A stretch of 64,000 nucleotides of DNA, taken from positions 33,393 to 97,392 of the forward strand of contig NW_003211161.1 of assembly GCF_000006405.1 (NCBI RefSeq). The letters are read 5' to 3'. The first letter of the stretch is position 1, and each line of letters begins with the position of its first letter. A model generated the notes under the pieces. That model saw only the letters and a list, made by a program, of their open reading frames with translations. It did not search any database and was not told the origin of the DNA. A program made the translations under genes and the position numbers. The stretch comes from Perkinsus marinus ATCC 50983 (Eukaryota; Perkinsozoa; Perkinsida; Perkinsidae). Below, in pieces: positions 1 to 64,000 of the stretch.

Positions 1-838
1 TGGGTTTCCACCAGATGGAACGGAGCGGAGACGGGTGAGTCTAGTGTGTATTCCTCCCAACTTGTATAAGCATATCTCAGGTGACTTTACTTATGAAGAT
101 GAGTTTTGGGCAAACAAGTCTGAAAGTACAGCGTGGCCGGTACCGCCGCAGCTGCAACAAGCTGATATACTCGGGCCCCAGGTTCTGCAGTTGCTCAAAG
201 TTCCACTACTGCTCATGCACGGTAATCCTATAGCATTGACTTGATGGTGAAGCGAATCACTCCAACGGAGTGTTTTTGATGATTGGTGATAGTGATTGGC
301 TATTCAGTGGAGTTTCACCCGTTTTACGTGAAGTGGCGTAATACTCTGTGGAAACTCCGATATTTGCGGTATGCAGTAATTTTCACTAGTGTTTTTCACA
401 TCACGGGTGAAACTCTAATATATTCATAGCTCATCATTAAATTCAAGCCTTGTTGAGGTTTCAGCATCAAACACTGCTCAGTTAGTGTGAAATGCTAAAT
501 TTTCAAATTTGCCTAAGAAAAAAATACGCTCCTTATGTGATAGTAATAGTGCTCCATAATTTTTCAGGGTCGAAGGACAACATATGTCCTGTATCGAACA
601 GCAAGGTTCTCTTCAATGTACTTGACAATCAACGAGGGAGCTCGGACGGCATGGCCGCCGATCTTCGTTTTGTCGTGTTCCCTGGCGAAGGCCACGGCTT
701 TAGAGGTAGCGCTGCGGCAGAGGCAAATATGAGGCAGCTCAAATGGCTCCATAAGGTAAGTGTATATAACGCCAAGTCGTTATGATGCATCTAAAGCCAT
801 TTCAGTTCATGCCGGTGACGGAGAATGTATCGGTTTAA
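1..838 (+). CDS. S9-family (prolyl oligopeptidase-like) serine peptidase, C-terminal part
   Basis: The gene enters from the left edge, so its 5' end is missing. Four exons join in frame: 1-34, 81-221, 568-755 and 806-838, with introns of 46, 346 and 50 nt, giving 131 residues and a stop. The peptide has the end of an alpha/beta-hydrolase S9 domain: a PLLLMHG strand, the acid-residue loop SKDNICPVS that usually carries the catalytic Asp, then the strand FVVFPGEGHGF with the catalytic His, and a final helix ending WLHK. The nucleophile Ser lies upstream of the window. Such enzymes cleave short peptides or remove acylated or Glu residues from N-termini. The family is clear but the subfamily is not. 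The long intron holds a MITE-like repeat at 308-415. Confidence 0.8.
308..415 (+). repeat. MITE-like element, copy A (intron of the S9 peptidase gene)
   Basis: A 108-bp element with terminal inverted repeats: it starts TGGAGTTTCACCCGT and ends ACGGGTGAAACTCTA. The inner sequence contains TTTTACGTGAAGTGGCGTAA and CACTAGTGTTTTTCACATCA, both of which recur in other copies in this window. It has no coding capacity. Confidence 0.75.
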
Positions 839-1409
839 TTTTCGGATGTGTGAGGTTGATAGTGATTGGAGTTTCTCTAAATGCTCTGGGTTTGAGTTCT
901 TCGGAGTGGTTGAACCCAGTTATAGCAGAGTCATAGCAGTAGTCTACTCACTGGAACTCAGTGATTAACAGCGGATGTACCGAGTACACCTATGCAGTGA
1001 TTGAATTCGCCACTGATTTCGAAAGGCGAGTGACCACCTATTTGTAAAGCTTCCTGTCGGCATCGTTATCTGGACGGAACGTACTGCTGCCCATGAGGGT
1101 ACCGCCATTTTTCACTGTGATAGATTCGGGTATACACCGAATCAGTGGTAATATCAAATATACCAGTTGGAGGGACGGATCGCCTTTCATAAAAGGAGGG
1201 AACGGGGGTGTGAGAGATACGCTCCCATGAGCGTTCATACGTCTGTTATCAGTGCATTCGACCACCACGTTGTCTATTCTGTGATACCACATTTCTTCAA
1301 CTTTTCACACTCAAGTCCGCCTGAATCTCACGAAGCACGATCGATTATTGTACAGCAGCACGAGATATAAGCTGTGTTGAATGTTCAAAAAATATGATAA
1401 TATCCAAAT
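839..1409. other. Intergenic, no gene seen
   Basis: This gap lies between the convergent ends of the S9 peptidase (+) and the PX/F-box gene (-). Open frames here are short and show no domain or splice-consistent extension. It probably holds the two 3' UTRs. Confidence 0.5.
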
Positions 1410-3431
1410 CTATAGTGGCAATGGTTGAACGATGAATCTGGGCGACCTATGGATGCCATCGTCTCGAGGGATAGGCTCATATATATGAGCATAGGGCAGA
1501 ATCGTCAAGACGGTCTCGTGGCACAGGGAATTGCTACTGCTGTTACTGGCCAGCAAACCAGTGCCGTTGGTCCCACTCAAATGGGGATGGATTCCTAGAC
1601 TGGCATGCGACCTCGAACTCATCCTTATCGAGGGGCCCAGTGCCTGCGAAAAGAAGTGAGAAGTATGGCACGATGGTCCAGAGCGTACATGTTCGAATAA
1701 TCTTCCACTCATTAGTTCTTCCGCGTGCGCCAAAGGCGTCAACTCTCTCTTCAAATGGTTAATAGCCGCATCGGTCATATTCCGACTCCGACTCAGCTTC
1801 AACACTGATAAAGAGCCCATAGACTCCATGTCCTCGAGGAAAGCATCACTCCATAGATCGTTCACACCAATCAGCTCTAACCGCTCCAAACGCACGAGCT
1901 TTCCCGAGTTCAGAATTGCCCCACACTCGTCCGACAGGTGCCAAATGGAGTCCCGAATCGCGAGAACTCGCAGGTTCTCGGCAGTAGCATCCACTAGTGC
2001 GGCCAAACCCGACGTCGCCAGGGAAGCGACAGCCGTCAGTGTTATATCAGTCAAGTGAGCGAAGTGAAGACTGTCACTGAGGGAATATATCGGCGGTAAA
2101 ATTACGCCTTGGAACATCCATCTCTGTGTTGGATTCTGGAACTCTTCCAAATGAAGTGAAATCAAATTCGGCGATAATTTCGGCAAAAGTTGTGCAAATA
2201 CATTTCCTCGAATATTCGGCGCTGCTCTGAGTCCAGTCATGTGCATAACAATAGGTCGTAGGGCCTCCTCCGGCATAGAAAAGGTATTCATCAGCTGATT
2301 GTCGTCGATGAAGTCACACTCGAAGGCGTCCAATAAAGGGAGCTTTGCCACCACAGCAATCAAGTCTGTGAATGTCGATCGCCTCAGGCGTGTTTCGTCT
2401 TCTGCCATGATTGCCAACGCCCGCAAAGACTTAGCGGCTGATAGCATTTCCTCAACTACAATGCAAATGTCTTCAGTCAAATCAACAAAACCAAGACGGG
2501 GATTGTCCGTCCAAGTGAGTCGGAGGTTGACCAACTGCTTAATGACCTCTTCAAGAGGACGGAGACACTCCATGTCGAGGGGGCCACAAAGATCGAGATC
2601 TCGCAAGGGCATGTAGTCCGACGAACACACACTATCCAGAATCTCACAGAACAGTTGGTAGGAAGCACCGTCCCGTGTACGCATGCACAGCCTCGTGAGA
2701 CGATTAAAGTGCATGCACATAGGCAACGACTGTCGCAGCCTCGGCGTGCCGTTGAATCTCAATTTAAGGACCATTTGCGGCAGCGTCGATGCAGCCCTGT
2801 ACAAGATCCTGATCAGGCCTTGCTGACGTCGTTCCAAATCTGGACAAGAGAATTCCAATCCGGTGCTCGACCAGAGTAGAGGGTCCGTCGAGGCCTGCCA
2901 GAAGCCCTTGCATACAACCGACAGATGGGAAGAATCCCTAGTCTCAAGGTAAGAGAAGATATAAACCGGAAGTGGCTGCACCAGGAGAGTCCGCCCGTCA
3001 CGACTGCGAACAGGAGGGCCGACTGGACTGTTGTTGTCAAGTCCGACCGACATATCAGGTGGTAGAGATTTACATGGTTGAAACAGATTAAGAAATTGCC
3101 GCAATGCAATCGACATAGGATCAGGCTCTACTGATCTGAGTATTTGGTTGAGCCAGTCTGTCAACGCGTGGGCACGCTCGTTGAGAACCCGATCTGGTGC
3201 CAACGAGGCGAATATGATCTTCTTGGGGAAGGCTATTCTAGGCACTTGCACTGGATGAGATAGGGCAAGGACGTCGCGCAAGTCGAGGAACTCCGAATAA
3301 CGACGTGTTATTCGCCATTTGAAGGGCGCTGTGGCGAGGGAGATCTCTAGAGTGTAACGAGTTACAAAATTGGAAGTGTGAAATGATACGAATGACGCTG
3401 CATATTCGGGCGTGTTGGAATCGAAATCCAT
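1410..3431 (-). CDS. PX domain - F-box - leucine-rich repeat protein
   Basis: A single-exon frame of 673 residues starting at ATG 3431. Residues about 10-118 read as a PX (phosphoinositide-binding) domain: the RRYSEF motif with basic residues, a PRIAFPKK proline/basic loop, then a helix with DWLNQIL. Residues about 148-190 read as an F-box (LPVYIFSYLETRDSSHLSVVCK, then a conserved LLW). The rest is rich in regularly spaced Leu (LRDLDLCG, LRALAIM, LRVLAI, LERLELIG, LSVLKLS), as in RNI/AMN1-type LRRs of F-box proteins. By family, it would be a membrane-recruited substrate adaptor of an SCF ubiquitin ligase. The PX/F-box combination is unusual. The C-terminal 70 residues look disordered. Confidence 0.75.
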   Translation of the reverse strand: MDFDSNTPEYAASFVSFHTSNFVTRYTLEISLATAPFKWRITRRYSEFLDLRDVLALSHPVQVPRIAFPKKIIFASLAPDRVLNERAHALTDWLNQILRSVEPDPMSIALRQFLNLFQPCKSLPPDMSVGLDNNSPVGPPVRSRDGRTLLVQPLPVYIFSYLETRDSSHLSVVCKGFWQASTDPLLWSSTGLEFSCPDLERRQQGLIRILYRAASTLPQMVLKLRFNGTPRLRQSLPMCMHFNRLTRLCMRTRDGASYQLFCEILDSVCSSDYMPLRDLDLCGPLDMECLRPLEEVIKQLVNLRLTWTDNPRLGFVDLTEDICIVVEEMLSAAKSLRALAIMAEDETRLRRSTFTDLIAVVAKLPLLDAFECDFIDDNQLMNTFSMPEEALRPIVMHMTGLRAAPNIRGNVFAQLLPKLSPNLISLHLEEFQNPTQRWMFQGVILPPIYSLSDSLHFAHLTDITLTAVASLATSGLAALVDATAENLRVLAIRDSIWHLSDECGAILNSGKLVRLERLELIGVNDLWSDAFLEDMESMGSLSVLKLSRSRNMTDAAINHLKRELTPLAHAEELMSGRLFEHVRSGPSCHTSHFFSQALGPSIRMSSRSHASLGIHPHLSGTNGTGLLASNSSSNSLCHETVLTILPYAHIYEPIPRDDGIHRSPRFIVQPLPL

Positions 3432-3529
3432 TGAGAGTTCAAAGACTACAAAAACACACTGCGAGAGTATGCAAAAAACAATCCTGATGCGTGCCGTTTT
3501 TCTTGAGTGGAAACTAAATTATAGTCGAA

Positions 3530-4010
3530 CGTAGATTGCCGATGATGGTGATGCGTGCCGTGATCTCATACCCTTCCAACACCGAGACGAGTATATGAGA
3601 AACTCCCATCCAGTGTTGGAGGAATATGTAGATGTTTCCTTTCCTCAGCTGAGCTCAGGAGTTCCATCACTAGTTATAGAAGTTCACATACGAAGTGTAC
3701 AGAAACCAACAATAATCTCTCAAAATTTCCTCACAATTTTCATAGCCCGGGGGGTCGTGCAGCATATTTTTCCCCCACAAAATTCTCACCGTAAAAAGAT
3801 AAAGAAGAACATCACGTTTCGGCAAAATAGAGTTGATGAAAATTCCCTTAGTAGCATTACCCTTGGCCGAAGACACTGCACTACTTTGACGTACTCCATC
3901 ACCATCATCACCATCATAGTATTGATTCATAAACCATTGACGGTTTCTGAAAGGGCCTATTCAAGTTCCTACTAAAAGGACCTTTGAATAGGAAAGTGAA
4001 TAAGCTTCGA
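3530..4010. repeat. Degenerate dispersed repeat (TCAGCTGA-core family) in intergenic DNA
   Basis: Positions 3613-3667 contain GTTGGAGGAATATG, TTTCCTTTCCTCAG and CAGCTGAGCTCAGGAG. Diverged versions occur at 13617-13670 (inverted), 45194-45240 (inverted) and 48236-48300. Flanking low-complexity stretches (AAAATTTCC, AATTTTC) also recur near the other copies. Open frames here appear incidental. Nothing else is seen between 3432 and 4235. Confidence 0.5.
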
Positions 4011-4235
4011 TTCATACCACACCAAATTGAACTACTCGAAATCGGTTCAGTTTGAAATCGATAAACTTCCAGAGTTACAGTCGTTATTGCTCTACTTGAT
4101 AACCTTCTTGAATGTTTTGATTTCAACAGCCTCACACGAGCGAATCTTCCTACCCGACCGCCTCCCTAGATATTCGCCTCGAAGTGTTACGGTTCAAATA
4201 TCTACGGAAACACTATAATGTTATAACAGCTGTCA

Positions 4236-4502
4236 TCAGTTCGGAACAGTATTGAGATCACCAGGATGCAGGTTGACATTAGCATAGGCGTGCTCGATCT
4301 CTTCAGCCGTCTTGAACGCCTTCAATTGAAGTCGGTATGCTTTCAAAAAACCGAGGTATTTTATGAAAATTTTGGGGAAAAATAAAAAAAAGTATTTTTC
4401 CAAAAAAGGTGGGTAAATTAATGAAAATTCGGTTAAAATACTAAATTGCCCTAGCAATGCGGTAGCCATTGTACGAACAGCAGCCGATAGAAGAGCATTC
4501 AC
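4236..4502 (-). pseudogene. Fragment resembling the C-terminal end of a tyrosyl-tRNA synthetase-like protein
   Basis: The last 34 residues contain KAFKTAEEIEHAY and LHPGDLN. A LHPGDLK motif near the end of the catalytic module is typical of eukaryotic and archaeal TyrRS. The upstream half (start to about 4440) is separated by AT-rich, low-complexity sequence that may be an intron. The rest of the enzyme (HIGH and KMSKS regions) is absent nearby, so this looks like a truncated copy or a chance similarity. Confidence 0.3.
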
Positions 4503-4540
4503 GATTGTGGGGAATTCAACGTTTTCATCACTTCCTCATA

Positions 4541-4604
4541 TTGCTCCGACCGGGGATCGAACCGGGGTGCATCGATAGGCTCTGGCTAAGACTGAGCTGA
4601 GCTC
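4541..4604 (-). other. Truncated tRNA-like sequence
   Basis: Read on the minus strand it has a D-arm-like GCTCAG...GAGC and a perfect T-loop block CCGGTTCGATCCCCGG followed by an acceptor-like TCGGAGCA. Only about 13 nt separate the two arms, too few for an anticodon arm. It therefore looks like a tRNA-derived relic with Pol III box A and box B rather than a working tRNA. Confidence 0.45.
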
Positions 4605-4947
4605 TTGTAATCTTGCATTATCTCCACGCTTCTTGCTGCGCTTTCTGCGCTGAGGCTTCTTCTATCTGAAACTACCCTCGCTGTGCGTGAGCGTGATGAG
4701 CTTTAGGTGAGAGCCTTTGCAAGCTCTCTTAGTATCTACAGAGTTCATTCCGGAGACTCGCTTGACCTCGTGCCTTGTCGTGGTGTTGATGGGAAAGTGT
4801 AGTTGCGTTTTAGCGATCTTAACTCTTCGAGCTCTGTGATGTAATCTCTTGCAGATTTGACGGGAAGTCAGCTGTGTAGTTCCCGGGTAGAATTTTGACT
4901 TGTTCTTTGTTCAGAAGTTTTTTCCGGTTTAACCAGTTCTCCCAGAG

Positions 4948-6060
4948 ATGTCCCAGCAAATGCCCCCAGCCAACCGTATGACCTTGCAGACCTTCAAGGC
5001 CAAGGGTGTCGGCGCGAAGAAGGGCCATAGTCTTCTCAAGAAGAAGCGTGATGCCCTTAAGAGCAGATTCTCACAGATGCTCAAGGAAATCGTCGATGTC
5101 GGTTTGACAATTGTATAAGTGCTTTTTCATCATTCCTTCTTGTCAGACTAAGAAAGCTGTTGGCGAGAACATGGCTGATTGCTCCTTCTCTATTGCTAAG
5201 GCTAGATGGGCCGGCGACAGTGATTTCGTCCAGACTGTTATCCAGCGAGTCAAGAAACCTAGGTAAGCTTGGTGATGTAACTATTCAGTCTGCTGATCTC
5301 GTTTTTCTCTTAGTGTCACTCTGAAGGTTTCAGCTGAGAATGTTGCCGGTGTCTTCCTTCCCAAGTTCGATCTTCAGAGGGATACGACGTTGGACGTAAG
5401 TCGTTCATTCGATTTCATGTCATTGGTATCATTTCTTTTTGACTTCAGGGCCCCATGATGAGCCTTGGTGCTGGACAGGGTGGCCAAGTGATTCAAACCT
5501 GCAGACTGCAACATGCCAAGGTCCTTGAGCTCGTAAGTGCTTCCTGTGTATACTTGTGAAATGTGACGACTTCTCCCTCAGCTCGTCAGGATGGCCTCCT
5601 TGCAGACATCTTTCATCACTCTAGATGAGGAAATCAAGATGACTTCGTAGGCTAGTGTTGGTATTTCATGTGGCTGTTGTTGATGTTTCCTGTCCATAGA
5701 CGTCGTGTGAACGCTCTCGAATATGTGGTGATTCCTCGTATGGAGACAATTATTCACTTCATCGAGCAAGCTATGGACGAGCAAGAGCGTGAGGAGTTCT
5801 TCAGAGTGAAGAAGATTGTCGAGAAGAAGAAGGAGAAGCAGGCTAAGGAGGCCGCCGACCGTGCCGCCGAGGGCGGAGGTACGTGTGTGGGAACAAGGCT
5901 ATCACAATGGAATTTTAGTCTCCAAAATGACGATGTAATTCTTCCCTCAAATGTTGTGTGTTTTTCAGAAGCCGGTGTTCTTGCTATGGCCGTGGGCAAC
6001 GAGGACCAGGTCGGCACCGCCTTCGATGACGTGAAGAAGGATGCGGAACTGGTGTTCTAA
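4948..6060 (+). CDS. VMA8/ATP6V1D: V-type proton ATPase subunit D
   Basis: Seven exons (4948-5097, 5147-5262, 5314-5395, 5449-5532, 5582-5646, 5700-5878, 5969-6060) join in frame to 255 residues, the usual length of the family. Subunit D is the central rotor stalk that couples ATP hydrolysis in V1 to proton pumping in V0. Diagnostic blocks are [24 protein letters not shown] at the N-terminus, [21 protein letters not shown] in the middle and [18 protein letters not shown], then a charged coiled coil. Introns are 49-90 nt. The coding sequence is clearly richer in G+C at third positions than its surroundings, as expected for a highly expressed gene. Confidence 0.95.
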
Positions 6061-7260
6061 GAGCATCGGTGTAGCTGTCTAATATCTTCGTTGGCTCAGT
6101 GGCTTGTTCCCCATAGTGGTCGGAATTTCTTCATAGTCTGTCGCATTTCTTGTGACTATTTATCCCCTTCAACCAGACTGTTCAACTGATTGTGTGTGGC
6201 TGATGCCATCGCACGTGACTGTTATAGCGTGTTCCTCCCTGCGAAGATCATCACTGTGTTCTCATCGAGTTGTTAATTCTTTGGGCGTATGGGTCGGTAA
6301 TGTGGAAGGCTTAATTGATGTAGTAGTTACCGTTTTGGTGGTTAGTCGGCTTCGAGAGAAAGTTCAAGGGGTCGCAGATATTAGCAGTTTCTAAAACTTC
6401 ATCTCTTCCGCTGCTACTGCACGTCACCTAATACGGGTGATACTTCCCATCATGGGGAAGTCCCCAAGGTGATCGGCTGTCAGTGGGAGAACCATGAATT
6501 CCGATTCAGCTTTATGATCCTGGTGAGTCTGACTGTCATTGAAGCTAGTGGTGTTCGAAAGGATGCTCCGGGTCAAGATGGCCACATGTTCGAGGCGAAC
6601 CATTTCGCCCGAGCCGCACGCGCCATTGATGACTGTGCGTCTGCGTAGTGCTATTTTCGCACGCAGACCCGAGTTCTGGTATAGATCCTCTACACATTCT
6701 TATGTTGTGTTGAACAATGACGCGCATTACAATGAAATCTCGCTGCCTGGTCTCGGGTGTATGAGGGGGAACTCTCATTCAGGCTCCTATCAATCTCGTA
6801 TGGGCATTTACTGGGTTGGTCTTGAAATGTTGTAGAGCCGCCGTCGAGGAGGTTGTAGAGAAAAACTACTTTCTTCGATATGTTTAGGTTAATGCGTGGA
6901 GTGATATGGAGGTGACTTGGTTGAAAATAGTCGGCCAAACTAGAGAGAAATATTTGACAAATCCGTTGAATTGACTAGAGTGAGAAACGCAAAAGTTTTC
7001 TTACCCATTATACATAGATGAACTCTTTTATTTTCAAGGGCAGCCAAATATCCTCATATGTCAAGTCTCTGACTATCAAACATAAATTTCGAATTGGTTG
7101 TAAACCTTCGCACAAGAGCTTTATTTTCGGGTTTAGCATGTAGTATATGTTCATTTCTTGATAGGGACTTGATCCTGGATAACGTTTGCGAATTATGTGA
7201 GAGTCGGCAAGTCTAACTTGGTAAAAAATCATCATTCGCAGTTCGCTAGCTTTGTTAGGA
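6061..7260. other. Intergenic, no gene supported
   Basis: The first part is likely the 3' UTR of the V-ATPase gene. Frames of up to 115 codons exist on both strands but show no recognisable domain, start context or splice-consistent continuation. Confidence 0.45.
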
Positions 7261-9851
7261 ATGTTGATCCACGTGGCCTCCACCAGTGGTACTTTCTCCT
7301 CACCAGTAGCTGTCCAGCGACGGTGTCTATCGTGGTTGGGCAAACAGAAGAGCAAGGCTCGGAATTTGGCATTACATCAACACAATCAATGGATGACTGA
7401 GCTGCAGGCGGCTAATGAGGCTGACAAACAGATATGGATGGTGGACAAACAGCTAAGGTCGCGACACGTGGGGGAGTATATCGTGTTTATGGATTCTCAT
7501 TCGAACTCCAGTTATGTTCCCTGTGGTGGATTTGATCGCGAGTTCAGGTCACCGAGGCAACGAATAGAAACCAAGTTTCGATACTCCTCCCCGCATAAGC
7601 AGAAGTCTCAACAGCAGGGAGAAGTCCCAACGGGGGTATGGGCGGACGAGGATGATGAAAATCTGACGAGCCTAGAGGAGCTCATCAAACCTACGTATCG
7701 GGGACCTGTTTGCAACGTCCCTGTCGAACCGGTAATCTGATCAGTTCAGTGTTGGCATGCATATGCTCAACTGCATGTCTAGATTTTGAGCAAATTTCTG
7801 CGAAATTTGTCCTATACGAATTCACATACCAGTGTACAGAAAGCAAAAGAACTTTCATGGTGTCACCAAAACTCGTCGCTCACTAAGTGCATGATCTCTC
7901 ACATTGATTCGGTCGGTTGATATGAACCAGTGAGTGGCAATTTTCAGTTCGGGAGCATCACGGTTCAGCACGGTAGCATCTTCGAATGGCAAGGAGATTG
8001 TCTGATTTTGCCGATGTCACCGAATATCATGCCTTATAGAGGCTTGCCACTCGAGGCCTTAGAAAGAGGTAGCAGGGCGATCACTCACTTTATTTTTTTT
8101 TCGGAGTGTTGGGTGAATTCGGAGTGGCGACCCGACTTGATTCATCGCATGTTGTCAGGTGGTCGCGATCTCATCAAAGATGTTTTTGGATTTGTCCGAT
8201 CGGACGAGTCCCTTCGGGAGCAAATAGAGCCTCCTGATCTCGGCCCGACGGTGAAGGCCAACTTCAATTCAGGTCTACCGGTCGGAACAGTTATACCGGC
8301 GCCGGCTCACGGTACTCTGCGATAGAAATCTGTCGGTTTGACTTCGACTTTTCACCAACGATGTTAGCGTGTATGTAACCGATATCATTGATAATTATTT
8401 TTTAATAAATATGAAAATATAAAATTACTCGATAGTGTACTATACTTCATAGTAATATATACGGCTTTGTACTCGCGATGTAATAATAGGTATCGAATTG
8501 AATTCGCCATCGTGTGGTATGTGGCGATTTCGTCCAATGCTGTTATATGGCACCGCTCAGGTATCAACAACGTAGCGGCAGTATTCTTCGTAGTTATGCC
8601 ATATTTTTGGCAAGGGTCAAGTACAGATGCTGAGAGACGGTTTAGATATGCGATCCGATCAGCCTTGGAATATGTGTCGTCTCACGCCGAGATCAGATCA
8701 GTTGCCATCCCTCATTTGGGCCGGGGGATCTTTGGGTTTGCCGATCATAAAGGCTCGATGGGTAATACGTATACCATTCGTATTTACTCTAATAAGGTAG
8801 CTTTGGAATTGTGGATAATATTGGAGCTTCACTCTAGTGATATGAGAAACAATAGTGAAAAGCTAATATCACGACTACTGCATATCACCGCCGTTTTTCT
8901 CACCGAGTTTTACGCCACTCCACGTAAAACGGGTGAAACTCCACCGTATTATTAGCTCGACTTGCTAGAATCATCTCATTAGCATATTGTTCGCGGCCTG
9001 GCCTTACATGTCCTAGGGCGGCCACATATAGCAATCGGTACACTGCAAAAGATCGAGCTCTCGTATACTGGCGATGCTGATGATGTTAGTATAGGTCCAA
9101 CGATGATTATGGCAGAGGAGGCCTTCGATGCTATACTATGCCGAGATCGTACTAGTAATATCAACTACTCACTGCAGAATGTGACACTCATCGATATCGA
9201 CAACGACGTGGTGGAGATGATGCGAGATAGTTTATTAATGGTAGTATATAGCCGAAATTGTGATAGCCATCTCCCTGCGGTTAGGTCGCCGAACGGACCT
9301 TTCCTGATAAGCAAGTGGAGCCTGCTGCACTACATCAGGGAAAGCTGGCCAGGCGGCTCATTATGATGCACGATATGCATGAGCTTAATCTAACTAGAAA
9401 ACGCGATAAGTGCGTTGTTCGATCGGGGGGCATTTGAAGTTGAGAATTATGTGAGTATCAGATACAAATTTAAGAAGTACTCGGGTGTCATCCGGAACAG
9501 GGCGGACCATTGGCGTGCTAATATTATGCCGTGGGTGTGGAGATCACAGAAAGTTAATATACCACCACCTTTGATGGTTCGGAAGAAGACTGGTACGCCT
9601 CCAGGCATTGGAGAGGACACGAGGTATGTTGTTACTTGTGAAGAATCGATCACCATGTATTTGTGATTCTGTTTAGTTCACGACTTCAACCTAGAGGGCG
9701 ACCACACTATTATACGAACGTCAGTCACTGGCTCTTCCCCACTGACACACAGTCGGGCTTTAAGAGCATACGGAGAACAGCTGGTGGACGATGGGTTGGA
9801 CAGTCTCCTGGCATGCCCAAGACGCAAGACATGGTTAAACCTCGAGCTTAG
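7261..9851 (+). CDS. Macro-domain protein, multi-exon
   Basis: Exons 7261-7731, 7948-8068, 8159-8311, 8594-8761 and one beginning at 9017 join in consistent phase. Across exons 2-4 they encode a macro (ADP-ribose-binding) domain: GSIFEWQGDCLILP (as in GDIT...VDAIV), a Gly pair in LERGGRDL, GTVIPAPAH, then VMPYFW and a helix ending in SVAIPHLGRGIFGF (as in IAFPAISTGVYGF). Macro domains bind or hydrolyse ADP-ribose and related ligands. The first exon starts with a basic, Ser-rich leader free of acids that could be a mitochondrial transit peptide. Later exons at about 9398-9623 and 9677-9851 encode a basic C-terminus; their phase link to exon 5 is unresolved, so they may belong to a second gene. 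A MITE sits in the intron 8762-9016. Confidence 0.65.
8822..8943 (-). repeat. MITE-like element, copy B (intron of the macro-domain gene)
   Basis: Starts TGGAGCTTCACTCTAGTGAT and ends ACGGGTGAAACTCCA. Its right half is the inverse of the left half of copy A, so it is inserted in the opposite orientation. It has no coding capacity. Confidence 0.75.
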
Positions 9852-10350
9852 CTTGTATGTTTTGCATGTTTGTGAATCTGGTTTCTGTGTAACAAGAGGG
9901 TGGTTGTGTGCATAGACATAGTCGGCTTTGGAAGCAACTCATCACAATATGCACAAGACTCGGTCAAATTAGCATCAACTATCCTTACACAAAGTATCGA
10001 GTAGTAATAGTGTATGTAATGGTAACATATGTAAACTATATTATGTCTATTATACTTGTGACTTGTATTAGTATAATACACATAATATTCTATGTGCCCA
10101 TTTAATCACGCAGTGAGTATCATGGGAACTCAACAGTACGAACAACAGTCGAAAACCCCTGTAAAAGAATGGGAAATGACCAGACGTACGAGACAGTAAA
10201 TCAAGAGTTGATGAATTCGATGCTGCAGCGTTAAAACTGAACAGCCACAGCATCACGGTATTTTTATGACGAACTGAGCAATACACTAATTCGCCACAAA
10301 TAAGAGGAGATATTTCAGGAGAATACATTGGAGCGCTTTAATAATCGACC
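9852..10350. other. AT-rich intergenic spacer
   Basis: About 500 bp between converging genes, with runs of TA-rich sequence around 10010-10090. No gene or repeat was recognised. Confidence 0.4.
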
Positions 10351-13083
10351 CTACATGGTCGGCTTGTTCTTCCTCAGGTTAATGGAGGCCCTACTATCTA
10401 CCTCAGTGTGGTCCGATTCAGAATGATCTGCCGAGTTATCAGCAATCACTTGTCGACCGAAAATGTTACGCTCCAAAGTGCTCCATTTCACGGCGAACGC
10501 CGTCAAAGCATAGATTGTGTGATAAATCCTGAATCCACTTTCCCTCTTGAGTTTACGTAGATCACTCTGACCGTCCAAAATATCAACGAGATAATCATTA
10601 CGCACTTCCACCAGAAGGTCAGTGCACTCTTGTACTTGCACGTTTACATCGTCAACGATGGGTTCAATTTCAGCCTTCTGTCCAGAAGAAAGCACTGCTG
10701 ATATCGTCTCGGCCGACTTCCCCACGGCCTTCTGAAGACCATTTATCGCTCCTATAAGCGGACGCAGGGCTTTCCTTGCAGATGGATCCGCCAGGAAAGG
10801 CGCTGCCGAACCCAAGGAGCTGCTGAGCACCAACGCATCACGCAAGACTTCCGCGATCAGTTCTTGCTCCAACATAACTCTGCGATCAACATCCAAGATT
10901 TTTGTGAAGGGACCGAAGACCGCGATTTCAGCCCTAGCGTCGCTCTTGAGAGATTCTCTGTTGGCTAGCGACCGATATATCTTCAAACCGAGATCTTTCA
11001 CGCCCTCAGCAAGCTCGTCTCCGGCGACTGTACTGTCATCATCAGGTTTAATGGACACCACTAATTTGAACTGGCGCTCAATCTGGCTCACCACATCCTG
11101 CAGCACACGCCCGGAAGCCCGGCGTAGCTCATCAGAGGCAAACTGTGGGAAAGCAAGGATGCTCCCGGTCATGGCGATCACTATTCCGCACAGAGTGAAA
11201 GCGATACGCCAACAAGCGTTATAAAGCATGAAACTCGTCGAACCAGTGAGGAGTAGCGAACCAAAACCAACCACGGTGAAAGTCAGGGGGAAGACGAAAC
11301 CAGCGTAGTCGACCCAAGGTACCGCGACACGACCCAGTCTACCAATAAAGCTGAAGATCAGCAGCTCCAGCAGAAACGCGGCCTTGTCTCCAGGATTGGC
11401 AGCAATACATATAAGTGAACACACCGCGCCCAGTACGGTACCAATCGCACGTCGCGTCCCCTTGAGCAAAGATGCTCCCGGGGTCGGCAGGAAACACATA
11501 TAGATGGGCACGACCGACCAGAAAGCATGCATTCTAACATTTTCGCTGTATTTCGCCCAAGCTGACAACGGCAGTACCACACAGAAGAGCGCGATACTGT
11601 AACGTATTGGGAACTTCAACCGACGACGCAAGTCAGCCTTGTCCTCGAGGTCAGCGAAGAATGGTTTTTCCCACCATCCAGCAAGAGCGCGCCCAAAACT
11701 AATAAATGGACGTACGTAAGAACGAACCTGAATAATCGTTCAATATACCGATCTCGAAACTCAGAAACAGCGATTTCAGAATCGCTTCTTGAACGTATAA
11801 TACGATGCTAGAATCCATTCTGAATTCCAGAACAAATTCAATTAACATCGAGTGAAACTCTCACAGACAGATGCCACACTAACCCTGCTCGACTCACCTC
11901 GTTGCCGCCCTCATAAGCCTTCTGTCCCTCCTTCACGACGACTTCTCTGTACTTCTCCACAAGGTACGCGAAATACACCAGCGAGCCCATAGCATAGTGA
12001 AATCGGATGACCTCAGGGGTAGACGGGCCGTTTTCTATACCATTTTTGGCCACAACCATCCCGACGTCTTCCAAGGACCTCAGGAGACTGCCCTCACAGT
12101 CGCCAAGCTTCTGCTTGAGCTTGCCGTTATCATCATCAGTATTGCCCTCAGCCGTCCGCGACAACACCAAATCGACTTCAGTTCTTAGCTCCAGAAGGTC
12201 ACCAGCGATGGGTTTCCACAATAGGTTTACAACAGCTGGTTCAAAGTCGCCCATCTCAGTGAGACTCTCATGAAGGGCGAAAAGCTCTCCCGACATGTGG
12301 AAGAGAATAGTAGCGACATCCGGGGGCAGGGGACTTCTAGCAAGATTCACACAGATACCACTGAAGCGTTTCTCAGCAGCATCCAGGAGCTTTCTGTGCG
12401 TGCCTCCACTGACGAAGTAATCAGTCAAAATTCCGTTGAACCTAGCGGCCTCGTAAGCAAACCTCATCTTAGCCGGCGGACCAGGGGTAATAAGCAAACC
12501 GAAGACCTTGAGAATAGCCAGCAGCACCAGAGGTAGGCAAAATGCATATATGGCCATAACGAAGGCAACTAGAGTCTCCTTGGCTGGTTCTTCAAAGTAA
12601 AGTGAAGTAGGAATGTACACGAAAGCCGAGGCAACGTTGGGCATGATATAATCTCCAAGTTTGCATCGTGACGTTGGCGTACCCAATGCGAAGAGAAGGC
12701 TGAAGGGATAAGTAACCACTGTGGCCCAAATACGGGAGTATTCAGCATTCAAGCACTGGCAAACGGCCAAGACGACTTGGTACATGATCTCGCCAAAGCC
12801 GAATGCAAAGCAGAGGGTGATGACGCCTTTGAGACAGAACATAGATGCGGCTCGCATGTCCATAGTAACTCCTTGAGAAACCACAGCTCCGACCATCTGA
12901 ACATAAAACATGAAAAATAACGTAGTGAATAACAAGAGTGATTACAAGTCTGGGGACGAGGACTGCATCTTTCATATGGTAAGCATAGCAAGGAATAACG
13001 GCGAATCCAACACATGCAGTGGTGAATAACGCACTCGCCAGAGCATACGTTGAAACCGAGGAAGGCTCCTTGGGTGGTGACAT
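10351..13083 (-). CDS. FUSC/aromatic-acid-exporter-like integral membrane protein
   Basis: Three exons (13083-12946, 12896-11898, 11727-10351; introns 49 and 170 nt) join in frame to 837 residues. The architecture is two membrane bundles, each followed by a soluble helical region. The first bundle covers roughly residues 10-190. The second (residues about 430-560) contains HAFWSVVPIYMCFLP followed by RRAIGTVLGAVCSL, which matches the FUSC/YccS signature of an aromatic residue-W block and a GTxxGA helix. Related families are bacterial ArAE exporters and plant aluminium-activated malate channels. By family it would export organic anions. Substrate and membrane are unknown. The start ATG at 13083 precedes MSPPKEPSS and is the first in-frame Met. 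Confidence 0.7.
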
Positions 13084-13801
13084 GCAGGACTGAATGCTAA
13101 GCTGAGTTGAAAAACAACAAATGGCTGAGAGGATCTCGATAGCGTTACGAGCAAAAGCACCGCTACGGCCGCTTCAGAACAATACCACTTTAGAGCAAAC
13201 CGAAATAGATCTCAGTGGCAACACCGAAACACCATGTAGACTGGAAACGGCCAGAAGATATGCAGCGTTTCATGAAGATATGGACGCCCAGTTTTGGAAG
13301 ATATGCACATGTTCGACTAAGAAACTCGTTAACGACTTGTTACAGAGGTAGTTTGAGCATGTAGATGTCGATCGAAGGCCTCCTCCGCCTCCTTAAGAGC
13401 AGAGAAACGTGGTGATCCAATCGTGTATTGCTTGTATGATGAGGAACGTTTCAATCGAACTCGTTAACGAGAAACGTCGTATTTTCGAATTTGCCTGGGA
13501 AAAAATTACGCTCCTTACGGGAGTTGAGAACGGTGAGGAAACCTTGGGTGATTCTTGTAGATTTTCATACACCTCTACCCTGAATCGTGTGTGAAAGAAT
13601 ATAATCCAGTTAGGAAACCTCTGAGTTCAGCTGAGGAAAGCGAACACATTTCCCTCCAACACTAGTAGAAGTCTGAAGTGTCATGAGTACGAACTTGCAA
13701 TTTGACGAAAACACCACAGACTACCGACACAACTTCGCTGTGGCATTCCGATCGTGACCCGAGTTCGATTCCTGGGGCAGCCTTTTTTCTGCAAGTGACT
13801 A
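13084..13801. repeat. Intergenic interval with degenerate repeats
   Basis: Positions 13478-13530 resemble a segment at 488-530 (TTTTCGAATTTGCCTGGGA and TACGCTCCTTA against AATTTTCAAATTTGCCTAAG and TACGCTCCTTA). Positions 13617-13670 hold an inverted copy of the TCAGCTGA-core family. A 76-codon frame beginning at ATG 13121, divergent from the FUSC gene, is possible but has no recognisable feature. Confidence 0.4.
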
Positions 13802-14856
13802 GGTGGATCCCGCGCCGGTTTCGCCAAGAAACCCAACCCAACGCCTTAACAAAATTGCGCGCGCTGGGGTGGGGGCCCCGGGCGCGCGCTAAAATCAAAC
13901 CGGCATTACCTGCGGCTAGAGTATATAGGCAATTTGAAAGCGTCTTTTCGCGACCTAGCCATTCAATTGCGTTGAGGTTTAAATAGCATACGTAGCAGCC
14001 CGACACAGGTTGAGCACGCACTAGTCTGCACAAATGTAACACAACAGTTTCGACAAGGAGCCGATTTAAAATGACCGCAAGTTCGAATCCCAGGCCTGAC
14101 AATTTTAAATCTTTTATTCATGTCACAGAAACCTAGCGGAGCGATGCAGTCCAGCAAGATTCACGCAATTGTGCTGTCTCTGAAAGTCGTCTCCGCCCGA
14201 TCCGTGCAGCTCAGTTGGTAGAGCGCCCGCCCATTATGCGAGTTTACGCAGGTTCGATTCCCACGGTTGGCGTTTTTCATATATCTTCGTAAAACGTGTG
14301 TGTAATGTTGGATTGCTAACTTCAGTGTGATTTTATCTCCTATTATCTGTAAAAAACGAATAACAACGTCGGATGATGTATATTTGTGTTGCAAAATATT
14401 AGCTCGATGTTTTGTCAAGAAAAACGTTGCGTCAGAACACCGTGCGATGTTTTGAGAGGCATCCATTTCCACGATTGCTAATTTCTCGTGTGTATCCAAA
14501 ACGTGTCGAACATTTTCTTGAGATAAGTATGTAACAAAATATATTTAGTAAGTCTCGTTGGTAACCTATTATACCTGATATCACTTTTTCTCTAGCTCAC
14601 CACGCCTGTACATTACTTGGCGGTTCGGACAGATTTTCTGGCCGAACCGCCCCAGCAGCAGTAATGCCTTTATTTGCTTTTTCTCTTCGTCCGTTTCTTT
14701 CATCATATGAGAAGTACTGCTCCATAGGCCTCTAAGATTGAAATGTGCATCACAAGTTAATTGCTATCACGGCAGTGCCGTTTTGGCTTCGAAGAAGCAC
14801 GCTTGTGGCTCTCATTTTTCACCTAGCGTCCTCATACCTTCTCGCACCGGACCCTT
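13802..14856 (+). repeat. 1.06-kb repeat unit, copy 1
   Basis: Begins GGTGGATCCCGCGCC and ends ACCGGACCCTT. Landmarks in order: a G+C-rich palindromic block at about 13856-13892 (GCGCGC, GGGGGCCCC, GCGCGC); a TTCGAATCC box at about 14073; a tRNA-like block at 14203-14266 with box A AGCTCAGTTGG and box B GGTTCGATTCC; a perfect 10-bp hairpin at 14619-14651; and the segment ending in GCACGCTTGTGG. Long frames on the minus strand are conserved between copies only because the DNA is. Confidence 0.85.
14619..14651 (+). other. Perfect 10-bp stem hairpin inside repeat copy 1
   Basis: GGCGGTTCGG at 14619-14628 pairs with CCGAACCGCC at 14642-14651 over a 13-nt loop. The same hairpin occurs at the corresponding place in copies 3, 4 and 5. 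In copy 2 (about 16927-16955) both arms are altered and the stem is lost. Confidence 0.8.
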
Positions 14857-15159
14857 GGTGGATGGCGCCTCTCCGCCCTTATCGACCGCCGCGCATGGGG
14901 GAGGGGTCCCCATATGCGCGTTTATTTTTTACCTTTAGGAGCTCCCATCAAAAATGTGTAACTGCGGAGCCGATTTCGCGATCTAGCCTATAAATCCCAC
15001 AAATTCCTTCACCAATCGACAGATCTCGATCTGCTGGACATCGCTGTGAAGCCGGATTTTCGATTTATAGGCTCAATAAAAAGTTATTAACGTTTTAGTT
15101 TTCATCAATTCTATGTGAACCATGTTGCATAAGCAACTTCTTCTTCAACAGTCCTTCTA
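14857..15159. other. Unique head sequence after copy 1
   Basis: Starts GGTGGATGGCGCC and has a GGGGGAGGGGTCCCC block near 14897. This occupies the position where the next unit's GC-rich head would start, but the sequence differs. No gene was found. Confidence 0.4.
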
Positions 15160-15230
15160 GTCTGGCAGGTTAAGGGCGTGCGCCATCACTCGAGACACCC
15201 AGGTTCGAATCTCGGTGAGATTATATTGCG
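15160..15230 (+). other. tRNA-like sequence
   Basis: Contains GTCTGGCAGGTTAAGG (box A-like) and CCAGGTTCGAATCTCGG (box B and T-loop). The anticodon stem does not pair convincingly. It is probably a tRNA-derived repeat rather than a functional tRNA. Confidence 0.4.
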
Positions 15231-15405
15231 GAATAAGGTTCAGCACTCGGAGTAGGTCAGCAACTTGGGTGGCACAGCGGTCAGCAGTGTACCAGTGAGA
15301 AGGACAATGCCCTCTGGGCTCTGGGTAGGCTGTAAGTCCATGCTCAGTGCTACCAAGCAATACTCAACTTTCGGCTGGCGACTCGTACACTTTTAGTATA
15401 TATAG

Positions 15406-15475
15406 CGAGTTTGGTATAGTGGTTAGTGTGACGGATTGTCACTCGAGTGATCCAGGTTCGGATCTGAGTAATCAC
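15406..15475 (+). other. tRNA-like sequence, tRNA-Asp/Glu related
   Basis: TTGGTATAGTGGTTAGT is a good D-arm/box A of the Asp/Glu class. TTGTCAC matches an Asp (GTC) anticodon loop, but the supporting stem is weak and the T-stem (CCAGG TTCGGAT CTGAG) is mismatched. It resembles the intact tRNA-Asp at 40487 and is likely a degenerate copy. Confidence 0.4.
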
Positions 15476-15715
15476 AATTTTGTATATCATCGCAGTAGGG
15501 ATAGACCGTATAAATTTGGTTCAGTCTCATGGAAAGTGTCATGCTCTGCCATGCGGTTGACCTATATCCGACCTCTGACAGTTAATACTCGTACTAAGTA
15601 CTGGTGATAACGTGCAGCACAAGGTCTTCGACTGTGATTTAACTAACCACCACGGTGTACGGTACTAGAGACTGGCGACCCAAGACGAAACACATTTATT
15701 TGAACGAGGTATTAC

Positions 15716-15777
15716 TTTAGTGGTTATTCTGTCCGACTCTCATCCTAAAGGTCGCAGGTTCGAACTACGACGGGTCC
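15716..15777 (+). other. tRNA-like sequence
   Basis: TTTAGTGGTTATTCTGTCCG (box A-like) and GTCGCAGGTTCGAACTACGAC (T-arm-like, box B GGTTCGAAC) at tRNA-like spacing. It leads directly into the hairpin at 15773. Confidence 0.35.
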
Positions 15778-16085
15778 GTGCGGGGTCCCCACTTCAGTGG
15801 GGTGCACGGACCAATCAACCCTGCAGAATCGAACCCCCTCGAAGCAATGTAAAGTAGCGCGCGAGAGCGCATCAGAGAGTGGAGTAGCACTCTAATCTAC
15901 ATCGGAAAACTCAGAGCAGTGCGCACGGCTAACAGTGCGCACTCAAGCCAGTGGTACTGGCTCAACACCAATCTAGTAATAGTGGTAAGCCACCATCACG
16001 AGTGTGTCAGGCAGGATGATGCCGGACGACAACGCTAAGTCTGCCACAGCGTGGCAGGTAGACTAGCAACTGGCACCGCAGGTGA
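15773..16085 (+). other. Run of closely spaced small hairpins
   Basis: Perfect inverted repeats follow one another: GGTCCGTGC/GCACGGACC (15773-15812, enclosing CCCCAC/GTGGGG), GAGTG/CACTC, AGTGCGCAC/GTGCGCACT, GCCAGT/ACTGGC, GTGG/CCAC, GGCA/TGCC and CTGCCAC/GTGGCAG. There is no reading frame of note. The interval lies directly upstream of repeat copy 2. Confidence 0.6.
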
Positions 16086-16108
16086 CAGGATCAACCAGCA
16101 CACCGCTA

Positions 16109-17108
16109 GGTGGATCCCGCGCCGGTTTCGCCAAGAAACCCAACCCATCGCCTCAACAAAAATTGCGCGCGCTGGGGTGGGGGCCCCGGGCGCGCGCTAA
16201 AATCAAACCGGCTTTACCTGCGGCTAGAGTATATAGGCAAAATGAAGCCGTCTTCTCGCGACCTAGCCGTTCAATTGCGTTGAGTTTTAAATAGCATACG
16301 TAGCAGCCCGACACAGGTTGAGCACGCACTAGTCTGCGAGAATGTAACACAACAGTTTCGACAAGGAGCCGATTTAAAATGACCGCAAGTTCGAATCCCA
16401 GGCCTGACAATTTTAAATCTTTTATTCATGTCACAAAAACCTAGCGGAGCGATGCAGTCCGGCAAGATTCACGCAATTGTGCTGTCTCTGAAAGTCGTCT
16501 TCGCCCGATTCGTGCAGCTCAGTTGGTAGAGCGCCCGCCCATCATGCGAGAGTGCGCAGGTTCGATTCCCACGGTTGGCGTTTTTCATATATCTTCGTAA
16601 AACGTGTGTGTAATGTTGGATTGCTAACTTCAGTGTGATTTTATCTCCTATTATCTGTAAACAACGAATAACAACGTCGGATGATGTATATTTGTGTTGC
16701 AAAATATTAGCTCGATGTTTTGTCAAGAAAAACGTTGCGTCAGAACACCGTGCGATGTTTTGAGAGGCATCCATTTCCACGATTGCTAATTTCTCGTGTG
16801 TATCCAAAACGTGTCGAACATTTTCTTGAGATAAGTATGTAACAAAATATATTTAGTAAGTCTCGTTGGTAACCTATTATACCTGATATCACTTTTTCTC
16901 TAGCTCACCACGCCTGTACACTTACTTGGCGGTGCGGACGGATTTTCTGGCCGCCCCAGCAGCAGTAATGCCTTTATTTGCTTTTTCTCTTCGTCCGTTT
17001 CTTTCATCATATGAGAAGTACTGCTCCATAGGCCTCTAAGATTGAAATGTGCATCACAAGTTAATTGCTATCACGGCAGTGCCGTTTTGGCTTCGAAGAA
17101 GCACGCTT
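16109..17108 (+). repeat. 1.06-kb repeat unit, copy 2 (3' truncated)
   Basis: Same order of landmarks as copy 1, with the tRNA-like block at 16511-16574. It lacks about 62 bp at its end, so copy 3 begins straight after GCACGCTT. The 10-bp hairpin is broken here by substitutions and a small deletion. Confidence 0.85.
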
Positions 17109-18170
17109 GGTGGATCCCGCGCCGGTTTCGCCAAGAAACCCAACCTATCGCCTCAACAAAAATTGCGCGCGCTGGGGTGGGGGCCCCGGGCGCGCGCTAA
17201 AATCAAACCGGCTTTACCTGCGGCTAGAGTATATAGGCAAAATGAAGCCGTCTTCTCGCGACCTAGCCGTTCAATTGCGTTGAGGTTTAAATAGCATACG
17301 TAGCAGCCCGACTCAGGTTGAGCACGCACTAGTCTGCACAAATGTAACACAACAGTTTCGACAAGGAGCCGATTTAAAATGACCGCAAGTTCGAATCCCA
17401 GGCCTGACAGTTTTAAATCTTTTATACATGTCACAAAAACCTAGCGGAGCGATGCAGTCCAGCAAGATTCACGCAGTTGTGCTGTCTCTGAAAGTCGTCT
17501 CCGCCCGATCCGTGCAGCTCAGTTGGTAGAGCGCCCGCCCATTATGCGAGACTACGCAGGTTCGATTCCCACGGTTGGCGTTTTTCATATATCTTCGTAA
17601 AACGTGTACGTAATGTTGGATTGCTAACTTCAGTGTGATTTTATCCCTTATTATCTGTATACAACGAATAACAACGTCGGGTGATGTATATTTGTGTTGG
17701 ACAATATTAGCTCGATATCTTTTCGAGAAAGAAGATGTTGAGTCAGATGATTGTGCGATGTTGTAGAAGTATCCGTCTCCACGATTACTCACTTGTCGTA
17801 TGTATCAGGAACGTTTCTAATATTTCCTTTAGATATAAGTATGTAACACAATATAATGAGTAATTCTCGTTGGTAACCTATTATATCTGAATATCACTTT
17901 TTCTCTAGCTAACCAAGCCTGTACACTCACTTGGCGGTTCGGACAGATTCTCTGGCCGAACCGCCCCAGCAGCAGTAATGCCTTTATTTGCTTTTCCTCT
18001 TCGTCCGTTTCTTTCATCATATGAGAAGTACTGCTCCATAGGCCTCTAAGATTGAAATGTGCATCACAAGTTAGTTGCTATCACGGCGGTGCCGTTTTGG
18101 CTTCGAAGAAGCACGCTTGTGGCTCTCATTTTTCACCTAGCGTCCTCATATCTTCTCGCACCGGACCCTT
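17109..18170 (+). repeat. 1.06-kb repeat unit, copy 3
   Basis: Head-to-tail with copies 2 and 4. The tRNA-like block is at 17511-17574. The segment between about 17690 and 17830 is more diverged than in the other copies. Confidence 0.85.
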
Positions 18171-19232
18171 GGTGGATCCCGCGCCGGTTTCGCCAAGAAA
18201 CCCAACCCATCGCCTCAACAAAAATTGCGCGCGCTGGGGTGGGGGCCCCGGGCGCGCGCTAAAATCAAACCGGCTTTACCTGCGGCTAGAGTATATAGGC
18301 AAAATGAAGCCGTCTTCTCGCGACCTAGCCGTTCAATTTCGTTGAGGTTTAAATAGCATACGTAGCAGCCCGACACAGGTTGAGCACGCACTAGTCTGCA
18401 CAAATGTAACACAACAGTTTCGACAAGGAGCCGATTTAAAATGACCGCAAGTTCGAATCCCAGGCCTGACAATTTTAAATCTTTTATTCATGTCACAAAA
18501 ACCTAGCGGAGCGATGCAGTCCGGCAAGATTCACGCAATTGTGCTGTCTCTGAAAGTCGTCTTCGCCCGATCCGTGCAGCTCAGTTGGTAGAGCGCCCGC
18601 CCATCATGCGGGATTGCGCAGGTTCGATTCCCACGGTTGGCGTTTTTCATATAACCTCGTAAAACGTGTGTGTAATGTTGGATTGCTAACTTCAGTGTGA
18701 TTTTATCTCCTATTATCTGTAAACAACGAATAACAACGTCGGATGATGTATATTTGTGTTGGACAATATTAGCTCGATATTTTGTCAAGAAAAACGTTGC
18801 GTTGTCAGAACGCCGTGCGATGTTTTGAGAGGCATCCATTTCCACGATTGCTAATTTCTCGTGTGTATCCAAAACGTGTCGAACATTTCCTTTAGATATA
18901 AGTATGTAACACAATATAATGAGTAAGTCTCGTTGGTAACCTATTATATCTGAATATCACTTTTTCTCTAGCTAACCAAGCCTGTACATTACTTGGCGGT
19001 TCGGACAGATTTTCTGGCCGAACCGCCCCAGCAGCAGTAATGCCTTTATTTGCTTTTTCTCTTCGTCCGTTTCTTTCATCATATGAGAAGTACTGCTCCA
19101 TAGGCCTCTAAGATTGAAATGTGCATCACAAGTTAATTGCTATCACGGCAGTGCCGTTTTGGCTTCGAAGAAGCACGCTTGTGGCTCTCATTTTTCACCT
19201 AGCGTCCTCATACCTTCTCGCACCGGACCCTT
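18171..19232 (+). repeat. 1.06-kb repeat unit, copy 4
   Basis: Last unit of the three-copy tandem run. Its tRNA-like block (18573-18636) has the best anticodon stem of the set: CCCGC and GCGGG around the loop CCATCAT. It is followed by a different head (GGTGCAACCACCC). Confidence 0.85.
18573..18636 (+). ncRNA. tRNA-like Pol III block within repeat copy 4
   Basis: D-arm GCTC-AGTTGGTA-GAGC (box A), anticodon arm CCCGC-CCATCAT-GCGGG, and box B GGTTCGATTCC. The T-stem and acceptor do not pair as in a normal tRNA and position 33 is C rather than U. It is therefore read as a tRNA-derived promoter or SINE head, not a translating tRNA. The loop differs among copies (CCATTAT or CCATCAT). Confidence 0.5.
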
Positions 19233-20261
19233 GGTGCAACCACCCACTTCGGGAGACAAGAGTCTTCCGCGAGCCGAGTGTGGGGAGGGTACCACCTTTG
19301 GGCGAGCGCTAAAATCAACTTCCGGGCATCCCTGGCCGGAACCTATCGTGCTTCGGTTTGCCCATTGCTTACGCGATTTTCGCTGTCTACCGTCAGATTT
19401 CGTTCAAACTTCCCAAATACTCTCCAACACTCACAGAAAGAGGAAATCTACTCAAAAGACTTTTCTGTACGCATTGAGGCCTCTGAAATAACTTAAAAAC
19501 ATCGTTTTTTAGCCGTCTCTCGCCTTGCTCTCTTAGCTCGTTCCTGTCTCGTTTTGAGCAACTCACGTCTCCTGTGGAAATCCGGATCGCCCGGGCCGAG
19601 TGGAAATTGCTCGCTTACTCGTGCAAGAGCGCGCGCCCACTCACAACAGACAGTGTCACAAGAGACGGTTTAACGCAAATGCAGTCTCCTCGTGTAAGAT
19701 ACTGCGATTGGTGATTTTGTGATTCTTCTCTTTATATCTTTTACAGTGCGCCTCTTCCGATAAGCGCGCTGTAATTGGCAGTCTGCAAATCTCAAGTAGC
19801 TCTTGCAATAAGTGTGGATTCAGAATACGACGTTTTTGTCTACAAATAATGCCTCAAAGCCTTCTCGAAGGAGACATGCGCTATATCTGACATATGATTT
19901 CTCAGAGTGATCTCGTGGGAGTGTCTGGCGAAGTATCCTCACCATATCATTGTGCGGTTCAAGAGGATCCGCGAGGAGCCTAGACGAACCGCTTCTCCGA
20001 AAGCCTATTGCCTTATACACTTTTGTCAGTGGCGTTAGCGGGTGTACCGCATCTACGATGCGTCAACGTCTTGAACTGACGCAGTCAATGCTTCTGCTTC
20101 ATGGTAGTGAGGAGATGCCTGACTTTAGCACTTCCTCTCATGTACATAAGTACATGTTTTGCACTATCTACCGACTGCGCGGCTGGTATTCATTGTTCGG
20201 CGAGTCCGTTTGACAGAAATCGGAGACAAAAACGCCTGTAAAGGTAACCCCCCAGTCTCTT
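19233..20261. other. Interval between repeat copies 4 and 5, no gene seen
   Basis: The first ~100 bp form an alternative head (GGGGAGGGTACC, GGGCGAGCGCTAAAATCAA) similar in layout to the GC-rich head of the repeat. The rest contains only short frames. Confidence 0.4.
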
Positions 20262-21320
20262 GGTGGATCCCGCGCCGGTTTCGCCAAGAAACCCAACCCA
20301 TCGCCTTAACAAAATTGCGCGCGCTGGGGTGGGGGCCCCGGGCGCGCGCTAAAATCAAACCGGCTTTACCTGCGGCTAGAGTATATAGGCAATTTGAAAG
20401 CCTCTTTTCGCGACCTAGCCATTCAATTGCGTTGAGGTTTAAATAGCATACGTAGCAGCTCGACACAGGTTGAGCACGCACTAGTCTGCACAAATGTAAC
20501 ACAACAGTTTCGACAAGGAGCCGATTTAAAATGACCGCAAGTTCGAATCCCAGGCCTGACAATTTTAAATCTTTTATTCATGTCACAAACATCTAGCGGA
20601 GCGATGCAGTTCGGCAAGATTCACGCAATTGTGCTGTCTCTGAAAATCGTTTCCGCCCGATTCGTGCAGCTCAGTTGGTAGAGCGCCCGCCCATCATGCG
20701 AGAATGCGCAGGTTCGATTCCCACGGACCACGTTTTTCATGCAACTTCTTAAAACGTGTGTGTAATGTTGGATTGCTAACTTCAGTACGATCTTGTCTCC
20801 TACCGTTTGTATACAACGATTACCAACGTCGGATGATGTATATTTGTGTTGGACAATATTAGCTCGATATTTCGTCAAGAAAAACGTTGCGTTGTCAGAA
20901 CACCGTGCGATGTTTCGAGAGGCATCCATTTCCACGATTGCTAATTTCTCGTGTGTATCCAAAACGTGTCGAACATTTTCTTGAGATAAGTATGTAACAA
21001 AATATAATTAGTAAGTCTCGTTGGTAACCTATTATACCTGATATCACTTTTTCTCTAGCTCACCAAGCCTGTACACTTACTTGGCGGTTCGGACAGATTT
21101 TCTGGCCGAACCGCCCCAGCAGCAGTAATGCCTTTATTTGCTTTTCCTCTTCGTCCGTTTCTTTCATCATATGAGAAGTACTGCTCCATGGGCCTCTAAG
21201 ATTGAAATGTGCATCACAAGTTAATTGCTATCACGGCAGTGCCGCTTTGGCTTCGAAGAAGCACGCTCGTGGCTCTCATTTTTCACCTAGCGTCCTCATA
21301 CCTTCTCGCACCGGACCCTT
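20262..21320 (+). repeat. 1.06-kb repeat unit, copy 5
   Basis: Closest to copy 1 in the first third (GCAATTTGAAAGC). The tRNA-like block is at 20663-20726, with the usual trailing GGTTGGCG changed to GGACCACG. It is followed by another variant head with GGGGGAGGGGTCCCCGCGCG. Confidence 0.85.
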
Positions 21321-22119
21321 GTTCTTGGTGGACCTCTTTAGGCCAATATAGGCCAATACCTCCAAGCGGCGGGGGAGGGGTCCCCGCGCGTTTTCGTGCA
21401 GTTTTCCTGCAATTTGGATAACTATGCGGCAAATGAGCCCGTGGAGCCGATTTTTGCGTTTTACCGTCAGAATTCCTTCAGTATTCCCTTGAAGACAGAT
21501 GTTGTACTAGCTAAGAAAAATCACTAATAAAATGCCAAATCGACCGCAAGAATAGCGATAGAACAATGCGCGAATGTCGAAATGGCGCGCGCTTTTCAAA
21601 AAAATAATCGATTTGATAGCGTACAAACTCACAACGCATGATGGAAATGCGGAAGAAAAAGGTTTTCTAAGCCGTACTGGTCAAACAGCGTTTGCCGTCG
21701 ATTAGCTGAACTACTTCTAAGTGAAGCGTGATAAGAAATACTATAAGTCAAAGTCAATAATAGTTTGTGACTGATCATGATGTCTATAACATAGTTATGT
21801 TTGAGGATTGAGTTGTTTACTTAAAGATGCGTTGTGCAAGCTGTTGTTGGAAGTTTGAATTTGGCTGAATAGAGAAGAAGTGAGAATTACGCAAGTTTAA
21901 ATTATATATGCAATTAGTTACGTCATATAGACTCCATATTATGAATAAGGTTTGTGTTATTTGTAATTGTGAAGTGAGTCTGAATGTTGATCAAAGATGG
22001 AATGTGGTTTAATAACTTTGTCCTTTTATTTGTTCAATGAGCCGTTCCATATTGAATATATTTATCATGTAGTTTGTTGTTATGTTAGAGAATACACATA
22101 GTATTTTGAATCTGTCGCA
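21321..22119. other. Repeat head followed by AT-rich leader of the Helitron
   Basis: The first ~60 bp are a GC-rich variant head of the 1.06-kb repeat. From about 21735 the sequence becomes AT-rich and non-coding up to the ATG at 22120. No gene is seen. Confidence 0.4.
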
Positions 22120-25100
22120 ATGATTCCTTCCGTGCATTCCATTGAAGTAGCTAATCCGAGGATATATCAAGAACCAGCGGAGCGTACGGATGCTGCGAGG
22201 GAATGGAATGCTTTTCTGTTGCGTCATAGAGACCATATAAGGAGGAATTTAATGATAGGTAATTCTTATTGGGTATAGTGTTTCTTTAGTTTCGTTCGAT
22301 TCATATTAGTTCAAAATTATTGGACTAATGGTGTTTACATAATTGTACTGCTATGAGTACGATGGTTTATGATTCTTTGAAATGTTGATTATATTTTAAA
22401 GATTCTTTTATAACTTAGCAAGTTGATTCTGTATTTTACTATTGAGTGGTCATTACTCATAACTTATTAGTATTAGTAGTTTGTATTTTAGGTGAGAGAT
22501 ACGTCTTGGATGAACATGAGAGTTTAGAGTATTTTCGTGGTACAAATCCCGATGGTCATTGCTTTTTCCATTCTGTCATTGCATCATGTATTCCTGAGAG
22601 AACACTAAATGATGACAGAGATTACGGTATAGCAGTGCATCGTTGGGCGGCTGTTCAAATGGGTCGTCTAGTAGAAGAAGGTATTCTAGATTTTTCATTT
22701 TTAGCAGACTATTTGGGGGTTCAAGGAGGAAATGTTGCTGATGCTATCGAAATAGCACAAAGAGATTTTGCAAGACCAACAATACAGTTTACTCTGGCAC
22801 ATCTTATTAATAGACCTATTGTCTATGTTAGTAGACAGTCATTGACAGATGATACTATGCTTCCGACTGTTGGTGTGTATGTGCCAGATGATCCATATGG
22901 CGCTTCTTGTGAGCCTGTCTTCGTTGGTCATGAGCATTATCAATCTGCATCATCTCTAGATGGGGGTTCCGGTCATTATATTGTTTTGAGGCGTAGAAGT
23001 GTAGCACAAACTGCGGCTTCGGATTCACTAGCTAGAAGTGATATAAATGTTGTGTCAAATATAGGTGAGGGTTTGATGGAAAGGAGTACTGTTTCGAAGC
23101 CTATTATAGGTAATATACGAAGTGCACTTTCTGTTTCATAGTTATATTTTTTTCTTTTGAACAAAATAACAGTTAATGAATGTGTATAGGAGTGAGATGA
23201 TGAAGAATAAATTTGATGGAACTGCTGTCATTGTTTTAGTTAATGTCTTAGCTACTGTTGCTAATTGAAAGATGCTTATAGATTTGTTTCAGGCGCTCGT
23301 CCAGTACGTGATACTATGAAACCTTCCAAGCTTGGGAGCAGTAAGAAACGTAGTAAAAAGATAGAACGTGAGTGCAATCGTTGCCTAAATTGTGGAGGAT
23401 TTATGAACGAAGATGGGCAGTGTAAAAAATGTGATTCTCGTAAAAGATGTGGTAAAAAATGTAGAACTGTTCAGCCGGCAACTGTTGAGAATCCTGTATC
23501 TGTGCAATGTAGTAAGACACAGTATCCTGATAGTGATAGGAGTGAAAATGTCTCGCATGTGAAGTGTACTCCAAAGTTGTATAGTTTTTGTGCTAAGGAC
23601 GTGTTTTTCAATGATGTAAATTTTACAGTTATAACTGATAATGATATAATAATGTCGGAAAAAATATCGCATTGTGATAATTGTTTACGATGGTCGACGA
23701 AAAAGTATAAACTTTACTTTAAAAAAATGCGCGTATCTGAAATCATTTGTCGGAAATATTTATTGATTGATAGAAAAAACTTAAAATCTAAGGATAAAAA
23801 GGAATACTATTTTTGTGATGAGTGTTATTGCTATATATCTGGTATGAGGTATAAGGCTAGTTCATGGGGTGTAGCGTGGCCAAGTTTTATCGCATTCATT
23901 CTTGTAAAGATAGGCTTCGTACAAGTCTGGTCATGGATCCCAGTAGATTTGAGAATATCGTGGTTACCCTCTCGTAAGTTTTTTCATGAAGCGTTAAGGA
24001 ACGTTTCAATATTGACACCCACTCCGTATTTTGAGGATAAAACATATAATCGTGCAAAACTCTTGGATGCGCTAGAGAAAATGGAGGGTGCAAATTTGAG
24101 TCGTTGTTTAGATGAAAGTTGTGTAGCTGATGTTAGATGTTTTTGTGGTTCTCAAGAATTTCTCGAAGACTGTAGTCTTTTTTCCTTGCAGTACGGGTTG
24201 GTGCATGAGTATTCTAACATGCGTAAATTGGGTGTGTTGCTACGGGGAGATCGTTGTAATCGTGATTATCTCGCAGCGGCTCGTTTCGATTGGCTATATT
24301 CTTGGCTTTTTCTTGAAAAATGGAGGATAGGTCCTTGTGTAGTTGTCGATTCGCAGTATGGGTTATGCTTGCTTGTTTGTAAAGAGCATAGAAACGGTAG
24401 TTTATTCAGGCATGTTCATTTGGCATACAATCCCATACAGAAAAATAAGCCCCTTTTAATACCAGATAGGTTGGGTGGACTAGTATTAGCACCACAGATA
24501 GTAAAACCCCTTGTTAAAAAATATAATGTAAACACTTATGAGGTGTTACGTATGACTGGATCTTATAACGGTCTCAGCTCTTGTATGTTACAAACTCGAC
24601 GTAGGTGGGATATTACATCAAATGCATTGGCAGATTCTGAGAGGTTGCAATTTCATTGTCGAAATGATATCCGCAATCGTGTAGAGGAATTTTTCAAGAG
24701 TGGAGATATATCGCGTGAAGTATACGAGTCGTTTGTGAATGATGTACCATTATCTATCTGCGAAAAGGAACAAATATCATTTTGTGAGAAGTCTGCAACT
24801 GTTTTTGGGATTGACAATCTATTAGATTGTCGTAAGGCTTTATATGAAGGAAAATGTAATAGGAGGTATTGTGTTACTCGAGTAGTAGAAGATGGTGATA
24901 ATATTAGACGGATAAGATATAATTATCCGTGGCCATTGAGGTTATTAGAGGTTGTTGCAGGGTCTTTCCCGTTATCTTTCAATATAGTTAATAAAATTCG
25001 GGCGAATTCTTGTGAAACTTGTTCCGGTTTTTCTCATGTATGGTTGTTGTCCTTATTATTATCTACGGTTTCACATTTGTGGGGATTAGTGGTAGATCGT

Positions 25101-28100
25101 GCGATTTCTGATGAAAATGAGAATTGGGAGGGCCATTTACTAAGGTTCATTACAGTGAAAGTTTTGAAATTGAAAATTACTCCTTTTGGAAAGGACAATC
25201 CTTACAAAAGTGTTCTAGGAATTGATCAGTTAGAGGCTAAAATACGAAGTTCATTTAATGTTGGCAGTAGTGCTGAATGTAATGTAATATCATATTTAGG
25301 GTCTTTCCCAGATGTTTCTCAAAGATCTATAAGTAGTTTAGATGTACCTCAATTAGAAAGTTTATATGATGTAAATATATCAAGCAAAATATTGCTTATT
25401 AATCGCACTGATGCTAGTAGGATAAGTAAATGTGAAATAGCAAATGTGTTACGAATTGGGAGTAAATTGTATAGTTTACGGTACATAGGGTTTTCTCAAC
25501 GAAGTAGTAAATTTTCTAATGATGGTTTTCATGCCGAAAGTTGTACTATACCCCTGTGTGCGGTTGACAGAATTATTTACTACTCTTCTAATAGTGCTTT
25601 GTCGAAAATAGTCGAGGAAATCCCTGTTAGCATTAAGCAACATTGGACTGTATTATGCTATGAACTTGTCCAGAAACAGACTCTTGAGGAGTATAGAATT
25701 GGTTATATGCAGTCACTTGATAGTACAGCAATATTTTATTGTGTTAAGCACAGACTGCCTCTCGTTAGGGACATTCGGGAAAGTACCTGTTCTTGTTGTA
25801 TATTATTAGCGGAAGGAAATAAATGCGATCGAAAGAGTCATGTTAGATGTATATCAAGTTCGTGCCATATATGTTTATGCAAAGTGCATTATTTATATTA
25901 TCAAGATATCACTCAAGAAGTGCCCAATATAATATCACGTATTCCTGTTACTCCTCATTCAATTTCTTCGTCTGGTAGGAATTTTGATGGAACATGCGAG
26001 TCAGATTCCGATGTATGTACCGTGTCGGATGAGTCTATAATTGAAACGTCTTCTTTTTCTAGTGAGTCAGTTTTAGTCAACGATCGTGATAGTGATTCGG
26101 GTTGTAGTGAGTCTTCTATATATCAACTGAGTGATGTTGATCCTCTGGATTTAGTTGAACTGGATCGTATTGAAAACACTGATACATTTGTGAATGAAAT
26201 TGGTATTGTAGATCCTGAGGCAGTAAAGTACTCTATACCTCGCCATGCTGTTTTTAATATCGATTCGCAGATTCTTAAGAGAAATACGACTAGGATAAGT
26301 GGGAGTCTCGCGCAAAGGCGGTTTCTCTATTCATTCGTGTGTACAGATCGTGGCCGATCTTTGTCGTTAATTAATTTCGAAGCTGATGTCTTTCCATCTA
26401 TATTTTATATTCAAGGCATAGACGGTCTTTTTCCGGGTTCTATTCCGCAATTTCTCTACGATAGTGAGATGAGTAATCGATATTTCGGATTCGATGGGAT
26501 AGACACGATGTTAAGAACTAGAATAAAAGATGGCGCATCCTTGACGGGATGTGATCCGAGATATATTGGACACGCATTCGATGCGATAGTTAATTTAGAG
26601 TTACGTGGGTCTGATACTCGTTTAGTACAAAGTCGTGGGTTTGAACATTTAATTGGGTCGTATGGAAATAAAGTGAGTGAGAGTCGTATGAGCTTCGACA
26701 GTGTGGATTCGAGACGTAGAATTTGTGAGGTGGCGTCATTTACTAAAAAGTCTCCCGAGTTTTTTTACACACATACGGTAAGTATGAGACATCATCCTGG
26801 TGTTCGTTTAATATTTAAAGAGGCTGAACTATTAGGATATATTGATAGTGATAATGATTTATCGAGAATGAGGGATACTTCAATTGCTGTTCAACTCACT
26901 AGATCTGCTGAGAGAGCGGTCAGATATATTTGGGAGTATATTTTGAGAAGTCCAGAAAAACCGTTGGGCGAAGTAGAATCTTTGTGGTATAGATCCGAAT
27001 GGCAATCGGATGGTAATCATGCTGGGAATTTACCACATACACATGGTTTGATTAAATTAAAAGAGGGGACTCAAAATCTTAATGATTGTTTAGAGCGGAT
27101 AATATGTTCGAGTTCACGTTTGTTTAATAATAAGGAGTACTTGATGGAGATAGGGTTAATAGAATCGGAGTCCGACTACGAAGAGTTACGTGACCGGGCT
27201 AGTCGGGTTCAAAAACATGATTGTCGTGCAGCTAATTATCGATGTCACAGAATAGTTGGTGAGAATGAGTCGTCTCGTTGTAGGACACCACATTATCCAC
27301 CATCGGAGGAATATCGTTTCGTTGATTATACTCCTGAACACAGTGAATCTGCTTTAGAGTTGCTTATAAAGATAGGTCTGGCTCGTAGAAACTTGGAGGG
27401 TGATATTATTTGGAATGATCAGTTGATAGGGGGAAAATATTTTTATCCTGCTGATAAGTACGAGCATTTCATACCGACTAATAATCATCTATGGGCGTTA
27501 CATCGAAGTCAATGTAATCTTTTGTATTGCGATCAATATAGAAGAAGTAGATATATTGCGAAGTATATAGCTGCTTCAGAATCTAAAGCTGCAGTTTTTC
27601 TCAAAGTAGATAAATCGGATAATGTGATTGGGCCTCGAGGGGAAGGATTGCAATCGGTGCGTGCAGAAATTGGTCCTCGTGAAGGGTCTAAATATAGAAA
27701 TGCTGGTTCATATAAGAAAGGTCGTGAAACGGTAGGTCGTTTGAGTCCTTTTACAGAGATAGTTTATCACGTTCTGAAGCTGAAAACCTTATGTACTAAT
27801 GTAGAATTCATTAAACTTCCAAGTGTTCCGTTTGAAAGCAGAGGTGGTATTTATTTAGGAAAATCCCCAATTGTAGTTTCGCAGCAATCATCTGATTTAT
27901 CACATGGAAATCAACCTGAATGTATCAGATTGAGGTTTAATAAGGGGTTGCCATCGTGGAGACTGTTTACCGTGTCCCAAAGTATACTTTATAACGATCG
28001 TGCTACTTCTTCTGTGAGTGTAGATAAGTATACAGTTTTTTCTTTGAGACCTCCTGAATTAATGATAATTTCGTCACCAAATGATTATTTCCGATGGTTT

Positions 28101-30872
28101 GTACGTTCGCCTACCAAAGTTTCACAGTCAAAGAATTTTGATAATTCACTTAGTAACCCGTTGGAGTTTATGATTCAAGTGAATTTATCAGAGTCATATT
28201 TTGTAGATATGTTAGACCATGTCGTGTTCATTCGTCGAAATTGTATCAAAGCATGTGTGGAATTTTTGGAGAATATTACGATGGATATCATGCATTCAAT
28301 CCAGGAATTTATCATCGCTCGTCAACTTTTACATGATATATTTTTACCTTTGAGTAGTATTATTGCTGGTGTTTCATCGTCGGCTTCATCGGAATTTTAT
28401 CATAGATATGTTAAGGAAATAAGTGAACCAGTTTTGGTTAACAGTAATATATCGCCAATTAATCAATGTAAATTTCTTATTCATTTAGCATTAACATTAG
28501 GGCATTTCGAAACAGAATTAGACTTATTCAAAGGTCCCTCAATATTAGATGTGTTCGTGCGGTCTAAAATCATAGATAATGATTTCTCTACTGATTTTGA
28601 TGAAGAGCACATTTTTAGTGTATTACGAAAATATGTATTGACAGAACTTCTATATTATCCAGGTGGTGGAACCTTTACATTTGATTCGTATCTGGTTGCA
28701 GCTTACACATCCCTCCGAAATAGTTTGTTAGATGAGTCGTACGCATCTGATCTTCCTGGTGTTCTTTTGAGTGATATTTCGCAAAATGCTTCAACTGAAT
28801 TGCGTAAATTTATAGATGATACTAAATCATCTACCATACAAGCATGCTTGGCTGAGATCCATTTGATATCTCCCACTGAGAGGGAATTTAGTGAAGCCAC
28901 TCGTTTTAATCCTTTACAGTGGATACCTGTTGCTGATGAGTTTGGTGTATTAACTCAAACATCTGCAGTTGAACAAACTCTTGCACTTAACGATCTAATA
29001 ACTTATATCGATTCTTATGCTAATGTCACATCTGGTTTTAGTCGCTTTCCCGTGATCATCGGGAGTCCTGGAGTAGGAAAAACATCTCTACTAGTGAAGT
29101 TAGCTTTATATTGCATTGGACGTGGTTTATTAACCGTCTTTACCAGTCTTACAGCGGAAACATCATTACGTTTTGGTGGAATTCATTGCCATGCACTCCT
29201 ACCGATTCCGATTTCAAATCAATCGCGTTTTATAGATGTGGATCGAATGACTGAAAAGTGCATTTTTTCGTTGAGTCGTAATCCGAATAAAACAGCATAT
29301 TTAAAATGTATTAATGTTATATGTATAGAGGAATTGGGCCTTGTGAGTGCAGAAATTATCTCATTATTAGACAGAGTATTACGGGTTATCAGAGGATCTA
29401 CTTTACCTTTTGGGGGGGGTTGTGGTACTTGCTACTATGGATCCTTTCCAACTTCCTCCTGTGGAAGGGAGGCCTTTGTTGGTTTCACCTTTATTTCTCA
29501 CTATGTTTCGAATGGTAAAATTATCTTCTTATGTACGGTCAGCTACGGATCCGCGATTACAACGTATAAATGAAATTGGACGATTGCCTAATCTAGTAGA
29601 AAATCCATCGTTGATTGATGAATATTGTTCTATCGTAAGGGAGGGATGTAGGTTTGAATCTGATATTCACAATGTTCCACGTACCGTTTTGAGAGTAGTA
29701 GGAAAGAGAGTTGCGGAACAGGAAGCCATATTGACTCGGGAGAATGAGATGTTGAGAATTTTACCAGCGGATGAGGTTTATATATCTTTTTCAGTCGATA
29801 AGGAAACTATTTCGGAAGGTCTTAATTGGAAGAATGCGACAAATGAAACAATATATGGATTGAATAGAAAATGTCTTTCTCCTAGTAGATTAGTTTTGTA
29901 TAGGTATTGTATAATGCGTTTGACAGAAAATGATACTTCGAATAGAACATATTCTCAGGGTCAGTTGTGTGTGATCGAGTCTGTTCCATCGTGTGATCGT
30001 GGAAGTGTAGGAATACTTTTATCACCGCCTGGAAATCGTTCTCTCCCGGATGATAATGACTATAAAGCTGCGGGATGGCTACCTATATCTCTATCGTTTC
30101 CTAGCACGTCTAGAGACGTATATATTAGAAAAGGTTTATTAGGTCGCCGATTACAGTATCCACTAAACCGTTTGTGGCTATAACGGTGCATCGATCGATG
30201 GGATGTACACTTCCTTCTGTTTGTGCTAAATTAAGTTTAATTGACTCAAAAGATCATTTGTGGTTACGCTCGCAGTTATACACTCTCTTTTCTAGAGTAG
30301 AAAGGCTGGAAAATATCATACTCATTGGGAATATTACTTCCATTCTCGCAGTCATAAGGCATTTACTTGTTAAACCACAACAGTTTGATCAATATGTACA
30401 TGAAGTTTTGAAAAGCTTTGAATCGATCCAGCCACCAACGTATTTTTCGTCGTTAAACCAGAATGTATCAAATGTGAATTTAATAACTAGTTGGCCTTTT
30501 CATACGTCTACTTTACCCCTACCAGATACATCTAATATAGGTGGGTGTGTATATTTGTTGTGCAGTATGCGTAATAGTAATATATGTTATATTGGTCAAA
30601 CTACGTCTATTGTTCGGCGTATTCAAGAACATAATCGTCGACAAGGATCTAAATCAACGCGAGATCCTTATTTATTGCCGTGGATATGTGTGGCAATCAT
30701 CACGGGTTTTGATGCACCGGAAGCCCGACTGCATAGGCTTCGGGTTGAAAGGATGTGGAAAAATCAGAGATCTATTTTCGATTCGGTATTTCACATTATC
30801 GATTCGGGTCGAAGACTTGTATCATATTATTCGGACAGGGCTTTGGTTTTTCAACAAATAATGGAACCTTGA
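22120..30872 (+). CDS. Helitron transposase: OTU protease - zinc knuckles - HUH Rep - PIF1-like helicase - GIY-YIG nuclease (frame broken twice)
   Basis: Exons 22120-22258, 22492-23109 and 23293 onward join in frame; the splice at 23109/23293 fuses an OTU module to a 2,100-codon frame. Residues about 60-215 form an OTU cysteine protease with DGHC (Cys70) and GHY (His208). Next come Cys pairs (CNRC, CGGF, CKKC) near 23380-23460, a Helitron-N-like region (about 26300-26700), the HUH motif PHTH at 27033-27044, the downstream Tyr motif YIAKY near 27552, Walker A GSPGVGKTS at 29061-29087 and a Walker B-like IEELG near 29325. The frame breaks at the G8 run near 29410 and continues as VVVLATMDPFQLPPV. 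It breaks again near 30165, then continues to a C-terminal GIY-YIG module (VYLL, CYIGQT, RRIQEHN) from 30541. This copy is inferred to be inactive or mis-assembled at the two sites. Confidence 0.8.
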
Positions 30873-31070
30873 TGTTTGATATATATTTTAATTGCTCTAT
30901 TGTATTGTATTTGTAATATAATGCTTTATAGGCAGATAATGTTTACAGTGAGATGCATATGGTGTAGTTCATGGTGTAATGTATGTGTGTGTAATTATGT
31001 ACGTATTGTATCAAGTTGAGTTATCAATATGCAATTTATGTGAACATAATCTTAGTGTGTTCGCTATAGT

Positions 31071-31253
31071 ATGGAAGATATTGAGATATATAGTAAGTGT
31101 TATGAGCTTTGTGAACATTGTAAATTTTGTAGATGTTGCGAGTGTTATAAGTTAATCATTACTTCTATTAGCATCAATGACTATCTTCTTAGGATGTTGA
31201 GTTACAACATTGGAACGAAAATGTTCTTACCACTAGCTAATGCGTATACGTGA
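31071..31253 (+). CDS. Possible 60-residue Cys-rich ORF within the Helitron
   Basis: Starts at an ATG 198 bp after the transposase stop. It contains CYELCEHCKFCRCCECY, a spacing compatible with a small zinc-binding knuckle. Nothing else supports it, and short ORFs arise by chance in such AT-rich DNA. Confidence 0.2.
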   Translation: MEDIEIYSKCYELCEHCKFCRCCECYKLIITSISINDYLLRMLSYNIGTKMFLPLANAYT

Positions 31254-31984
31254 TAGTAATTTATTCAACACAGTAACCCATCCATTTGTTGGTTTATTAT
31301 ATTATGCGTAGGTCTAACTATTTGACCTTGTATGTTATGTAGTATATACTGTAGGTATTTCAAATGTGTCACTCGCACTGATACTATGTATGAGGTATTT
31401 GTGTTCTGAGTTCTTTCTACATCTATGACTAATTATTGAGCGTGTAGTAATGGTATTAACATACTTTGTTATAAGCTGATTGTGTATCAAGTGGTGAGGT
31501 TTTCAGGAAACGAAATACAGACCTTCAATGAAATGGCGACTTGTATGTAGGAAAGTTATATATGTTAAAGAATACGTGTAGCTGTATTTTTAAGGTAGCA
31601 TGATTTAATAAAATAGTGTTGTATTTTATGTAACCATTTCGAAAAGGTGTGTGAAATATAGGTACTAAGTGAAGTTCGTTATAGTATTTGTGGAGAGGTG
31701 GAAGGCAGTTTTGAAGATCGATTATATGGAAAGAGGAGAAGTATTCAATATAGTTAGTTTTAATAAACATGTTGATAGTATCATGGGTAATTGATGGAAT
31801 GTGGCACGATAAAGTTGCCGTGAATAATACTAGTTGCAGATGTAGTAGTTGTTATTGAGAATTTAATTATCAGACGTTGTTGAGTGTCTTACTATAATTG
31901 TATTATAAACAGTAAGGTATCGTAGTAATTATTGAATTGTGTTCGAGTATTGATAAATATTGCAAAAACTAATCTTTTGTAGAT

Positions 31985-32029
31985 GAGCCACACTGCGAGT
32001 AATACGCAGGGTTACTCGCAGGGTGGCTC
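31985..32029 (+). other. Strong 17-of-18-bp hairpin inside the Helitron island
   Basis: GAGCCAC A CTGCGAGTAA at 31985-32002 pairs with TTACTCGCAG G GTGGCTC at 32012-32029, one mismatch, with a 9-nt loop. It is the only GC-rich stretch in about 1.5 kb of AT-rich non-coding DNA. Helitrons carry a hairpin just before their 3' terminus. Confidence 0.7.
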
Positions 32030-32509
32030 CATAGAACAGTTTTGACTTTAGTTTAATTAAGTCGGCTAAATATATATTATAACACGTCGAGTTATACAAA
32101 TCGTGGTTGAATGACTGAATTGTGAATAACATGATGCATATAATAAAAAATGTGTTAACTATGTTACATAGTATATCAGCAACTGCAGAATATGAATCGT
32201 GAAGGATGAACGTATATTGCATAGTTTAAATACAATATATGTTTGGAGAGCAATATTGCTGTGAATAAATTTCAATGAGAATTGCAGCTTCTAATATGAA
32301 AGTGTGATTGTCTAATGTATTTGATAAAAGATAGAAAATGAATAAGAAAACGAATATGCAGAGAGTATTTGATGATATCATCTTTTCTATATTAGTGTAT
32401 GAGAAGTATAAGATGTGTGTAATAAGTCTTGTGATCAGGTATGTAGTAATTGTTAGACGAATGTAATGAATTATAAATGAAATATTAATTGTTAGTGATA
32501 TTCTTGAAT

Positions 32510-34832
32510 ATGTCTTTATCAGTCACTCATGTGCAAGAGTACAGGTCCATAACTCTAGAAGATGTTGTTAGAGGTCGGTCTTGCGATGGCTGTAGGTTAC
32601 CACTGAGGTTACTAAGTGTTAAGAAGTCAGAAAAAAATAATAGAACGTCGGTGTACACATTTCGTCGCGGATCTAGCCATGCAGCATTGACTACACCCGA
32701 TTATGATCGTATGTTTCTGTGTGGTGACGCGAGTGGGAGCGGATGTTGTGTTATTTTCACTCGTTCCAGTGATCTAACCAAAGTCCTGATACCTGAGGGC
32801 AGTAGTGTGTCCGTGGGACAGTTGATAGTCGCAGTTGAACCACGGTTTGTGAATCAATATTTGGATGAGAAGCAAGTTACTCCCGTACTACGTACGGTTT
32901 TACCATTGTTTTCTCTGGATGATGTTGATGAGCTTCCTGTCATTCCAATAGAATTACAAGCTTCATCTTTCGTTCACTTTTATTTAAAAAATGTGAAGCT
33001 TGATATTAGCAGTGTTCGTTTGATGTCCTCTTGTGGTGGATCCTTCTGCAATAGGCTTTATGCTCCAAACTCGTGTGGGTGTATTGTTAAACCTTCCAGA
33101 CCTTCTTTCGTATTAGAGGGAGACATAGATATCCAACAAGTTGATATTGGTGATGATGGTGATAATGATACCGGTTATGAATGTTTGAATGGTACTACAA
33201 TCAATGGTCTTCGTTTTACGAAGATATTCATTGACGAAAATGTATTGTCTATGGCTAGTTGGAAGTCTTTGGATCTTCAGCTAATCAAAGAAGCCTGTCG
33301 ATCCGTTCTCTTACAAATATCTGGATGGAATTTATCTGGTTGGACAAAAGCTGGATCAGAAACAGACGATCATCTGATAAATGAAGCTAGAAGCTTCCAT
33401 ATAGTTGATGCAGAACCCATTTATATTGATCAAGTACAGGCTGCATCAGCTAAATATACTGCACCAGTATCTGTGCCCATAGAAGGAACCGTAAAAGGTA
33501 AAAATTAAAATATAAATTATGTATATTATGGTAAAATTACGAGAAATGGCGAATAGCGTGTACAGTTTGAACTGGTTTATGAGCACGAGTTTGTTTCATG
33601 TGTGAAAACGTGTTTAGAAAATTATCTGCCTATCCCCGTTATGTCTTCTGTAGTATTTGATTCTTTAAATAATATCATGACTCATACTGTATGAGTAGGA
33701 GTAGAAATCCATTTTTCTGAGGTAATTGATGTAAGGTTTTACAATATTTTATCTTTGTTTTCAACCCACTCATCGGATATAGTTCAAAATGTGCTGAATT
33801 TTGGGTTAGGTTTGATTGTTTTTTTTGTACAGGCCGTCCTTCAGCTGCTCGCTCAACAGTTACTGAGGAAAGCGATGATTCTGGTGATGGACAACATGGT
33901 TCAGGAGTGGCTTCTCATCATAGATCAGGTAAATTTGACTGTGGAACAATAATAAAAATTACACTAGTAGTACTATCACTACGTAGGTCATAGTAGATAA
34001 ATAACTAACTTTCGGTGACATCTTTCGTGGAAAGAGAAGTTGATGGTTGTAGATTTGAATTACAATACGTGACTATTTTCATATAATGAATTTATCTTTC
34101 TAGTGTAAGGTATGCTTATGGGAGTATTATTATGGTTATAGTAATAAGTCCACTATATTGAGGTATTCATTTTCTATATCATAATTATGATTATGTGCTA
34201 CATAAAACTAGTGTTGTAATATCTGAGATTATGTTCGTCAAAATTATAATGAGAGCACAGTATCTTTTAAAAAAGCGAAATTTTTATTCATTCTTAGAAA
34301 TATGTCTATGCCTATCGCATGATGTAACATGTTCGTTATAAATGTTACTTTTTCGACGTGCTATTATTGGTAGTGCTCGTCTTGAGTATAAAATGTATAG
34401 AATCTAACATTGATTTGAATAACCATATCAACGCATGGCAAAGTTAGTTGATTAATTCTTCACTATAGTTGGACGTCTTTCTTCTACATTCGCCCCCTGT
34501 GTGGGGTATTTTCAATTGTAAATGCAGGTGGAAAGAAGACAAGAAAATCGTAGATTCGAGTGTGAGAAAAGCTGGAGATAACATATACATAATCTTTTAC
34601 AGTGGAGTCCTATCGTGGGATACCTTTGAGTATTAAATAAGTAAGATTAATGTGGTTTCTTCATTTATTGATGGATGTTTTGGTAGATATCGTATGAATG
34701 TCAAGTATTGAGTAGTTATTGTCACCTGATATGAATACCTAAAATAGATTAATACTAACTTGTTAATCCCTTGTAGCAGGAAGCAGAATTGCGTTATCTC
34801 AAGTAACATGTCAAGATGAAGATATTATTTAA
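32510..34832 (+). CDS. Putative RPA-like ssDNA-binding protein carried by the Helitron island
   Basis: Exons 32510-33497, 33833-33928 and 34780-34832 join in frame to 378 residues; introns of 335 and 851 nt. The start was set at ATG 32510, as the frame upstream opens only with non-ATG codons. Residues about 60-190 could be OB-fold beta strands. A block with Cys pairs (SCGGSFCNRLY, SCGCIVK) followed by a strand-rich region resembles the zinc ribbon inserted in the C-terminal OB fold of RPA70. Plant and some animal Helitrons carry RPA-like genes, which fits the neighbour. The C-terminal exons are Ser/His/Gly-rich. The assignment is tentative because identity is visible only at pattern level. 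Confidence 0.45.
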
Positions 34833-35588
34833 GTGTCTTAAGGAAAGTCCTTCCCTCATTGCGGTTTGATTTTGTAATGTATAGATTGTATTTTTGCGTG
34901 CCCAAGTTTATTTACTCATGTAATTAGTGAGTATATTGATGGTACTCTTCTGGAATATCTAGAAAGATGTTTATTCAGTCTTAGACTAAGATTTTAAATT
35001 TTTCTTACGCCTTCTTGCTTGACGTACCGCCGACTAGGTGACTATGCAAGTTCGAAGACAAATTAGAGTATAAGGCGCGTTTTCGTTGTAACATTAATTT
35101 CGGTCGAGCTACGAGATAAGTAGAAGGTAACGAATGCCCGCGACCCGGACCCAGGGATTGATAACACAAGTAAAATGAGCTTATGCGAAGCTTAACTTAT
35201 AGAAGCTATCCCATGAAGGAGGGTAGAACAGCTAGGCTAGACGCTAGCTACTATTGTCTCCACTATGATAGTGGCACTATCGCATAATAATTGTGTCGGC
35301 GGAGCGAAGTGGAGGGATGAGTATCATCACACCGAACGGATAGATCGAGTACAGATGCACCCTTCTGGTACCCTACCTACACTATTCATGCTGGCGAACA
35401 CAGAAACCTTTGATGTAACTGCATTAGTGATAGGATAGCAAGGGGACCAGAAGCAATAGAATCCTCACTGGCAAGAATTTAACGCGGCAACCTATATTTC
35501 AACGAGGTCTGGCTAGTGTCTCTACGACTTAGGAAGAAACAACTCCGTCGTACTCGAAACTCAATTCGTGCAGTTTATGAAAAAAATG
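34833..35588. other. Right flank of the Helitron island, no gene
   Basis: Sequence is AT-rich to about 35000, then balanced. No coding region was recognised. This interval probably contains the right junction of the element. Confidence 0.4.
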
Positions 35589-37226
35589 TTATTTCGACAA
35601 CATCCACGATCGTGGTCCTCCTTGCTCATCGCTCCTCGTTATCCATTCCTCGCCCCTGTTATCCGTAATAACATATGATTCGTCAATTGGATCGTATCGT
35701 ACAGCCCACTTGGGTGACCCTAGATCTCTGGAATCGTCTAGGCTTGCGTTTGCCATTTGGTCAGCGAAAAATTTCACCCCGAAACTCGGATCCCTCCATT
35801 TCGATTCCTGGCGTTCGTGACTTCGTAGTGAAGCCTCGGACGCCGACTGCTCCGGTCGCGATAAGTGCTCGCCCAGGATGCTCTGCTTTGTAGTGTCATT
35901 AATGGTATCCGTTAAACCAACCACCAGGGGTTGCTGAGTGATAGCCTCTGTAACTTCGTTGTCGACGGACATCGGATCAGCCGACGAGAGCTCATTGTCG
36001 AGCTGCTCAGCTTGGTTGGAATTCTCGCTCTCTGCAGTGACCACATCCTCCGAGCATAGCATTAACGCTTTACGAGTATCTTTCTCGGCATCAGCGATTT
36101 GGCTCACTGACCCTTCTCGTGTATGCGGCTCAGTTACCACACTAATCTCGCTCCTATAATACTCCCTGTCCTCGAGAATCCACTTAGGCTCATTGACCGG
36201 TGCTCCCCTTGAAGTCACTTCCCTGGCCGACGCCGGTAAAGACTCGAGCAAATCATGTACTGGGCTATCGCATAGAATTTCATCATCATCATCATCATTG
36301 ACTTCAGCCTGACGATGGAGTTCGGACGGACCCTGGGGGCTGTTCTCTAACACTTCGATGCCCCGGACATCAGTTTCGGCAACACTACTGGGCGATGAGC
36401 TCGCATGAGCAGTTTCATCGGTGTTGTTGTTTTCACTTATTCCTACATGGCTTGCTTTCATTCTCTTCAAACTCTCCTTGAACACTCGTCTCAATTCACG
36501 ACTTTGCTCTCCTGATAGACCTCCCACGATAGTAAGAGCCTTACGGCAGAACCCTTCCGCAGATTCAACATCGACACCCTCGGCGACCAGCTGCACTGCA
36601 TAGTTGTTGCAGGCAATTGCGTGCATGACGGCCAGACTCTCGTCACTTCCCGAACCAAGCAACTCCTCAGATGCCTCACATGCTAGCCTAGCGCTTCGAA
36701 CAGCTTCGCCATAGTCTCCCGTTGCACTGCATAACTCACTCAGATTCATACAAGTGGCAACATACAGTTTCGCGGTTTCTTCGTTTCTGTCGAAGCTTAT
36801 TGTGCCAATAACTGTTCGGAGGTATTCCGTAGCTTTCATCAAGTTCCCTTCTTTTTTTCTCAACTGAGCCATGTTATTCATAGTGAGTACGAACAGCGTT
36901 CTCAGATCTTTCGCTGCCTCAACAGGCATCGCCGCTGCGAACGCCTCGAGGCATTTCACTGCAAGCAACAGGCCCTGTTCTGTTGCCGTCTCGTTCAGTG
37001 CAGATACCACGCGACGTCCTAACTGTATGGCGAACTAACATACGCGACAACTGAGCCGCTACCACACCTTCATTAATTTCTCTTTCTCCTTTGGTTTCGC
37101 TTCGCTTCCTTCACCGATTGTGTGCGTAGCTTTCAATAGCATCTCCGCTGCCTCAATTTTCTGTTTGTTGTCGAGCCTCGCCTCTACAACAGTTATGTAC
37201 AGCGACACCAACGTAGAGCAGGGCAT
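35589..37226 (-). CDS. TPR-repeat protein
   Basis: Two exons (37226-37068 and 37034-35589) separated by a 33-nt intron give 534 residues in frame. The N-terminal half is helical with TPR-type spacing: LFVLTMNNMAQLRKKEGNLMKATEYL, YVATCMNLSELCSATGDYGEAVRSA and ACNNYAVQLVAEGVDVESAEGFCRKAL. From about residue 270 onward it is acidic and probably disordered. TPRs mediate protein-protein contacts; no enzymatic part is visible. The start ATG at 37226 is preceded in frame by a stop. Its partner and role are unknown. Confidence 0.65.
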
Positions 37227-37461
37227 CGTCAACTTCCTTCACAATTTTCTATTGAAAATCATCCAATAAGATCAAGTGAAGATTCCAGATGTTTTCTTGA
37301 GCACAGGACAATTTGAATTGCACTTTCCAGCAAAACTAACACGATATAGGTAAGTACTTCAAGTCACACCTCGCGCACAACATGGCAGTGCTCGCGGCAG
37401 CTGCTTTAAAAGATCATCGACGGTAAACAATATCGATGCATTCTGAACTTTCCACATTTTT

Positions 37462-40400
37462 TCATCTTTTGCTATTCTTATCAAGGAATTTCTTGAGCAA
37501 TGGAGGCGTGCACTGTGCTCCACCCGAGGCCTTGTTCAACTCCTCGTCAGCCACGAAGCATTGCAACATTGAATCCACGGCTAGACCAAAGACATTCGTT
37601 ATCAACTTTCCGACAACATACCTAAGAGTCAACAAGAATAGTGAAGGAAATTCCCCTAAAACTCACCCAACCACGACATAAATGATGATGGGCACCACAG
37701 GGCTGTTGATTTCACCATCGTACATCTCTAACGTGATGAAATAACCAGCCGCAGCAGTAGCACCTGAGTCCAGCAGATGTACGCTTCAAAGTGAGGTAAG
37801 TTACCGAGCTTACCCATTATGAAGAGATACCCGAATAGTCGCACTGCATTTCCGATCGCGCCGAGGACGCCGATGCGTGCGGCGTTACGAAGAATTAAGA
37901 AGAAAGCGTTCTTGGCACTTGTACAGAATTTAGTGCCTGTCACCACTGATGGGAGGGAATAATGAGAAATAGTTGACCTAGTAAAGCCGTCTGAATGTAG
38001 GCATTCTTGTTGAGGAACTTTATGCATTTCTCGAAGCACGCCACACAGTAGCTGAGAATTTTGAACAGAATCGTCATGACTTTATTGTGTTGCAATTTAG
38101 CTTGTTTCGCGAGATATCTGAGAAATCAAGAGAAGTCCAATTTGACGACAGTCGGAAGCTGATGAGCTCACCTCAGCCACCACTTTATAAACTGAACGAT
38201 TGCCAAAACGAAGCTTCCAAATGATAAGGTCCCCTGATGATAGATAACGGCATTCTTGATGCCGGTTCGGAGAGGTTTAGTCCCGAGTGAGCCCTTAGCA
38301 TCGTTGGGCGTAAAATACCTGTGGAATTCTTCTCACTACAATCACAGGCGTCGTAGCTGCGAACCAAGCTTTATGCAAGGTAATATTTCCAAAATTTCGA
38401 GAGTTCAAAAGTCAACTTTGAGTAATATCAACATGAAGAAAACGTGAATCGATGAACATCAACGCTTTATAAGCGCTCCGTAGTCTCTANNNNNNNNNNN
38501 NNNNNNNNNNNNNNNNNNNNNNNNNNNNNNNNNNNNNNNNNNNNNNNNNNNNNNNNNNNNNNNNNNNNNNNNNNNNNNNNNNNNNNNNNATAATCATCTG
38601 CCCGAAGGCAATGACAAATGCGTTAACCCAGAGAAGGGAAAAGAACTCATAAGCGAATAAGGCATCTAAAATACAGTGTGGCTGCACCTATGTAAAGGCC
38701 AGAGCCGTACCTAGATTATATCTCGGTTCCTTGCACGCGTACACATTCTGAATAAGCCCGTTGTCGTCGGTATATCGTCCGCTACAAGGAGTAAATTGCA
38801 CATTTCTCGTAGCGACTGAGAGTTCTCACTATACATAGACCCGAGATGGTTCAACGCATTCATCATAACTCGCCGCTACTGCGTAGTCTGTGTAGGTGCC
38901 TGGAAGACTACTAAACGCCATACTTTGTGAACTGCGCGTGCACACCTGTCTTGATCTTGGCATCGGGAACGTTGCTGACGGTGAAGCAAACGGCGATTAG
39001 CCAAACTGCCCACCACCCCATACACTTCAAAGTTTGCAGTCTGAAAATTTTCTTTTTTTTTCTGGAGATTTTTCCAGTATATTTGCTCACACTGGAATTA
39101 TCATAACCAACTTGTTGTTGTAGACGAACTGTGCAGCGACCTTGTTCAGAGCGATGCCCAGCCGAATCCTCTTGCATAGACACAGCAGTAGTAGAAGGTA
39201 AAGGGCTGAGATTAACAGATGCATAAGTACAGGCTAACTCCAACTTGGAGTTATTTTCATATTTTTCTACGCCTGTTATCGCTCAGCTATGGATTTCCAA
39301 ACTGAGCAACGACAGATTTATGAAAAAACTCTAGGGGTGAGCAATAGCACGCATTTTAGGTCCGCCATATTCCCGAGGTGTCGCTCATAGCCGACCAAGA
39401 ACATCCCTCGGGCTCACCAGCAAGTCCGAGTGCGCAATACGACGCGTACTTAATCACATCTCGCTGGACATCATCTGTTATGGAGTAACCATCGGCACAC
39501 TCAGAGCTTCCCGTTAGACCTGTTCATGTCAATTCGGCCTGTATCTCCTCATGAGATCCCTAGGGGGTAACTCACCAGCTTGTAGTGCCTCCGTACCAGA
39601 AGACAGATCTTTTGCAGTGTCGAGGATAGAAGCTCCCACACACTTATTGATGTATCTGCATGGCATCGTGCCTCTGTAGCTTCGAATAGTGCGAGGTAGA
39701 AACTAAGTTCTCTTATGCATTCGTGCTAAAGGAGATCGGATGCTCCCCACTTCATGCACGATTAATGAGAGAGTAGTTGTCAATTTCTAACTTGTTTCGA
39801 CAACTGAGGCTAGCGAATTCAGGTAGGACAGGCGACTCTAAATCCGCCAAATTCCCGTCGTATCATTCTCTCTTTTTTTCTTGAAAGCCCAATGTGTTTG
39901 CATCGAATAGAATATATATCCGTCTCGTACGACCGTCGAGATCAGCATAGCATTCAGCAACTCTAGATGTCCGGTGGTATGCTCCAGCAGACTTACAAAA
40001 GGCCGACGACCCCTCCACCAAGTAGGATCAAGAAGAACAATATGACGGAAAGCCATACTATGACACCAACGAACATGCGGAGGAGAACCAGGTATATCTG
40101 AGAAATCAATTTCACGGACCAACGCAGGACAGCCCACACCGGAGCGCATGAGCACTTACCACGCCAATAACGAGTGAGCAAGCCGCCGTTATGATGATAG
40201 CCGGGTAGACTGTTACTATATCCCCGACAACTTCACCGAAGCCACTACCTGAGGAATATCCGAGCAACCTTTGGGCGCAATGGCATGGTGGTGAAAAAAG
40301 AAATGCTTCCGGTACTACCAAGGGCGTCTGAGAACTTCTTGGGCACGAAGCTCTTAACTCCATCCACTGCTGTGCCGATGGCTTGCATCTTAGGTACCTG

Positions 40401-41773
40401 GTAGGGGGTAGCCTGATTGACGGAGGATTGGAAGGATTGAGAATATCTCTCACTATACAGCTCTACATACACTAAGTAATCACAACTCCGCGGTAGTATA
40501 GTGGTGAGTATTCCTGCCTGTCACGCAGGAGACCCGGGTTCAATTCCCGGCCGCGGAATTTATCGGATACGTCTTGGATTAACACTATCATGCAAACTCG
40601 GTCTTATTCGATTGGCCTACGCAGTATCTCTTCAGCACTGATGACACTTCCACTCCTGGTAGGGGTATGCAGTACTTGGAATCGTATGGACAGAAGTCAG
40701 ATGAGAAGGCTTTCATCGTGAACGTCTCCTTAGCTGAGATAACGACCAACTCCGCGAATAGAACATGGGAGCGTTCACCAGATTCTCTCGCCATGGATAT
40801 CCTAGTCATAATGGAGTAATAAAAATAGAACACACGCACGCATCTTCAAGATCTCGATCAGGTCCACGCGCACAGATAACGCATCAATACCGCAGACGTT
40901 AACTCAGCTAACCTACCGCTATCGGACAAGCTCGCAACTTTCGTCCTCCAGAATGTAGCCACATCAGAAGGACCGGTCGGACCGTCTATCGGCCCCTCCC
41001 AAAAGTAACCGCCTGTTCACGATTGATAGGGTGAAGTTTCGCAAGGCGTCACTCACGATCAAGTAAGGTATCCTCCTCGGGGCATCGTTTCACGCAGATT
41101 GGTACGAAGTATTTTGTTATCTCTGATATGAAACTGTTCCCACTGGACCCGGAAAAGAGCGCTGTAGGATCGTTGAACTTGGTGGTGAGTTCATTGAGTA
41201 GATCATCGCCGAAACTCCCGCCGGTATCTCCGCTCGCCTGAATCAGTTCCGCTCATGCCCAGTGTGATATCAACTGAGGATTCTCTTACCGAAGAAATAA
41301 TTGCATCAAAAACAGGTGTTGTGTTCAAGGCGTAATATACATAGTCGTAATCCGACAAGTCCAGGTGACTCATAGCCGGGTCCGTCGTGTTTCCGTCTGT
41401 CCCCTGACCTGATATTCCTAAAACCCATCCTCCAAGGAAAGCTATTCACCGAGTGCAAGTGCTCACCGCAGAAATTTCCTTGCCAATCTTGTCCGGCGAT
41501 TAACCTGTTCGGGTTCCCATTCCCTTTTACCGCGACACCAAATACGACAACGAATCTAGACCGCGACCAAGTGACCCGAGACTGAGGTACATCGTCACCT
41601 ACAGTGCTAGATGTGCTAAGAATAGGATGTACATCAGGACGTCGGTGCATCGCCGCTTCTTCACAGGGCCATGTGAGATGTCCTACACAGGTTCTCACGT
41701 TTCTCAGTGGCCTCACAGCTTATACCTCTTTGCCACCCTTTTGCATAGGTTTTCCAGTATCGAATTCACTCAT
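37462..41773 (-). CDS. SLC44-type choline transporter-like protein
   Basis: A multi-exon gene with small introns (one is 32 nt at about 37950-37980). The first exons are 41773-41726, 41682-41603, 41555-41467, 41408-41290 and one beginning at 41237, all phase-consistent. CTL/SLC44 signatures appear in order: RRCTDVLMYILF in TM1; NPNRLIAGQDWQGNFCG; FVPICVKRCP; CIPLPGVEVSSVLKRYC; YLVLLRMFVGVIVWL; FFSLLWVNAFVIAFGQM; GTLSFGSFVLAIVQF; NAYIQTALL and GTKFCTSAKNAFFLILRN; and LAVDSMLQCFV near the stop (TGA 37464-37462). The family moves choline or related substrates across plasma or mitochondrial membranes. Part of one exon is lost in a 100-N gap. A tRNA-Asp lies in an intron on the other strand. Confidence 0.85.
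38490..38589. other. Assembly gap (100 N)
   Basis: Exactly 100 N, the conventional size for an unknown gap. It interrupts the SLC44 gene directly after an exon encoding FFSLLWVNAFVIAFGQM. Confidence 0.98.
40487..40558 (+). tRNA. tRNA-Asp (GTC)
   Basis: Complete cloverleaf: acceptor TCCGCGG with CCGCGGA, D-arm with TATAGTGGTGAG, anticodon arm TCCTGC-CTGTCAC-GCAGGA with GTC, and T-arm CCGGG-TTCAATT-CCCGG. It lies within an intron of the SLC44 gene, on the opposite strand. Confidence 0.95.
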
Positions 41774-41973
41774 GTCGAACTTTTGTACCCGGTCGGATCC
41801 GGTCATAAAACCGAAAACTGTCAGGATACAGGAGTCTGTCTGTCTGACCCTCGAGGCAAACTGTGTCTGCTCGAGAGAAATAGCGCTCGCCCGACTGATC
41901 GATTATTTGTAGCTTTCGGGCGCAGACGACATTGGCCTTTTACGTCCCTGCTTCTACCCACCTCTCCCAAGCA
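41774..41973. promoter_or_regulatory. Shared divergent promoter interval (SLC44 and RPL35)
   Basis: Only 200 bp separate the start codons of the minus-strand SLC44 gene and plus-strand RPL35. Both promoters and 5' leaders must lie here or overlap the genes. No specific motif is assigned. Confidence 0.5.
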
Positions 41974-42454
41974 ATGAAGGTTAAGGCTTATCAAATCCGA
42001 AGCAAGTCCGAGAAGGAGCTCTTGACTGACCTCGATGAGCTCAAGCAGAAGCTTGTCTCTTTGAGGGTCTCTAAGGCTCTCTCTAGCACCGCTGGCAAGG
42101 TCGCTGAGATCAGGGTAAGATACCACAGAATTATCATTCATGGTTTGGGGTACTCGTTACTTATTTATTGTTCTCAGACTGTTCGTAAGAACATCGCCCG
42201 TACCTTGACTGTCTACAACCAGACTAGGAAGGACGCCGTAAGTATTCTACTCTGGAGTTCGGTAGACTCCATAATGCTATGTTCAGGCCCGCGCTTCCTT
42301 CGCCGGCAAGAAGTACGTGCCTTTGGATCTCCGCTCCAAGTTGACCCGTGCTAAGCGTCGTGCTCTTACCCCCGCCCAGTACAACAAGAAGACTGCCAAG
42401 GAGCAGACCCGCAAGGCCAACTTCCCCATGAGGAAGTACGCCGTTGCTGCCTAA
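41974..42454 (+). CDS. RPL35: 60S ribosomal protein L35 (uL29)
   Basis: Three exons (41974-42114, 42178-42237, 42287-42454) encode 122 residues, the normal length. The protein sits at the tunnel exit of the large cytosolic subunit, at the docking site of SRP. Visible landmarks are KAYQIRSKSEKELLTDLDELK, AEIRTVRKNIARTLTVYNQ (across the first splice) and a basic C-terminus with YVPLDLRSKLTRAKRRALT. Introns are 63 and 49 nt. Codon use favours C-ending codons, as expected for a highly expressed gene. Confidence 0.96.
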
Positions 42455-44289
42455 GTCGATTTTCTTCGGAGGAGAGATTGATAGTCGCCAAGAGTGGGAA
42501 CAGCTGGTTCGTGTCATCGCATTCTGCAGTAGCATTTTCCTGCTGTTTCTACTCGTACGGGAGACCGGAGGGCAACAGAGAGATGCCATCTTGTTGTGTT
42601 ATTCCAGTGTAATCATGACTCAGAGTCTTCATTTGCATTACGATAGAGCCGAAGTAGTGTTAGGGTTGATTGATTATTACCTTCGCGGTGGTTTTCATGT
42701 TGGTATCTGTTTTACATATCACTCGTGAGATTCCGTCTACCCTAAGTCTGTTGTACTATAATCCAGCGAGATACGTGTTCGCCAGAGTGGTTATCTCCTT
42801 GGAGTGTATGTTCAACCTAGAAGGTCATCGCTCTTGCCATCATATACAACAGCCCTTGGCCATCCTTGGGCAAGCTCGCTCTTCGAGCAGTTTAGGCGAT
42901 GACTCTAACTGAGCCGAAGAACGGAACGTAATCTTGAGTAATTATGTTTCCATGTAAATTTGTCGATTTATTGAACCAATTTCAAGTGCTTGATGGCTCC
43001 TGGGGTGATGCTGTCATCGACAATGGAGATGTTATGAGTATTGTGTTCTCACGGTTCTTGCTGTGCTCAGATCGCCCATGATGATAATGAAACGGCTGCT
43101 AATCGGTCATCACAAATTAATACTATCGAAACCTTCACCCAACTGCGGGAATTTGAGTTCTATGATACATGTCAAGATCAGCACAACGTAACCGAACTAT
43201 AGTGCGCCTATATTGGTACACAAGTTCGCGATGATGCTGGAAGGGAATTCAGTGACTTCGGTTTATCCGGTTGAGAACCCGAACTAGACTGAGGACAAGG
43301 CCGTTCTTATAAATCGTCTTCCAGTAGTGTTCGATTCGAACACTTCCTAATCATGTGTTCGAACAGTTCGAACACATGATTAGGAAGTTTTGACAATTCT
43401 TCTCATGTCGATGGGATTTCCACACTCGTTATCAAATCGCAGACTGGTACATCTATGACTCCCCGAAGCGGCGAATTTAGTAGAGCAGCTTTCACTTCGC
43501 TTCGATCTCCTTGCCGAAACACGTCCAGTTTCACAACGCGTTCTTTGATCTGAGTGGGAATTAAGTTATACACGTTTAACAAAATAGATTACACGAGCCA
43601 AACGCTATCACCAACCGCGTCGACTCGTACGCAACGCTGGTTTTGACTTTTTGCATTTAGCGCGCGCCGTTCTAATCGATTTTTCTCTGCGCCACTTGGA
43701 AATGGAACGTACCCGAGTTATATGGGCACTCGAGAGGAAGGTGTTGCCATCGGACGGAGCGATGCGCACAATACCACGAGCGAAGAAGAGGATGATTCCT
43801 ATTATTGTGTGATGAGTATCCTTAGGCTATAGCTGAGCTATGTAGCTTCGAGTGCTAGCTTGTAGCATAGGTTTGATTATAGATAAGTATAAGTTCTTGT
43901 CTTGTTCAGATCCAAGGATCTGTACTTGATTATCTGCTTCTACTACTAAGCTACCTTGGAGTTGGGTTATCACTTGGAAACCTCTCTCTATCTCCAACAA
44001 TCATCCGAGAATGAATTTCGAGACCGACGCCTTATCTGATACTATGATGGAATCTGAGCGTGCTCAGCGTAGACTTCGCCGTAATGCGGTTACTGAGCGT
44101 ATGATCGCTCACAGTCATGATTTTGTTTCGATTGGTGATGAAATCGATGAAAATTGTGGGAAAAATTCTGAACACTCCTGCCTGAAGTTGTACGCCGAGA
44201 AAGGAAACATAGACTTGACTTGTTAGGAGAGTATCTTGAGGGTGTCAGCGTAAGATTCAGATTAGGTCCGCTTAGTTGTATCGATCATA
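42455..44289. other. Intergenic interval, no gene supported
   Basis: Contains the RPL35 3' region and a pair of palindromes at 43326-43388. A 71-codon frame starting at ATG 44011 (acidic then basic helix, MNFETDALSDTMMESERAQ) might be a first exon but has no support. Confidence 0.4.
43342..43388. repeat. Perfect 47-nt palindrome (23-bp arms)
   Basis: The left arm 43342-43364 begins ACTTCCTAATCATG and ends GTTCGAAC. It is exactly complementary to 43366-43388 across a single central A. A second palindrome, AGTGTTCGA-T-TCGAACACT, overlaps it on the left at 43326-43344. Confidence 0.95.
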
Positions 44290-45556
44290 ATGACATGTCT
44301 CGCTCGACTTGGTGCAAGAATGGGCGTTTATGCTCTTCCTTCTGTCGTGGGAGCGGCGCCGCCGTGGTTTATGAACCCGATACGAATGCAAGTACGATTT
44401 AAAGTCACGAAGCAACAGGCTTATGATAAACCCGGTAAGTGGTACGGGAAAATATGTCCATTATTCAACTACATGCGTTTCACGTGAAGTAGCGTAAAAC
44501 TTGGTTAAACAAACGCGATTTTCGCGGTGATATGCAGTAGTCGTGAAATATGTTTTTCACGTCACTAGGGTGAAACTCCATTAATATACTTTCCTTGTTG
44601 TTTTTCAGCTGACACAAGTCCGTTCACACGGCGGTTCTCGGACAAACCTCATATAGGGATGAAAGCGCTGAGTTCGGAGTATGTGGAGGCTAGCAGAATC
44701 ATTGTAAAGCAGAGACATTATATTTCGAAAAATCCGGGCTCAACACGAAAGAGGAATTTCAAGTTCTATCCGGGTAGGAAGGCTGGGGTGAGGGTAAAGT
44801 GTAGAAAAGTATGCACATGGTCAACTACATTGTGGAGTTTCACTCTAGTGATATGAAAAACACTAGTGAAAAATATTAATGATCTTTCTTGGAAGATCAC
44901 TTCACATTAAATTGTAATTAAATTAAATTCGCTTTACGTCAAGGTGGCTGACTCGGTTTTACGTCATGGTATCACACTTCCCCACGACTACTACAGGAAT
45001 CCGCGAATATCGCGTTTTTCACGAAGTATTACGCCACTTGACGTAAAACGGGTGAAACTACACAAATTTAAAAAATAACAGTATTAAATTGATTATAATG
45101 TAATGAATGTAAAATTTCTGGGAGGAAATTTCATGCAAATTAGCATTGCTTTTTGGTATACACCTTTACCCGAATTCATATGTAAAATTGTGTACTCCTG
45201 AGGTCAGCTGAGGAGGAAAGCGATTATGTATTACTACTCCGAGGTGATACGTTTGAGTTCTGTGAAACGGTTGAGAGTGTTTATTATTACTACATTACTA
45301 TGATTTACTATTTACTATTCGAAGTGGCAGGTGAGAATGTTGTGGTGACGAAAACAACTTCTTTGAAAGCTGCAGTCAGCGGGCGAGTGAAGTATACCTA
45401 TGATCCGGAAAAGGAACGATTGTGATAATACTTTCCGCGCCTTCTGGTCGTGTCTATGTTCCTCGTAGTTACGCGAATGTATTGCCTGAACCTCGGGAGG
45501 AGCTGCTGCGGGAAGGTGTGGAAATTACGGTATCGGAATATGTGCATTATGAGTGA
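44290..45556 (+). CDS. Mitochondrial ribosomal protein bL27-like (apparent frameshift)
   Basis: Exons 44290-44434 and 44609-44793 join in frame; a third exon starts at about 45336. The first exon gives a hydrophobic, Arg-containing leader (MTCLARLGARMGVYAL) suited to mitochondrial import. The second has the bL27 core: IGMKALSSEYVEASRIIVKQR (compare G.K..G..V.AG.I..RQR) and FYPGRKAGVR. The third has LKAAVSGRVKYTYDPEK, like the LEEGIVRYTKD segment of mammalian L27m. The frame hits a stop at about 45423, but the next frame continues with SGRVYVPRSYANVLPEPREEL to a stop at 45556, suggesting a lost base near 45419. Introns 1 and 2 each carry a MITE. A plastid homologue is possible but the C-terminal extension favours a mitochondrial one. 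Confidence 0.6.
44476..44580 (+). repeat. MITE-like element, copy C (intron 1 of the bL27-like gene)
   Basis: Contains CACGTGAAGTAGCGTAAAAC, GATATGCAGTAGTCGTGAAA and the right end CTAGGGTGAAACTCCA. Its left end is worn compared with copies A and E. Confidence 0.65.
44833..45060 (-). repeat. MITE-like element, copy D with internal insertion (intron 2 of the bL27-like gene)
   Basis: Starts TGGAGTTTCACTCTAGTGAT and ends ACGTAAAACGGGTGAAACT. At 228 bp it is about 110 bp longer than other copies because of extra AT-rich sequence in the middle. Confidence 0.65.
45110..45245 (-). repeat. TCAGCTGA-core family repeat (inverted copy)
   Basis: Contains ACTCCTGAGGTCAGCTGAGG and AGGAAAGCG, the inverse of the blocks at 3613-3667 and 48236-48300. 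It lies in the second intron of the bL27-like gene. Confidence 0.5.
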
Positions 45557-46463
45557 TTATAGATCTATGGCGCTATCGGACGGAGTTTATAACTAGTGTA
45601 GAAGACAACAAGTTGCTGATACAGTTGAGGCAGAAGGCGTATTGGGTAGAGTCGGTGTCCCTAGTGTTAACATGGTCTGGGTCTTCAGCACATATTCCCG
45701 CGGCCGCTGGTGAACCCGCCGCAAGGAATTAGGGTTAGTCAAGAAGGATTTGTTTGAAGTAGTGTGGGGGGAAATGTACGCATGTGTTGGTAAGAAAATG
45801 AAAAAAATTTTGAGGAAATTTTGTGAGGAAATAATGGAGTTTCACCCTAGTGATGTGAAAAACTTATTTCACGACTACTGCATATCACCCCGAATATCGA
45901 GTTTTTCACTGAGTTTTACGACGCCACTTCACGTAAAACGGGTCGTGAAACTCCAATGATTTTTGTGAACTTATATTTAAATATACGTGGTGCGTATATT
46001 GCGAGTTGAGATAGATGTTGACTTTGAGTCGGAACATGGGAGTTCGTCAGGTACGATGAATGGAATAATCCTTGCATACGCGACCCTCTTATAATAGAGC
46101 CACATCCATACCCTTTAAAGGGAGATCAGTTGAAGCAGGTACGGTAGGTATTAATTAGAAAAAAGCGAATAAAAGCTACTCGAGGGTGATGAACCATCTA
46201 AGACGGTTGCATAAAAAATATCAAGAAAAGTGAATAAAACTCAACAACAGTTGCGCGTGTGTTTTCGCTTTCACCCGGGCTTTGTTCAGCACTTAAGAGG
46301 ACAACTGCAAGTAACTGATCCCAGAGCTCACGAGTTCGTGGGTGAGTCGGCTCAGCGGTAAAAAGTGGAGACGACATGTTGTTTCTGTGAAAGAAATTTG
46401 TCGCGTTTGGACGAGAAACTCGGGTTCGCTTCCCCTTACTTTTTTCAGGGAGGAGGTTGAGAT
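45557..46463. other. Interval between bL27-like and GNAT genes
   Basis: Includes MITE copy E at 45835-45955. The frame 45605-45730 could be a further C-terminal exon of the bL27-like gene, since splicing near 45552/45606 would keep the frame open, but this is unproven. Confidence 0.35.
45835..45955 (-). repeat. MITE-like element, copy E (best preserved ends)
   Basis: Starts TGGAGTTTCACCCTAGTGAT and ends ACGGGTCGTGAAACTCCA, with the inner landmarks ACTACTGCATATCACC and GAGTTTTACG shared with copy B. Confidence 0.75.
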
Positions 46464-48032
46464 ATGTCATTGGCATCGATAGATGTTCGTCCGAGTGGCG
46501 GTCCGCAGTCGGAAGAGTTGACTTGCGGAAATTTTGGTATGAGCGCACTAGGAATAAAATCTCCTCCTGGGCCGGGCAGGCTCTCGATAGAAGCTAGTGT
46601 TTGTAATGCAAAGATTGAGTGGGAAAGAGCTGATGCTATTTCGACCTCTTCGAAGGGTACGATGATGAACGGCACAGACGAGCCGTCTACGTCCATCCAC
46701 ACCAGCGCGGGTGGTCAGGTAGGGGTCCAACGAGAGACGCCTTTGCCCGGGAAAAGTGGGGGAGAGGAGGCTATTGCCACTGAAGAGGAAGAGGTCTCGT
46801 TTGTGAGTAGCACAGCTGTGGTGGTGGCAGGAAGTCTGCATAGTTCTATCGTAGTAGAAAATGATGGTAAGTTGAGTACGGTTTATCGTGTTGGAGATTT
46901 GGTGAAAATTATCCACGATGATGGTTTTGGTGGCGACCTGCGAGGGGCTTTCGAAGCGTCCATTTACGAAGTGCGGGGTACGTTGCTGACGGTGCGGTAT
47001 ATGGGAGATAATAAGGGACTGTATGACGAGACGATCGATGTGCTATTTCATCATAAACGGCTGCGGAAACACGGTGTGTTGGACTGGTCAAGGCTCAGCG
47101 TCGTTGGTAGTATTACGAAACCTCCTCCCGAAGGGTCGCCATCATCCGATTTCGCAGAACAGGAGGCGAGGGCTGAGGGCGCGATGACACTAGCATTGGT
47201 GGAATCGTGTTTGGCGGTTTTTGGGAGAACTCTGCCCGAGTTCGATAGAGGGTATATCCCTCGTATGTGTCGGTCAGTGCGAAGTAGAATGCATGCCCTG
47301 GTCACTCTAGATGAGCCCGATCAAGCGCTAGCAGCACTTTGTCATCATCTGGATCTTCAGCTCGGCTTTAGTGAACTGCATTTTTTCAGTGTGGACTTTT
47401 CAAGACAACGTCAAGGCCTTGGGTCGCTGCTGCTCGAGCGATGGTTGGCTCTGTTGGCCTCCTCGGGGGTGCACTATGTGGTGACGTACGCTAGTGAGAA
47501 TGCAATAAGCTGGTATGAAAAACATGGCTTCGTCCATAGAAGGGATATGACTCTGCCAGAGCGTAGCATTCGAGGGCGAGTGACGCTGTGCACTGGGGCA
47601 AAGCTGATGGAATTGAACCTTCAGAATCATCCGGACCAGCGTCCGAGCATGGAGGAGCTTCGCTTGAGGCTGAAGAGGCTCGCGAGTGTTGTTAGGGAAG
47701 GGCAGCCACAACAGCAGCAGAGGCGAAGTGTAGAGCGAGTTGATTCGAATTTGGGAGGGGTGACGGTCACAGTTGATGGAAAAAAAGGATTGCAAATACA
47801 GTCTGTTAATGAGGAGGCGATGCTGATCAAAGTGAACGGCAATTGGGTACATGTGAATTACCCTGGATTCGAAATGCATGGTGATGATGATGGCATCGGT
47901 GAAGTTCGGGAGCTCGGCCCACCTTTTATGGGAGGAAACAGTGACCATGAAATTGATCGTAAACGGGCAGCGCCGGATGGGGAGGCTTTTTCAGAAGGGA
48001 AGCGGCGACGGTGCGCGAGGCTGGAAAGGTGA
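46464..48032 (+). CDS. GNAT-family N-acetyltransferase with an N-terminal Tudor/chromo-barrel-like domain
   Basis: An intronless frame of 522 residues from ATG 46464. After a Ser/Gly/Glu-rich leader, residues about 140-205 (VYRVGDLVKIIHDD, a second strand FEASIYEVRG, TVRYMGDN, then LRKHG) look like a small beta barrel of the Tudor or chromo-barrel type. Residues about 295-370 are GNAT motifs: beta strand FFSVDFSRQRQGLGSLLLERWL (the R-Q-G-L-G acetyl-CoA loop), VVTYASENAISWYEKHGF at the end of the fold. The tail is acidic then ends with a basic KRRRCAR stretch that may be a nuclear signal. A barrel plus acetyltransferase suggests a chromatin enzyme, but the barrel assignment is inference. Confidence 0.7.
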   Translation: MSLASIDVRPSGGPQSEELTCGNFGMSALGIKSPPGPGRLSIEASVCNAKIEWERADAISTSSKGTMMNGTDEPSTSIHTSAGGQVGVQRETPLPGKSGGEEAIATEEEEVSFVSSTAVVVAGSLHSSIVVENDGKLSTVYRVGDLVKIIHDDGFGGDLRGAFEASIYEVRGTLLTVRYMGDNKGLYDETIDVLFHHKRLRKHGVLDWSRLSVVGSITKPPPEGSPSSDFAEQEARAEGAMTLALVESCLAVFGRTLPEFDRGYIPRMCRSVRSRMHALVTLDEPDQALAALCHHLDLQLGFSELHFFSVDFSRQRQGLGSLLLERWLALLASSGVHYVVTYASENAISWYEKHGFVHRRDMTLPERSIRGRVTLCTGAKLMELNLQNHPDQRPSMEELRLRLKRLASVVREGQPQQQQRRSVERVDSNLGGVTVTVDGKKGLQIQSVNEEAMLIKVNGNWVHVNYPGFEMHGDDDGIGEVRELGPPFMGGNSDHEIDRKRAAPDGEAFSEGKRRRCARLER

Positions 48033-48849
48033 TGATCCATGTGTAACATAGTTGAGAAGATGTGGGGAAGGCGTGGTATGAACTGCGTCTGAATGAAGAA
48101 GTCTACTGTGTATGTATCATTGATAATATTTGCATTGGTTGTTGCCTTGTCACTCGAGAGTAAGCGCTAAATGATTACATCTTGAATTGGGTTTGTTACA
48201 AACGCGGGGGGGATAGTCCCATAACAGAGATGACGAATGTTGGAGGGAAATATGGTTTGCTTTCCTGCTCAGCTGAGCCTGGGAGTTTTCTCGATTTTTG
48301 TAGGAGTTTATGTACGATTTGGGGAAAAAGTGGGACAGAAATCAACAAAAATTTCCGCGAAATTCCTCAGAATTTTTACATGAGGAGGTTCTAGGTGATA
48401 CACTCATGCCCCATATTGTAATAGTCGCTTTTTTCACCTCCAACATGCCCTATGGTGAATCTTCTGAAGCTTCACTAGAACCCAACTCGATCCTCATTGA
48501 GGAAGTGCCGCCAAGGCCAGAGTTGTCTCCGCTTTCAAATAGTCGCATTCTAGCCGTACCGTACCCGCCTCGAGAGATATATAATCAGATGTAAGCATGG
48601 TATATAATCGATGGCGTATCGGACCCGAAGTGGAATAATATGTACATCGTCAACTACATGCGGAAGTAACATCTGTGAAATTTTCTTGAGGAAATTAGCA
48701 TTGGTTTCTCAAACTTGTTTAATTAGTGAGGAAACTTCTAGACTCACATAAGGCAAGCGAACAAGTACTGGGAGCAGTGCTTACGCGAAGTGTTTGCGAT
48801 CAGGTCCAAGTTTGTTGTATTAGTAGTAGACCTGTCCGATGCTGTACTT
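48033..48849. repeat. Intergenic interval with TCAGCTGA-core repeat
   Basis: Positions 48236-48300 carry GTTGGAGGGAAATATGG, CTTTCCTGCTCAGCTGAGCC and GGGAGTTTTC, the same family as 3613-3667. A related stretch with GAGGAAATTAGCATTGGTTT at 48689 matches one near 45121. No gene is supported. Confidence 0.45.
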
Positions 48850-51800
48850 ATGAGCGAAAATGAGCCTATTACTTTGGAGGTAGCCGTCGAGTGGTATCGA
48901 TTTCGGCGCGACATACGTATTTTTTGTAGGCGCTGAAAAGTGATGTCGCGGAGGCCTTGGGAGTGGATGCTAAAGTGAAAGTGATCGAAACGATAATGTC
49001 GAGTGAGAAGCTTAGCTGAGATCGTCTGGGCATTTTTATACTAAGGTTACACTGGTCTTCTGAGGGCACCCATCGAGACCGACGATGACCTTGCTGATTT
49101 GTATGGTGCTGTGCATTGTTGTGAGAATGCGAGCAGTGGTGGAAAGAAAAGAGCATCGAAGGCTGATCTACTGTAAGTGTTGTCGTCTCAGTGCGTGTAG
49201 GAGTTTGCTACTCTACGCGACATCTAAAAACGCAATTCTTGTTAGATAGGAGCTTTCCAGCAACACTGGATTTTCACCCGCGATGACAAACTGTTGGAAA
49301 ATTGTTGGGTTGTCGGTCGCGAAGACACACGTCTTGAATTTACAAGGAGTATCACGCCACTTCACCTTAAACGGGTGAAACTCCATTGAGTTTTTCCGCT
49401 AATTTTTTCACCCAAGATCTAAAATAGACGTCTCAGATTAAACTCTGAAGAAAATTCCGAAATTATATTTTCCGTCGATGAAATTTTTTCGTTCACTTTT
49501 AGAATTCTCCAACTCAGAGATGAATACGAAGTTACTATCGATGGTCACTTGAAAGAGATAGAAATGCTCACAGGAGAGAAAAGTAAACTTGAGGGGAAAT
49601 TGAAGACTATGGTGAGCGAATATTTTACATGTCTATAGTAGGCGTTGATTTTTCAGGAGCAGGAAATGGTTGAACTGACTGGACAGTTGTCACACAAGTT
49701 GGAGGCGGCTGAGAAGGACATCACTAAACGAGTGAAAAGCGAATTTGATGAGAAACTGAAGGCATATGAAAATGAGGTGGGTGAGGGAGATATGAATTGA
49801 ACTCATCACGTGGCATTAGGTTGCTGAGAAGGAGAAGAAATTTAAGGCGCAGCTGAAAGAGAAAACACAACAAATTTTGGTCCAACAACAGGAGGTTAAT
49901 CTCGAACTCTTATTTTCTGATGCGGACTCTTGCTGTTGTAGATGAGTAACTTGAGGAGAGAGTTGGACGACACACGTGAGGAGTTGAGATGCGAAAAGGA
50001 GCTCGTGGAGGAACATTCGCATACGATTTCGGAAAGAGACGCCCGCATCGGTGAGTTGTTGTTGTTGGAATCATCCATTCTGTCGCGGATATTTCAAAGC
50101 GGATTTTTAATTATAAATACATAATTAGTAATAACATAACGATATATCCAATTTCCTAAGACAATTGCGGAGCGAGCGAAGCGAGCGGAGCGTATTCTCT
50201 CACTTTACTAACACTTTGTGCGTGCGTGCGTGCGTGCGTGCGTACAAATTATCCAGCTCGATCTAGAGAGGTTATGATCACATGCTATACACCATTCGAT
50301 AGCTCTCGCTCTGGGGATACTAGAAAAAATACGAAATTAGGGTTCCGCCCGGACCATGAAGATTTCCGTGCAAAAAACATATTTTTGCAGAAAAACGCCA
50401 GGCATGGGAATCGAACCCGGATGCCGAGCTCCGCCCCTTCTCCGAGAAGGCCTAGTATTACAACAAGAATATAGTGATATTAATATTAAATATATAATCA
50501 TATTAAGGTATTATTAAATATATTACATTAGGTAATCGTTTATTAGTATATATATCTGAGTATATTTATTAGTAATATTTACATTAGTAAATATCAGTAA
50601 CATGTTATAATATGTTGGCCACTTTCGAAAGTTCACTTTTCGACGGTATACTCATGCATCTGTGGCTCAGAGGAACTCCTCGCTGAGTGTGAGAGGCTGA
50701 GGGAAGAATGCATTGTCCATGCATCGAGGTGTCCGACGACTCTTGAAAGAGCAATGGGAGAGGGTTCAAGTCGACGGCCTTCACGTCAAACTCGGTGAGT
50801 TTTTACGTGTAATGGGAGTGGAACCATTCTCTCGATATCTCCAACAGAATTATCAAGTGTGTTACATTTTTCATTGACATGTGGAGTATCATATGTTCAT
50901 GCAGGAACTCTAGTCGGCGAGCGAGCCTTGTAACAGTAGCAAGTCGAAAGGTAGGGAGTCTGCTGATAGTCCAGTGAGCTGTACTGAGGTTCTATCTCAG
51001 TCGAGCAGCTCATCGATGAAGCCAGTGGAGGAGCGGTCTTGCTTCACTTTCACGGTACCGGATATTACCGGTAAAGTTGATCGGTAAGTTGCTGATGGGT
51101 CGGCAGCAGAAAGATCCTCTCCAAACAAATGGCGATGCAAATGCATTGAAACTCCACTTAGTCCTACACTGTTGGTCGGTGGAATATTCCCTTTTTTGGT
51201 TGATGTTTAACGTCAGCATTCTAATAAAGAACATCGCGATTACCCCTTGTTCGTCTGGTCGGCTGAGCATGGTTCTTTGACCTTGTTGATAGTAGGCTCA
51301 TCCGACCATATGATGGCAGGAGTGGGTTGTCCTTTCAATATCATCGATAGCAAGCAATACTATGATATCGTGCTTTTCCCCCCACACCTTCTTAGGTATC
51401 AAAAAGGAAGGCCCTATCTATCTGAAGAGGTTACCAACATCATTGGCCTGGAGTTTCTACAGGTCTACTACTTTGCCGTTCACCTCAGTTCAATGCAGCG
51501 TGGTATGGTTAGGTTGAGTTCTTCCCTTGTGGAGATATAACGAGTCAAGAAGGCTATTGTGCTGTGAAGTTACGGGTACCGAATAGTATTAAACTCAGCT
51601 GGTGAGTCGAGTCGCTGTAAATGCTAATAGCCAAGTTCGAACACTTGCCACATTTTATCTTCAAGATTGGTGTTTTGTGAATCCTCATGTGCCTGCGTGC
51701 ATTTTGAAATAATGCTTCTTATGCAGGTCTGTGACAATAGGGCGGCAACAGAAGGGTCCCCGAGTGGATGTATTTGAACACTCTCTTTGGTGGTGTCGAT

Positions 51801-52530
51801 ACGGGTTGCTCTGGACTAACTTTTGTTCCATTGACACATTGCTAGCTGAGGTAAGCCTTCCTACGTTCCAGCAATGGTGAAGTTATGAATAACATTGTCG
51901 TGGAATTCGAACGAAACGGCGCGTATATAGATCTAGCTTCTACTTAGTTCGGGGATGCTGATGATAATGAGGAGTTGACGCTTACCGTTGAAGTCCATTC
52001 TGCTGAGGTAGCTCTCTACTTGGAGTTTCACATGAGGATCTTCATCTCAGACGATTGAGGACGGTGATGTCTCTGATGCTGAATCAACTGTGACCTCTAC
52101 TTCTACTCCTGGTCATTGTCACGCATGCGGGAAGGAGCTCACCTGTGAATATGATGACATCAGAAGGCGCTCTACATCTCTCAAGGACCCGACAACTCGC
52201 AGTCGGAGCTCGAGCCCGTTGCGCTACGATGCACTAGGGAGACGCTTACCGAGTAAGGACTTCAACACTGACCTCTTGCTGGGGATATCCTTATCGACCA
52301 TCTACTCCATGATCATGCGCTCACACGTCTGCGTTATCGTTCTATTCATCAGTGCGTGTTTTTCAGGTGCGATAGAGACTTCTCCTAGATCACACTGTTG
52401 TCAACAACACGTTACACACTATGCGGGTTCTGGTAAATTCTCTCTTCACCAGTTCGATGCGCGGCCTCGCACTACTCCAAGTGGTGGTGTCCGGAAACCT
52501 TGCGGGGATCTCATCCCCTTAGACCGATGA
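48850..52530 (+). CDS. Coiled-coil protein with a C-terminal MATH-like domain
   Basis: Starts at ATG 48850 (MSENEPITLE). Exons 48850-48879, 48930-49002, 49046-49172, 49503-49611, 49657-49776, 49820-49894, 49942-50050 and 50671-50794 are phase-consistent. They encode a long heptad-rich coiled coil (LKEIEMLTGEKSKLEGKLK, LSHKLEAAEKDI, NLRRELDDTREELRCEKEL, LLAECERLREEC). Later exons, less certain, contain SCFTFTVPDITGKVDR at about 51033, VFEHSLWWCRYGLLWTNFCSI at about 51770 and ELTLTVEVHSAE near 51980, matching the start, middle and last strand of a MATH/TRAF domain. A Cys pair (HCHACGKEL) follows and the frame ends at 52530. MATH domains bind peptide ligands, often in ubiquitin pathways. Intron 7 (50051-50670) holds inserted repeat DNA. 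Confidence 0.6.
49344..49385 (-). repeat. MITE-like element, copy F (end fragment, in an intron)
   Basis: Only the ~42-bp end remains: TATCACGCCACTTCACC then ACGGGTGAAACTCCA. It lies in intron 3 of the coiled-coil/MATH gene. Confidence 0.55.
50160..50470 (-). repeat. tRNA-derived insertion in intron 7 of the coiled-coil/MATH gene
   Basis: Contains a GCGAGCGAAGCGAGCGGAGCG block, a (TGCG)n microsatellite at about 50219-50242 and, on the minus strand at 50394-50440, a box B GGTTCGATTCCC followed by TGGCGTTTTTC. The same box B and tail close the tRNA-like block of the 1.06-kb repeats. Confidence 0.5.
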
Positions 52531-52738
52531 TTGTGTTATCGGATTCGTGGTCCATCTAACTCATTCGAATTGATTCATAATGGAGTGGTGTATGCTACAA
52601 AAACTTGTTTATTCTTCTGATACTATCAATCTGCTGTGTTCATGATGTCCTGTTCATGGTGTTATGGGCAAACTGGGGTTTTGTTGCAGTTGGGAATGCT
52701 CAAGTGGTAGTTGGACACGACATGAGCAGTTGACACCA

Positions 52739-53905
52739 ATGGAGTGTCCAGTGTGCTATAATCCTTATGATACTCTGGAAGAGTCTCATATCCCTAAGGT
52801 GAACAGAGTGATGCTCTTCCTTGTCAGAGTTCATATGCATAAATAACGATCAGTTCAATCGCATGCGCGTTCGAGAAATTCGCGACATTCTTCCGTGAGT
52901 AAAGTTACTATACTTACGAAAGAGGGTCGCGTCGTAGAGAGGGATTTTTTTACTATACTATAGTAGAACAATTCCTCTTCAGACGAAACAACGGCAAATA
53001 TATCTGTGAGATAATATCTTTGGTTAATTTCTGGCCTACACAGAAAAGCATCCTAGTAAGCATTGTGTCGATCGTGCGAGGTACTGGTGCGCTGCGGCCA
53101 CAGTCTGTGCGTTCGGTGTCTTCGGCATTTGGTAGAAGGCCCCTCTATGAGAGATATTACTACTTCCAACGGGAGAACAGGAGAGCCGCCAGCATGGAAC
53201 CCACCACCCTATGCCCGCATCACATGTCCGAACTGTCGTCAGAACATGTTAGTGACGGAGGTGAGCTCCTCCTCGAGATGGTCGCCATCGACCTCGTTGA
53301 TTTTTGAGGTCCGGACTAACTTTGCTCTCTTGGCTGCAGTCGAGCAAGCAGCGTCTCCTCAACGTGACGTAGCGCTGTGTTCGGTACATCCGAGGTTGGC
53401 CTGCTCGCACTTCTGCAAACAGCTGGGCCGGTTCGTTTGTGCGGAGTGTTGTGGTGGCTCTCAAGCCCATTGTGACGCTGAGCATGTTGCTATTGACACT
53501 ATAGTGGACGCGGTTACTGATGATGTACGTCTGCATGTGGACTGTATTAGATGGCTGAGTTATTCTCGAGGTGCGTAACAATCTCAGTGGTCGATGCCTG
53601 CTGGTGAAGCAACAGTGTTCTTCCACTAGAGAAGAGCTCGCTAGGCGTATCGAGGCGTATACGGCTAACCTAACTTCTATACATCAGAGAGTGAGAATAC
53701 AGTGCATGATGAATATTGGAGGAAAATGCAGATACAGTCAACAGCAGAGAGGCTCATCCACGAGATACAGTGTCAAGTTAAAGATGCCGAGAGGGACTTA
53801 GAGATGCGACACGCCTCTGTGAATAGTCGAACAGCTGATGTGAGTGTGCCTATAGATATCTCCGTTCTGATTAGCCTTGGTCCTGGGGGCCACGAAGAGC
53901 CCTAG
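52739..53905 (+). CDS. RING - B-box - coiled-coil (TRIM-like) protein
   Basis: Starts at ATG 52739 (MECPVCYNPYDTLEES). An intron follows, then 53063-53262 supplies CRSCEVLVRCGHSLCVRCL and, after a proline-rich loop, TCPNCRQN, completing a C3HC4-type RING. Next is a B-box: CSVHPRLACSHFC, VCAEC and HCDAEH (about 53375-53490). Then a helical segment (STREELARRIEAYTANLTSIHQRV; ERLIHEIQCQVKDAERDLEMRH) runs to a stop at 53905. RING/B-box/coiled-coil proteins are E3 ubiquitin ligases. Exon junctions near 53045, 53570 and 53690 are uncertain; the helical part changes frame near 53695 with no clear intron. It starts 209 bp after the MATH gene on the same strand. Confidence 0.6.
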
Positions 53906-54176
53906 GGTTATTTTTGTCATGGTCAAGCGGTTTCATATCAGCTTTCACCATGATACTTTTGGTATCTTATTTTTTCACGAAATGCTCAAAAAAATTCGAG
54001 CAATAAAAATACCCCACACCAACTGAAGATTCACTGGACTAGTTAGTGGAGCGTTAGATTCTTGGATATCCACACTAACATCATCTTCATGGTCATTGAT
54101 TCCTACTATAGAACGAAGGCGTGTAGGTGGTGACGCGACTTGGTATCGTTGAGCGACGTGCCGGGGAAGCTTTCCG

Positions 54177-55330
54177 TCGTATGGAGTATACACTCGATGC
54201 CGTCAAAGATACTGATCGTCAAGGGAATATCTCTGGAGATGGAGAGAGCCAATCACTTTGCCCAGTGGTCCGAGACTCTGTTGAATGGTAAGCGCGGTGC
54301 TCCACCTATTCTTGCGGTACTGTGCTCAAAATCGCTCATCTTGTCATGGCGAAATTCGGCAAGTCCTCAGAGTCATGAAGTTTTCAACGTTCTTTTATAT
54401 TTACTTCTGTGTTACTGTGTTCTACGCGAATATGTTCACGTTCTGTTCACGGTATCCTGAGCGCATTTCGAGTAAACGTCAGGTACTGCCAACATCGTCG
54501 GGCTATCCTCTCGCTCGATCCGGCGGAAGCTATACGATGCTGCTCGTCGAACGAGAACGGCAGTGAACTCACTGCGGCAGAGTTCGACGATGCTGCAGTA
54601 GAAGAGATGTTATCCGCCAAATGTGATGCATTGAATCTGACGCCTCCGAGGAGAGGAGCCGGAGAGCAAGAGCATAGTCCAGCGTGGATGGTCCAACACA
54701 ATGCATCACCGTCGAATCGGCTTCTTCGGCTATTGCGTCCTCCCTTGGGTGAGCCTGTGATACTCTTGATCGATGAGGCAGTTTTCTCCCAGACCCACCG
54801 CGTGTGAGGTTGCGATATGAAGGAGGAACGAATGGATTGGGGACGTACCATATTCCGCATCTTTTTGAAGTGGTGGAGGAGCCTGAACGCGTAGGTCGAG
54901 ACCAAAGGAAGATATGCATCCCAACTGATTTCATCTGTGAAAACCACATAAGTCACTCACTCGAATATATCTTGTCAATGAGTCGTTACAAATGCCGACC
55001 AAGTTGTTGTCTCTCAGCTACAGTCACCTCCTCGTGAGCAGCAAGACTTCTCCAACACACTCCGGATTGGCGACTTGCATCTGCAGTAAGATATTAGAGA
55101 ACTACTGTCCGCGTTAGTAACGTTAGTGTACTTTTTCTTGTGCTATTCCAGTGTTGCTTAGTGAGCTTGCTTATGGAAGAGCTCGTTCGGAGCATGCTGA
55201 GGTCACACTAGCACAGCCGCGAGGTTCCATTACAGAATATTCTGCGGGAGTTATACTCGAATTTGCCTCTCTACCTCTGTGCCCTCTCTTACTCAGAATC
55301 CCATGGAGGACAGTACAAGAGAATTGAGAC
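54177..55330 (+). CDS. Possible exons of an unrecognised gene downstream of the RING protein
   Basis: Several open stretches look coding (VRYCQHRRAILSLDPAEAI and EFDDAAVEEML at 54470-54610; RLRYEGGTNGLGTYHIPHLFEV at 54806; SELAYGRARSEHAEVTL at 55156) with GT-AG pairs between them. No domain is recognised. They may continue the RING gene or form a separate one. Confidence 0.3.
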
Positions 55331-55890
55331 ACTATCGGCGTTACTCGCGCTAAGTTTTCAACATTTCCCTTCCGACTCGATGCTGACTGAATACACAACA
55401 TCTGTAAAGACGGATACCGTAACTCAAACCATAATTAACGTCTTGAACACGAGGAGCACGTATGATTTTCATAAGCACATACATACTCTTTGTCCAGTAA
55501 AATGCCTTAAATGTCAATACTGCTACTATCATTGGGATCGGAAAAATTGTATGCATCGAAAACGTAACGCTATTTCGTCACTTTTTTAGTCTCATCCCTC
55601 TCGTTAAACGTTTTCACATCCGCCCCCTTAATTGTCGTTGCTTTGCGCTTGGCGCGGTATGTCAGTACTGCATCAGCAAAATATGAAATCACTCGTGAAA
55701 TCATACTATCATCACTCATTTGTCCACGAGTACCGATAACTGGAAGCTATCACACTCCAGCCTGCTAGAGCAACATCCGATCTCTTCATGGTGACGGCCT
55801 TGCGAGTCGCAATGCTTCTACCTTTCCTGGTAGAGTGGTTAGCAATAGTAATAACCTTATTCTCAGCCCAAGTTGGAACCAGTAAAAGAA

Positions 55891-55964
55891 TACTGGAACC
55901 GAGAATCGAACTCGGGACCTATCGCGTGTGAGGCGATCGTCATAACCAACTAGACCATTCCAGC
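55891..55964 (-). tRNA. tRNA-Val (CAC)
   Basis: On the minus strand: acceptor GCTGGAA with TTCCAGT (one G-U pair), D-arm GGTCTAGTTGGTTATG, anticodon arm ATCGC-CTCACAC-GCGAT with CAC, and T-arm CCGAG-TTCGATT-CTCGG. All arms pair. Confidence 0.93.
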
Positions 55965-56386
55965 GATATAGATTAGGAGTACTAATACTCTATCTCAAAG
56001 GATGTCGCAACTTATATGGATACATCGTTCTCGATTCACCAAGGATACATCCATAGATCATCATCAGAAATGTCCCCAATTACTAAAGGGCACGGGATCT
56101 ACTCACACCTCCGCGATGCATACTGAAATCTACACCATCCTAGTCGTTGGAAACAATGCTGAGTATTACTGACTATTAATTCGCGATATTGGGCCGGATT
56201 GTTACCACTTTGTAAGCACTTTGAGAACATTCAGACGCCATCGTCGATGGCTCATCGGCGCTGGTGTAATCAGGCTTGACAAATACTGACAGTTGGTACA
56301 CCACACAGACACATCAATTGGAAACAAGCCTACATCAATTGGAAAAAGTACACTCAATAGCAATGGGTCAAACCGATTGTTGCACG

Positions 56387-57860
56387 TTATACTTGAGGGG
56401 CCGGGCGTTTCCCTTTTTTCTCGATGTCCCTGAAGGCTCCCACTGCCGTCACCGCTCCGAATACTGATGATGGAACTACGACGAAAAGACTACTAAACAT
56501 GGGGCCGACGAGCTCATCACTACCTGTATGCTCTTCTGCGGGCAAGTCCGAAGGGTCGTCACAGTGCACCAGCCAGTAATCGAATTGATTCATCCAGTGT
56601 CTCGACACTAGGACGGCATCATACATCTTCCGCTTGGACTCATCTGGAGCCCTACCAGTCGTCGAAGACGAAATGTCATGGATATTCCAAAACGACGCGT
56701 TTGAACTAGCCAGCATGAAATGTTCGAATCACGTAGCAGTCTCCCGAACCGTCGAATTTTTCTACAGAATGTGTTGTTTTCCAACACATTTTTCCCACTC
56801 GAGTTGACTTCAGCCCGCTATATACTACCTTAACACTAGCTGCTTAGCTTGGAAGCCTTGCTTGACGGAGACACCGAGAAGTGTTTTCTCCCCAGTCCCT
56901 TTATTGACGGCGAAGAACGAATACTCCGTATTAATAAACGATCCGAACATCTTGCGAATTCTGAAATAATCCAAATTTTGACATTATTCCTATTAATAAA
57001 GAGCCTACTTATTCATAAGCCAGTGGCTTGTTTCTTTCGCACTATAGTAAATTGGATTTTCTGCAGACTCATCGCACCTGATCATATCATCCGGTACAGA
57101 GTATTTCGAGACTCTTTGACGGACCTGTGGATATTAACTGTTTTCCCAATGGAGAACCAGTCAGTAGAAGCAGTCAGGAGAGTATCTCCGAGCTCATCAG
57201 TGAGTCCGTAGACATTCCACCACGGACCGTGATACCTGATCGCATAGTACCGCTCATACCCAGGGAATAACTGTGAGCGTATACGAAGATCTAAACTCAG
57301 CAATTTGATATAAGAGACTAGGGCCTTTGATACCAGGCATGCAATCAACGACTCTAATGGAGAGTACTTGTAGTAGTATCCTAAACTGCCTCCAGTTATC
57401 TTCCCTTGCTCATCTGTTGGGAATACCTCCAATGCACTATAGGTTCGATGTGATTGCTCAATGAGCACGAAGGACTGACAAACACCTCAGATGAACGCAT
57501 TGAGAATCGCGCATTGCTGACCTTCGGTAAGAGATCGAATTTACCATATTCTGGTTCCAAGGCCTCCATCCGAGCCGCAGAGCATCCCGAATGACCGAGC
57601 TTCACGACAATGTACTGCCAGAGTCCCGTTATCAATAAGACTACTGCTAAAATTGCGACAACAATCTGAAAAAAAAACTCAAGTGAACTAGAAAAGAATG
57701 CGGAACTCCTGATGGTCACCTTGAATAGAAGCCAGAAACACGACTTGGTTCTGCGTCGTCCCTGAGTGGACTCCTCGTTGACATTGTCTATATCCCTGAA
57801 TTCAGGAAGAGGATGGTAAGCTGTGGTGGCACGCTCAGTAGAGGCTGACGGTGGCGACAT
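56387..57860 (-). CDS. Single-pass membrane protein of unknown function
   Basis: Starts at ATG 57860. Exons 57860-57720, 57665-57522 and from 57474 downward are phase-consistent with introns of 54 and 47 nt. A ~45-residue cytosolic-looking leader with RRRTK precedes one transmembrane helix (IVVAILAVVLLITGLWQYIVV). The ectodomain is beta-rich (SALEVFPTDEQGKITGGSLGYYY; YERYYAIRYHGPWWNVYGLTDELGDTLLTAS), somewhat like LURP/Tubby-type folds. A likely last exon at 56716-56387 (FWNIHDIS, DAVLVSRHWMNQFDYWLVHC) ends at the stop at 56387; its link through 56717-57090 is not resolved. No function is proposed. Confidence 0.5.
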
Positions 57861-58065
57861 ACAAGATTTACAAACAGTTACTAAAACGAAATGTGGTCCG
57901 TTTGTATAATTCTACGGATTCGTAACCCTCTATGGCGTAGCAAGTGTGTCTATGTAAGTTATGATGATTGAAAATATTGTCTATCATAATAGCATGATCT
58001 CAAGTCGAGTGTATGATACAACTGTTGTATTACAGAGGCACTGTGATATGGCTCAGGTGCGTTGG

Positions 58066-58141
58066 TCGGTCGATTTAGTGCAGTGGTTAAGATTTTAGTC
58101 TTCTAATCCAAATATCCCAAGTTCAATTCTAGCACGCTGCA
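58066..58141 (+). other. Degenerate tRNA-like sequence, tRNA-Arg (TCT)-like loop
   Basis: TTAGTGCAGTGGTTAAG is a box A-type D-arm. TTAGTCTTCTAATCC has an anticodon arm with TCT, and CAAGTTCAATTCTAGC is a worn T-arm. The T-stem and acceptor do not pair, so it is likely a relic. Confidence 0.4.
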
Positions 58142-58312
58142 TAATAATCGTCTTGAGTTTTTCAACATAACGTGGTAGTTACCTTGTCTCAACTTTGCAT
58201 CTTACGCTTGTTTGAATACGATCCATCGCCCCAATACGTATTTTCGAGATCGTGCTCTTCTGCTGAGGCTGTACTCACTTCTCTCTTGTCTAGCGCCTAC
58301 CATTTAGATCGC

Positions 58313-58555
58313 TCAAGGTAGACAATTAATCAACGTCTCCAAAGCCATGTATGACGCTTCATAATCCTTTTCGCTGTGTGTAACTACTACACCCGCTCCA
58401 ACGTCCTTCACGACGTTTTGCCTGAATGAATCTACAGGCAGTCCATTGCTGCAACATTCTTGATCGGAAGTCGAAGCCAGTCCCCAGTCAAGCGTGAACA
58501 GAATTTCCATTCTCTCTTTCAAACATACCAGTGCCGCTGTTGAGAACATCGCCAC
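58313..58555 (-). CDS. Possible exon of an unrecognised gene
   Basis: An 80-codon frame (LVCLKERMEILFTLDWGLAST, VVKDVGAGVVVTHSEKDYEASY) with a protein-like composition. No start, splice partner or domain is identified, and 57861-59187 otherwise shows no gene. Confidence 0.25.
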   Translation of the reverse strand: MAMFSTAALVCLKERMEILFTLDWGLASTSDQECCSNGLPVDSFRQNVVKDVGAGVVVTHSEKDYEASYMALETLINCLP

Positions 58556-59187
58556 CAGAGGATTTACTCGTAGGATAGCAGCGAGTTAGACAGGGGGGTG
58601 TTTAATAGACCTCTTCTGAGCTTCGAGTGTATAATTGGATTTGATATGTAAAACTCGAGTGCTCTTGAAACTCCGGAAAGGTCTTTCGATCACCGCGAGG
58701 AGAGTATGGCCGACTGCCAGCAGTACTCCTATCTAAGTTCAATGTTTGACCATGGAAGTATCTAATACTTGGCGAGCATCTCTCTGTTCCATGTTTGAGT
58801 ATGGATAAAGACTTGGCTCTGAGACCAAAGGCTAATGATGTCTGTCTGCGTTGACTAGAGCTGGCAGTCGTACTTTACTCATCCACTGGGGTGGAGGGAT
58901 TCTCGGTGGGAGAATATCACCAGTACTGATTATCATCTCTACTATTTACTAGTTATTAAGAGTGCTAGTAATCTCTACTTATTGCATGACTACTAGTCCT
59001 AGTTATTCTGTGTGATATATGCTGAACTCAACGAGATGCTGTCTCGCGAGAACAGGTGGGGGTCCTTCAAAGAAAATGCGGGTCCCGAGACGCCATCAAG
59101 GCGAGGGTCGAAAGGGATATGTTCGTAAGTCGCGACCATCGAGTTCAGTTGCGATTTGATTTCCGCTGGTTAGTCGTCAACCCAGAG

Positions 59188-60579
59188 ATGGATGCAAAGT
59201 CGAGCATGTCTGAGCAGGCCGACCCCTTTGCTAAACCGTCGTTCTTGGACGACTCTAAAACTGTGGTGAAGGAGTGGATGGATAATCGTCAGGCGAAGGA
59301 GTTGGTAGTGCTGGCCCGGGTCACGATTCGAACGACAAGTGGTGCATCTAGGGTGGCTTCAAGACAACGTGGAAACCTGGGGGAGATCCTGAGGACCCTA
59401 GCAGTAGTGTCCCTCATAAGTTCAGAATTAACTATGACTTTACGGATTCGACTCTGGGGTCTCAGTTATGGGTAGGCTACTGTAAGGAAGCGTTGGGGGT
59501 ATTCGATTGTTATAGGAAGACAGTGCTGCCCTTGGAGATATGCCCTATACGTATTTCGTTGGAAATCGGTGAGATATGTGATTTCTATACCGCACTGACA
59601 AGGTTTTCTTTCAACTCAGATTTCCCACTCTCTCAACGGCAGAGAACTACAGGTATTGGAAAGACCGGGGCATCGATCGCTTGATGCCTCGCGTATTTCC
59701 GATCAAGTTGCCCGAGTGGAGAAAATTGGATCCTAGATTCAGGTGAACTAAGACACTTCTGCTCTAATGATGGAGTGTGGAGTCTAATATTCTTGTTGAT
59801 CACAGCTCACTCCGAAGTTGCTCATCCCGTTCTTGGATTTGTGGTTGTTGTGGTATGCGCAGACGCCTGCTTAGTCCGATTTTGTTGGAATTCCAGTGAT
59901 TGTTGGTCACGGTAGTATGAGTCGTCTTCTTTCAGGGAGTATCTTTTCTTCCTTCACTCGTTGGATCCCGCGAGGTTCACTATCAGTCGAATTGCAGAGA
60001 GGTGAGAGAGCAAGAACTTGTATTTATGCCGACCGCAGCTGTTACAAGATATGGACTCCGGGAGAGGGATGTTCGAGTGGCGATCAAACGCTATGGTGCT
60101 GGATACTACCTCTGCCGGACTGGCTTGACAAAGCTGAAGGATAAACAAGAAGATCGGACTGAGAAAATTGAACTGGCGAAAGAGCAAAAGTGAGGGACAC
60201 ATTCTATCGTTACGGAGTGACTCTGTTCTACCGTCCAAGTAGTCTTCCCTTCATTGACCTGCGTTCTCCACAGTTTTGCTAAACACGTTGGATACGATGT
60301 GGTTGGTCACCAAGGTCACGATCCGGAGTCTGACGACGAGTTCGAAGGATGGAGGAGTCTCAAGGACTGGGTCCGTCAGCAGTCAGTAGAGGTTAGTTCC
60401 GAGGATTCCCCAGGCGGACTGGTATAGTCTTTCATCAGGTGGAGAGTATGTCGGCTTTCCCGATGCCGGCAAAGAGAGATCCTCTGCCTAAGCGAGTGGA
60501 CATCGATATGGTGGTCCACAATGATAGTGAGTGTCAAATTATCAACTGGATAGATCCACATGACAAAGTGACTTTCTAA
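59188..60579 (+). CDS. Unrecognised multi-exon protein
   Basis: Begins MDAKSSMSEQADPFAKPSF at ATG 59188. Exons 59188-59319, 59352-59568 and 59643-59742 join in phase; the first intron is only 32 nt. The encoded text (TTWKPGGDPEDP, KFRINYDFTDSTLGSQLWVGY, LPLEICPIRISLEIENYRYWKDRGIDRLMPRVF) looks like a beta-rich globular domain. The middle exons (59806-60010) have uncertain frames. Later parts give ERDVRVAIKRYGAGYYLCRTG, a Lys-rich helix, GWRSLKDWVRQQSVE and a final exon DIDMVVHNDSECQIINWIDPHDKVTF with the stop at 60579. It was not matched to any family from memory. Confidence 0.5.
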
Positions 60580-60839
60580 TGTTGGAGTTTCTGATGCCAA
60601 ATAATCGTTTCAAGATATTTGGGTGCCGTGTGATACAGTGTCAGTCAGTGGGTACTGATATGAGAGTAGTAGCACAAGTAGATGTCGTGATGTCAGTCTG
60701 ACATCTGACATTGTCAGATGCTGATTAAAAAGACTCCAGTACTGTGAAATCAGCTTTCCATGATATCGCCAACTGATTCCAGGAAAGAATAAATATCCGA
60801 TGAGCTAGGTGACTTATTTGAGGACAAGATAAATAAGTA

Positions 60840-60921
60840 TGTCAGCTGTGGGGTTCGAACCCACGCGGATCTCTCCACCAGAACTTGAGTCTGGCGCCTT
60901 AGACCACTCGGCCAAACTGAC
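60840..60921 (-). tRNA. tRNA-Leu (CAA)
   Basis: On the minus strand: acceptor GTCAGTT with AGCTGAC, D-arm TGGCCGAGTGGTCTAAGGC, anticodon arm CCAGA-CTCAAGT-TCTGG with CAA, a long variable arm GGAGAGATCC typical of Leu, and T-arm GTGGG-TTCGAAC-CCCAC. No intron. Confidence 0.95.
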
Positions 60922-60959
60922 GGATGAATTAAGACAATCAAGGCAATCGAGTTAGGGAT

Positions 60960-61341
60960 ATGTCAACTAGTTTTACATTCTCCCACTGGTCCCAGTGCCT
61001 TATCGTGGCGTGGGGTTGTTTACTGGATGGTGAATCCAACCAGATCGAAACTGGGATCGATCTACCACCGCAACTACTGCATCCACTCAACGAGTGCGAT
61101 ACAGGGTGGTCCATAGCTCATGTGCTTCCCTTTTACCGAGGGAAAGGTTCTCACCTCGGGTTCATCGCTGTTGTACTGCACATTCTAAGTCCCTCTGAGA
61201 GGGCTGTCATGCCGGGTGACTTCGTTTGCATTGTGAGAAGCTTTGGTATTGCATCAGCACACTGGGACCCAAGACAGCTGATACTAGACAAGTAAGACCT
61301 ACTACTTCGCTAGTATCTTCAGGTACCCCATAGTCAAGTAG
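60960..61341 (+). CDS. Hypothetical small protein (two exons)
   Basis: ATG 60960 opens 110 codons (MSTSFTFSHWSQCL, HVLPFYRGKGSHLGFIAVVLHIL, GDFVCIVRSFGIASAHWD). A GT at 61292 and AG at 61322 (31-nt intron) would add YPIVK and a stop, 116 residues in all. No domain is recognised. Confidence 0.3.
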
Positions 61342-62139
61342 TTCCCCTGCATGTGTCTGCATGACCACATTGTACATGAAGTCCACCTATCCGCGTCTAT
61401 CAATCGCCATAGGGACCTCTGCGGGCTGATGCGTTTTCAACGGCTGCCCTACACAATGATCTTTCAAATTCGATACTCTTCTAGAGGCGTGCATGCGGGC
61501 TCGGCCGTGCGTGATAGAGTCTCAAAGCTATACAAGCTGTGAATCAGGCGGTTCGGCGAATCATACGCTACAAGAATATTTTTGGCGCGGTCTTCCTCTA
61601 CGCTGAGAGATAGGGAAGTTGATCTCTGCATAGTACGTTATTGAACACTACGCGTGCATGGGTGACTCTAAAATCCCAGAGAAAGGCATCTCGCTTGCCC
61701 GCATGGCTTCGATCTCATGTGAAGACATACCAAGCATTAGGCCCCGCCAGAGGCTCTCTAACATAGTTCTTCAACCAAACCCTCGAAGCCTTATCGAACA
61801 CTTTGCAAAGATCCGTTCCCACAGAATAACGTGTGTCATCAATCTGTCTAATGATAGTTTTCTGGGAAGACTCTGATGTACATCACATCACATCTGCCGG
61901 CCAAACCGACTACTTCCCTTCCGAACGTGGCTTGTGCTAATCATTTTATTTACATAGCAAGACGCTAGGACGGGTTTGAGAAACGTAACGCTCTTTAAGT
62001 GAATGTCGAATAACAATAGCTTCTCCTTTCACACTTCCTATGCATGCTGAGCATCGAACTTGGGGTATCTGAAACCCATCGTGAATCACACTGAGTAACT
62101 GCGCACATTGGTCTTGTATTCATTGGTGTGTTCATTCTC

Positions 62140-62370
62140 GTGTTCTGACCTTTCATTGGTCGAAATTGATCTTGTGTTCGACGAATTTGAACTTGCGTTT
62201 CCGAATTCATGAATTTCATTTACGAATTTGAACTTTCACTTTCGACTGGTCTACGAAAACCGAACTTTCATTTCGAATTTGAACTTTCATTTCGTGAAAA
62301 GCTCCTTTCACTCGTCGAAAATCAAATTTCTTTCGTCAAATTTGCTCTTTCAATTGCTAAATTTGAGATT
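62140..62370. repeat. Minisatellite-like block
   Basis: Variants of CGAATTTGAACTTTCATTT repeat irregularly about eight times. No coding potential beyond the repeat itself. Confidence 0.6.
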
Positions 62371-62409
62371 GAAAAGGTGTAGTGTGAGCGGTTCGCGAAA
62401 CGCGCGTGG

Positions 62410-62490
62410 TTCGGTGAGTTGGTGCGGCGGTTAATCTGTCGTACTCCGTTTGGAAGATCGCAGGATCGATCCCTGTGGGACGCACTTCTG
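62410..62490 (+). other. tRNA-like sequence leading a palindrome cluster
   Basis: GAGTTGGTGCGGCGGTTAATC (D-arm-like) and CGCAGGATCGATCCCTGTGGGACGC (T-arm-like, CAGG/CCTG stem). A second GGATCGATCCCTGG block follows at about 62550. Confidence 0.35.
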
Positions 62491-62501
62491 GATTCGGTAG
62501 A

Positions 62502-62628
62502 AATGTTCTCTTGGTTGGTTTGACTTGCTAACTATCGGAAGATTGCTGGATCGATCCCTGGAGGTGCTATCCTTGAAGGATACCAACCAAGAGAACATTC
62601 ACATTGAAAGAAGTTCTTTCAATGTGAA
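62502..62628. repeat. Nested perfect inverted repeats
   Basis: AATGTTCTCTTGGTTGGT (62502-62519) is exactly complementary to 62582-62599, enclosing a tRNA T-arm-like block and TATCCTTGAAGGATA. Immediately after lies TTCACATTGAAAGAA-G-TTCTTTCAATGTGAA (62598-62628), a perfect 15-bp-arm palindrome. Confidence 0.9.
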
Positions 62629-62689
62629 CGGAAGATCCTTTCAAGATCGATTCCTGGTTACTGATATCCTCGGTTTTGGCCCCGTAAGC

Positions 62690-62955
62690 CAGGGTTAGGT
62701 TGAGCCGGACAAACCTTACGCTCCTTAGGCTATTTTCCTAAGGACCTTAAGGAGCGACTCCTAAGTGTTATAAGGTGCAGCTCCTTAGCCTCGTTCCTTA
62801 AGGATCTTACGTAAGATTCTTAGCCTCCTAATTTTAAGGAATCCTTACACTCCTTAGCCTCATAAGTTATAAGGAGGCGCTCGTTCCTCTAGGATCTTAC
62901 CCTCCTTCCTTAAAGATCTTACGCTCCTTCCTTAAGGAAGGCCTCCTAAGTCACA
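62690..62955. repeat. CTCCTTAG/CCTTAAGG low-complexity block
   Basis: Irregular repeats of CTCCTTAG, TTCCTTAAGGA and TCTTACG. Many are short palindromes around CTTAAG. Confidence 0.65.
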
Positions 62956-64000
62956 GGCCCATTGTGATCGGAACCACCCGGGACACCATTCCTCGACGTG
63001 ATGAAAGTAGACAATTTAAAAAGGCTGAAATCTGATCCCTCGCGAGTCGCGAGCTACTAAGCCATGCTGTCGTAGGCGTTTTTGGCCTTTAAACTAACAC
63101 AAACACCGTCTAGGAGGAGCCCCCTTACTTAGGCTTGGAATTCCGCCAGAGATTCGCTCATATTATGCAGTAGTTTGGATGCAGAAACAGTGCTGAAAAA
63201 CCGTAGATGAATGGAAAAGGGAATGTCCAGTCAACTGACCGCTATGACAGTCACGCACTCCCCGAAGGCAACACACAAAAGGGCAGAAACATGCAAAATG
63301 ATCGAACCATTGGGGTCTCCCGATAAGTTAAAGTCACTCACCGTGGTACTGTTGGACATTCCCAATGACGATGAAGAAAATGGTGAGTGAAAACCGATTA
63401 AATTTCATCCTCCACGACTCAACTGACGAGATGACTCCTCTTATCGCAGTTTCAAGAACCTGACACCTGACCCACGAGCCAGGTCGAGTATACTTGCTCA
63501 TTATCTAGGACTTGACGACCATCTTCCAGACCGTTGTCACTTTCCGATAGCTGCTGCTGAAGTTGGTCGAAAACTTTGCCGATCCCGAAGGGTCGGTCGA
63601 ACTTCAAGGTCTGTTACCTCAATACTATTCGGCTCTTAAGGAAGTGTTTCGTCCTCACCACAAGGAGTCATCAGTGGCTAACGGCGCCAGACACACCTTA
63701 AGTGCATCCCATACGGGTGGTTATCCACTTAACCCACAGGTATTGTACCTAACCCTAGAAATTTACTATCCTTAATAAAGCAATTCCAGTATAGGTCTGT
63801 TACCAGGATAACAACGATGCGTAATAAGGTATGAGACTAGCTGACCGTCACATTCGCCCATTACTAGTCGTTGCGTCCCGAAACGACCTTACTGGTTGCA
63901 CGCTTTTGCTTCTCTCTATCCACACTCCCTGAGCCCCTACCATCCTCACCTTCCTCATCCGTTCTTGCCTTCGCTTCCTCGATCTAAGTCTCGGAGCTTG
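62956..64000. other. Right-hand end, no gene supported
   Basis: A 70-codon stretch ending at 63775 (VENFADPEGSVELQGLLPQYYSALKEVF) may be an exon of a gene continuing to the right. No start or domain can be assigned. Confidence 0.3.

Follow-up and report, generated by a model that had tools for sequence, protein, structure and literature searches.

In canonical Helitrons an HUH Rep is combined with a PIF1-type helicase, and the Rep is thought able to perform both donor cuts. To our knowledge, it is still unsolved how the single-stranded insertion of a rolling-circle transposon is converted to double-stranded DNA. Helentrons, in the part of the published account drawn on here, are RepHel elements with a C-terminal AP-type endonuclease related to that of CR1, a zinc-finger-like N-terminus and, in some of them, an OTU domain (PMC4067079). 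The proto-Helentron of the protist Phytophthora infestans, a Helentron-like RepHel element of about 14 kb, is described in the available excerpt as having a C-terminus without a nuclease. GIY-YIG nucleases are known from other mobile elements, as far as the excerpted accounts extend. In Tetrahymena Tlr1 an SF1 helicase is followed by a C-terminal GIY-YIG domain, described as I-TevI-like, in a polinton-like element with pPolB and not a Rep. Penelope-like elements are reverse-transcriptase elements whose GIY-YIG domain is tied to homing endonucleases in published clustering. SLX1, for which the excerpted literature gives flaps and forks as substrates, is described there as inactive without SLX4 (PMC8287910).

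The window (the whole stretch of 64,000 nucleotides that was analysed) comes from a Perkinsus-like host genome of 54 Mb and carries a RepHel (Helitron-type) element. Like Helentrons, as they are described in the excerpted account, it has a zinc-finger-like N-terminus and a nuclease fused C-terminal to the helicase, whereas an SLX1-type GIY-YIG domain takes the slot that the AP-type endonuclease holds there. Pfam scans of the window, the intact copies and the relatives scanned found no AP endonuclease, nor did the precomputed Pfam lists of the survey matches, in agreement with the sequence-only reading, which had proposed a different nuclease in that slot. A literature search found no description of a Rep, a helicase and an SLX1-type GIY-YIG domain in combination. 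With a probability of about 0.7, we interpret the element as a member of a deep and broad lineage of RepHel transposons whose transposase carries an SLX1-type GIY-YIG nuclease after the PIF1-like helicase and uses it to nick the opposite strand.

The element and its Rep-helicase frame

On the plus strand, to which all coordinates refer, the element extends approximately from 21550 to 35080 as a low-GC, G-skewed block (GC 0.36 vs 0.46 outside). The 5' limit is set by composition alone and the 3' limit (~35080) by the resumption of homology to the C155 segment; the flank search yielded no clean empty site and did not reach the precise termini. A search with the 5' segment recovered a repeated segment on C191 and C54, with a tRNA-like stretch recognized by eye, and this multi-copy segment may be an independent repeat. 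Rfam, searched with the conserved 3' block of six loci to E values of 1, gave no match. A model of this block (R1), run on 11 sources, recovered the five copies it was trained on and, weakly and in antisense, a stretch of L039 (19.2 bits), with no match in the window, L040, L041 or L042. A second protein of the element, 332 aa long and read from an ATG at 32510 (32510-33508), has no match in Pfam or PDB; its relatives adjoin Rep-helicase copies on C4 and C214.

The first part of the Rep-helicase frame occupies 23293-29415 (stop-to-stop ORF 23265-29573). It contains a Cys-rich, zinc-knuckle-like stretch (23373-23462), in line with the zinc knuckles proposed earlier, the HUH motif (H-T-H) of the Rep nuclease (27027-27059), the Rep catalytic tyrosine pair Y-x3-Y (27546-27569) and the Walker A motif of the PIF1-like helicase (29058-29090). 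The frame breaks at 29413-29417, in a run of G, and the helicase continues in a second part at 29413-30165 (stop-to-stop ORF 29371-30183) up to another break at 30165-30171. Introns at the two breaks were ruled out, as the aligned sequence is contiguous across both; the first, given its G run, could be an assembly indel. Helicase motif VI (30258-30308) follows and shares its ORF with the GIY-YIG domain.

The H-x-H and Y-x3-Y residues are kept in all 92 rows having a residue at these positions in a 94-row alignment that includes the window and canonical Helitrons. Pfam scores for the Rep lie on both sides of the threshold. Helitron_like_N reaches 13.8 bits in the window, below the cut-off of 28.9, and 20.2-28.1 bits, also under the cut-off, in the own-genome copies taken as whole proteins; scored by frame, C214, C252, C4 and one C191 copy exceed it. 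Among the relatives, P0006, P0009, P0014 and P0040 are above the cut-off, and P0020 and P0030 below. The PIF1 family (PF05970) matches the window at E 9.9e-6 and 25.7 bits, slightly below the cut-off of 25.9, which is exceeded in the five intact own-genome copies. The profile also hits PIF1 structures and, in 7LCC, the Helraiser helicase. At one site in the host genome Helitron_like_N scores a strong 211 bits; this site is represented here by fragment L001 alone.

The GIY-YIG domain across the lineage

The SLX1-type GIY-YIG nuclease domain of the window spans 30531-30869 (core 30540-30764). Its match to PF01541 (E 4.7e-10, 40.1 bits, cut-off 22.6) falls in the ORF 30129-30872 and confirms the GIY-YIG module that had been placed at the helicase end (30541-30872). 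On the same residues, T5orf172, which we take to be another GIY-YIG-type family, scores 20.9 bits (cut-off 20). Since motif VI lies in this 247-aa ORF too, the domain is attached to the end of the helicase and does not form a gene of its own. The possibility of a separate gene, raised with the original proposal, is ruled out by the sister copies as well: in five copies from the host genome, Rep, PIF1 helicase and GIY-YIG lie in one uninterrupted frame of 2586-2669 aa, so that none of them ends before the GIY-YIG segment. The proposed domain order within one gene therefore holds for Rep, helicase and GIY-YIG in these copies, but the frame of the window copy is twice broken. The fusion recurs at similar spacing in a contig from another source and in dozens of diverse relatives.

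The survey set comprised 102 sequences, of which 91 were P proteins and the other 11 came from the host genome, after exclusion of the bacterial helicases P0047-P0057; L038, identical to L037, was also excluded. By our own cut, 23 of the 102 fell short of helicase motif V-VI. A strong GIY-YIG domain lies about 60 residues past the motif in 69 of the 79 sequences that reach it, and is decayed in four and absent in six (three of these being canonical Helitrons); both profile queries included the GIY-YIG region and could favour carriers, although the candidates were reportedly chosen by words from the first 500 residues, and the counts are not independent events because L035 and L037 (92% DNA identity), and L036 and P0002 (98.3%), are closely related. 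The three canonical Helitrons (P0100-P0102, so classed by their Pfam lists) share the HUH Rep and PIF1-type helicase with the lineage, as does Helraiser, but are without a GIY-YIG domain despite 243-266 residues past motif VI. They separate at local support 100 in a 79-row tree built without Helentron sequences. For this tree, rows with <60% coverage were dropped, sparing P0100-P0102, winA and L001 at that step, and a further 10 (L001 plus partial proteins) were removed at the next.

All 70 strong domains retain the catalytic Tyr, Tyr, Gly, Arg and His, and 68 retain the Glu; the window has every one of these residues. The GIY-YIG segment is under strong purifying selection (dN/dS) in one close pair of copies, the values of other pairs being saturated or weak (L034-L039: 0.31 at dS 1.6). 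In P0016, P0017, P0019 and P0031 the domain is decayed yet the HUH, tyrosine and Walker residues are intact, which could mean that the element can do without the GIY-YIG cut or receives it in trans.

By profile and predicted fold the domain is closest to SLX1, with I-TevI and UvrC clearly more distant, and the model predicts that it is an SLX1-type nuclease fold, in a comparison (VIA-align) that leaves room for families beyond those quoted. NCBIfam gave weak matches alone (best E 6.3e-4), group I intron endonucleases being the commonest (6 of 7, best E 0.0042). The domain resembles SLX1 and At-HIGLE in this predicted fold and in its GIY-YIG active-site residues, and differs in being fused to a transposase and in having no known SLX4-like partner. 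For the five intact copies, Pfam listed no C-terminal RING or zinc domain even at E values up to 1; the nuclease would thus work like SLX1 without being SLX1 proper.

The N-terminal OTU-like region

An N-terminal OTU protease had also been read in this gene. The full order OTU, Rep, PIF1, GIY-YIG is present in a single protein, P0009 (2729 aa), but in the window the OTU-like exon (22492-23109) would be joined to the Rep only through a pair of putative GT-AG introns (22259-22491 and 23110-23292), which share a phase and keep the frame. A putative first exon, read from the letters, precedes it (22120-22258; 46 codons plus one base, ending in phase 1 with a GT donor next to it). Catalytic-type motifs are found at 22551 (DGHCFF, within DGHCFFHSV at 22551-22577) and 22974 (HYIVL). 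Peptidase_C65 matches at E 0.09 (12.6 bits against a cut-off of 24.3), and the best PDB match is OTUB1 (E 0.046), all four listed matches being OTU enzymes. A profile of nine relatives' OTU domains scored the window at 0.0 bits (rank 44 of 501, including 500 shuffles), phmmer against the relatives' OTUs gave nothing exceeding shuffles, and the AlphaFold model failed (pLDDT 37.6). The DG-x-C signature occurs in 11 tree rows, all inside a 22-row set (local support 98) that contains the window, on a long branch with an unsettled fork; the tree program flags long branches there. The motifs, the weak OTUB1-type matches and the tree position together point to a putative OTU domain in the window, at the level of motifs.

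A proposed role of the second nuclease in transposition

We propose that the Rep (Y2-HUH) would nick one strand and retain its 5' end, and that the helicase would peel the nicked strand off. The SLX1-type domain would then nick the resulting branched DNA on the strand uncut by Rep, most likely at the target, and this nick would yield a 3' end with which the single-stranded insertion could be made double-stranded. In the sub-lineage of the window, the N-terminal OTU may shield the protein against ubiquitin-driven turnover.

The same nuclease could act at the donor, trimming either the 5' flap or fork that forms as Rep and helicase displace the leading strand, or a 3' terminal hairpin, and aiding the release of a circle. 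Flaps and forks are SLX1 substrates in the excerpted description, and the domain adjoins the helicase that would create them. The Rep of canonical Helitrons is, however, thought capable of both donor cuts, and we regard action at the donor as unlikely, though worth keeping in view. We give little credence to the idea that the domain is unneeded for transposition and serves as a resolvase or anti-defence module for replication or recombination intermediates, or as a DNA-binding tether: four relatives with decayed active sites do retain a remnant of it in place, but the 70 strong domains preserve their active-site residues, save two with a missing or changed Glu, and the one close pair shows strong selection on the segment.

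The alternative of an integrated virus, or of a polinton-like element, that encodes a helicase-GIY-YIG protein has a parallel in the pPolB-SF1 helicase-GIY-YIG protein of Tlr1, as the excerpted accounts describe it. Here a Y2-HUH Rep precedes the helicase in the place of pPolB, no PolB family was listed in the Pfam scans of the window, the intact copies and the relatives scanned, and no capsid family was found in the five window ORFs scanned, which makes this origin very improbable. The 36 pattern matches in viral contigs included no relative by the patterns used, and phages had no match to the only query, a 233-aa Rep stretch. The broken frame of the window copy might suggest a chance neighbour, either a separate downstream GIY-YIG gene or an assembly join, but this is refuted by the ORF shared with motif VI, the five intact copies, the contig from another source and the dozens of relatives, and its likelihood is negligible.

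The lineage pairs an SLX1-type nuclease with a Rep protein and a motor in place of SLX4. Widely represented in sequence data and with intact copies, it offers a candidate enzyme that is directly testable, its active-site residues and DNA substrate class being known. The presence of two unrelated nucleases, AP-type and SLX1-type, at the same end of RepHel proteins suggests that the second cut matters. More tentatively, and with doubt prevailing, the lineage may be a third major eukaryotic rolling-circle branch beside Helitrons and Helentrons, which took up SLX1 early and so gained its own second-strand cut. If so, Rep would transfer one strand and the SLX1-type domain would nick the opposite one at the branch that results, so that integration need not await replication by the host, and Helentrons, whose nuclease in this position is unrelated, would have solved the step independently.

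Domain order in the window and in other copies of the genome

The assembly containing the window (G000:C118:33393-97392) is eukaryotic and comprises 54.46 Mb in 347 contigs. Within the window, the element corresponds to a block at about 21550-35080 that is G-skewed and low in GC (0.36 versus 0.46 outside). The sequence-only reading placed an OTU protease, zinc knuckles, an HUH Rep, a PIF1-like helicase and a GIY-YIG nuclease along one gene, and it is right in its main point. In the ORF at 30129-30872, helicase motif VI (30258-30308) is followed by a GIY-YIG domain (PF01541, E 4.7e-10), which confirms the nuclease at the helicase end. The upstream ORF (23265-29573) is Cys-rich at its N-terminus and encodes HUH, tyrosine-pair and PIF1-like Walker A motifs. 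The frame changes twice without an intron, inside a run of G at 29413-29417 and again at 30165-30171, so either this copy has decayed or the assembly has indels here.

The order Rep, PIF1 and GIY-YIG along a single gene is borne out by further genomic copies. With the GIY-YIG segment as query, nine places including the window were found in the same genome, two of which, on contigs C54 and C135, are identical in sequence. Rep, PIF1 and GIY-YIG share one open frame at five loci (L034, 2586 aa; L035, 2641; L036, 2669; L037, 2659; L039, 2605). All five exceed the cut-off for PF05970 and three that for PF01541, with L035 (21.3 bits) and L037 (19.7) just below the latter cut-off of 22.6 bits. At L040 the GIY-YIG lies in the ORF that follows; L041 is fragmented. 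In the 91-codon GIY segment, L035 and L037, which are 92% identical at the DNA level, are separated by 10 synonymous and 2 nonsynonymous changes (dN/dS 0.054, compared with 0.027 for Rep and 0.17 for the whole protein). The remaining pairs compared are at or close to saturation (L034-L039, 0.31 at dS 1.6). L036 and P0002, a protein from another source, share 98.3% identity across 2561 aa.

In base composition the window element stands apart from the other copies (GC3 0.28 versus 0.37-0.43), and the seven other long matches of the Rep-helicase query share 31-34% protein identity with it. We read it as a separate lineage, perhaps acquired from another host.

The OTU part of the reading held in part. 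Across two putative GT-AG introns, an OTU-like exon (22492-23109) can be spliced in frame to the Rep exon, giving a candidate OTU-Rep gene, but its family scores are weak (Peptidase_C65, E 0.09; OTUB1, E 0.046). Against a profile of the relatives' OTU domains it obtained no score, ranking 44th of 501 when placed among 500 shuffled sequences, and a structure model failed.

The GIY-YIG domain among relatives

Profile searches with Rep-to-end alignments retrieved 57 and 49 proteins (P-numbers). Since both queries included the GIY-YIG region, some bias toward carriers is possible. Named relatives of the element's protein come from Perkinsus olseni and P. chesapeaki, which makes a Perkinsus host probable. 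No relative turned up in phages or, by the patterns used, in viral contigs. After removal of 11 bacterial helicases (P0047-P0057) and addition of 11 entries from the window's own genome, the pooled set contained 102 sequences, 79 of which reach helicase motif V-VI.

A GIY-YIG domain above 50 bits is present in 69 of these 79, starting 54-82 residues (median 60) past motif V-VI. Four have a weak, decayed domain (P0016, P0017, P0019 and P0031) and six have none. Of the six, P0003, P0098 and L040a end at most 31 residues past motif VI, and P0100-P0102, canonical Helitrons by their Pfam lists, continue for 243-266 residues. Both tyrosines, the YxG glycine, the Arg and the His are kept in all 70 strong domains (including the separate ORF of L040), and the Glu in 68. 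In the four decayed domains the YxG tyrosine, glycine, Arg and His are gone; the HUH, tyrosine-pair and Walker residues of these proteins are retained.

A FastTree phylogeny of 79 rows, containing no Helentron, separates the 76 family rows from P0100-P0102 with local support of 100. Scattered among the family rows are those that lack an intact GIY-YIG, of which several are shortened sequences. The simplest reading is that the domain was present in the common ancestor and lost later in some lines. The nuclease is a regular and, it appears, an old component of a widespread lineage.

An N-terminal OTU signature of the DG-x-C type is found in 12 of the 102 sequences (P0006-P0013, P0019, P0031, P0040 and P0092), and all 11 carriers in the tree belong to one set of 22 rows, to which the window belongs too. 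Pfam OTU scored 27.2 bits in P0040, above the 23.3 cut-off, and 21.1 in P0009, below it; in seven individually scanned relatives none besides these two reached E 0.05. P0009 is a single 2729-aa protein with OTU (203-305), Rep (1407-1510), PIF1 (2111-2271) and GIY-YIG (2612-2685). P0020 instead carries a Ulp1-type (C48) protease C-terminal to the GIY-YIG, which may substitute for OTU.

Sequences accompanying the element

A conserved noncoding block of 154-167 nt with near-invariant stretches follows the Rep-helicase stop by no more than about 600 nt at L034 (8474-8627, plus strand), L035 (582-748), L037 (100-266), L039 (411-570) and L036 (354-516; the last four on the minus strand). A fold of four copies contains 46 pairs, and for 9 of these both sides are changed in one or more sequences; an additional GTGAG/CTCAC pairing, seen by eye, would form a pseudoknot. 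The block has no Rfam match at E up to 1 across six loci; it may be a terminal structure or a regulatory RNA. In the window, a strong hairpin at 31985-32029 (outer GAGCCAC...GTGGCTC, inner CTGCGAGTAA...TTACTCGCAG) lies between the transposase and a second ORF, and by eye shares GGGTTACTC with the block.

The second ORF (32510-33508) encodes a protein with no Pfam or PDB match, also found on contigs C4, C214, C12, C267 and C241. It adjoins Rep-helicase copies downstream on C4 and upstream on C214; the C267 and C241 matches contain stops. A single-strand-binding role is a guess.

Directly upstream of the element, a unit of about 1 kb occurs four times (15733-21488); it contains GGCGGTTCGG palindromes and tRNA-like stretches of the B-box type (Rfam tRNA, 30.9 bits at 18570-18639). 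Contig C155 (L045) carries a segment that matches the flanks in window 13800-35080 at 96.5-97% identity and has 438 other bases where the window has about 21 kb with the element; we read it as an insertion-free haplotype or segmental copy. A segment of up to about 540 bp with a tRNA-like stretch occurs in some ten repeats, six of them on C191 (29691-36704 and 61599-69617) and others on C54, C135 and C146. Its start, GCTAGGTGGA, is also present in C92 and C304, adjoining different sequence.

Comparison with published systems and a proposed mechanism

Helentrons are described as having an AP-type endonuclease in the same slot and, in some, an OTU (PMC4067079, PMC6431247, PMC9741609). We class the element as a variant among RepHel rolling-circle transposons and do not assign it to the Helentrons, since the Pfam scans show no AP endonuclease. 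Tlr1, a polinton-like element of Tetrahymena, is described as having a helicase followed by GIY-YIG (PMC1564403, PMC3671162, PMC12721341), with PolB where the window-type proteins carry Rep. In the literature searched, a set that excluded Repbase, preprints and subscription journals, nothing was seen that describes a RepHel protein fused to GIY-YIG.

In one protein, a Y2-HUH Rep and a PIF1-type helicase are combined with an SLX1-type nuclease whose residues are intact. By analogy with known families, Rep would nick and carry one strand and the helicase would unwind it. The substrate of SLX1-type enzymes is described as branched DNA (PMC8287910, PMC9071465); we therefore propose that this domain would nick the strand uncut by Rep, at a branch arising in transposition. 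The nick would most likely be at the target, making the inserted single strand copyable; the rival proposal is that the GIY-YIG acts on the donor side. The lineages with a decayed GIY-YIG argue that the nuclease step is dispensable or supplied in trans, and P0016, P0017, P0019 and P0031 offer a natural test of the need for the nuclease.
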